From: a virus
Length of the DNA stretch: 28,773 nucleotides
IMG/VR virus record: IMGVR_UViG_3300044641_001538
Span: 1 to 28,773 of that record
Strand: one strand, 5' to 3'
The notes below the pieces were generated by a model. That model saw nothing but the letters and a program-made list of their open reading frames with translations. It was not told where the DNA came from and made no database searches. The first letter of the stretch is position 1. Each line of letters starts with the position of its first letter. The translations under genes were made by a program, and so were the position numbers. Below are positions 1-28,773 of this stretch, piece after piece.

Positions 1-2608
1 TTAGAACACCGATAAGGTTATCTAATTTGTTGTCAATAATCGTCTGTTCCATTTCTTCGTGATCGAATGGTAGATCTTGAAACCATTTAGGCAATCTCAG
101 TTCATCTACAGGATACGCTACAGATGTATACTCCAGCGGATTTGCTTTTAGTTTGCACACAATGACCTTTTGTCCGTCTGTGATATTCATGGAGTATTTG
201 TCATCATACATGCGTTTGAGAGTGTTCCAGTTGAGACTTGCTCGAACGTGTCCTGGCATATTGGTCTTGCCTGCCTTTTCTTCTTTGCCTCGATATGCCG
301 AAACATTGTTAGCACGTTTAGGCGAACCTTTTTCCCAACCGGGGCGGGCTTTGAAGTTAGTGCGGAATTCAGTAATATGATCCAATACTTCTTGTTCGGT
401 AGTACCAGTTAAGACTTTCTCCAACACATCACTTAAAAAGTTTTGAATAAATTCTGGCGTATCACTACGTTTCAGATCCAGTCCCATGGCTTTGATCTTA
501 CCTGGCTTGCCGTCGACGTCTGTTCGTTTTCCTTCTTTGTCGTAATACAGTACTGCATATCTCTTTTTAGTAATAAACAGTCCTTTTGAGGCAACAATTT
601 CTCGACCTGCTTTAATAACTTCACCACGTGTCTTTGGACAATGAAATGCATCCAACATAAACTGTGGGAATGTGTTATTAACTTCGTCGGCGATTTGATC
701 ATAAAGTTGAATAACAGTTTCTTTAGTCCACGGAATACTACCTTTGTCAATTTCTTTTTGTAGAGTTTTGTAAGCACTAAAGTAGCATGAGTCTGTGTCA
801 CCGTAGATAATTGCTTTGCCACGATAGTCGTAATCGCCTGTGACAATTTCATTTACTTTACCGGCCATGTGTTTGACAATTTGTCGACCTGTTAAGGTAG
901 TTGACTGACCAATTCGTTTATCAAAGAACCTACAGCCTGGGTTAAGAATAGCACCGTACAAACTGTTCAAGTTAATCTTTTTAACTAACTGACGCTTGTC
1001 CCAATATTCTTCTTCTACTTTGTTGCCTGCTTTGATACATTCTTTGAGTTTGGCCTGCATCTCTTTACGTTCAGCATACCAACGCTTTAACAGTCCGGGA
1101 ATGATACCTTCTTTCTCGTAAGTAAAGATTGTGCCATTTGCACTTAACATCCAAGGCTGATTGCTTTCATAAATCAAATGATATACTTCGGCAGCACTTA
1201 ATACATCCTTGTCGCCGTTTTCCCAATCAATGGTAATGTCAAACGCTTTGTCTTGACGCATCACTGCATCATATTCCATACTGCCAAACATGCCTTCCCA
1301 CGCTGCCGCAAAAGATTTTTTCTTAAGAGTAGTCTGTTCATTGATATATTCTTGAGTTTGTACCGGACGTAGTTGTCCCACAATGGTTTCAGGACCCATG
1401 TTCAGCGCACGAATCGCTGACGGATACAGACTGTTAATGTCCAACGATCCCACCCAATCTTGTAATCCTTCTTTAGGATATGCAACATATGCACCAGCGG
1501 CAGCAGTGTCTTCAAGTTCATCGCGTTTTATTCTGTTGGGAACTTGGAAGCCTCTGCGATGACACTCATTGATAATGGCCTGTTCGGTAACAGCCACAGC
1601 ACCCATTGTGGTCTGTAACAACACAGTACATTCATGTGCTAGTTTATTACTCAAGTCGATAAACTTCAATTTCTTATCTAGTTTATCTAACAATGCACAG
1701 TCTTGACGGTTGTATTCTATAAATTTTCGGAAATCATTTTTGTATAATTGATCAAGAGTACCTTCGTAAACTGTTTTGGTCTCCCCTACCTCCATCTCAC
1801 CGATGGCATCCAGTCGATAGGTATGCCGTTCTTCATAGGTGTATTTGCGATACAGTTCGAGACTGTCTAAATGCACCCGTCCGTGAATGTCGTAAGTGAT
1901 AGCCGATTTACCATACTTTTCATATTCACGTTTTTTGGGATATTGGTCCCAAAGACAAAGTCTGCGAGTATCATCCTTGCTGAGCACTTTGGTAATGCGG
2001 TTTACAGTGTAAGGCATATCAAAGCCTTCGCTGTTCCAACCACTTAAGATGTCTGCATCTTGAATCAAATTTAAGAAAGTATCTAATATGTCTGCTTCGT
2101 TGTCAAAGATGTGTGTGTTGGGAATATCCTTGACCAATTGTTGCGCCTGTTCAACTGACATGCCCTTGGGAGGCATAGCCAAACAGACCAGTGTGTCTAA
2201 CCATTGTAGGTGAACAGCGATAGCAGTAATTGGCATGAATGCATCTTCGGGTGAAGCATAGCCACGTTCTGGATCAAAGTCCACCTCAATATCCCAAAAC
2301 GCCACATTGAGTTTGGGAGCCTCGGCGTTTAGATAATTTTCACTTAACGTTGAAAAGATTGGATTAATATCTGCTTCGTAAAGTTTTTTGTTGCTGTGAA
2401 TAGCAAGTTCTTTACGGAAATCTTTACTGTTTTTAGATACCACTCGTGACAATGGTTCTCCAAAAATACTTTGATATTTGCCCTTGGGGTCTTGATGATA
2501 AAACGTGTAGCGAACTGGATATTCTTTAAATATCCGTTTACCTTCGTTACTACGTTCAACTATCTTGATGATATCAGCATCACGCTGAAAAAATGCGTCT
2601 ACATACAA
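1..2608 (-). CDS. 43: DNA polymerase, family B (T4 gp43-like), 3' end cut by window edge
   Basis: Replicative phage DNA polymerase with proofreading exonuclease. I translated the minus strand from 2608 to the window edge and spot-checked the frame at several motifs; 869 codons are present and no stop is reached. Exonuclease motifs are ExoI WDIEV (D106, E108), ExoII WNSEGFD and ExoIII YNRQD. Polymerase motifs follow in order: A as LDINSLYPS (Asp about 390), B as KINLNSLYG, and C as YGDTDS (about residues 602-607). The ExoI position agrees with T4 gp43 (D112/E114), so the N terminus is nearly complete. No ATG lies near it: an ATG three bases inside reads ATG TAG. The start is therefore TTG at 2608, preceded by AGGAG with 8-nt spacing. 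The C-terminal clamp-binding tail lies outside the window. T4 gp43 is about 898 residues, so little is missing. Confidence 0.96.
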   Translation of the reverse strand, partial: MYVDAFFQRDADIIKIVERSNEGKRIFKEYPVRYTFYHQDPKGKYQSIFGEPLSRVVSKNSKDFRKELAIHSNKKLYEADINPIFSTLSENYLNAEAPKLNVAFWDIEVDFDPERGYASPEDAFMPITAIAVHLQWLDTLVCLAMPPKGMSVEQAQQLVKDIPNTHIFDNEADILDTFLNLIQDADILSGWNSEGFDMPYTVNRITKVLSKDDTRRLCLWDQYPKKREYEKYGKSAITYDIHGRVHLDSLELYRKYTYEERHTYRLDAIGEMEVGETKTVYEGTLDQLYKNDFRKFIEYNRQDCALLDKLDKKLKFIDLSNKLAHECTVLLQTTMGAVAVTEQAIINECHRRGFQVPNRIKRDELEDTAAAGAYVAYPKEGLQDWVGSLDINSLYPSAIRALNMGPETIVGQLRPVQTQEYINEQTTLKKKSFAAAWEGMFGSMEYDAVMRQDKAFDITIDWENGDKDVLSAAEVYHLIYESNQPWMLSANGTIFTYEKEGIIPGLLKRWYAERKEMQAKLKECIKAGNKVEEEYWDKRQLVKKINLNSLYGAILNPGCRFFDKRIGQSTTLTGRQIVKHMAGKVNEIVTGDYDYRGKAIIYGDTDSCYFSAYKTLQKEIDKGSIPWTKETVIQLYDQIADEVNNTFPQFMLDAFHCPKTRGEVIKAGREIVASKGLFITKKRYAVLYYDKEGKRTDVDGKPGKIKAMGLDLKRSDTPEFIQNFLSDVLEKVLTGTTEQEVLDHITEFRTNFKARPGWEKGSPKRANNVSAYRGKEEKAGKTNMPGHVRASLNWNTLKRMYDDKYSMNITDGQKVIVCKLKANPLEYTSVAYPVDELRLPKWFQDLPFDHEEMEQTIIDNKLDNLIGVL

Positions 2609-2616
2609 ATTGTTTT

Positions 2617-2621
2617 CTCCT
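2617..2621 (-). promoter_or_regulatory. Shine-Dalgarno AGGAG fixing a TTG start for the DNA polymerase
   Basis: AGGAG sits 8 nt upstream of TTG (2608-2606) in the polymerase frame. The nearby ATG at 2605-ish is followed at once by TAG in its own frame, and no in-frame ATG occurs before the exonuclease motif, so this site decides the start. Confidence 0.8.
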
Positions 2622-2683
2622 ATGCAATTTATGGCTTGCAAATACCTACAATGCGGATTATGGCCACGCCTGCCATTACTTTT

Positions 2684-2691
2684 TATTTAGT
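2684..2691 (-). promoter_or_regulatory. Late-promoter-like box ACTAAATA upstream of the DNA polymerase
   Basis: ACTAAATA on the minus strand, in the 89-nt gap between the nuclease-like gene and the polymerase, 76 nt before the TTG. It differs from the T4 late box TATAAATA at two positions. The same octamer occurs upstream of the genes starting at 15698 and 23656. A replication gene under a late promoter would be odd, so this may be a chance match. Confidence 0.3.
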
Positions 2692-2697
2692 GTATAG

Positions 2698-3543
2698 TTA
2701 GGCATGAATTTTATTTTCTTTTAATGCTTGCATGAATGTTTTAAAGATATGAATACCTTCGTCGGCAGCAACGCCGCCGTCTCCATTTACATAAGCACGA
2801 GCTTGCTGGAATTTGGCTTCCCATCCGTTTTGGTCACATAATTCTGTAAAAGTATTTCTAAAATTATCAGTATTATGTTTTCCACCATGCCAGATGTCGA
2901 CCCAGAATCGGCCATTCTTATAAGGAACAATACCAACGTTCATAGAACTAGCACCTAATTTAATATGGCTAGCATATCGCCCAGTTACATTAGTAAATAA
3001 TCCAGGATTGTTATTTGCAAGATCTTGCAATAAACTTACTTTTTGAGGATCTGGTTCTGTTCGAGTTCTTACATTTGAAGTGTATTCAATATCACTTCCT
3101 CTTATTAGTGGAACAAAATCAACGAATGGTTTTTCGTCGCCGTAGATAAGTGTTTTGAGCAATGTGATACTAAAGTTATGATCAGTATTAAGAGACCTTA
3201 CAAAACTCATGATATACTCATCGGCATCTTCGGATAAAATTACACCTTGTTCGCATCCCTTGTCCCACATATAGTACATGATTTTACTAGCATGCACAGA
3301 GTCTAACCAGCCGGTAGCATCCTGGCTTTCGATTACTAGTAGAACATTGCCTTCTGCATCTTGAACTGTTAAATCTACACGTTTCGAATCTGCAGTCGGA
3401 TCTTCCGGTTTAACAGTATATCCGTCTTCGATGGCAAGATTTAATGCATCTAATAATCTTTGCTGAGTGGCCAAATCTTCACTAATAAATTTAGTAAAAG
3501 GAACTTCTCCGCCAAATGAGGTTTTAATGCTTGAACGTCTCAT
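2698..3543 (-). CDS. PD-(D/E)XK nuclease-like protein (variant ExQ motif)
   Basis: 281 residues, function not established. Residues about 55-75 read RVDLTVQD, then VLLVIESQ after a short DAEGN turn. This is the layout of PD-(D/E)XK nucleases (strand-Asp, turn, strand-Glu-x-Lys), with D57 and E72 in place but Gln74 where the catalytic Lys is expected. A helix with a GVILSEDAD strand follows, also as in that fold. The C-terminal half (about 160-281) has no feature I recognise. The start chosen is ATG at 3543, which overlaps the upstream stop as TGATG and has AAGGATGG ahead of it. A TTG 51 nt upstream would extend the frame but lacks support. It is the third gene of the operon starting with the DsbA-like protein. 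Confidence 0.55.
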   Translation of the reverse strand: MRRSSIKTSFGGEVPFTKFISEDLATQQRLLDALNLAIEDGYTVKPEDPTADSKRVDLTVQDAEGNVLLVIESQDATGWLDSVHASKIMYYMWDKGCEQGVILSEDADEYIMSFVRSLNTDHNFSITLLKTLIYGDEKPFVDFVPLIRGSDIEYTSNVRTRTEPDPQKVSLLQDLANNNPGLFTNVTGRYASHIKLGASSMNVGIVPYKNGRFWVDIWHGGKHNTDNFRNTFTELCDQNGWEAKFQQARAYVNGDGGVAADEGIHIFKTFMQALKENKIHA

Positions 3544-3830
3544 CAAAATACCATCCTTATTAATCCAACAGTGTCTATGGTAGTCAGCAGACAATAGTTA
3601 GCCAGCATACCAAAAGATTTCCTAGTCCAAGCAGCCCAAGCATACATAGCACAGCCAAGAATCCAAAGGGGATAAAGAGTAAGAAGCGGAGGAGTGGGTA
3701 CGGTGAGCGCCATTGTAATACTACAACCAATGCTAATAGCCCAAGCAAAAAGTTCAATAACAAAGCGAACTCGATTAGACTTAAAGTCATCACGTATCCA
3801 ATCAAATGTTGGTTTTAATAGTTCATTCAT
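3543..3830 (-). CDS. Small integral membrane protein, unknown function
   Basis: 95 residues. The N-terminal 25 residues are polar (MNELLKPTFDWIRDDFKSNR). Two to three hydrophobic segments follow: about residues 26-48 (FVIELFAWAISIGCSITMAL), 52-70 (PLLTLYPLWILGCAMYAW) and a weaker C-terminal stretch. An inner-membrane location with a cytoplasmic N terminus is likely. ATG at 3830 overlaps the end of the DsbA-like gene; an upstream GTG at 3854 is possible but less likely. The downstream nuclease-like gene starts inside its stop codon, so the two are probably translationally coupled. No family recognised. Confidence 0.7.
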   Translation of the reverse strand: MNELLKPTFDWIRDDFKSNRVRFVIELFAWAISIGCSITMALTVPTPPLLTLYPLWILGCAMYAWAAWTRKSFGMLANYCLLTTIDTVGLIRMVF

Positions 3831-4092
3831 CTTTGGGTAAACGTCCAGTAACACCCAAAATCATTTCGATGTCGTTCCATGCCTGTTCGTGTTCTTTCCA
3901 ATTGTCTTTGTGTGCAATAGTAATGGCTTTGTTGATAACACTGGGTTTAACTTCTAGTTCTTCAGCCACTGCCTTGACAGTTTCTCTAAGCCCTTCTTTG
4001 AGGTCTTCAACCTCACGTAAGATATTTTGGCCTTCGTTAATTAAACGTTCCAATTTGGCTTTTTCTTCGGGTCCATACATTCTAGTTGACAT
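3823..4092 (-). CDS. dsbA: DsbA-like double-stranded DNA-binding late transcription regulator
   Basis: 89 residues, the same length as T4 DsbA, a small dsDNA-binding protein linked to late transcription. The C-terminal half (EELEVKPSVINKAITIAHKD, then alternating acidic and aliphatic residues) resembles the T4 pattern ELGVDGKMFNRLLALYHKDN. The N-terminal half is a charged helix, probably a coiled coil. The ATG at 4092 follows AAGGAG by 5 nt. It is the first gene after the minus-strand promoter at 4112-4141, so a late regulator is apparently transcribed by the host sigma70 polymerase. The assignment rests on length and C-terminal similarity from memory. Confidence 0.65.
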   Translation of the reverse strand: MSTRMYGPEEKAKLERLINEGQNILREVEDLKEGLRETVKAVAEELEVKPSVINKAITIAHKDNWKEHEQAWNDIEMILGVTGRLPKDE

Positions 4093-4114
4093 AATTACTC
4101 CTTGATGTTATAGT
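4086..4114 (+). promoter_or_regulatory. Sigma70-type promoter (TTGACA-N17-TATAGT) for the exported HExxH protein
   Basis: TTGACA at 4086-4091, 17-bp spacer, TATAGT at 4109-4114. The expected start is near 4121, about 26 nt before the ATG at 4147. The -35 box lies across the start codon of the divergent dsbA-like gene. Confidence 0.75.
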
Positions 4115-4141
4115 ATACACTACTTAGTAACTTAAGGTCAA
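4112..4141 (-). promoter_or_regulatory. Sigma70-type promoter (TTGACC-N18-TATACT) for the dsbA-like operon
   Basis: On the minus strand, TTGACC at 4141-4136, 18-bp spacer, TATACT at 4117-4112. The expected start near 4105 leaves a 13-nt leader containing AAGGAG. The -10 box shares 4112-4114 with the plus-strand -10 box, so two polymerases cannot occupy both promoters at once. Confidence 0.7.
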
Positions 4142-4146
4142 CGTTA

Positions 4147-4464
4147 ATGATGAAAAAACTACTGACAGCAATGCTGATTATAAGCCAAAGTGTTTATGCA
4201 CAAAATTGGGATGATCCCAACAGAAAATTTGAAATGAACAAAAACACTCACGAGGAGATGTTGATCACGGTAAAACCAGTGCCCAATGTTCAACAAGCAT
4301 GCGAAACAGAAAGTCGTCGAAGACTGGGCAAGTCATTTGGGTTTGCAGTTAATGCATGCAGTTTTTGGGACGGCAATCGTTGTGTAATCATTGTGCCTCA
4401 ACGAGCCACTATGCACACATTAGGACACGAATTATTGCACTGTTATCAAGGCAATTGGCATTAA
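4147..4464 (+). CDS. Small exported protein with HExxH zinc-protease-like motif
   Basis: 105 residues, one of two plus-strand genes. Residues 1-18 form a signal peptide (basic MMKK, hydrophobic core, VYA before Gln19), so the product should be periplasmic. Four cysteines (52, 71, 79, 99) could form disulfides. The C terminus reads GHELLHCYQGNWH: H94-E95-L-L-H98 is a classic HExxH zinc-binding and catalytic helix, with a possible third ligand at His105, the last residue. The spacing HExxHxxxGxxH is one residue longer than the metzincin consensus. ATG 4147 and ATG 4150 are both possible; AAGG at 4134-4137 favours 4147. It has its own promoter and terminator. Substrate unknown; a role on host periplasmic proteins is inference. 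Confidence 0.75.
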   Translation: MMKKLLTAMLIISQSVYAQNWDDPNRKFEMNKNTHEEMLITVKPVPNVQQACETESRRRLGKSFGFAVNACSFWDGNRCVIIVPQRATMHTLGHELLHCYQGNWH

Positions 4465-4489
4465 AAAAGCGCCCCTGGGGCGCTTTTTC
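4463..4489. terminator. Bidirectional rho-independent terminator
   Basis: An A-run, then GCGCCCC-T-GGGGCGC (4469-4483), then TTTTT. It sits between the convergent HExxH gene (stop at 4464) and the Pro/Ala-rich gene (stop at 4491), and the flanking A and T runs serve both strands. Confidence 0.9.
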
Positions 4490-4490
4490 T

Positions 4491-5693
4491 TTATCTAAAC
4501 AATGCTGTTCTTATTCGTTCCAAGATAGCATCATCTTGTGATTTGACACTTTCTGCCGCCGGGGTATCGCTAATTTGTCCGGGCAATGCAGGTTTTGCAA
4601 CTGCTGGTGCCGCCGGTTGTGGTGCACCGCCGCTCAATGCAGCCTTTTCGGCTTGTAAGGTAGCAATATATCTTGCATTTGGTGGTAAGTTGGGATTTGC
4701 ACTTTTACTAAATCTATCAATTTCTTTATCAAATTCTTGAGGTGTTTTATATCTAGGTTTCACACTTCCAGTAGCCGGTTGTGCACCACCGCCTGCTGGC
4801 TTAGGTGCCTGTGCTAGTTGTGCCGCTGTTGGTCCGCCTTGACCTCCACGCCCACTACCTGCCATTCCGGGCTTTTGTGCAGATAGAATAGCACCTGCAG
4901 TGTTAGGACCAATAATACCGTCTGCTTTTAATCCGTTGTCTTGTTGAAACTTCTTAATAGCAGCAACATCTGGCTTACCGCCTTTTAGTAGACCCATTGA
5001 GGCTGCATAAGCAGTGATTGCAGGAGTCATTGATTTATTAGCAGCTGGTGCAGCTGGTGCCGCTGGCTGTGCTGCCCCTCCGGCCGGTTTCTCAGCACCT
5101 GGCGGTTCTTGTAACGGAGCATTTGTGCCATCATCATATTTCTCACCCGTTTCTGGATTAATTCCGGCTGGGACTGTTGGCGTTGCACCTGACTGAGTTG
5201 TTACTCCAGGAACTTCTCCAGTATCGCCTCCCCCTGCCGGTTTCTCAGCACCTGGCGGTTCTTGTAACGGAGCATTTGTGCCATCATCATATTTCTCACC
5301 CGTTTCTGGATTAATTCCGGCTGGGACTTGGGCCGGTGCAGCCGGTTGTGCCGCACCTCCAGCTGCTTTACCTTTGTTAGGGGCACGAGCCAAAATAAAC
5401 TCATCGTTGATATCAGGAACGCCACCACCTTTAGTTAACCATGCTTGATCTTGCGGGCTCATTGCTGCAAACTTAGCAGCATCTGCACCTTGATACGGAT
5501 TCGGTACTGCTGGTGCTTCGTTTAAATCGTAACCAAACTCTTTAATCAACATTTCGTAGATAGATGTTTGATTGTTACTTTTACTGACTTGTGGTCTATT
5601 GTTGACTGGTGCAGTAGTATAATGAGCATCCTCATTAAGTATTTGTTTATTTTCGATGTGATCGATTTGAGCGATCAGTTGCTTCATGTCCAT
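4491..5693 (-). CDS. Pro/Ala/Gly-rich protein with peptidoglycan-binding-like module
   Basis: 400 residues, probably virion-associated. It starts MDMKQLIAQIDHIENKQ at ATG 5693, with GGAG 6 nt upstream; a TTG at 5705 lies in the same frame but overlaps that Shine-Dalgarno. Most of the protein is low-complexity linker rich in P, A, G and Q, with two identical 31-residue repeats beginning VPAGINPETGEKYDDG. Around residues 220-275 is a compact module (MTPAITAYAASMGLLKGG ... AIKKFQQDNGLKADGIIGP, then NTAGAIL) that matches the PG_binding_1 fold. Such modules anchor enzymes to murein; no catalytic domain is visible here. LNE occurs near residues 23 and 57, possible prohead-protease sites. It ends the block at the terminator. 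Confidence 0.75.
   Translation of the reverse strand: MDMKQLIAQIDHIENKQILNEDAHYTTAPVNNRPQVSKSNNQTSIYEMLIKEFGYDLNEAPAVPNPYQGADAAKFAAMSPQDQAWLTKGGGVPDINDEFILARAPNKGKAAGGAAQPAAPAQVPAGINPETGEKYDDGTNAPLQEPPGAEKPAGGGDTGEVPGVTTQSGATPTVPAGINPETGEKYDDGTNAPLQEPPGAEKPAGGAAQPAAPAAPAANKSMTPAITAYAASMGLLKGGKPDVAAIKKFQQDNGLKADGIIGPNTAGAILSAQKPGMAGSGRGGQGGPTAAQLAQAPKPAGGGAQPATGSVKPRYKTPQEFDKEIDRFSKSANPNLPPNARYIATLQAEKAALSGGAPQPAAPAVAKPALPGQISDTPAAESVKSQDDAILERIRTALFR
5083..5175. repeat. 93-bp direct repeat, copy 1
   Basis: Identical by eye to 5236-5328 over all 93 bases (31 codons), at an offset of 153 bp within the Pro/Ala-rich gene. Third codon positions are also identical, which argues for recent duplication or gene conversion. 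Confidence 0.9.
5236..5328. repeat. 93-bp direct repeat, copy 2
   Basis: Second copy of the repeat at 5083-5175. The 60 bp between the copies encodes a different Gly/Thr-rich linker. Confidence 0.9.
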
Positions 5694-5705
5694 GCTATTC
5701 TCCAA

Positions 5706-6140
5706 TTATTTTAATGTTGCTCTCAGCATCCAACCATGCTTCATGTGTGCATCTTGCCGCCCAGCAAGAAAATCACTTAACCCCACAGCACCTACTGATT
5801 CAGCAGCGTCATATGCTGTTTTAATACTTTCTAAAACTATGTCATTATCCTGTAAAAGAATCTCTAACATATTTTTTGCTGGAGGAATTCTTTCCTCATC
5901 ATTGATTTCAGCCAACTGACTCAGTCTAGAAAAACTGCCGGGTGCATATGAATCAATCTTACGGATATTTTCTGCAAATGGATCTATGCTGGCATATACT
6001 TCTTGATAGATGGTACCGAAGAAATCATGAAACTGCGAAAACAACATCCCTTCTACATTCCAATGAAAATAATGTGCTTTCAAATAAAATGCAAATGAAT
6101 TAGCAAATGCCTGTTTCAATGCCTGTTTTAATTCATCCAT
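5706..6140 (-). CDS. dps: Dps-family ferritin-like protein
   Basis: 144 residues. Dps proteins form 12-mers that oxidise and store iron, and many protect DNA. The sequence HYFHWNVEGMLFSQFHDFF matches the Dps signature. The four ferroxidase residues of E. coli Dps (H51, H63, D78, E82) have counterparts at H26, H38, D53 and E57 with exactly the same spacing. The N-terminal DNA-binding tail of E. coli Dps is missing: the helix starts at residue 3. The protein is shorter than typical Dps (150-170). Unlike its neighbours it has no capsid-targeting-like N terminus. It lies between two virion-type genes in the same operon, with small gaps on either side. Iron handling or protection of packaged DNA is inference. 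Confidence 0.88.
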   Translation of the reverse strand: MDELKQALKQAFANSFAFYLKAHYFHWNVEGMLFSQFHDFFGTIYQEVYASIDPFAENIRKIDSYAPGSFSRLSQLAEINDEERIPPAKNMLEILLQDNDIVLESIKTAYDAAESVGAVGLSDFLAGRQDAHMKHGWMLRATLK

Positions 6141-6146
6141 TAAACA

Positions 6147-7094
6147 TTACCTACTGTTGGTCTTAGACGCAGTCACTGCTTCTTTGATTCTATCTTTTTT
6201 CTTAGCACGTAATGCAGCCAAATCTTTAGCATCGATGTCTTGATCGTTGTCAGTGTCTAATTTCTTCTGGCCACCTTTAAGTGCTTCGTTGGTCTTCTTG
6301 GCAAATGGATTAACACCTTTCTTAGGAGCAGCACCTTTTTTAGCAAAAGGATTTACACCTTTCTTAGGAGCAGCACCTTTCTTGTCAGCAGCCGCATCTT
6401 TCATCTTCTCTTTTTTATTACCGTCATCGTCAATATCTAAGAAGTCTGGCCTAGCACCTTCTGAAACTTTCTTGCCGTCTTTAACACGAGTCACAGAACC
6501 TGGAAAACGTTTTTCATAGTTCTTGCCTTCTTTCTCTTCGGCTTTATCCATGGCGTTGTCTTTGGCTTTGTCGGCAGCACTTTGTGACTTGGCCTGACTC
6601 TTAGGTTCAGTGTGCGGCTCATCGCTAAAGCGATCTGGATTCTGTTTGTGTTTAGTAACACCTTTCTTTGAACGATCAATCTCGCCACCTGTAGAAGACT
6701 TTTCTTCATTGGCCAGTTGACGCATTTCTTCTAATTCTTTGTCAGTTTTGTGACGCTTGTGTTTCATAGCATCTACTTTTTTCAATGCTTTGACCTTTTC
6801 TTTTGCTTCTACTAGGCGTTGTTGCAACTGACCACGTAGATCATTTTCGTAAACTTCGGCATTTTCCAATGCTTCACCGTATTCAGAAACTTTCATTTCG
6901 TAGGCCATAAAGTGATAAACACTGGCAATGTAGTCAGCAGATTTGGTAATCTTGGCCTGGACCCATCCCTCTAGTTGTTGACCTTCTTGAATCATTTTAA
7001 ACAGTTTGGCACTGTATTGTGCTAACTTGTACAGATCAGCGCGAGCCATGGCTGCTTCGTGATCGTTTTCTGGCATGTGATGCATATCGTGCAT
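6147..7094 (-). CDS. Conserved phage protein with helical N terminus and Lys-rich, EF-hand-like C terminus
   Basis: 315 residues, probably a virion protein; similar proteins occur in marine T4-like phages (from memory). Residues about 16-130 are a predicted helical, coiled-coil domain starting ARADLYKLAQYSAKLFKMI. The rest is Lys/Ala/Glu-rich. Two acidic loops resemble EF-hand or dockerin calcium sites: FLDIDDDGNKKE, and DTDNDQDIDAKDL near the C terminus. Between them lies a 14-residue tandem duplication containing APKKGVNPFA. VSE-G before ARPDFLD and TNE-A before LKGG fit prohead-protease-like sites. ATG 7094 has GGAG 6 nt upstream. Function unknown. Confidence 0.75.
   Translation of the reverse strand: MHDMHHMPENDHEAAMARADLYKLAQYSAKLFKMIQEGQQLEGWVQAKITKSADYIASVYHFMAYEMKVSEYGEALENAEVYENDLRGQLQQRLVEAKEKVKALKKVDAMKHKRHKTDKELEEMRQLANEEKSSTGGEIDRSKKGVTKHKQNPDRFSDEPHTEPKSQAKSQSAADKAKDNAMDKAEEKEGKNYEKRFPGSVTRVKDGKKVSEGARPDFLDIDDDGNKKEKMKDAAADKKGAAPKKGVNPFAKKGAAPKKGVNPFAKKTNEALKGGQKKLDTDNDQDIDAKDLAALRAKKKDRIKEAVTASKTNSR
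6301..6384. repeat. Two tandem 42-bp units in the Lys-rich protein gene
   Basis: Copies at 6301-6342 and 6343-6384 encode a 14-residue unit containing APKKGVNPFA. They differ at only a few bases. Confidence 0.85.
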
Positions 7095-7111
7095 ATTAAA
7101 CTCCGTTCTAT

Positions 7112-7119
7112 TATTTATT
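7112..7119 (-). promoter_or_regulatory. Late-promoter-like box AATAAATA
   Basis: AATAAATA on the minus strand, 17 nt before the ATG at 7094 with GGAG in between. It matches T4 TATAAATA at 7 of 8 positions. It covers the end of the upstream gene, including its TAA stop. Confidence 0.4.
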
Positions 7120-8329
7120 TACGTTTTATCGCTTTACCGCCGCCGAAAATGTTTGATTTCATATCAAGTGCATTTACTGCTGTTCCGTGTTTTGTTTTAG
7201 GTTGATTGACTTTGGGCTGCGGTGGCGCCTTGGTGCCTGATTTACCCGGTGTTCCTATATAACTCTTTTTGCCCCTTGCTGGTCCAGGGCTTAGTTTAGG
7301 ATTCATACCTAAAGTGGCTACATTGCCGGCACTGGTTGCACCTGGAGTTGCAGTTTCTGCAATATCATCCGGCTTGCCAAACGGGTAAACATCAACCCAT
7401 TGGTCTCCTTGTTTTTGAATCCATTTGCCTGGTTTAAATTTACTTGCAATAATTCCGTGCATCTTTAATGCCTGCTCGGGCGTGTCTCTAAAACCTTCTG
7501 CCCGTGCTTCACGTTCTACACGGTTTGAAACCATACGTTGCTTAACACGACCGTCTTTGTAGATATACAACAAATTAGATTCGTCACTCATGTCACGTTC
7601 AGGACGACCAAAACCTGTGCGATTGTCGTCATAGTTTCTACCGCCTTCCGCCACACCTTGCTGACCGTAATCGGCTTCAATGTTGTCCAGCATACGATCA
7701 TAAATTTGTTCAAAGTCATCGTCGCCGTGATACCCTGTATCGATAGAGATATTGTCATACATGTCTTGTATTGCTTGTTCAATTTCTCTGCCGTATTTGC
7801 CTTGTTGTGCATTGTATAGCATGTCAAAGCCGTTGTCGCCGGATCGTGCAACTTTGTGTAAAAATTCTTCAACATCGTTACCATCACGGCCTTCTTCTAC
7901 ACCCTCTTGCGCCGGTGAATCTAATAGCACAAACATCTTGTTGCCCTTGGTATACACTTTGGCACTGACAACTGTGTCACTACCTGATATTCTTGGTCTA
8001 ATACTTTTGTCACCAAATACCATTACGTCGTATGTTTTGCCACTGTATTCCACAGTTGCGCCATCTGACTTTACATTGCTAGGTGCTGGTTCTGCTGCTG
8101 GAGGATTAGGTTTGCCTGTTAGACGATTAATATTTGGATCAGGAAATGATCCGTCCGCATTAGGAGTTACTCTACGAGTTATATCTTGCTCTGCTACTTT
8201 TTCTTTTTTCTTAGGAGCATCGGGTCCTATAACCTTGCGCTCTTCGGCAGGTGTATGTGCTTTAGGCTTCTTGTTATACTTAACAGCCTTGATGCCTTTT
8301 TTGTTTTCTAATAGTTGTCTAATTAACAT
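7115..8329 (-). CDS. Unknown protein with capsid-targeting-like N terminus
   Basis: 404 residues; no family recognised. It begins MLIRQLLENKKG, a short amphipathic peptide ending LLE, like the N termini of its neighbours. A Pro-rich stretch follows (about 60-90). Then comes a small beta-rich segment (about 90-142), an acidic region with EEGRDG and QQGVAEGG (about 143-230), a segment with GLU/ARG-rich helices and WIQKQGDQWVDVYPFG (about 270-320), and a basic Gly/Pro/Lys-rich tail. GVEEG and GVAEG sit at apparent domain borders and fit prohead-protease sites. ATG 8329 overlaps the endolysin stop as TAATG. A packaged or structural virion protein is the best guess. Confidence 0.7.
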   Translation of the reverse strand: MLIRQLLENKKGIKAVKYNKKPKAHTPAEERKVIGPDAPKKKEKVAEQDITRRVTPNADGSFPDPNINRLTGKPNPPAAEPAPSNVKSDGATVEYSGKTYDVMVFGDKSIRPRISGSDTVVSAKVYTKGNKMFVLLDSPAQEGVEEGRDGNDVEEFLHKVARSGDNGFDMLYNAQQGKYGREIEQAIQDMYDNISIDTGYHGDDDFEQIYDRMLDNIEADYGQQGVAEGGRNYDDNRTGFGRPERDMSDESNLLYIYKDGRVKQRMVSNRVEREARAEGFRDTPEQALKMHGIIASKFKPGKWIQKQGDQWVDVYPFGKPDDIAETATPGATSAGNVATLGMNPKLSPGPARGKKSYIGTPGKSGTKAPPQPKVNQPKTKHGTAVNALDMKSNIFGGGKAIKRK

Positions 8330-8961
8330 TATTCTGCTTCCATAAGATCAAGAGCAATATTCCAATGATGAATACGATCTTCGAGACCAATAAACCCACC
8401 ATTGATCTTTTTAGTTAGTGTATTCATATCACCTTGATCACACCATTGGTTTAATTGATTTTTGTGCCAGAACCAGCAGCCACTTAATACTGCCCACTCT
8501 GGTTCTCTTAATAGATCTGGATCACGTACCAGTGTATCGTCTTGGAACAAGTCCTTGGAACATTGTGCGTAATTGCTTTTGCCAGTGATCTGTATAATGC
8601 CACGACCGCGATACTTCCATCCTTCGCCCGACGCTTCTGGGCCATTGCCCATACGTCCGCCGTAGATTTTGTTAGCAATCATTTCAGGCTTGCGTTCATA
8701 TTGACGTGCTAACTCGTCATTGGGGAAATACTTGCCAAACAACCCACGAAGCCCTTTGGCACCGTAGTTTAAATTTTCTTGTAAGATAGTAAAGTCCAGG
8801 CTTTCGTGCTGGCATTGCGCCACAAACCCTGCTACACGTGATGGTGTAACAATATCAAATGCTGGAAAATATTCACAAAACGCATCATACCACAATTGTG
8901 GATTTTTGTTTTTGCTGATACATCTTGCTAATTTATCTAATGTAAAGTCAAACTGAAACAT
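8329..8961 (-). CDS. GH19 (chitinase-like) endolysin
   Basis: 210 residues, a single GH19 domain as used by many phages of Gram-negatives to hydrolyse the peptidoglycan glycan chain. Visible signatures are QCQHES (Glu53, catalytic candidate), QENLNYGAKGLRGLF (Glu62), and GWKYRGRGIIQITGKSNY at about 113-130, the GH19 substrate-cleft motif. There is no signal peptide, so export would rely on the holin encoded about 11 kb away at 19523-20077. AAGGAA lies 8 nt upstream of ATG 8961. The gene sits inside the virion block, separate from the holin, lipase and spanin genes, and lacks the capsid-targeting-like start of its neighbours. A virion-associated role cannot be excluded. Confidence 0.92.
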   Translation of the reverse strand: MFQFDFTLDKLARCISKNKNPQLWYDAFCEYFPAFDIVTPSRVAGFVAQCQHESLDFTILQENLNYGAKGLRGLFGKYFPNDELARQYERKPEMIANKIYGGRMGNGPEASGEGWKYRGRGIIQITGKSNYAQCSKDLFQDDTLVRDPDLLREPEWAVLSGCWFWHKNQLNQWCDQGDMNTLTKKINGGFIGLEDRIHHWNIALDLMEAE

Positions 8962-8981
8962 AGCATTTATTCCTTATGCTA

Positions 8982-8989
8982 TATTTACC
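8982..8989 (-). promoter_or_regulatory. Late-promoter-like box GGTAAATA before the endolysin
   Basis: GGTAAATA on the minus strand ends 20 nt before ATG 8961, with AAGGAA in between. It lies in the 38-nt gap after the gene at 9000-9788. Six of eight positions match T4 TATAAATA. Confidence 0.35.
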
Positions 8990-8999
8990 ATCGTTCAAG

Positions 9000-9788
9000 T
9001 TATTTCTTCTTAGATCGGCCGCTTTTCATATTGGCCATCCAATGTGCTAATTGGCCTTTGCGACCACCTTGTTTAGCCACTTTACGCAGTGTGCTGACTG
9101 ATGCTTTGGTAGGAACTCCATAACGCTTGCTGTCACCTTTGTCCTGAGGATTCTTTCCATCAGCAAAGTTTTCCGCTACAGGTTTGGCAACAATGGGTTT
9201 AATCCTAGTCAATTCGTACATTACTTTGTTACCTGTATCAGCACGGAATGCTTTAAATCCCCATGCTCTGGCATAACGCTGAACTAACGTATCATATAGG
9301 CTAGCTCTACTTTGTGCGTTTTGTCCTTGCTCGACTTCTTTACTGGCTGAAAAGTATACCTTATTGGGCTTGTACTTTTTAATAAATGTTTGTATAGCAC
9401 TTAACACAGTGGCAAACACACGCTGTGCATCACCTTCACCGGTGACTTCTTGGCTGTTGTTTCTAAAGAATTCAACACTCCATGCTTCTTCTTTGGTATC
9501 TTGACTAAATCCCTTGTTGAACATAATGCTTAGGTAGTTGCCATCATCCATTCGGGCTATTGCATCAACATCGCCGTAGTCGCTGGGTTCCCATTTAAGT
9601 TTATAAGGCTGATCAAATGCTTCATTCTCAATGCTTTCGCCACCACCGCCATCACCACCACCTTCTCCCGAGTCTCCACTATAGCCAGCATAGTATCCAT
9701 AGCCGCCGTAAGGTCCAGGACCATAGGCTGCATACCTAGACTTTCGCTTGTAGTTTTTACGTTCGGTTACGAATTCACTGGCACGCAT
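9000..9788 (-). CDS. Virion-type protein with capsid-targeting-like N terminus and basic C terminus
   Basis: 262 residues; function unknown. It starts MRASEFVTERKN, ending VTE, as expected for a prohead-protease-cut leader. Residues 15-50 are Gly/Tyr-rich (YGPGPYGGYGYYAGYSG) and then a Gly/Asp/Glu run. ENEAFDQPYKLKWEPSDYGD opens a globular domain of about 150 residues with alternating strands and helices (YLSIMFNK, FATVLSAIQTFIKKYKPNKV, LVQRYARAWGF), which could be acetyltransferase-like, but I see no diagnostic motif. After PVAENFADGKNPQDKGD comes a basic tail (VSTLRKVAKQGGRKGQ) that recurs in marine myophages. Its ATG directly follows the TAA of the upstream gene. Confidence 0.7.
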   Translation of the reverse strand: MRASEFVTERKNYKRKSRYAAYGPGPYGGYGYYAGYSGDSGEGGGDGGGGESIENEAFDQPYKLKWEPSDYGDVDAIARMDDGNYLSIMFNKGFSQDTKEEAWSVEFFRNNSQEVTGEGDAQRVFATVLSAIQTFIKKYKPNKVYFSASKEVEQGQNAQSRASLYDTLVQRYARAWGFKAFRADTGNKVMYELTRIKPIVAKPVAENFADGKNPQDKGDSKRYGVPTKASVSTLRKVAKQGGRKGQLAHWMANMKSGRSKKK

Positions 9789-10994
9789 TTAGCAGTTCCA
9801 TTTACGCAGTGCTAATGCCTTGCGAGTAGGTTTGCCGTTGGGTTTTTTCATCGGGCCCTTCATGCCACCCATACGAGCGCAAAAACTCTTGCGGCGTTTG
9901 GCTGCTTTTGAACCTGGTTTTAACTTACTAGGTTTAGTTGTCACTGCCATTTGTAATTTACTGCCTGGATTTTCTCTACGATAACTGGCTACACCTTTGG
10001 CATTTAATCCGCCGGTTTTGCTTTTGCCTTTGCTAGTTCTCCAAGCGGCTGCTTCATTTAACAATTCTTGATCATCTACTGATTCAAAATCTTCCCAGAT
10101 AATCTCTGTATCGACTCCGTGCTGTAATGCTAAACTTTCCACCATGTCTTCAATGATGTCAAATTGCTCATCAGCAGAAAGATTTAATCCACTCAACTCT
10201 AATATTCTAACCAGATCGTCCATACCTTCCTCCATATTTTCTTTCTTAGTCTTGACATTGATAGCAGGACCTCTGCGCTCTGGATTGGGGTCTTCTCTAC
10301 GCTTACGACTGGCCGCACTAGCGCGACCTTTTTTACCTAAACTATGTGCTTTGCTCTGTGGCAAACACTTGGGTTTTCCTTCGCTGCTGTCACCTCTAGC
10401 ACAGTCGCCTTTGATTTTACCATCCGGACCAAAACGAACCCATTTATCGCTGAACCACTTTTTTAAATTTTCGTCCAGTGCATCATATTCTTCTTGTGTA
10501 ATACTTTCATTGGAATTGCCCCAGTTGGCAGCACCTTTTTTGCGGCACTGCACTAACGCTCCTGACGCATACGCTGACGGCCACACTTTGTATCTTGATT
10601 TTACTTTGTGATAACAGGCATCCTGTTTTTCGTTTAATTGTCCTTCGGCGACCATTGCTCCGCCGCAACCTGGACATTCACCGTTGCGTATATAAGTTTC
10701 TAGGCTTTCTTTTTTATTCTTGACACAGTTGGGATAGCGTTTGCCAAACATGGTCTTCATACCGTCTTTGTGATAACCCTTCCAGCAGGCTTCATCTAAA
10801 TTATCATGCGAATGGTCTCCATGTGTTTCGCACATGCCGCAATCTTCGCAGACCATTTCCATCTCAACGGATTCATTGTGTTTCTTTTTACCTGCACAAT
10901 GAGCCTTTTGACTAAAGCCTTTAGGATGACTACAGTTAATACTTTTTTTGTATTTCTGAGTCCATCCTTCGTTAATCACTTCGCGTATTTTCAT
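9789..10994 (-). CDS. Modular Cys-rich and Lys-rich virion-type protein with repeated protease-like sites
   Basis: 401 residues, built from short modules familiar from marine T4-like phages, function unknown. It starts MKIREVINEGWTQKYKKS. A Cys/His-rich segment follows (CEDCGMCETHGDHSH, later CPGCGG), probably zinc-binding. Next is an ACWKGYHKDGMK module, then a DACYHKVKSRYKVWPSAYAS module, then a DUF5872-like basic segment (KWVRFGPDGKIKGDC ... CLPQSKAHSLGKKGR). An acidic helical segment precedes the final basic module ending KPTRKALALRKWNC. Modules are preceded by INE-G, LDE-A, VAE-G, LNE-K and LNE-A, which look like prohead-protease cuts. The start ATG overlaps the upstream TGA as ATGA. Confidence 0.75.
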   Translation of the reverse strand: MKIREVINEGWTQKYKKSINCSHPKGFSQKAHCAGKKKHNESVEMEMVCEDCGMCETHGDHSHDNLDEACWKGYHKDGMKTMFGKRYPNCVKNKKESLETYIRNGECPGCGGAMVAEGQLNEKQDACYHKVKSRYKVWPSAYASGALVQCRKKGAANWGNSNESITQEEYDALDENLKKWFSDKWVRFGPDGKIKGDCARGDSSEGKPKCLPQSKAHSLGKKGRASAASRKRREDPNPERRGPAINVKTKKENMEEGMDDLVRILELSGLNLSADEQFDIIEDMVESLALQHGVDTEIIWEDFESVDDQELLNEAAAWRTSKGKSKTGGLNAKGVASYRRENPGSKLQMAVTTKPSKLKPGSKAAKRRKSFCARMGGMKGPMKKPNGKPTRKALALRKWNC

Positions 10995-11365
10995 ATGCCG
11001 TATTTATTTCTTTTGGGTTTAGCAATAGGACTAACAACGTTAGTAGTGTCCAGTTCTTGACTACGCATATCGCCTTTGTTAAGATCTTTATGACTAGCCC
11101 CAACAATCTTGTAACTTTGATTTAACATGGCCTGCTCTTCTTCTGTGTAAGGATGTGCTGTTTTTCTTTTGCCATGCCATGTCTTGGGATCAATGTCTGG
11201 AGGAGTTACCCCGTCTGAACAGGCCAGTGCTAGACTTAGTCTGTATTGTGTATAGTCACCACTACTTCTTTCACCGTCACCGAATGTGTTAAGACCACGA
11301 GTAGCCTGTTGATATCGTTTACCAATCACACCTGCTTTAACTTCAAACAATTCTCGTAGTTTCAC
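10991..11365 (-). CDS. Conserved phage protein, capsid-targeting-like N terminus, GTG start
   Basis: 124 residues. It begins MKLRELFEVKAG (LFE-V) and continues with RYQQATRGLNTFGDGERSSG, a segment I recall from cyanophage hypothetical proteins. Later parts include DIDPKTWHGKRKTAHPYTEEE and a C terminus NVVSPIAKPKRNKYGI. No enzymatic motif is visible. The start is GTG at 11365, overlapping the upstream TGA as GTGA, with GAGGA 8 nt ahead. It is co-operonic with structural-type neighbours. Function unknown; virion or packaged protein is inference. Confidence 0.75.
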   Translation of the reverse strand: MKLRELFEVKAGVIGKRYQQATRGLNTFGDGERSSGDYTQYRLSLALACSDGVTPPDIDPKTWHGKRKTAHPYTEEEQAMLNQSYKIVGASHKDLNKGDMRSQELDTTNVVSPIAKPKRNKYGI

Positions 11366-11583
11366 TTCTTGCGTCCTCTAAAATGGCTGTTAACACTGCC
11401 AGTCATATATGGTAATGTAAACCACAACTTAAACCAATCTTTGTCTCCGGGCTTTAGACCTAGATCCTTTTCTTTCTGTTTAATTGCAGCAGCCGTATGA
11501 CTCATGTTCTCTATATTTACCGGTTGGAATCCTTTAAATTCATTAATGCCAGCCAACTTCTTAATGTAATCTAATTCATCCAT
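11362..11583 (-). CDS. Small conserved phage protein
   Basis: 73 residues starting MDELDYIKKLAGINEFKG at ATG 11583, one base after the upstream TAA. INE at residue 13-15 fits the prohead-protease pattern seen in neighbours. The C-terminal half (KPGDKDWFKLWFTLPYMTG) is aromatic-rich and recalls short proteins beside virion genes in cyanophages. A longer reading from 11667 is possible in frame but lacks a start signal and would overlap the preceding gene by 80 bases. Function unknown. Confidence 0.75.
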   Translation of the reverse strand: MDELDYIKKLAGINEFKGFQPVNIENMSHTAAAIKQKEKDLGLKPGDKDWFKLWFTLPYMTGSVNSHFRGRKK

Positions 11584-11584
11584 G

Positions 11585-13006
11585 TTATTCCGCCACACCT
11601 TGAATCTTACGTTTAGATAATTCTTGCTGTAGTGCCTGTAGTTTGTTAGGAGCACGGGCAATGGCATTGCGAATATCGCCTGCTACATTTTTAGGAAGTT
11701 TAGCAAGTATGTCATTGACGATCTGTTCAACTTGTGCATTTTGTTGCCCGGGAACTTTGCTTTTCTCAGGTTTAATTTCAGGTTCATCATACTCGTCGTC
11801 TGTATCGTCTTCTGCTTCTAAATTGGCAAGATAAGATTCGTATTCTTCTCTACGAGAGTTCCAACTGTAGGCAAACTGTGTTAGGCTTTGATCACCCATC
11901 TGTTTGCCCATCTTGAATAATATAGGAGGCAATGATCTGCTGATTTCTGTAAATGTAATACGACTTTCACGATCTTCGCTAGCGTCTTTTAAATAGTTGA
12001 TCAATGGCGCAGCATATCTTGGTGATTGTTTAGACAGTGCATACAAGTCGGCCTGTAGTTTATCAAAGTAGAAGTTGTGAAACCATTGAGCACTTTGACC
12101 GGCAGCATTGCGGTGGAAGCCTTTTAGTGAACCGTTGTTTTCCACCCAACGCTTGGCCATGGCTTTTAGTTTGCCGTATAATTGTGTTATAGGTTCGCCA
12201 TTGGTAGCAATACTTTTTAATGTGCTAGGTAACGATGGACCTTCACCTAATGAAATTTCAGCCACGGCCTGTTTGGCTTTCTTGGCATTTTTGGCCGCAG
12301 GCACAGCCGCCATACGTTGTTTGGCCTTGTTCATTAAGTCCATTACTTCGTCGTCGCTGAGATCATCGGGCATGGCATCTCGCCATACTGCAAATTGTTC
12401 TTCTTCACTTTTGTCAGGATCAGTCAACACTGCTCGCATGGGAGTAGCACGTGGGCCTTGTTGGTAATCTGGCGCTGCTGGATCACTGCCTGGTGCCTTG
12501 GTATCTTGTCTAGAAATTATTTCTAGATCTTTTAAGCCTGCTCGCTGATAGGGGGGAACGCCGGACTTATCGGGATTAGTTAAGAAACTAAAAGAATCTT
12601 TTTCTAACTCCCCTACAACTAAAATAACTTTACTAAATCCGTCCTCGGCAATTTTGGCCAACACTTTATCTAACGTACTAGCGTCTGCAGATGCTACACT
12701 GAACACTTCTGCATTTTGCGGAAACACTTTTCTATAAGTGGCTAGTTTTTCTTCGGGAGTCAGTGGATCATCTTTGGTCTTGGTAAATGTAGGCCTATCT
12801 GCCCACGGTTGACCAGTTGCAGGGTCCACAAGACTGGTTCTTGACACTACAAAATATGCCTTGGCATCCATTTCTTGTGCATGATGTAACACAGCCCTTG
12901 CCAGTAACATATGTCCCTTGTGGCCCATACCACGACCCCAGCCTAACACTGCGGTGTTGTTTTGACTAGTTTTTGCAATTTCTTCAAACAGTTGACGTAA
13001 TAACAT
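11585..13006 (-). CDS. HIGH-type nucleotidylyltransferase-like protein with capsid-targeting-like N terminus
   Basis: 473 residues. The leader MLLRQLFEEIAK (LFE-E) is followed by a Rossmann-like domain (about 15-165) opening AVLGWGRGMGHKGHMLLARA. This resembles the first strand and G-x-x-x-G-H loop of cytidylyltransferase and NMN adenylyltransferase folds: H-K-G-H stands where HxGH is expected. Later VILVVGELEKDSF fits a following strand. Annotators usually call such phage proteins cytidylyltransferases; the substrate is unknown. A second, mainly helical part starts after QAVAEISLGEG (about residue 250), and the protein ends KIQGVAE, exactly at a protease-like motif. ATG 13006 follows the upstream TAA by one base, with GAGGA 9-10 nt ahead. 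Confidence 0.72.
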   Translation of the reverse strand: MLLRQLFEEIAKTSQNNTAVLGWGRGMGHKGHMLLARAVLHHAQEMDAKAYFVVSRTSLVDPATGQPWADRPTFTKTKDDPLTPEEKLATYRKVFPQNAEVFSVASADASTLDKVLAKIAEDGFSKVILVVGELEKDSFSFLTNPDKSGVPPYQRAGLKDLEIISRQDTKAPGSDPAAPDYQQGPRATPMRAVLTDPDKSEEEQFAVWRDAMPDDLSDDEVMDLMNKAKQRMAAVPAAKNAKKAKQAVAEISLGEGPSLPSTLKSIATNGEPITQLYGKLKAMAKRWVENNGSLKGFHRNAAGQSAQWFHNFYFDKLQADLYALSKQSPRYAAPLINYLKDASEDRESRITFTEISRSLPPILFKMGKQMGDQSLTQFAYSWNSRREEYESYLANLEAEDDTDDEYDEPEIKPEKSKVPGQQNAQVEQIVNDILAKLPKNVAGDIRNAIARAPNKLQALQQELSKRKIQGVAE

Positions 13007-13007
13007 A

Positions 13008-14210
13008 TTAATCTTTCCTCGGAGCCCATGTGGCTTGATCAATTGCTTTAACGTGTTGACCAGTTACGGGATCTATATACACATACCCTTCAGGTTTGGT
13101 TTGTCTAATGCCGCTGTGTGTTCCAGCACTGGCTCGTCTGTGCATGTCCATCTTGGCTGCACTTAGTTTTTCCACAGCAGTTAACACCGCATCTAAGCCT
13201 GGATTATTTAAAATTTCTGTTGTTCTTGATCTAGGAATTTTTTTAGCATCCATGGCATTTTCAGCCCATGCTTTGAACTTTTCTTTAACTCCGGCTACTC
13301 GCAGATTTTCGTTATAGAATTTATACAGTATATCACCAAACAAGTTAACAACTTCTTCTTCACCGCTAGGACCGGGTCGCTTGCGTTGTAGGAAACTGTC
13401 AATAGCCTGCTCGTTTTCATCAATAAAAGCATTAGCATCGTTCAATAAGTCGGTATCGATGCCTGGTGCTTGCTCTACATAGGTAGTACCTTGAACTATA
13501 ACGTCTGGGGTTGACAACCCTTCCGCATCGGGATATCTGCCTTCATCGCTACCAATTGATTGATAATATCCTGTGGCAGCAACCATCAACTTGGCACCTT
13601 TGATACGTTTACCTAGATCACTGTTTTTGCCGATATGAAATCCGGAGATATTAGGAGAAAATTCATACTCTCCGGTTTCGGGATTTAGTATTGCTTGCGC
13701 AGGTTTACCATTGGGTTTTCTGCCAGGATAAAATAATAGGCCGCCTTCTAAGAATCCTTCCTCAGGACTGACTTGTTCAAAGTAAGGCCATAGATCGGCA
13801 AGTTGATTGGCATAGGCCTGTCTTTGTTTTTCTTTACCTGGTTCAGTTTTACCTGTTCCTAGAATAAAGTTTTTAATATCGTTGGGGCTAGACATCAGTG
13901 TAGTTACACCTTCTCCGGCCTGTGTTTTACCGCGCTTTAAATATTCCCAAGCATTTTTAGGTATGAGTCTAAATGTACCATCTTCGTCGCGTCCCCAATA
14001 CACTACAGGACTGCCATCCCATTTAATTTCGTTGGCACCGCCAGTGCTGGCCATGCCTTGTATAATTCTCACAGCAGCACGACCACCTTCGGCACCAGCA
14101 GGTATATTCTTTGATGGTATACCTGTAAAGATTAAATCTTCGACGTGTTGATACTTACGTCCAACAGTTGGTGCAGCAGATTCTTTGAGAACAAATTCAC
14201 GAAATCTCAT
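13008..14210 (-). CDS. Ligase-fold nucleotidyltransferase-like protein (DUF6267-like)
   Basis: 400 residues. The leader MRFREFVLKESAA resembles the capsid-targeting peptides nearby. Residues 61-68 (EIKWDGSP) match motif I of covalent nucleotidyltransferases (ExKxDG, as in LigA ELKLDG), which makes K63 the candidate adenylated lysine. Around 152-161, GFLEGGLLFY resembles motif III. Near the C terminus, PEGYVYIDP (E374, G375) and HVKAIDQ (K388) resemble motifs IV and V, although the gap from motif III is unusually long. From memory, cyanophage DUF6267 proteins share the IKWDG and WPxFE segments. Ligase or other nucleotidyl-transfer activity is inference. ATG 14210 overlaps the upstream stop as ATGA. 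Confidence 0.68.
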   Translation of the reverse strand: MRFREFVLKESAAPTVGRKYQHVEDLIFTGIPSKNIPAGAEGGRAAVRIIQGMASTGGANEIKWDGSPVVYWGRDEDGTFRLIPKNAWEYLKRGKTQAGEGVTTLMSSPNDIKNFILGTGKTEPGKEKQRQAYANQLADLWPYFEQVSPEEGFLEGGLLFYPGRKPNGKPAQAILNPETGEYEFSPNISGFHIGKNSDLGKRIKGAKLMVAATGYYQSIGSDEGRYPDAEGLSTPDVIVQGTTYVEQAPGIDTDLLNDANAFIDENEQAIDSFLQRKRPGPSGEEEVVNLFGDILYKFYNENLRVAGVKEKFKAWAENAMDAKKIPRSRTTEILNNPGLDAVLTAVEKLSAAKMDMHRRASAGTHSGIRQTKPEGYVYIDPVTGQHVKAIDQATWAPRKD

Positions 14211-14953
14211 ATCAATTTGTTCCTCATACGCACAAACCATTCGTTGGTACCAACATCGGGGGTAGCAGCCTGCCAACTGGAACTGGCTTTGGCCTTGGCA
14301 AATATTTCATTGCGTTTGGCTTCATCGGGAATTGCAGCCATGATACTTTCTACACTTCCTAGGTCAGCAGCAGTTGCATTATTACCCAACAAATAACGTG
14401 CAATGTCGTCTAACTCATCACTTAAAAACTCGCTCTTCTTACCGGCAGCATCACGTTTGTAAAGCCCTTCATCTGGACTCCACAACAGTCCTTGACTGCT
14501 GGCCAGCGTGTTCATCATCATTTGTTTATTAACACCTTTGTATGGACTGCCTTTGGGTATGTTATGTATATGAAATTTATAAACTCTAGCCGCGTTTTTA
14601 ACTACCTTTATGTCTACTTGATGATACTCATCACCAAACGGTAGTTTTACATGCACAGTTACAGCAATACGTCTAGTTTCTAAACCTTTTTCCTGTAGAT
14701 ATTTTTCTAATTCAATACGAATCTGTTTTGAATCTTCTACTTTAAAAAATTCAGCGGCAATATCTAAATCAACCATGACATCCAAATCGCCGCTCATTTT
14801 TCCAGGTGTTGGAGTTGCGCCGCTGCCTATCCTGTAGATATTAAGACCAGTATCCTGTAGATACTTTTCTAATTCTTTTTCTAAATCTTCAGCAATGGCC
14901 TGATCAAACGCTGTGCATTCCGGCCATATGTTTCCGCCTTCAGTTAACATCAT
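14207..14953 (-). CDS. Polymerase-beta-superfamily nucleotidyltransferase-like protein
   Basis: 248 residues. G43-S44, an 11-residue gap, then D56-L-D58 and a third acidic residue in HQVDIKV (D114) reproduce the catalytic pattern of the pol-beta nucleotidyltransferase superfamily (hGS, DxD, third Asp). That superfamily includes CCA-adding enzymes, minimal nucleotidyltransferases and aminoglycoside-modifying enzymes. The C-terminal half (about 145-248) is helical and may bind substrate. It begins MMLTEGGNIWP: LTE-G at residues 3-6 looks like a very short prohead-protease-cut leader. It overlaps the genes on both sides, so it is translationally coupled to the ligase-like gene. Substrate unknown. 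Confidence 0.72.
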   Translation of the reverse strand: MMLTEGGNIWPECTAFDQAIAEDLEKELEKYLQDTGLNIYRIGSGATPTPGKMSGDLDVMVDLDIAAEFFKVEDSKQIRIELEKYLQEKGLETRRIAVTVHVKLPFGDEYHQVDIKVVKNAARVYKFHIHNIPKGSPYKGVNKQMMMNTLASSQGLLWSPDEGLYKRDAAGKKSEFLSDELDDIARYLLGNNATAADLGSVESIMAAIPDEAKRNEIFAKAKASSSWQAATPDVGTNEWFVRMRNKLI

Positions 14954-15290
14954 CGTAATGGCCTTCTTCGATATTTTTTAATTCTTGTCTATGAAGATTT
15001 TCACAGATTTCTTTTACTAATTCTTCGTCTAATTCACCCGGCAAGTTTTTTTCTTCGGTAAACGTTTCTTTATATACTTTGTAAGCATGATTTACCATTG
15101 CTTCAAACGCCTTGGCCGTAAATTTAGTCTTATTGGCTTTGGCTTCTTTTACCTTCATGACAAAAGGATAATAATTTTTCCTGTAGAATTCAGGATCATT
15201 GTTCATAAAGTATTGCAGATCGTCTGCTAGATCATAACTAGGAGAAAATGCTTCTTCAGAACTGGGACTAAAAATTTCAAATATTTTCAT
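14940..15290 (-). CDS. Conserved phage protein of unknown function
   Basis: 116 residues starting MKIFEIFSPSSEEAFSPS. The remainder is acidic and mostly helical (DLQYFMNNDPEFYRKNYYPF, FEAMVNHAYKVYKETF), ending with a Glu/Asp-rich helix. It resembles small conserved proteins found with virion genes in T4-like marine phages. KIFE at the N terminus weakly fits the leader pattern of its neighbours. It appears to be the first gene of the 15290-to-4491 operon: a CGATAAATA late-type box ends 32 nt upstream. The Shine-Dalgarno is weak (GATGGTG). Confidence 0.75.
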   Translation of the reverse strand: MKIFEIFSPSSEEAFSPSYDLADDLQYFMNNDPEFYRKNYYPFVMKVKEAKANKTKFTAKAFEAMVNHAYKVYKETFTEEKNLPGELDEELVKEICENLHRQELKNIEEGHYDDVN

Positions 15291-15322
15291 AAATTTACAC
15301 CATCGAAAAGACGACTATGCAT

Positions 15323-15330
15323 TATTTATC
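15323..15330 (-). promoter_or_regulatory. T4-late-type promoter box GATAAATA
   Basis: GATAAATA on the minus strand, 7 of 8 positions of T4 TATAAATA, 32 nt before ATG 15290 in a 57-nt gap. The same nonamer CGATAAATA lies 33 nt before the structural-type gene starting at 28468. Confidence 0.6.
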
Positions 15331-15347
15331 GAGTATCTGAGATTAGG

Positions 15348-15698
15348 TTAGTGGTTTAATAACACAAAATTGACGGTACCGTCAGTGTATGTAATAACAC
15401 AGCGTAGCCATACAAAATTGCCTGTGAAGTTCTGTAGCACAGATACATTGGTATTGGTCAAATACTCTAGATCAGTGTTATCTATGTCGAACCAGTCAGT
15501 AGTTACAGGATCAATTGCCAATGCACCCTGCATCTTAAACGTTCCTATAAATCCAGTAAATTTTAGTTGAACTGTGTGTAGACCGTCACTGCGACCGTAA
15601 TAACCGTCACCTTTAAATTTTTCACTGGTAATTGTTACCACTGAACTATCAGATGGGTGACTGTTGCTTGAAACTAATGTGCTGCTTAATACTGGCAT
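15348..15698 (-). CDS. Small beta-rich virion protein
   Basis: 116 residues, predominantly beta-strand: SSVVTITSEKFKGDGYYG, LHTVQLKFTGFIGTFKMQG, WLRCVITYTDGTVNFVLLNH. The segment GTFKMQGALAIDP and the LLNH C terminus recall small neck, baseplate or tail proteins of marine myophages, but no T4 counterpart is clear. It has no capsid-targeting-like leader. ATG 15698 lies 5 nt beyond the upstream TAA and has no Shine-Dalgarno; ACTAAATA ends 6 nt before it. Confidence 0.7.
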   Translation of the reverse strand: MPVLSSTLVSSNSHPSDSSVVTITSEKFKGDGYYGRSDGLHTVQLKFTGFIGTFKMQGALAIDPVTTDWFDIDNTDLEYLTNTNVSVLQNFTGNFVWLRCVITYTDGTVNFVLLNH

Positions 15699-15703
15699 AG
15701 TAA

Positions 15704-16351
15704 TTATTTAGTTAGGTTTATAATTTTATCAATTCTCAGTATATCGCTATTAACGAACATCTTAACCATGGACATAGTAGCATCGTCTTTGACATAAAAG
15801 TAAAATCCACCCCAACTACGATCCTTACACAGATTTTTTTTACAAGTTTTAGTCATTCTAATCTTGTTTATCTTTGCACTCCAATCTACAAAACTACTGT
15901 AGTTTTGTTTAGTTTTGCCTAGAGTAACTCTGTAAGCATAGGGAACTCGTTTTAATATTATTTCACCTGTATTGATTACGACATTGTCGGGAGGCCCGCA
16001 CATGTATTTTGTTCGGCCCACATCTAAATTAGCCATAGCCACTGCGGAATCTAAGTGATTGGTATAAAAACTCAGTAGAGGTTGTTCGATTCTCAATTCA
16101 TAATCGCTAAAACTTTTTAATAAATTCAATACCTCAACAGAATAAAAATAGTCTGTTGGATTTTTGATATTAAGACATTGATATTTGAGAAGATTGTCCG
16201 AAGCATATTTTCCTAACATTTGGGCGGCATGGTCAATGTTGTTTCCTCTAAACCATGCCGCCGCCGGACAAATTATCACAGTTTTATATCTATATACGCC
16301 ATTAAATAGTTTTTGACTATGTTTAACTTTGATCTGTTGAAGATTGCTCAT
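15704..16351 (-). CDS. Unknown phage protein
   Basis: 215 residues; I do not recognise a family. The N terminus is basic and beta-rich (QIKVKHSQKLFNGVYRYKTVIICPAAAWFRG). The C-terminal half is Lys-rich with three clustered cysteines (KTCKKNLCKDRSWGG and an earlier CGPP). No signal peptide or membrane segment. Its ATG lies 28 bases inside the end of the ClpA-like gene in another frame, so it is probably translated from the same mRNA. Its co-location with chaperone genes may be functional or simply operon economy. Confidence 0.65.
   Translation of the reverse strand: MSNLQQIKVKHSQKLFNGVYRYKTVIICPAAAWFRGNNIDHAAQMLGKYASDNLLKYQCLNIKNPTDYFYSVEVLNLLKSFSDYELRIEQPLLSFYTNHLDSAVAMANLDVGRTKYMCGPPDNVVINTGEIILKRVPYAYRVTLGKTKQNYSSFVDWSAKINKIRMTKTCKKNLCKDRSWGGFYFYVKDDATMSMVKMFVNSDILRIDKIINLTK
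15705..15712 (-). promoter_or_regulatory. Late-promoter-like box ACTAAATA immediately before a start codon
   Basis: ACTAAATA on the minus strand ends 6 nt before ATG 15698, so a T4-late-type start would fall at or next to the ATG. It overlaps the stop codon of the upstream gene. Confidence 0.35.
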
Positions 16352-18575
16352 GATATTCTAATTTAGCAATTTTAACTTTTGGAATTATGACCAACTGATT
16401 GTCAACAATACCAATAGTGATGATGCCACCGTTCTTAAGATCTCCAAACAACATCATTTTGGCCAACGGACGTTTAATTTCCTTGTCAATGACTCGTTGT
16501 AATGGCCTTGCCCCCATTTTACTATCGAATCCTTGTTTGACCAACCAATCCACAGCGTCATCACGCAGTTTAATTTTGATACCTTTTTCATGCACTTGAT
16601 CTCTAAGTTCAACCATAAACTTGCCAACAATTTTAATCATTGTTTCTTTGCTGAGTTTGGCAAACGTAATGATACCGTCTAGTCGATTGCGAAATTCTGG
16701 TGCAAAAAACTTCTTGATATCAGCATCGCTGTAATCTTTTTCTTGTTGCCCAAATCCTATGTGATTTTTCTCGCTGGCCTGTGCGCCGGCATTGGTAGTT
16801 AAGATCAACACAATATTACGACAATCTGCTTTTTTACCATTTGATCCAGTGATAAATCCATTGTCCATCATCTGCAACAAGATAGTTGACACATCAGGAT
16901 GTGATTTTTCAACTTCGTCAAACAACAACACAGCATTAGGATTTTCTTGAATCTGCGTGATTAGTAATCCTGCGTTTTCTTCGAATCCCACATAACCGGG
17001 AGGTGATCCAATCAGTTTACTTACACTGTGTTTTTCTTGATATTCACTCATGTCAAATCGCAATAACTTAACACCAAGATGTTTACTCAACGATTTAGCA
17101 GTTTCAGTCTTGCCACAACCTGTTGGGCCCATGAATACAAAAGATCCAACAGGTTTGTTTTCTGATTTAAGACCTGCACGGGCCACAAGAATTTTATCAA
17201 CCACAGTCTCGATAGCAGAATCTTGCCCATACACCTCACTCTGCAAGTTGCTCATTAAATTACTAAGATTACTGGATTCTGATTCCATAATTACTTCAGC
17301 AGGCAGTTGAATCATTTTACTAAGTTCAAATTGAATTTCTTCTTCTCCGATGACTCGATCGCCAGCCAATTTAATATTAAATCGTGAACATGCACAATCA
17401 ATCAAATCAATTGCCTTGTCTGGTAATTTTTTATCTGTTTGATATTTCACACTGAGTTTGATTGCTGCCTGAATAGCATCGTCTTTGATTTTAACTTTGT
17501 GGAAATCTTCGTAGTACTTCTTAATACCTTTGAGAATCTGTACAGACATTTCTTGTGTTGGCTCATCAACAGTGATGCGCTGGAATCGACGCATTAGTGC
17601 GCGATCCTTTTCAAAGTGCTTGCGATATTCTTCCCAGGTAGTTGATGCTACTACTTTGATATTGCCTTTGCTCAGTGCAGGCTTCATCATGTTGGCAAGA
17701 TCGTTAGCACTGTTGCTGGCAGATCCAGCACCACTGATCATATGTGCTTCATCAATGAATAAAACAGTCTTGCCTTTTTTCTGTAGTGCTGCCAACACCA
17801 GTTTAAATCGTTCTTCAAAGTCACCACGGTATTTGCTACCGGCTAGCATGGCAGATATGTCTAGGTTGTACACAGTGTAATTTTTAAGAAATTCTGGAAC
17901 AGCACCGTTGACAATATTAAACGCTAGTCCTTCTGCAATCGCAGTTTTACCAACACCTGGATCGCCCACTAAGATAACATTATTTTTACTACGACGCCCC
18001 AACGCTAGGGCAATATTTTCAAGTTCTTCTACTCGTCCAATAACAGGGTCAACTTTGCCTTTGGTTACTGATTCATTAAGATTAGTTGTAAACGCCTTAA
18101 GTGCTTTAGATGACTGATTCTCTGTTTCGTCATCGGTGCTGTCTAATTCGTTGTGTAGATAGTCAGCAAATTTATCTTTGTCAATGTTAGCCTGTTGTAT
18201 GTAATAGAATGCAAAAGATTTTTTCTCACTCATAATGGCAAGAAATACATCAGTACATTCAATTTTTTGACGGCCATTAAACAGGACCTGTGTAAATGCA
18301 CGATTGAGAGCACGTTCAACGGCCTGAGTTTTTTTAGGTTTAGTTACACCATCTGCAATGACAATTTCACTTAATTTGTTTTTGAGATAATGTTCGAGAT
18401 TTTTACGTATATAGTCAGTATCTGCACCAAATCCAGAAACGCATTTACTAAATGATTCTTCGCATAACATGGCAAAACATAAATGTTCTAATGTGATATA
18501 CTCATGATTTAATTTTTTAGCAACATCTATAGCTTTATCAAACACCATTTGCAGTTCGCTACTTGGTTCTACCAT
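16323..18575 (-). CDS. clpA: ClpA-like AAA+ unfoldase with ClpP-docking IGF loop
   Basis: 750 residues, close to E. coli ClpA (758). Order: helical Clp-N domain (about 1-140), first AAA+ domain with GDPGVGKTA, VLFIDEAH and a Lys-Asp-Arg/RRF arginine-finger region, second AAA+ domain with GPTGCGKTE, LLFDEVEK, SPPGYVGFEE and TTNAG, then a C-terminal D2-small domain. The ClpB/Hsp104 coiled-coil middle domain is absent, so this is ClpA-type. At residues 606-608 the loop reads IGF, where ClpA has its ClpP-binding IGL. No clpP is in the window; the product presumably uses host ClpP. ATG 18575 has AAGGA 8 nt upstream and a TTGATT-N17-TATAAT promoter at 18608-18636. Confidence 0.93.
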   Translation of the reverse strand: MVEPSSELQMVFDKAIDVAKKLNHEYITLEHLCFAMLCEESFSKCVSGFGADTDYIRKNLEHYLKNKLSEIVIADGVTKPKKTQAVERALNRAFTQVLFNGRQKIECTDVFLAIMSEKKSFAFYYIQQANIDKDKFADYLHNELDSTDDETENQSSKALKAFTTNLNESVTKGKVDPVIGRVEELENIALALGRRSKNNVILVGDPGVGKTAIAEGLAFNIVNGAVPEFLKNYTVYNLDISAMLAGSKYRGDFEERFKLVLAALQKKGKTVLFIDEAHMISGAGSASNSANDLANMMKPALSKGNIKVVASTTWEEYRKHFEKDRALMRRFQRITVDEPTQEMSVQILKGIKKYYEDFHKVKIKDDAIQAAIKLSVKYQTDKKLPDKAIDLIDCACSRFNIKLAGDRVIGEEEIQFELSKMIQLPAEVIMESESSNLSNLMSNLQSEVYGQDSAIETVVDKILVARAGLKSENKPVGSFVFMGPTGCGKTETAKSLSKHLGVKLLRFDMSEYQEKHSVSKLIGSPPGYVGFEENAGLLITQIQENPNAVLLFDEVEKSHPDVSTILLQMMDNGFITGSNGKKADCRNIVLILTTNAGAQASEKNHIGFGQQEKDYSDADIKKFFAPEFRNRLDGIITFAKLSKETMIKIVGKFMVELRDQVHEKGIKIKLRDDAVDWLVKQGFDSKMGARPLQRVIDKEIKRPLAKMMLFGDLKNGGIITIGIVDNQLVIIPKVKIAKLEYHEQSSTDQS

Positions 18576-18607
18576 TTCATTTTTCCTTTTAATACAAGAT
18601 TTATTTT

Positions 18608-18636
18608 ATTATAACAGACTTTTTATCAACAATCAA
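18608..18636 (-). promoter_or_regulatory. Sigma70-type promoter (TTGATT-N17-TATAAT) for clpA
   Basis: On the minus strand, TTGATT at 18636-18631, 17-bp spacer, TATAAT at 18613-18608. The expected start near 18601 leaves a leader of about 25 nt with an AAGGA site. The -35 box overlaps the stop codon of dnaJ. Confidence 0.8.
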
Positions 18637-19490
18637 CCAGTTGATTTATTGTGATTATTAAATTCATTTTGTAATTTCAGTATTCGATCAACTAAAATAA
18701 TGTCGGTTATTTCGGGTATACTGACAGTTACCTTGACTAAAAGGTCTCCAGTTCTTCCGTTGGTTGAATTATTAAACCCACGACCCTTGCATACAAACTC
18801 GGCTCCATGTTGTGTACCTGCTCGTATCTTTAAATCTAACTTGGTTCCATCTAATGATTGAATTTTTTTATTACATCCAATCATTGCTTCAAACACAGAG
18901 ATTTGCAACATAAAAATTATGTTGTCGCCTACTCGTTGATACAACGGGTCTGATTCAACTATCACGGTGACGTTTAAATCTCCACGTTGCAGATTTGGAT
19001 GTGCATCGTCACCTAATCCTTGATACTTGATAGTTTGTCCATGACTGATGCCCGGAGGCACGTTAATTGCCACTGTTTGTTTTTTACCCGACGGCAATGT
19101 GTAGGTTGCTTCGAGTTGTTTTCCTAAAAAACTGTCCTTGAATGATACCTTGCAATTAATGTTTAAATCTCTATTTTTTCTCATACCTTGAGAAAATGGA
19201 TCCCATGGACCACCCTGTTGTCCAAAACTAAATGCTTGGCCAAATATATCTTCAAATCCACCAAACCCACCTGTGCGTACATGAATATGTGGCCGATGCA
19301 ATTGTTCATTGTCGTATTGTTGTCGTTTGGCAGCGTCGCCAAGGGTGTCGTATGCTTGGCTTATTGATTGAAAAGTTTTTTCGTCGCCGCCACGATCAGG
19401 ATGATGTTTCATGGCCAATTTTTTGTAGGCCTTTTTTATATCATCCTGATCTGCGTTTTCTTTTACACCTAATGTTTCATAGTAGTTCAT
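18633..19490 (-). CDS. dnaJ: DnaJ/CbpA-like (type II) Hsp40 co-chaperone
   Basis: 285 residues. The J domain starts at residue 2 (NYYETLGV) and contains the HPD motif at 30-32 (KHHPDRGGDE), which stimulates DnaK ATPase. A Gly/Phe-rich linker (GGFGGFEDIFGQAFSFG) follows, then two beta-rich substrate-binding domains (about 112-270, with PPGISHGQTIKYQGLGDDA and RGDLNVTV). There is no CxxCxGxG zinc finger, so it is CbpA-like rather than classical DnaJ. It would work with host DnaK. The -10 box of a good promoter ends 7 nt before the ATG and there is no Shine-Dalgarno, so a leaderless mRNA is likely. Later start codons would cut into the J domain. Confidence 0.93.
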   Translation of the reverse strand: MNYYETLGVKENADQDDIKKAYKKLAMKHHPDRGGDEKTFQSISQAYDTLGDAAKRQQYDNEQLHRPHIHVRTGGFGGFEDIFGQAFSFGQQGGPWDPFSQGMRKNRDLNINCKVSFKDSFLGKQLEATYTLPSGKKQTVAINVPPGISHGQTIKYQGLGDDAHPNLQRGDLNVTVIVESDPLYQRVGDNIIFMLQISVFEAMIGCNKKIQSLDGTKLDLKIRAGTQHGAEFVCKGRGFNNSTNGRTGDLLVKVTVSIPEITDIILVDRILKLQNEFNNHNKSTG

Positions 19491-19497
19491 ACTACTA

Positions 19498-19526
19498 ATT
19501 ATACAGTCTTAGATAGTAAAGGTCAA
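19498..19526 (-). promoter_or_regulatory. Sigma70-type promoter (TTGACC-N17-TATAAT) abutting the dnaJ start codon
   Basis: On the minus strand, TTGACC at 19526-19521, 17-bp spacer, TATAAT at 19503-19498, then 7 nt and ATG 19490. The +1 position predicted from the -10 box falls at 19491 or on the ATG. The -35 box covers the stop codon of the holin gene. Confidence 0.82.
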
Positions 19527-20077
19527 TCTCTTGGCGGCATAAAATCGCTGTCGAACGGCTGTGCAGGTCCAGATGGACGTCTGTTAGCACTTGGCATGCC
19601 TGGTGTTGGTGTTATCGGTGTTGTGCCCCAACTTGGTGTTGAAGGTGCGCTTCCAAACCCGCCTCCGCCAAAGCCTGTTGATGCCGGGGGGACTGCCCCA
19701 AAACCTGGACTGGATGTGCCGAAGCCTCCTGTTGTCGGTTGGCCAAATGTTGAAGACCCGCCCGCAAATCCTGTTGTTGGTGCTTGTATTCCGCCATTAT
19801 TGGCTCCTCCAAGTTTTTCTTGTGTGCGACCAAATGCCGCAATACCTAAAACTGCACCCATTGCAATATGGAATAGACCAGCACCTTGCAGTGTTAGTGG
19901 ATTCCATTGTGTGATTGGAGAATGAGTAAAGGTCTGTAACAGACTCCATAAGATGGGAAATATAACCATGTCCATGGTGCAGACCAGCATATACATCCAT
20001 CCCATCATTGGACGCCATTTGCTGTTCATCCAATCTTCTTTTTTTACTTCGCTTGCGCTTTTAACTTCTTCACTCAT
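19523..20077 (-). CDS. Holin (Holin_3TMs-like) with Gly/Pro-rich tail
   Basis: 184 residues. After a charged N terminus, WRPMMGWMYMLVCTMDMVIF and the following residues form a first membrane segment (about 22-48), and GLFHIAMGAVLGIAAFG a second (about 67-84), followed by RTQEK. This arrangement (WRP-x-x-GW start, xGRTxEK end) fits the Holin_3TMs family found in phages and gene transfer agents. The C-terminal 90 residues are an unusual Gly/Phe/Pro/Thr-rich tail. Holins open the inner membrane to time lysis and release endolysin. Strong Shine-Dalgarno GGAG lies 6 nt before ATG 20077. It is the last gene of the lysis cassette. Confidence 0.75.
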   Translation of the reverse strand: MSEEVKSASEVKKEDWMNSKWRPMMGWMYMLVCTMDMVIFPILWSLLQTFTHSPITQWNPLTLQGAGLFHIAMGAVLGIAAFGRTQEKLGGANNGGIQAPTTGFAGGSSTFGQPTTGGFGTSSPGFGAVPPASTGFGGGGFGSAPSTPSWGTTPITPTPGMPSANRRPSGPAQPFDSDFMPPRD

Positions 20078-20097
20078 TTTCCGCTCCTATTTAATTT

Positions 20098-20820
20098 TTA
20101 CATTCCTAACTTCTCTAACTTGGAAATATAGTTTGCCATCATGTGATCAAAAACGCCAATATACTTTTGCCCTTTGGCTCTGGCTTTCAGTCTACTGCGA
20201 ACCATGTCTTTTACTCGCTGCCAAGGAGTCAAATCTCGAAACTCTCCATAGAAGTTCATGTACTTGTGTGTGCCGTGATGATCAAATCCCATAAGTCTAA
20301 AAGGAACTTTGGTTACATCATCGCAGTTGTTCTGTACTCTATAGTGTTCAACATCTAGACTCTTAACAAATTCTGCATTGCCAACTCTTGGCGAACCAAA
20401 GGTGATCAATGCTGTTACACGATCCTGCATACGACTGGCAGCAATGGTGGCCATGGCAGCACCGAGACTATGTCCAGTTACGTATAGGTTACCTGGATTG
20501 TCTGCAAGTACGGCAGAGATACTGGGCCATAGTTTGTTGATCTCACCTTTAAAGCCAACGTGTACCTTACCACCACAGGCTTCGATATTCTTGCCAGCTT
20601 TTAAGTCTGCTAACACATCCGACTTTTCAGTTACTTCGGTACCTCTAAAACTCAGCACAGTAATAGTACCATTGGTCAATAGATATGCCTGAGCCCCATC
20701 AATGTCAAAGAATTGAATAATCTTATATCCCAAGGCTTTGAACTTGGCAGTGGATGTTTTAGGATTGTCGTAGGTAGTTTGCGCTATGTTGGCAAACTCT
20801 AATAATAATTGTGTTTTCAT
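20098..20820 (-). CDS. Class 3 lipase-like alpha/beta hydrolase
   Basis: 240 residues, Lipase_3 family (triacylglycerol lipase-like esterases). Evidence: FRGTE (58-62, oxyanion-hole segment), VTGHSLGAAMA with nucleophile Ser118, FGSPRVGN (141-148), catalytic Asp candidate in NNCDDVTKVP (Asp167/168) and His in FDHHGTHKYM (His181/182). The full triad is thus present. There is no signal peptide. It lies between the holin and a DUF4337-like membrane protein in the lysis module, so a role in attacking host membrane lipids after membrane permeabilisation is a reasonable inference. ATG 20820 lies 2 nt after the upstream TAA. A TTG at 20832 in frame is less likely. Confidence 0.9.
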   Translation of the reverse strand: MKTQLLLEFANIAQTTYDNPKTSTAKFKALGYKIIQFFDIDGAQAYLLTNGTITVLSFRGTEVTEKSDVLADLKAGKNIEACGGKVHVGFKGEINKLWPSISAVLADNPGNLYVTGHSLGAAMATIAASRMQDRVTALITFGSPRVGNAEFVKSLDVEHYRVQNNCDDVTKVPFRLMGFDHHGTHKYMNFYGEFRDLTPWQRVKDMVRSRLKARAKGQKYIGVFDHMMANYISKLEKLGM

Positions 20821-20822
20821 TT

Positions 20823-21386
20823 TTAGAACCAAAGGTATAGGCCGTTTAGACTTAGTAGGATACCAAAGCCTGCAACAACAAAACTGCCCCAGAACATGGC
20901 CACGCTAACTGCTAAAATACTTGCTGATAACACAACAATAGCCAACTGATAGGCTGTGCTTGCATAACCAATCCAAGGACTGGATTTTTTAGCCTCTTCA
21001 CGCACTGCCTCCATTTCTCTTGCTTTAACAGCAATCTCTTTCTTGTCAGCATCCATGCGCTCTTTCTCTGCCTGGAATTCTTCTTTTAGTTTTGGATCAG
21101 TAGTTGTCTTGGCGGCAATTTCGTATGTAACGCCACGTCCTGCTTTGGCTTGATATTGTGCCCATGTATTGTTAGCACCCAGTGTATTGTTTAATACTGT
21201 ACTAGATAACTTGCCGCCGTACCATGCATTCACTGCCAACAACAATGCAAAGATGCTAATAACCATACCTGCTTTGTCTTTTAGTTTTGCTTCACGCTCT
21301 GATCGTGATCCTACTGGAGGCTTAGGTGCGTCCGGATCTTTTGGTGTTTTTGTTACTAACTTTAATACTGAATCAACCAATGACAT
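20823..21386 (-). CDS. DUF4337-like membrane protein
   Basis: 187 residues. A first membrane segment follows a charged N terminus (AGMVISIFALLLAVNAWYGG, about 39-58). Next comes NTWAQYQAKAGR and a charged helical stretch of about 60 residues, then two or three C-terminal membrane segments (AYQLAIVVLSASILAVSVAM and FVVAGFGILLSLNGLYLWF). The W-x-x-YQAK motif and the helix-then-QLAI layout match DUF4337 inner-membrane proteins. Function unknown; its place in the lysis cassette suggests a holin or antiholin-type role, which is inference. AAGGAG precedes ATG 21386 by 6 nt. Confidence 0.72.
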   Translation of the reverse strand: MSLVDSVLKLVTKTPKDPDAPKPPVGSRSEREAKLKDKAGMVISIFALLLAVNAWYGGKLSSTVLNNTLGANNTWAQYQAKAGRGVTYEIAAKTTTDPKLKEEFQAEKERMDADKKEIAVKAREMEAVREEAKKSSPWIGYASTAYQLAIVVLSASILAVSVAMFWGSFVVAGFGILLSLNGLYLWF

Positions 21387-21398
21387 TATTTGCTCCTT

Positions 21399-21620
21399 TT
21401 AAAATCCGAATATATTTTTCTTTGGTTCTATTAAAAATTTTTCTGCTATGGCTGCACCTTTGGCTCTTACATGAGCATCGGGGCTGACTAGCATTTCATT
21501 TATCAATGCAGCCTTTGCCATCCTATCCATAGTTTGATCTTTAGATATTGATTTTTGAACATCTGGATTAGTGGCGCAGCCTGCTAACAACATTGCTGCA
21601 ATAATTAATACAATTTTCAT
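21399..21620 (-). CDS. Small lipoprotein
   Basis: 73 residues. MKIVLIIAAMLLAGCATN is a lipoprotein signal with lipobox LAGC (Cys15). The mature part is mostly helical and charged, with no transmembrane segment. Its ATG overlaps the stop of the o-spanin gene. It is the second lipoprotein in a row; whether it takes part in lysis or surface exclusion is unknown. Confidence 0.8.
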   Translation of the reverse strand: MKIVLIIAAMLLAGCATNPDVQKSISKDQTMDRMAKAALINEMLVSPDAHVRAKGAAIAEKFLIEPKKNIFGF

Positions 21621-21883
21621 TTGATGCTTTCGTATATTTTCTTTTGTGATTCATACCACTCTTGCCAACCGTCTACTTTTGTAGAACACTCGTGATACAG
21701 AGTATAGTTATGAATTACTACTTTTAACATCTCTGTTATAGCCACTTGATTGCCTTCAATCTTTTTAAGATTTTCGCAACGTTCTTTTAATATTTGCGGT
21801 ACTTCGGGAAACTTAGGCTTAACAGGAATAGAAGTGGCACAACTTGTTAACAACAGTGTTAAACTAAGAATTAAAATTCTCAT
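21617..21883 (-). CDS. Outer-membrane lipoprotein spanin subunit (o-spanin, Rz1-type)
   Basis: 88 residues. MRILILSLTLLLTSCATS is a lipoprotein signal with lipobox LTSC (Cys15). The mature part begins Pro/Lys-rich (PVKPKFPEVPQ) and continues as a charged helical segment ending YHECSTKVDGWQEWYESQKK. This layout and its four-base overlap (ATGA) with the i-spanin gene fit a separated Rz/Rz1-type pair. The partner spans the periplasm and the two fuse inner and outer membranes at lysis. Assignment is by architecture and memory of related phage lipoproteins, as sequences of this class are poorly conserved. Confidence 0.7.
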   Translation of the reverse strand: MRILILSLTLLLTSCATSIPVKPKFPEVPQILKERCENLKKIEGNQVAITEMLKVVIHNYTLYHECSTKVDGWQEWYESQKKIYESIK

Positions 21884-22371
21884 TTCTTTGGCCTTTCTGC
21901 GGCGTTATTCATATCTACCGCTTTGTTATGTTCAATAATGATATCTTGCGGGATTGGACATTTCTCAATGAATATTTTTACTTCTTCTTTTTCTTTAATC
22001 ACACGATCAATGTATTCAATCTGTGTCTTGCCTTTTTCCTTGATAATTTTAGTTTTCTCAACTATTTTTTCTTGGATCACTGTATTTGTTTGCTGTGATT
22101 TTTCTTCTGCTATCTTAACTGCTGCTTCAAGTTTAGACACTCGCTCACGCCAGGCCATTTCTGTGTCATAGCCGCCACGCAGCCATACACCTAAAACTAG
22201 TAACACAATGCCAAGTGGTTGCAGTACTTTAACATAATTTCCGTAAAATGGAATCCACTTGCCTAACCAACCGGCAAGTACTCCTGTAATACCAGCAATG
22301 ATTATGGCCCAATAGAGCCCACTTAACACAGCGTCCGGTATTAGATCCAGCATCCAGTAAATTTGATTCAT
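21880..22371 (-). CDS. Inner-membrane spanin subunit (i-spanin, Rz-type)
   Basis: 163 residues. Two hydrophobic segments (about 15-37 and 48-66) are followed by an almost continuous coiled-coil-forming stretch rich in Lys, Glu and Ile (about 75-135). The C-terminal CPIPQDIIIEHNKAVDMN is typical of Rz-like i-spanins. Canonical Rz has one N-terminal membrane segment; two segments here would place both ends in the periplasm. It immediately precedes the o-spanin gene with ATGA overlap, and its own ATG overlaps the upstream stop. Together these genes would complete outer-membrane disruption. Confidence 0.72.
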   Translation of the reverse strand: MNQIYWMLDLIPDAVLSGLYWAIIIAGITGVLAGWLGKWIPFYGNYVKVLQPLGIVLLVLGVWLRGGYDTEMAWRERVSKLEAAVKIAEEKSQQTNTVIQEKIVEKTKIIKEKGKTQIEYIDRVIKEKEEVKIFIEKCPIPQDIIIEHNKAVDMNNAAERPKK

Positions 22372-23102
22372 CTTCTCAACTCCGCTACCAATGCATATCC
22401 ATTATTTTCTATAATAAATTTATTGTCAATTTTGTTAATGTTATACGGGCCGATGAATTTTGTAAGATATAATATTTCAGAAATATCACTAGAGTTCATT
22501 TGGAATGCTCCTTGAACAGATTCGTAAATTCTTTGTTTGCGACCAAAATCAGATACTATCAAATTCAACGATCCGTTGAATGGTTTTTCTAGCGTCAATT
22601 GGTCATGATCGAGATCAATGCTTTCTAAATAACTTTTGTTAAAAAAGTTATCCACATTTTCCATCTGAACTTCATTGATTTTGTTTTCATACTGATTGGG
22701 TGTAGTTGGCACAGCATCAGTCAACGACTCGAGGTCAGCGAGATTTGATCTAAAACTTCTATAGTATCTAAATCTAAAATCTTCAGTGTCCACTAATTTC
22801 TTTACACCATCTAATATTTCCACAATGCGCGAACTTAGATTTTTATCACGTTCCATTTCAACAAATACTTTGTACTTGCCTTCTTTGACTTCGCCCGGGC
22901 TAACATCTGCGTCTAACACAAATTTATAACCTTTTTCAATAAAACTTTCTAGATCCTCGGCAGCATCTTTACTTTTTACATTGAAAGAAATTACAGAAAC
23001 ATCTTGATCATTGCCCATTTTACTGCTGTATGAATCAATTTCAAATACATTGTCAACAAGGTATCTCAAATCGGCAGGTCTTAACTCTTCATTAAGGTTC
23101 AT
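22368..23102 (-). CDS. Conserved T4-like phage protein, unknown function
   Basis: 244 residues, acidic. The N-terminal part (LNEELRPADLRYLVDNVFEI and on to about 115) looks like an alternating alpha/beta domain with FNVKSKDAAEDLESFIEKGY and KYKVFVEMERDKNLSSRIVE. A linker with many Asn follows, then a second domain with LNLIVSDFGRKQRIYESVQG and ISEILYLTKFIGPYNINK. No catalytic motif or membrane segment seen. ATG 23102 overlaps the upstream TGA. The two-domain layout and its neighbour suggest a structural or packaging-related role, but I cannot name a T4 equivalent. Confidence 0.65.
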   Translation of the reverse strand: MNLNEELRPADLRYLVDNVFEIDSYSSKMGNDQDVSVISFNVKSKDAAEDLESFIEKGYKFVLDADVSPGEVKEGKYKVFVEMERDKNLSSRIVEILDGVKKLVDTEDFRFRYYRSFRSNLADLESLTDAVPTTPNQYENKINEVQMENVDNFFNKSYLESIDLDHDQLTLEKPFNGSLNLIVSDFGRKQRIYESVQGAFQMNSSDISEILYLTKFIGPYNINKIDNKFIIENNGYALVAELRR

Positions 23103-23656
23103 ACTGCTGCTCCTGGTACTGGTGGAGTTCCAGTGACTGCCGGTGCTCCAGCAGCCGGTGCAACTGCTGGAGCAGCAACATCTTGTCCTTGACTAGAATC
23201 TACTCTGCTGTTGCGACCAAAACGTTCGTTGCGTAATTTATCCATGTAACCTTCAAACATGTCAAACACTAATTTTTTAGGCATGGAGATAGTCACTACC
23301 CAAATAGCATGACGATCTAACTTGCCTTTCTTAGTGCCAGGACGAAAATCGTCAGGACTTTCAATTTTGCGAGGTTGTAGAATAAAACTTTCTTCAAATT
23401 TTACTCTACAGTCGTGTTCAAGCAGTCGTTTAGCAGCCCGGGGATTGGGCATGTTTTCTTTCGGCCACATGAATTTACAAGTTACCCAATGTCGATCAAC
23501 ACGGGGTCCCTCTAATAATTCGCCTTCTAACCAATTTTCGTAGACGTAAATATCCAGAATTTCTAACACACGTTCATAGTCTTTTAAGACGCTCAGTGCA
23601 GTATTATTACTGTATAAGTTTTCTATATTTTTAATAACTTCTAAAATGTCAGCCAT
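23099..23656 (-). CDS. Conserved T4-like phage protein with Ala/Pro-rich tail
   Basis: 185 residues. The core (about 10-150) contains LDIYVYENWLEGELLEGP, VTCKFMWPKENMPNP, FRPGTKKGKLDRHAIWVVTI and MPKKLVFDMFEGYMDKL, segments I recall from hypothetical proteins of T4-like cyanophages. The last 30 residues are an Ala/Pro/Val/Gly-rich tail. No catalytic motif is evident. It is the first gene of the operon running through the lysis genes (23656 to about 19523). A late-type ACTAAATA box ends 23 nt upstream; the Shine-Dalgarno is poor. Confidence 0.65.
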   Translation of the reverse strand: MADILEVIKNIENLYSNNTALSVLKDYERVLEILDIYVYENWLEGELLEGPRVDRHWVTCKFMWPKENMPNPRAAKRLLEHDCRVKFEESFILQPRKIESPDDFRPGTKKGKLDRHAIWVVTISMPKKLVFDMFEGYMDKLRNERFGRNSRVDSSQGQDVAAPAVAPAAGAPAVTGTPPVPGAAV

Positions 23657-23679
23657 AGTGTCTCGTTAATATACCACAG

Positions 23680-23687
23680 TATTTAGT
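23680..23687 (-). promoter_or_regulatory. Late-promoter-like box ACTAAATA before the 23656 operon
   Basis: ACTAAATA on the minus strand ends 23 nt before ATG 23656. A TATATT at about 23672-23667 could alternatively be a sigma70 -10 box, but its -35 region is poor. Confidence 0.45.
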
Positions 23688-23719
23688 TGACCTAAAAACA
23701 AATCATATCAGTTTACTTT

Positions 23720-23738
23720 TTGACAATATCAGTAAATA
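23720..23738 (+). promoter_or_regulatory. Promoter elements upstream of phoH
   Basis: A perfect -35 box TTGACA (23720-23725) has no good -10 box at 16-18 bp spacing. AGTAAATA at 23731-23738 resembles the late box, and would start transcription near 23745, at the first stem of the leader. Which one is used cannot be told from sequence. Confidence 0.4.
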
Positions 23739-23743
23739 GTTAT

Positions 23744-23797
23744 GTAGGACCTGTGAGGATAGGCGGTCCCTACGGTCCTACTTACTTAAAGTAGGAG
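23744..23797 (+). promoter_or_regulatory. phoH leader with mutually exclusive hairpins over the Shine-Dalgarno
   Basis: GTAGGACC (23744-23751) is perfectly complementary to GGTCCTAC (23774-23781), and with one bulge to GGTCCCTAC (23765-23773). CCTACTT (23777-23783) is perfectly complementary to AAGTAGG (23789-23795), which includes the first bases of the phoH Shine-Dalgarno AGGAG (23793-23797). CCTAC can join only one of the two stems: in one fold the ribosome site is free, in the other it is sequestered. Confidence 0.6.
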
Positions 23798-23803
23798 AAC
23801 TAG

Positions 23804-24520
23804 ATGAGTAAAAGAGTGAAAAAACGCTTTAATTCTGAAGTAAACGTGATTGATTTTCAAACCTATCTTCCAGCAAAGAAGCTTCGAGTGTCGTTACACG
23901 CTCGAAACGGCCACCAAGTACAATATCTTGAAAAATTACAAGACGACAATAAAAACATAGTTTTTGCTGTGGGGCCAGCCGGCACGGGTAAAACCATGCT
24001 GGCAGTGCAGGTAGGCGTTAAATTGTTTCAAGAAGGTAAATTTGACAAAATTATAGTTACTCGTCCCGCCGTGTCAGTGGATGAAGATTTGGGATTCTTA
24101 CCAGGAACCATGCAGGAAAAGATGGCTCCGTGGACAAGACCTATCTTTGATGTTCTAGGAGAATATTATCTAAAAAAAGATATAGAAGACATGATCAACG
24201 AAGGTGTGATCGAAATCAGCCCATTAGCCTACATGAGAGGCCGAACCTTTAAAAATGCATATATTATTGCAGATGAAATGCAAAATGCTACCCCTAATCA
24301 AATGAAGATGTTGCTTACAAGATTGGGAGAAGGTTCTAAAATGATTGTCACTGGAGATCTGAATCAAGCAGACAGACTAGATGACAACGGACTCATTGAT
24401 TTTATACGCCATATTAATGAACACAAATCATTAAAGTGTATAGACTTGCAACATTTTGATAAAAAGGATATCGAAAGACATACTGCTGTAAAAGAAGTGT
24501 TATCAGTTTACGGTGAATAA
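23804..24520 (+). CDS. phoH: PhoH-like P-loop ATPase
   Basis: 238 residues, plus strand. Walker A GPAGTGKT (57-64), TRPAVSVDEDLGFLPG (about 85-100), Walker B IIADEMQN, and the sensor-type TGDLNQAD are all PhoH hallmarks; length and layout agree with the PhoH ATPase domain (PF02562). PhoH-like genes are common in marine phages. Related proteins are linked to RNA metabolism or phosphate stress in bacteria, but the phage role is not settled. The ATG is preceded by AGGAG at 6-nt spacing, inside a leader that can hide it. Its own terminator follows directly. Being transcribed opposite to all neighbours suggests independent control. Confidence 0.95.
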   Translation: MSKRVKKRFNSEVNVIDFQTYLPAKKLRVSLHARNGHQVQYLEKLQDDNKNIVFAVGPAGTGKTMLAVQVGVKLFQEGKFDKIIVTRPAVSVDEDLGFLPGTMQEKMAPWTRPIFDVLGEYYLKKDIEDMINEGVIEISPLAYMRGRTFKNAYIIADEMQNATPNQMKMLLTRLGEGSKMIVTGDLNQADRLDDNGLIDFIRHINEHKSLKCIDLQHFDKKDIERHTAVKEVLSVYGE

Positions 24521-24545
24521 AAAAGGCTCCTTCGGGAGCCTTTTT
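24519..24545. terminator. Bidirectional rho-independent terminator with UUCG loop
   Basis: AAAAA-GGCTCC-TTCG-GGAGCC-TTTTT. It starts at the phoH stop codon and lies 22 nt from the stop of the convergent clamp-loader gene; A and T runs on both sides fit termination from both strands. Confidence 0.93.
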
Positions 24546-24566
24546 GTGTACTGCTACAATTAACTG

Positions 24567-25481
24567 TTATAAATGACCTAGTCTAACCATAGTTGCGGCT
24601 AGATTAATTTCTGGATCACTTACCAGTGTGTGATCTGCCAGACCTTGTTTAATAATTAGGATGGCTTTTTCTTGTTGAACATCCTGACCAAACAATTCGA
24701 TGTTGTCGTAGAGCCATCTAAAAATTTCTTCTACTTCTTCTGGTCTAATCTGACTGCAAACAAGTTTTCTAGCCTGACTCACTTTTCCTTGTTTGAATAA
24801 TTCCACCATCTGGATACGCCAGTCGGACAAATTGGCATCTACTTCATTTGGTGAAATCAGTTTTCCGGTACTGCTGTTCATTTGCACAGTATTAATACAT
24901 TTACGTAAGTCGGGATATTTTGCCTTGACATAAGTGTCTAGGGTGTCGAGATCAAATTCTATGTTTTCTTCAACAAGAATTGTAGCAACCCTAGCAGTAA
25001 ATTCTGTAGGATCAACTTTCTCAATATGAAATCCTTGGCACCGACTGTGTAGTGCTGGAATAATTTTGTTGGGATAATTGCAAGTGAGAATAAAACGTGC
25101 AGTAGTATGATATTCTTCTAACAGTCCACGCAGTGCTGCTTGAGCATTGTGACTCAAATAATCAGCCTCATCTAACAACACAACCTTGAAGTCTCCAAAC
25201 GGAATCATCTGTACAAAGTTAGTGATCTTATTTCTAACATCATCAACTGAGTTAACGCGACTGGCATTGATTTCTAACACATCAAGATCGTTGGTATCCA
25301 ATAAATTCAAAAGAATCTTTGCCAAGGTGGTTTTTCCAATGCCGGCATGTCCGCTGAACAACAGATGTGGAATGGTTTTTTCTCTAATCCAATTTTCAAT
25401 TTGTTGCCGTTGGTTAGTGTCTCTAAACACATATCCATCTAATGTGTTGGGGCGATATTTTTCTACCCATAGATTATTCAT
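24567..25481 (-). CDS. 44: Clamp-loader AAA+ subunit (T4 gp44-like)
   Basis: 304 residues (T4 gp44 is 319). It loads the sliding clamp for the gp43-type polymerase. Evidence: N-terminal LWVEKYRP, Walker A GHAGIGKTT (44-52), Walker B LLDEADYL with DEAD at 104-107, the SRC motif (146-148, LHSRCQG) that supplies the arginine finger, and a C-terminal helical collar domain. ATG 25481 overlaps the stop of the small membrane protein as ATGA and has GAGG ahead. The gp62 and gp45 partners are not in the window. Confidence 0.95.
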   Translation of the reverse strand: MNNLWVEKYRPNTLDGYVFRDTNQRQQIENWIREKTIPHLLFSGHAGIGKTTLAKILLNLLDTNDLDVLEINASRVNSVDDVRNKITNFVQMIPFGDFKVVLLDEADYLSHNAQAALRGLLEEYHTTARFILTCNYPNKIIPALHSRCQGFHIEKVDPTEFTARVATILVEENIEFDLDTLDTYVKAKYPDLRKCINTVQMNSSTGKLISPNEVDANLSDWRIQMVELFKQGKVSQARKLVCSQIRPEEVEEIFRWLYDNIELFGQDVQQEKAILIIKQGLADHTLVSDPEINLAATMVRLGHL

Positions 25482-25645
25482 ACAAGTTCCTCAACAATAC
25501 CTAACATTTCTGCTAAAATTAATAGACCGCCGGCAGCAATTAAGTTACCTTGGATTAAACATCCGCCAGCACCAATGCGAGTAATACTTTTTACAAGGCT
25601 GACATAAAAATGTCCCTTGCTTGTATCTTTAGGTTGTACTTCCAT
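25478..25645 (-). CDS. Small membrane protein, unknown function
   Basis: 55 residues. A polar start (MEVQPKDTSKGHFYVSLV) is followed by one Gly-rich hydrophobic segment, AGGCLIQGNLIAAGGLLILA, enough for one membrane span. ATG 25645 is chosen because AAGGA precedes it by 7 nt; an in-frame ATG at 25666 lies further inside the preceding gene. It overlaps the cytidylyltransferase gene by 17 bases and the clamp-loader gene by 4, so all three are coupled. No family recognised. Confidence 0.65.
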   Translation of the reverse strand: MEVQPKDTSKGHFYVSLVKSITRIGAGGCLIQGNLIAAGGLLILAEMLGIVEELV

Positions 25646-26051
25646 TTTTAATCCTTTCTGCATCAACTACACGTTGACGTAATTCTGTTGTTGAAAAACT
25701 GTGTTCTCTGCGATTAAAATACAGTTCCATATCTAAGTTGTCGCCTGTAAATGATTTACTTGCATACTCGTCTCCTAGTATTCTAACATCAATAGGATAA
25801 GATTGCAATACATCTAGGAGTTCTTTTTCGGTAGCATAAACTACAACTTCATCTACATACTTACAGGCTTGTAGTTGTACGTAGCGTTCAAATATACCTT
25901 GAACTGGTTTGTTCTTTTCGGGACGATCAATAGTTGGATCAGTTTGTAGGCCAACTATCAAATAGTCGCATTGTGTTCGTGCTTCTTTGAGCATCATGAT
26001 ATGACCTGCGTGGAACAAGTCAAAGGTTGAGCAAGTAAATCCTATCTTCAT
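25629..26051 (-). CDS. Cytidylyltransferase (TagD/glycerol-3-phosphate cytidylyltransferase-like)
   Basis: 140 residues, near the usual size of TagD-type enzymes (about 130), which make CDP-glycerol or related CDP- and ADP-activated compounds. HAGH at 14-17 in DLFHAGHIMML is the HxGH nucleotide-binding motif. VGLQTD, GIFERYVQLQACKYVDEVV, and SFSTTELRQRV (STT at 120-122) are further family motifs. The substrate cannot be fixed from sequence: glycerol phosphate, heptose and ethanolamine phosphate transferases look alike. The ATG is 6 nt after the -10 box of a consensus promoter, with no Shine-Dalgarno, so the mRNA is probably leaderless. Confidence 0.88.
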   Translation of the reverse strand: MKIGFTCSTFDLFHAGHIMMLKEARTQCDYLIVGLQTDPTIDRPEKNKPVQGIFERYVQLQACKYVDEVVVYATEKELLDVLQSYPIDVRILGDEYASKSFTGDNLDMELYFNRREHSFSTTELRQRVVDAERIKNGSTT

Positions 26052-26057
26052 CTTGCT

Positions 26058-26086
26058 ATTATATAGAAAAAGAAAGGGTCTGTCAA
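26058..26086 (-). promoter_or_regulatory. Consensus sigma70 promoter (TTGACA-N17-TATAAT) ending 6 nt before ATG
   Basis: On the minus strand, TTGACA at 26086-26081, 17-bp spacer, TATAAT at 26063-26058, then AGCAAG and ATG 26051. All 12 consensus positions match. The -35 box lies in the loop and stem of the terminator of the preceding gene. Confidence 0.9.
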
Positions 26087-26094
26087 GACCCTTT
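26067..26094 (-). terminator. Rho-independent terminator after the MazG-like gene
   Basis: On the minus strand, AAAGGGTCT (26094-26086), loop TGAC, AGACCCTTT (26081-26073), then CTTTTTC. The hairpin starts 3 nt after the stop codon of the MazG-like gene and contains the next gene's -35 box. Confidence 0.85.
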
Positions 26095-26097
26095 GAG

Positions 26098-26463
26098 TTA
26101 CTTGCTCACAAATGGAGCCAACTCCGGCGGCATCCACCCTATGGGTTTCAATACCTTACCGTCCTCACGTTTACGAACTTTGCCTGTGTCTTTGTCGATC
26201 TTGGCAAAGTTTGTTTTCATGACTTCTTTCCATGCACCTTCGGCGTCAGCACCTAATGAATGGATTGAACCTATGGTTACAACTAAAATATCAATAAGTG
26301 CGTCTAAGGTTTCGACTTTGTCATTGTTATCTAATGCAACGGTAAGTTCTCTAACTTCTTCTTCAATTAATTTAATATACATATTAAATTGATTTTGATC
26401 AAATTTTCCAACAGTTTGATCGCATGCCTGCATGAATTTTTCTTGATCACGAAACGGGTTCAT
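26098..26463 (-). CDS. mazG: MazG-like NTP pyrophosphohydrolase
   Basis: 121 residues, all-alpha NTP-PPase superfamily (MazG, phosphoribosyl-ATP pyrophosphatase-like). The first metal-binding helix is LIEEEVREL (E34-E36, E39). The second has ETLDALIDILVVTIG (E51, D54, D58). An Asn-Lys pair follows in MKTNFAKID (N85, K88), and the C terminus GKVLKPIGWMPPEL resembles phage and bacterial MazG-like proteins. The single-domain size is typical of phage versions. Such enzymes hydrolyse (d)NTPs, possibly damaged or alarmone-related ones; the substrate here is unknown. ATG 26463 overlaps the GroES-like stop as TAATG. Confidence 0.85.
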   Translation of the reverse strand: MNPFRDQEKFMQACDQTVGKFDQNQFNMYIKLIEEEVRELTVALDNNDKVETLDALIDILVVTIGSIHSLGADAEGAWKEVMKTNFAKIDKDTGKVRKREDGKVLKPIGWMPPELAPFVSK

Positions 26464-26846
26464 TACTTGTTTTCCAATCTGTATGCTTCAACTGCTTCCT
26501 GAACTTCGATACCTCTAGCAATATAGATATCGTTTGGTTTCTCGTCTGCCTGTAGAAGAATGGCTTCGGTATCTACCCTGCGAATAATTACTTCTTTGCC
26601 ATCTTCTTCTACCTTAACACCTCTAGTCCATCGTCCGTGTTCTACGTAGATCCATTCACCTACATGAACATCTTTTTGTTCAGGACCCACTGCCCAAACT
26701 TTTGCCCACCGAGGTTTGACACCGTGCGCTTTGCCGTCGTCACTTTGTAGAACAATGCCTGACGCAGTTTTTTGTTCTTCGAATCCCATGTCAGTAACTA
26801 ATACGTTGTTACGTAATGGTTTTAATTTTCCTTTGACTACGTTCAT
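26463..26846 (-). CDS. groES: GroES-like co-chaperonin (functional analogue of T4 gp31)
   Basis: 127 residues. The N-terminal KLKPLRNNVLVTDMGFEEQK and the following ASGIVLQSDD, WAKVWAVGPE, VHVGEWIYVEHG and VDTEAILLQ reproduce the Cpn10 beta-barrel order of GroES. The mobile loop region (EEQKTASGIVL) keeps the hydrophobic GIVL GroEL-binding tripeptide. A 25-residue C-terminal extension (NDIYIARGIEVQEAVEAYR) goes beyond bacterial GroES. It would cap host GroEL, as gp31 does for capsid folding. AAAAGG lies 5 nt before ATG 26846. Confidence 0.88.
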   Translation of the reverse strand: MNVVKGKLKPLRNNVLVTDMGFEEQKTASGIVLQSDDGKAHGVKPRWAKVWAVGPEQKDVHVGEWIYVEHGRWTRGVKVEEDGKEVIIRRVDTEAILLQADEKPNDIYIARGIEVQEAVEAYRLENK

Positions 26847-26855
26847 GTGTGCCTT

Positions 26856-27080
26856 TTAAATGTCTTTAACAGCGTTGGGATTATTTTGATAATATTCTGT
26901 CATAACATCTTCACGTTTACGAATTATTTTACCACCTGGGCCCAATTCGTCTCCGCGAGCATTTACTCGAGCATTACCCACTGCTGGAGTCATTTCGTTA
27001 CGCATACGTAGTTTTTCTAGGTCAATTTCTTTTCCCAGCATTGATTTGTATACTTGTCTTTGTGCTTGTCTGGCTGCCAT
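26856..27080 (-). CDS. Small conserved T4-like phage protein
   Basis: 74 residues with a charged helical start (MAARQAQRQVYKSMLGKEID), then LRMRNEMTPAVGNARVNARG and DELGPGGKIIRKREDVM. I recall closely similar short proteins in cyanophages and other aquatic T4-like phages, with the MTPAVGN and ARGDELGPGGKI segments almost invariant, but no known function. GGAG lies 6 nt before ATG 27080. It is second in the operon headed by the Pol III-like gene. Confidence 0.75.
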   Translation of the reverse strand: MAARQAQRQVYKSMLGKEIDLEKLRMRNEMTPAVGNARVNARGDELGPGGKIIRKREDVMTEYYQNNPNAVKDI

Positions 27081-27104
27081 AATACTCTCCTTTAATACAC
27101 ATAC

Positions 27105-27608
27105 TTATCTCATAAATTCAGAGAACTCTAAATTATACTTAATACTGTTTATTCGATGAACACCGATCAAATACAGCACATAACTGGCCACACTTGATCC
27201 GCGTCCTACGCCCCACACTATGTTATTTGCTCTGCAGGTGTCTACAAAGTATTTTAACCAACGCAACAGATCGATCATGTTTCTGTTGCGAAATTCTGTT
27301 AGTTCCAACTGTACCCTAGCATGATCTGGATCCCAGGGTGCTGCTTGATCGTAAATCCATTGTTCAATGTCTAGATCTTTGTACTGCTGAGGCATGATCC
27401 AATTGTTTTGATTGCCATAATCAAACTGTTCTTGATCAATGTCAGTCGCGGGTTTTTGAAATTCAATATTCAGTGCTGTTTGTAACTGCATGATTTCAGT
27501 ATCTTGATCTACAATTAATTTGGACACTTTGTCTATGTGCCCTTGATAAATTATATCAATTATATCGTTGCTATCAAATACAGACTGACCAAGATTGTTT
27601 ATTCTCAT
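27105..27608 (-). CDS. Stand-alone Pol III alpha-like fragment
   Basis: 167 residues. The C-terminal 75 residues align with the start of the palm domain of bacterial Pol III alpha (family C): helical MIDLLRWLKYFVDTCRANNI, then WGVGRGSSVASYVLYLIGVH, then KYNLEFSEFM, matching the bacterial GPGRGSAAGSLVAYxLGI ... KYxLLFERFLNPER order. The protein stops just before the PDIDIDF region, so the catalytic aspartates are missing. The upstream PHP domain is also missing; residues 1-90 are unrelated to it as far as I can see. It cannot be a polymerase on its own. The ATG lies 6 nt after the -10 box of a good promoter, without a Shine-Dalgarno. The product may regulate or bind nucleotides; unknown. Confidence 0.78.
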   Translation of the reverse strand: MRINNLGQSVFDSNDIIDIIYQGHIDKVSKLIVDQDTEIMQLQTALNIEFQKPATDIDQEQFDYGNQNNWIMPQQYKDLDIEQWIYDQAAPWDPDHARVQLELTEFRNRNMIDLLRWLKYFVDTCRANNIVWGVGRGSSVASYVLYLIGVHRINSIKYNLEFSEFMR

Positions 27609-27614
27609 GCATAC

Positions 27615-27643
27615 ATTTTAACTGACATTGATAAGATTGTCAA
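27615..27643 (-). promoter_or_regulatory. Sigma70-type promoter (TTGACA-N17-TAAAAT) ending 6 nt before ATG
   Basis: On the minus strand, TTGACA at 27643-27638, 17-bp spacer, TAAAAT at 27620-27615, then GTATGC and ATG 27608. Eleven of 12 consensus positions match. The -10 box includes the stop codon of the upstream gene. Confidence 0.85.
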
Positions 27644-27851
27644 GATCTTTACTGCGTTTTTGATACAATTGATTAAGTTGTTGTTGCCTACGATGTTGCA
27701 TCTCAGTTTTATACATGTCTAAAAACATGGTTATTTGTCGTTGCACGTTGGCATTTTGAGTTTGCCAATATTTTTTTGACAAATCTAGAATACGCTGTTC
27801 GATCTCAGCATCCTTTAGTTGACTAAAATCTTCACTTAATGGATGTGACAT
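27618..27851 (-). CDS. Small helical phage protein
   Basis: 77 residues, Gln-rich and almost all helical (HPLSEDFSQLKDAEIEQRIL, QRQITMFLDMYKTEMQHRRQ). Short proteins of this kind with HPLxEDFSQLKDxEIE are found near structural genes in T4-like cyanophages. No function is known to me. ATG 27851 overlaps the upstream TAA as TAATG. Confidence 0.72.
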   Translation of the reverse strand: MSHPLSEDFSQLKDAEIEQRILDLSKKYWQTQNANVQRQITMFLDMYKTEMQHRRQQQLNQLYQKRSKDLDNLINVS

Positions 27852-28468
27852 TATAGATATGTTCCGATAAGATTAGCAAACACCGTTATACCACCGTCAT
27901 TAGAATATAGTTCAACAACTTTGGTTTCCCCACCAGTGCTTAATGTTCTACCAGTAGTGTCTAAATTTGTGCTTAATCTAAAAATTCCTGCGGTAGTTAG
28001 AAAAGTAAATCTCGGAGTAAAGTCAGCCGCGCCGCCGCTAAAAGAAATTTTGATGTTAGCATGAAGATTACTGACAGGCCATCCGCTCAGTCTCACTGTG
28101 AATTCTGGATTATACGACACGGAAGGTGTAGCATTTGACACTGCAAAAATTACATTAAAAAATTCTGCATCACCGACATTGATAGCAACTTCGGGAGTAG
28201 CACCAGTGCTGGCATTAAATGTAAATGTGCCTTTGTTAGAAAATTGTGTGTAAACTTCTTGCAGTTGTGCATTAGATAATATACCGCCGCCAAAATCATT
28301 GGCGTCGTTCAATTTTGCTGTGTTAGTCTCTAACGCAGTAATTTCAGCTTTGGTAGTGGTAAAGGCTGACTTGATATAGGTAAAATTATCCCTAAATCCT
28401 TGACTATTATTGTCTTGACCAGCCACTGGATAAGTCTGGTCGATTGATTCGAAATTTATTGAGCTCAT
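27851..28468 (-). CDS. Virion structural protein (tail fibre or tail-associated type)
   Basis: 205 residues. The N terminus (INFESIDQTYPVAGQDNNSQ) and the following FRDNFTYIKSAFTTTKAEIT, LETNTAKLNDANDFGG are a recurrent start of structural proteins in marine T4-like phages. Residues 75-205 are beta-rich and Thr/Ser/Asn-rich (FTFNASTGATPEVAINVGDA), consistent with a fibre-like or decorative fold. No signal or membrane segment. A late-type CGATAAATA box ends 33 nt upstream, inside the preceding gene. ATG 28468 overlaps that gene's TGA. Confidence 0.78.
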   Translation of the reverse strand: MSSINFESIDQTYPVAGQDNNSQGFRDNFTYIKSAFTTTKAEITALETNTAKLNDANDFGGGILSNAQLQEVYTQFSNKGTFTFNASTGATPEVAINVGDAEFFNVIFAVSNATPSVSYNPEFTVRLSGWPVSNLHANIKISFSGGAADFTPRFTFLTTAGIFRLSTNLDTTGRTLSTGGETKVVELYSNDGGITVFANLIGTYL

Positions 28469-28773
28469 GTTATAACGGTCCTGTTATTGTTAAACGCAAG
28501 ATATTTATCGCTACCGAAACCAGTGACAGAATCTATTATGTATCGATCAATTTCATAATTTATCTGTTTGAAATCAAAACCACTGTTTTTTATATTCAAC
28601 AAAATGGCAGCGGATTGTCCTGGCTTACAGTAGCAAATTGGTACGGATTTGACAAATCCCAACTCTCTTTTCTGATTACTCTGTATACTGCGCATATACA
28701 GTGGCAAATACTCGCGTTCAGTTTCACCTAGTTGTTTTATTCTAAATTGCCAGTTTGTCACACTGGCTGGGAA
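28465..28773 (-). CDS. Conserved phage protein, 5' end cut by window edge
   Basis: The frame is open to the right edge: four further codons (FPAS) precede a GTG at 28761, so the start probably lies outside the window. The visible 98 residues from GTG (VTNWQFRIKQLGETEREYLP and onward) look soluble, with a beta-rich end (DKYLAFNNNRTVIT) and two cysteines in PICYCKPGQ. Co-operonic with the structural protein downstream; function unknown. Confidence 0.65.
   Translation of the reverse strand, partial: FPASVTNWQFRIKQLGETEREYLPLYMRSIQSNQKRELGFVKSVPICYCKPGQSAAILLNIKNSGFDFKQINYEIDRYIIDSVTGFGSDKYLAFNNNRTVIT
28502..28509 (-). promoter_or_regulatory. T4-late-type promoter box GATAAATA
   Basis: GATAAATA on the minus strand (within CGATAAATA), 33 nt before ATG 28468. 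It lies inside the upstream coding sequence, where it encodes part of a Lys-Tyr-Leu segment, so a chance match is possible. Confidence 0.5.

Follow-up and report, generated by a model that had tools for sequence, protein, structure and literature searches.

Why should a run of unrelated genes in a T4-like phage open with the same kind of short peptide? The window analysed here comes from an uncultivated T4-like phage. It is a fragment of 28,773 bases whose genes, nearly all on the minus strand, include ones resembling Clp, DnaJ, PhoH, clamp-loader and DNA polymerase genes. A preliminary description had picked out at least seven unrelated proteins with such a peptide, ending in (L/I/V)xE, and had read it as a capsid-targeting leader on proteins that are loaded into the head, cut by a gp21-type protease and injected with the DNA. 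Neither a capsid gene nor a gp21 gene was found in the window, no head genes were found on the fragment, and a search of the window for PF04466 (a terminase family) was negative. PHROG families with the label virion structural protein, head and packaging, are matched by both 22368–23102 and 23099–23656.

For comparison, a homologue of the window's DUF6267 protein was located at 80 IMG/VR loci, and five long contigs (G001–G004 and G006) were picked from these as relatives, their genes being called with a simple caller of our own. The block is bounded by the clp-like gene on one side and the DNA polymerase gene on the other. Its features in the window are as follows (↓ marks a cleavage junction).

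4491–5693, minus strand: peptidoglycan-binding-domain protein with a longer leader-like start, MDMKQLIAQIDHIENKQILNE.
5706–6140, minus strand: Dps/ferritin-like protein, without leader.
6147–7094, minus strand: 315-aa protein without leader, with the short motif PDFLDxDxDGNKKE.
7115–8329, minus strand: 404-aa protein with leader MLIRQLLE at 8306–8329 and a copy of the capsid N-fist near the C-terminus.
7310–7363, minus strand: the N-fist copy, IAETATPGATSAGNVATL, residues 323–340, resembling the relatives' capsid junction LAE↓TASAGTTSAGNVATL.
8329–8961, minus strand: GH19 endolysin, without leader.
9000–9788, minus strand: 262-aa protein with leader MRASEFVTE at 9762–9788; weak DUF6934 similarity, under the Pfam cut-off.
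9789–10994, minus strand: DUF5872/DUF6321 protein with leader MKIREVINE at 10968–10994.
10991–11365, minus strand: 124-aa protein with leader MKLRELFE at 11342–11365; GTG start with AGAGGA upstream.
11362–11583, minus strand: 73-aa protein beginning MDELDYIKKLAGINE, a possible, weak leader variant.
11585–13006, minus strand: cytidylyltransferase/NMNAT-like protein (GWGRGMGHKGHM) with leader MLLRQLFE at 12983–13006.
13008–14210, minus strand: DUF6267 ligase-like protein with leader MRFREFVLKE at 14181–14210; KxDG invariant.
14207–14953, minus strand: polymerase-X-like nucleotidyltransferase with MMLTE↓GGN at 14939–14953, the LxE junction kept and no helix.
14940–15290, minus strand: 116-aa protein beginning MKIFEIFSPSSEE, with a leader-like start, MKIFEIF, and no clear LxE.

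All seven peptides stand at plausible gene starts. The relatives support these starts: the N-termini of 25 distinct DUF6267 proteins and 27 distinct cytidylyltransferases begin likewise. Six of the seven proteins carry the leader; the seventh peptide, MMLTE, is a bare LxE↓GGN junction with no preceding helix. Dps and the GH19 endolysin indeed lack a leader, and Dps-like genes also occur within the relatives' blocks. The original list was incomplete, having missed the variants at 14940–15290 and 4491–5693.

A pattern with the spacing of T4 leaders matched 6 of 13 block genes and 0 of 21 genes elsewhere in the window (p=1.3e-3), one of the six matches (MHDMHHMPE) being spurious and MRFREFVLKE and MMLTE being missed. 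When N-termini were surveyed across the window and five relatives, leader-like starts were found on 22 of 59 block genes versus 43 of 731 others, so such starts are not equally common off the block (5.9%); the null for the pattern, taken from internal methionines, was 1.6–5.3%, varying by genome. The pattern had been composed after the leaders were seen, and we therefore also trained an independent profile, solely on leaders from T4 (IPII/III, Alt and gp24) and S-CREM2. This profile recovered 11/59 block genes versus 35/731 others in the window and five relatives (p=2.7e-4); in the window by itself the counts (2/13 versus 0/21) were not significant. Matches outside the block include the head genes gp22 and gp21 and some that resemble further cargo. 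Internal LxE sites showed no real excess in block proteins (5.3 versus 4.3 per 1,000 residues), and TAAATA-type late-promoter boxes were not enriched upstream of block genes. The clustering of these genes, and the loose leader-like starts on unrelated genes outside the block, might suggest generic amphipathic starts that aid operon translation or folding and have no role in the head; the enrichment over other genes is a first argument against this.

A second argument lies in the junction. The DUF6267 leaders vary in sequence, yet in 25 of 25 distinct ones the last three residues are [LIV]xE and the next is A, S or V, near the T4 gp21 consensus, with V also seen in the L/I position. The polymerase-X-like family keeps LxE↓GGN whether or not a helix stands in front, and P1' in some window leaders is R, V, N or E, less typical than A, S or G. 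The relatives' capsid protein has the junction KYLAE↓TASAG, KYLAE↓SA or YLME↓SPTAG (KYLME↓SP), with the cut placed by sequence only, and in small proteins of the relatives the glutamate of the leader coincides with that of the capsid protein's junction (LFE↓TASAGATSAGNV versus LAE↓TASAGTTSAGNV). Conservation across divergent leaders, and a junction held in common with the capsid protein, both speak against generic starts. A gp21-family prohead protease (peptidase S77), sought outside the window, is present in four relatives. Applied to T4, a strict form of the pattern finds IPII, IPIII, Alt, gp24, gp2 and gp61.1, together with two probable false matches. Mutational work on IPIII, as reviewed, places targeting chiefly at residues 4 and 7 and processing at residues 8 and 10 (PMC9026906).

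Virion proteomes of two cyanophages provide a third line of evidence. The published S-CREM2 proteome comprises 52 proteins (PMC10665884), and all five S-CREM2 proteins with strict leaders (gp6, gp13, gp14, gp136 and gp154) are among them: 5 of 28 MS-detected non-structural proteins have such a leader versus 0 of 167 undetected proteins (Fisher 4e-5). Given this association, the enrichment and the junction, we consider generic starts a very unlikely explanation. The authors of the S-CREM2 study noted that such proteins may be co-purified and not packaged (PMC10665884). In S-SCSM1, whose virion proteins were taken as marked in its record, strict leaders are not enriched among virion proteins (1/21 versus 2/174, p=0.29), ORF91 (MKSFLQFLKE↓A) being the only virion protein with one. 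Homologues of the DUF6321 protein (9789–10994) were MS-detected as S-CREM2 gp160 and gp137 and S-SCSM1 ORF29, and the family of 11585–13006 is found in virions as S-CREM2 gp154, linked through relatives, and S-SCSM1 ORF91. The homologue evidence is thus reproduced in the second cyanophage, whereas the leader excess appears in S-CREM2 alone. The PDFLDxDxDGNKKE motif of 6147–7094 is common to the virion proteins S-CREM2 gp111 and S-SCSM1 ORF92, and the window endolysin matches both gp208 (detected) and gp169 (undetected) of S-CREM2. The S-CREM2 virion protein gp12 (7704–10313), annotated as Cas9-like, contains LRFASFMAE↓A at residues 17–25, perhaps a leader behind a misplaced start.

The capsid-targeting reading is thus supported by the S77 protease, the [LIV]xE↓small-residue junction, the match to the capsid junction, a leader of like kind on a small gene adjoining the portal gene and the cyanophage MS data. 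The preliminary description was right on the leader and probably on packaging, and we infer that packaging and cleavage take place in this phage.

T4 IPI and Alt have similar leaders and function inside the host cell, and several block proteins are predicted enzymes. Both points argue against a role confined to assembly, in which the block proteins would enter the head as core or scaffold parts and not as injected effectors. Such a role would fit a small gene adjoining the portal gene in the relatives, which has the same leader kind, and the influence of T4 IPIII on head assembly (PMC9026906); we judge it unlikely. By analogy with T4, we infer instead that the block proteins are probably injected with the DNA.

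The 404-aa protein carries a further link to the head that, like the connection to published virion proteomes, goes beyond the preliminary description. For each phage, the capsid sequence beginning at the cut was searched against that phage's own proteome, a relative's capsid being used for the window; S-SM1 and Cr30, whose capsid arms the script did not recognise, were excluded. One match per phage stood out: 7115–8329 in the window, 220296 in G001, 10138 in G002, 65734 in G003, gp160 in S-CREM2 and gp61.1 in T4. The window copy scored 72 versus a shuffled maximum of 48. Copies were significant in the window, G001–G003, T4, S-CREM2 and S-SCSM1 and borderline in G006 (p=0.012); the S-SCSM1 match is ORF97, which is 61 residues long, was detected by MS as a virion protein and scored 83 versus a null maximum of 49. 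No copy was found in P-SSM2 or C48C1, and the best candidate in HTVC008M (115347–116426) was suggestive yet below the null maximum.

At the relatives' loci, 25 distinct ORF segments copy the cleavage junction of the major capsid protein and the first residues of its mature form. Just upstream of the copy stands [LIVMYF]xE in 22 of them and TLE↓SA in the other three, so glutamate precedes every copy among the 25. In the small proteins, such as the 68-aa product of G001 220296 (MRLRELYE↓TASGGATSAGNVV), this glutamate also ends the leader; leader and capsid junction therefore coincide. Similarity is block-diagonal by lineage, copies matching the capsids of their own group and not those of other groups: the window copy scores 62–72 against its own group's arms versus 23–25 against T4-group arms.

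T4 itself offers an example in gene 61.1 (AF158101, 18966–19130), whose product reads as the leader MKTFKEFIKE, an N-fist copy like that of gp23 and then a lysine-rich tail; in the late-promoter search, no TATAAATA turned up within 90 bases of the gene. By tblastn, 1,343 phage records contain a match to the gp61.1 family, and a search with gp23 reaches the 61.1 locus in 9 of 11 Straboviridae, phages chosen for having 61.1. A finer correspondence within Straboviridae, each gp61.1 arm matching its own phage's capsid, was tried and gave no signal (p=0.39; the Aeromonas P19 arm was mispicked). The window protein shows no full-length homology to gp61.1 and is alike in kind, not a family member. PHROGs keeps the N-fist families 1823, 2086 and 696 separate from capsid family 138, T4 gp23 overlapping phrog_1823 at residues 59–101 only. 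The family of S-CREM2 gp160 and S-SCSM1 ORF97, phrog_696, is labelled 'major head protein'; its overlap with the capsid protein is confined to ~30 residues at the N-terminus, and the N-fist copy has probably given rise to a false label.

What might the copy do? In the portions of two studies that concern gp23, the T4 N-fist is described as residues 66–91, ordered on expansion and touching four subunits in two capsomers, and it is the capsid's own N-fist that these portions describe (PMC7136217, PMC9958956). The copy suggests a second packaging or docking tag, and our preferred reading is that N-fist-bearing cargo would dock in N-fist sites. It could instead serve only to lengthen the site that the prohead protease recognises, with no docking. 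The glutamate at P1 of the copies, preceded in three by LE instead of LxE, would fit such a site, as would the observation that copies in Straboviridae do not best match their own phage's capsid. Against this, the similarity continues ~15–35 residues beyond the cut, the proven gp21 substrates IPII, IPIII, Alt and gp24 have no copy, and S-SCSM1 ORF97 has a copy with no LxE ahead of it; an extended site seems to us rather unlikely. That these genes are relics of capsid-gene recombination, their segment functionless, might be guessed from certain database records that call them major capsid protein. The spread of the gp61.1 family, the presence of copies on different proteins in different lineages, and the MS detection of two copies as virion proteins make relics very unlikely, and docking stays the preferred reading. 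The motif [RK][RK]LAG[IL], which stands at the C-terminus of the relatives' scaffold protein gp22, also lies N- or C-terminally in window 11362–11583 and G001 375302–376186, and is a possible third head signal in common.

We also considered what the cargo enzymes may be. In the polymerase-X-like protein, the Pol-beta palm features GS (G43 S44), DxD (D56, D58) and a third Asp (D114) are invariant, and its predicted fold matches polymerase lambda/beta across the palm and further (E=1e-7, probability 1.00, ~205 columns, TM ~0.5), so it appears to be a family X polymerase-like protein. Among 28 DUF6267 sequences, numbered without Met1, KWDG (62–65), EGG (154–156), PEGY (372–375) and K387 are invariant; the assignment of these as ligase motifs is our own. 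The best Foldseek matches of DUF6267 (13008–14210) are ligases, weakly (E=1.5e-3, TM ~0.2), and PDB sequence searches with three cargo proteins gave nothing convincing. G001 and G002 have a single ORF of ~620 residues with a polymerase-X-like start, which, from its length, position and N-terminus, apparently joins the polymerase-X-like protein to DUF6267. On these predicted folds, it is reasonable to see the two as a putative virion-borne pair for gap filling and sealing. Pelagibacter phage HTVC008M has a KWDG-bearing gene of DUF6267-like look (3547–4779) that starts MYNDLLVE↓DK and lies two genes before a cytidyltransferase gene.

Overall, the best explanation, and in our judgement a probable one, is that the block is a set of head-cargo genes of a T4-like phage, their products leader-targeted and gp21-cut; the packaging reading is well supported, not proven. 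The leader, a short stretch at the N-terminus in which two hydrophobic residues are spaced three apart, would bind the prohead core, and the phage's gp21-type protease would cut after its [LIV]xE. Once freed, the proteins would stay beside the DNA inside the head and, as T4 IPs and Alt do, probably accompany it into the cell. For 7115–8329, the capsid-junction/N-fist copy could fill N-fist sites between capsomers after head expansion, holding the protein on the shell. The polymerase-X-like, ligase-like and NMNAT/cytidylyltransferase-like payload could plausibly serve at entry to repair nucleic acid and supply cofactors, and leaders and N-fist copy together suggest that the virus packs an enzyme kit to inject with its DNA. 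More tentatively, we propose as possible, if somewhat doubtful, that T4-like phages have a second, unrecognised cargo hold, with a lineage's own N-fist copy in shell sites, and that here a polymerase-X-like/ligase-like repair pair is injected.

The leader could serve as a sequence-based predictor of head-carried proteins in T4-like phages, and 'virion-associated' enzymes of cyanophages would shift from possible contaminants to predicted cargo. For gp61.1, which in a model phage carries the annotation hypothetical, the N-fist copy points to a role that can be tested. A polymerase and ligase pair in the virion, if true, would be a new idea on how phage DNA is mended at entry.

The window leaders resemble T4 capsid-targeting sequences/gp21 propeptides in being short and N-terminal, of the order of 8–20 residues, with a hydrophobic pair three apart and L/I-x-E before the cut, and come closest to the propeptides of gp24 (MAKINELLRE) and Alt (MELITELFDE). 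Unlike that of T4 (IPI, IPII, IPIII, Alt, gp24), the window's set is larger, consists of predicted enzymes and is clustered in a single block; some of its leaders are shorter by a residue, and the P1' position varies more. Ejection proteins of the phiKZ/SPN3US type are comparable in that they reside in the head, are cleaved behind an x-x-E type motif and leave with the DNA (PMC9026906, PMC5694885), but most of their propeptides are much longer, and in phiKZ the motif is S/A-x-E. The predicted folds of 14207–14953 and, weakly, 13008–14210 approach those of family X DNA polymerases and ATP-dependent nucleic-acid ligases, respectively, although the window proteins have no detectable sequence match to solved members. 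The cyanophage NMNAT/cytidylyltransferases gp154 and ORF91, distant homologues of 11585–13006 (~25–29% identity), are MS-detected and carry the leaders MKNFSSFLTE and MKSFLQFLKE, which are of the T4 IP kind, whereas the window's is of the gp24/Alt kind. Finally, T4 gp61.1 (phrog_1823) and its longer relatives (phrog_2086) likewise combine a CTS-like leader with a capsid copy, of gp23 residues 59–101. That copy follows the T4-group capsid and comes after the leader, whereas the window copy follows the capsid of its own group and is found towards the C-terminus, a long way from the leader.
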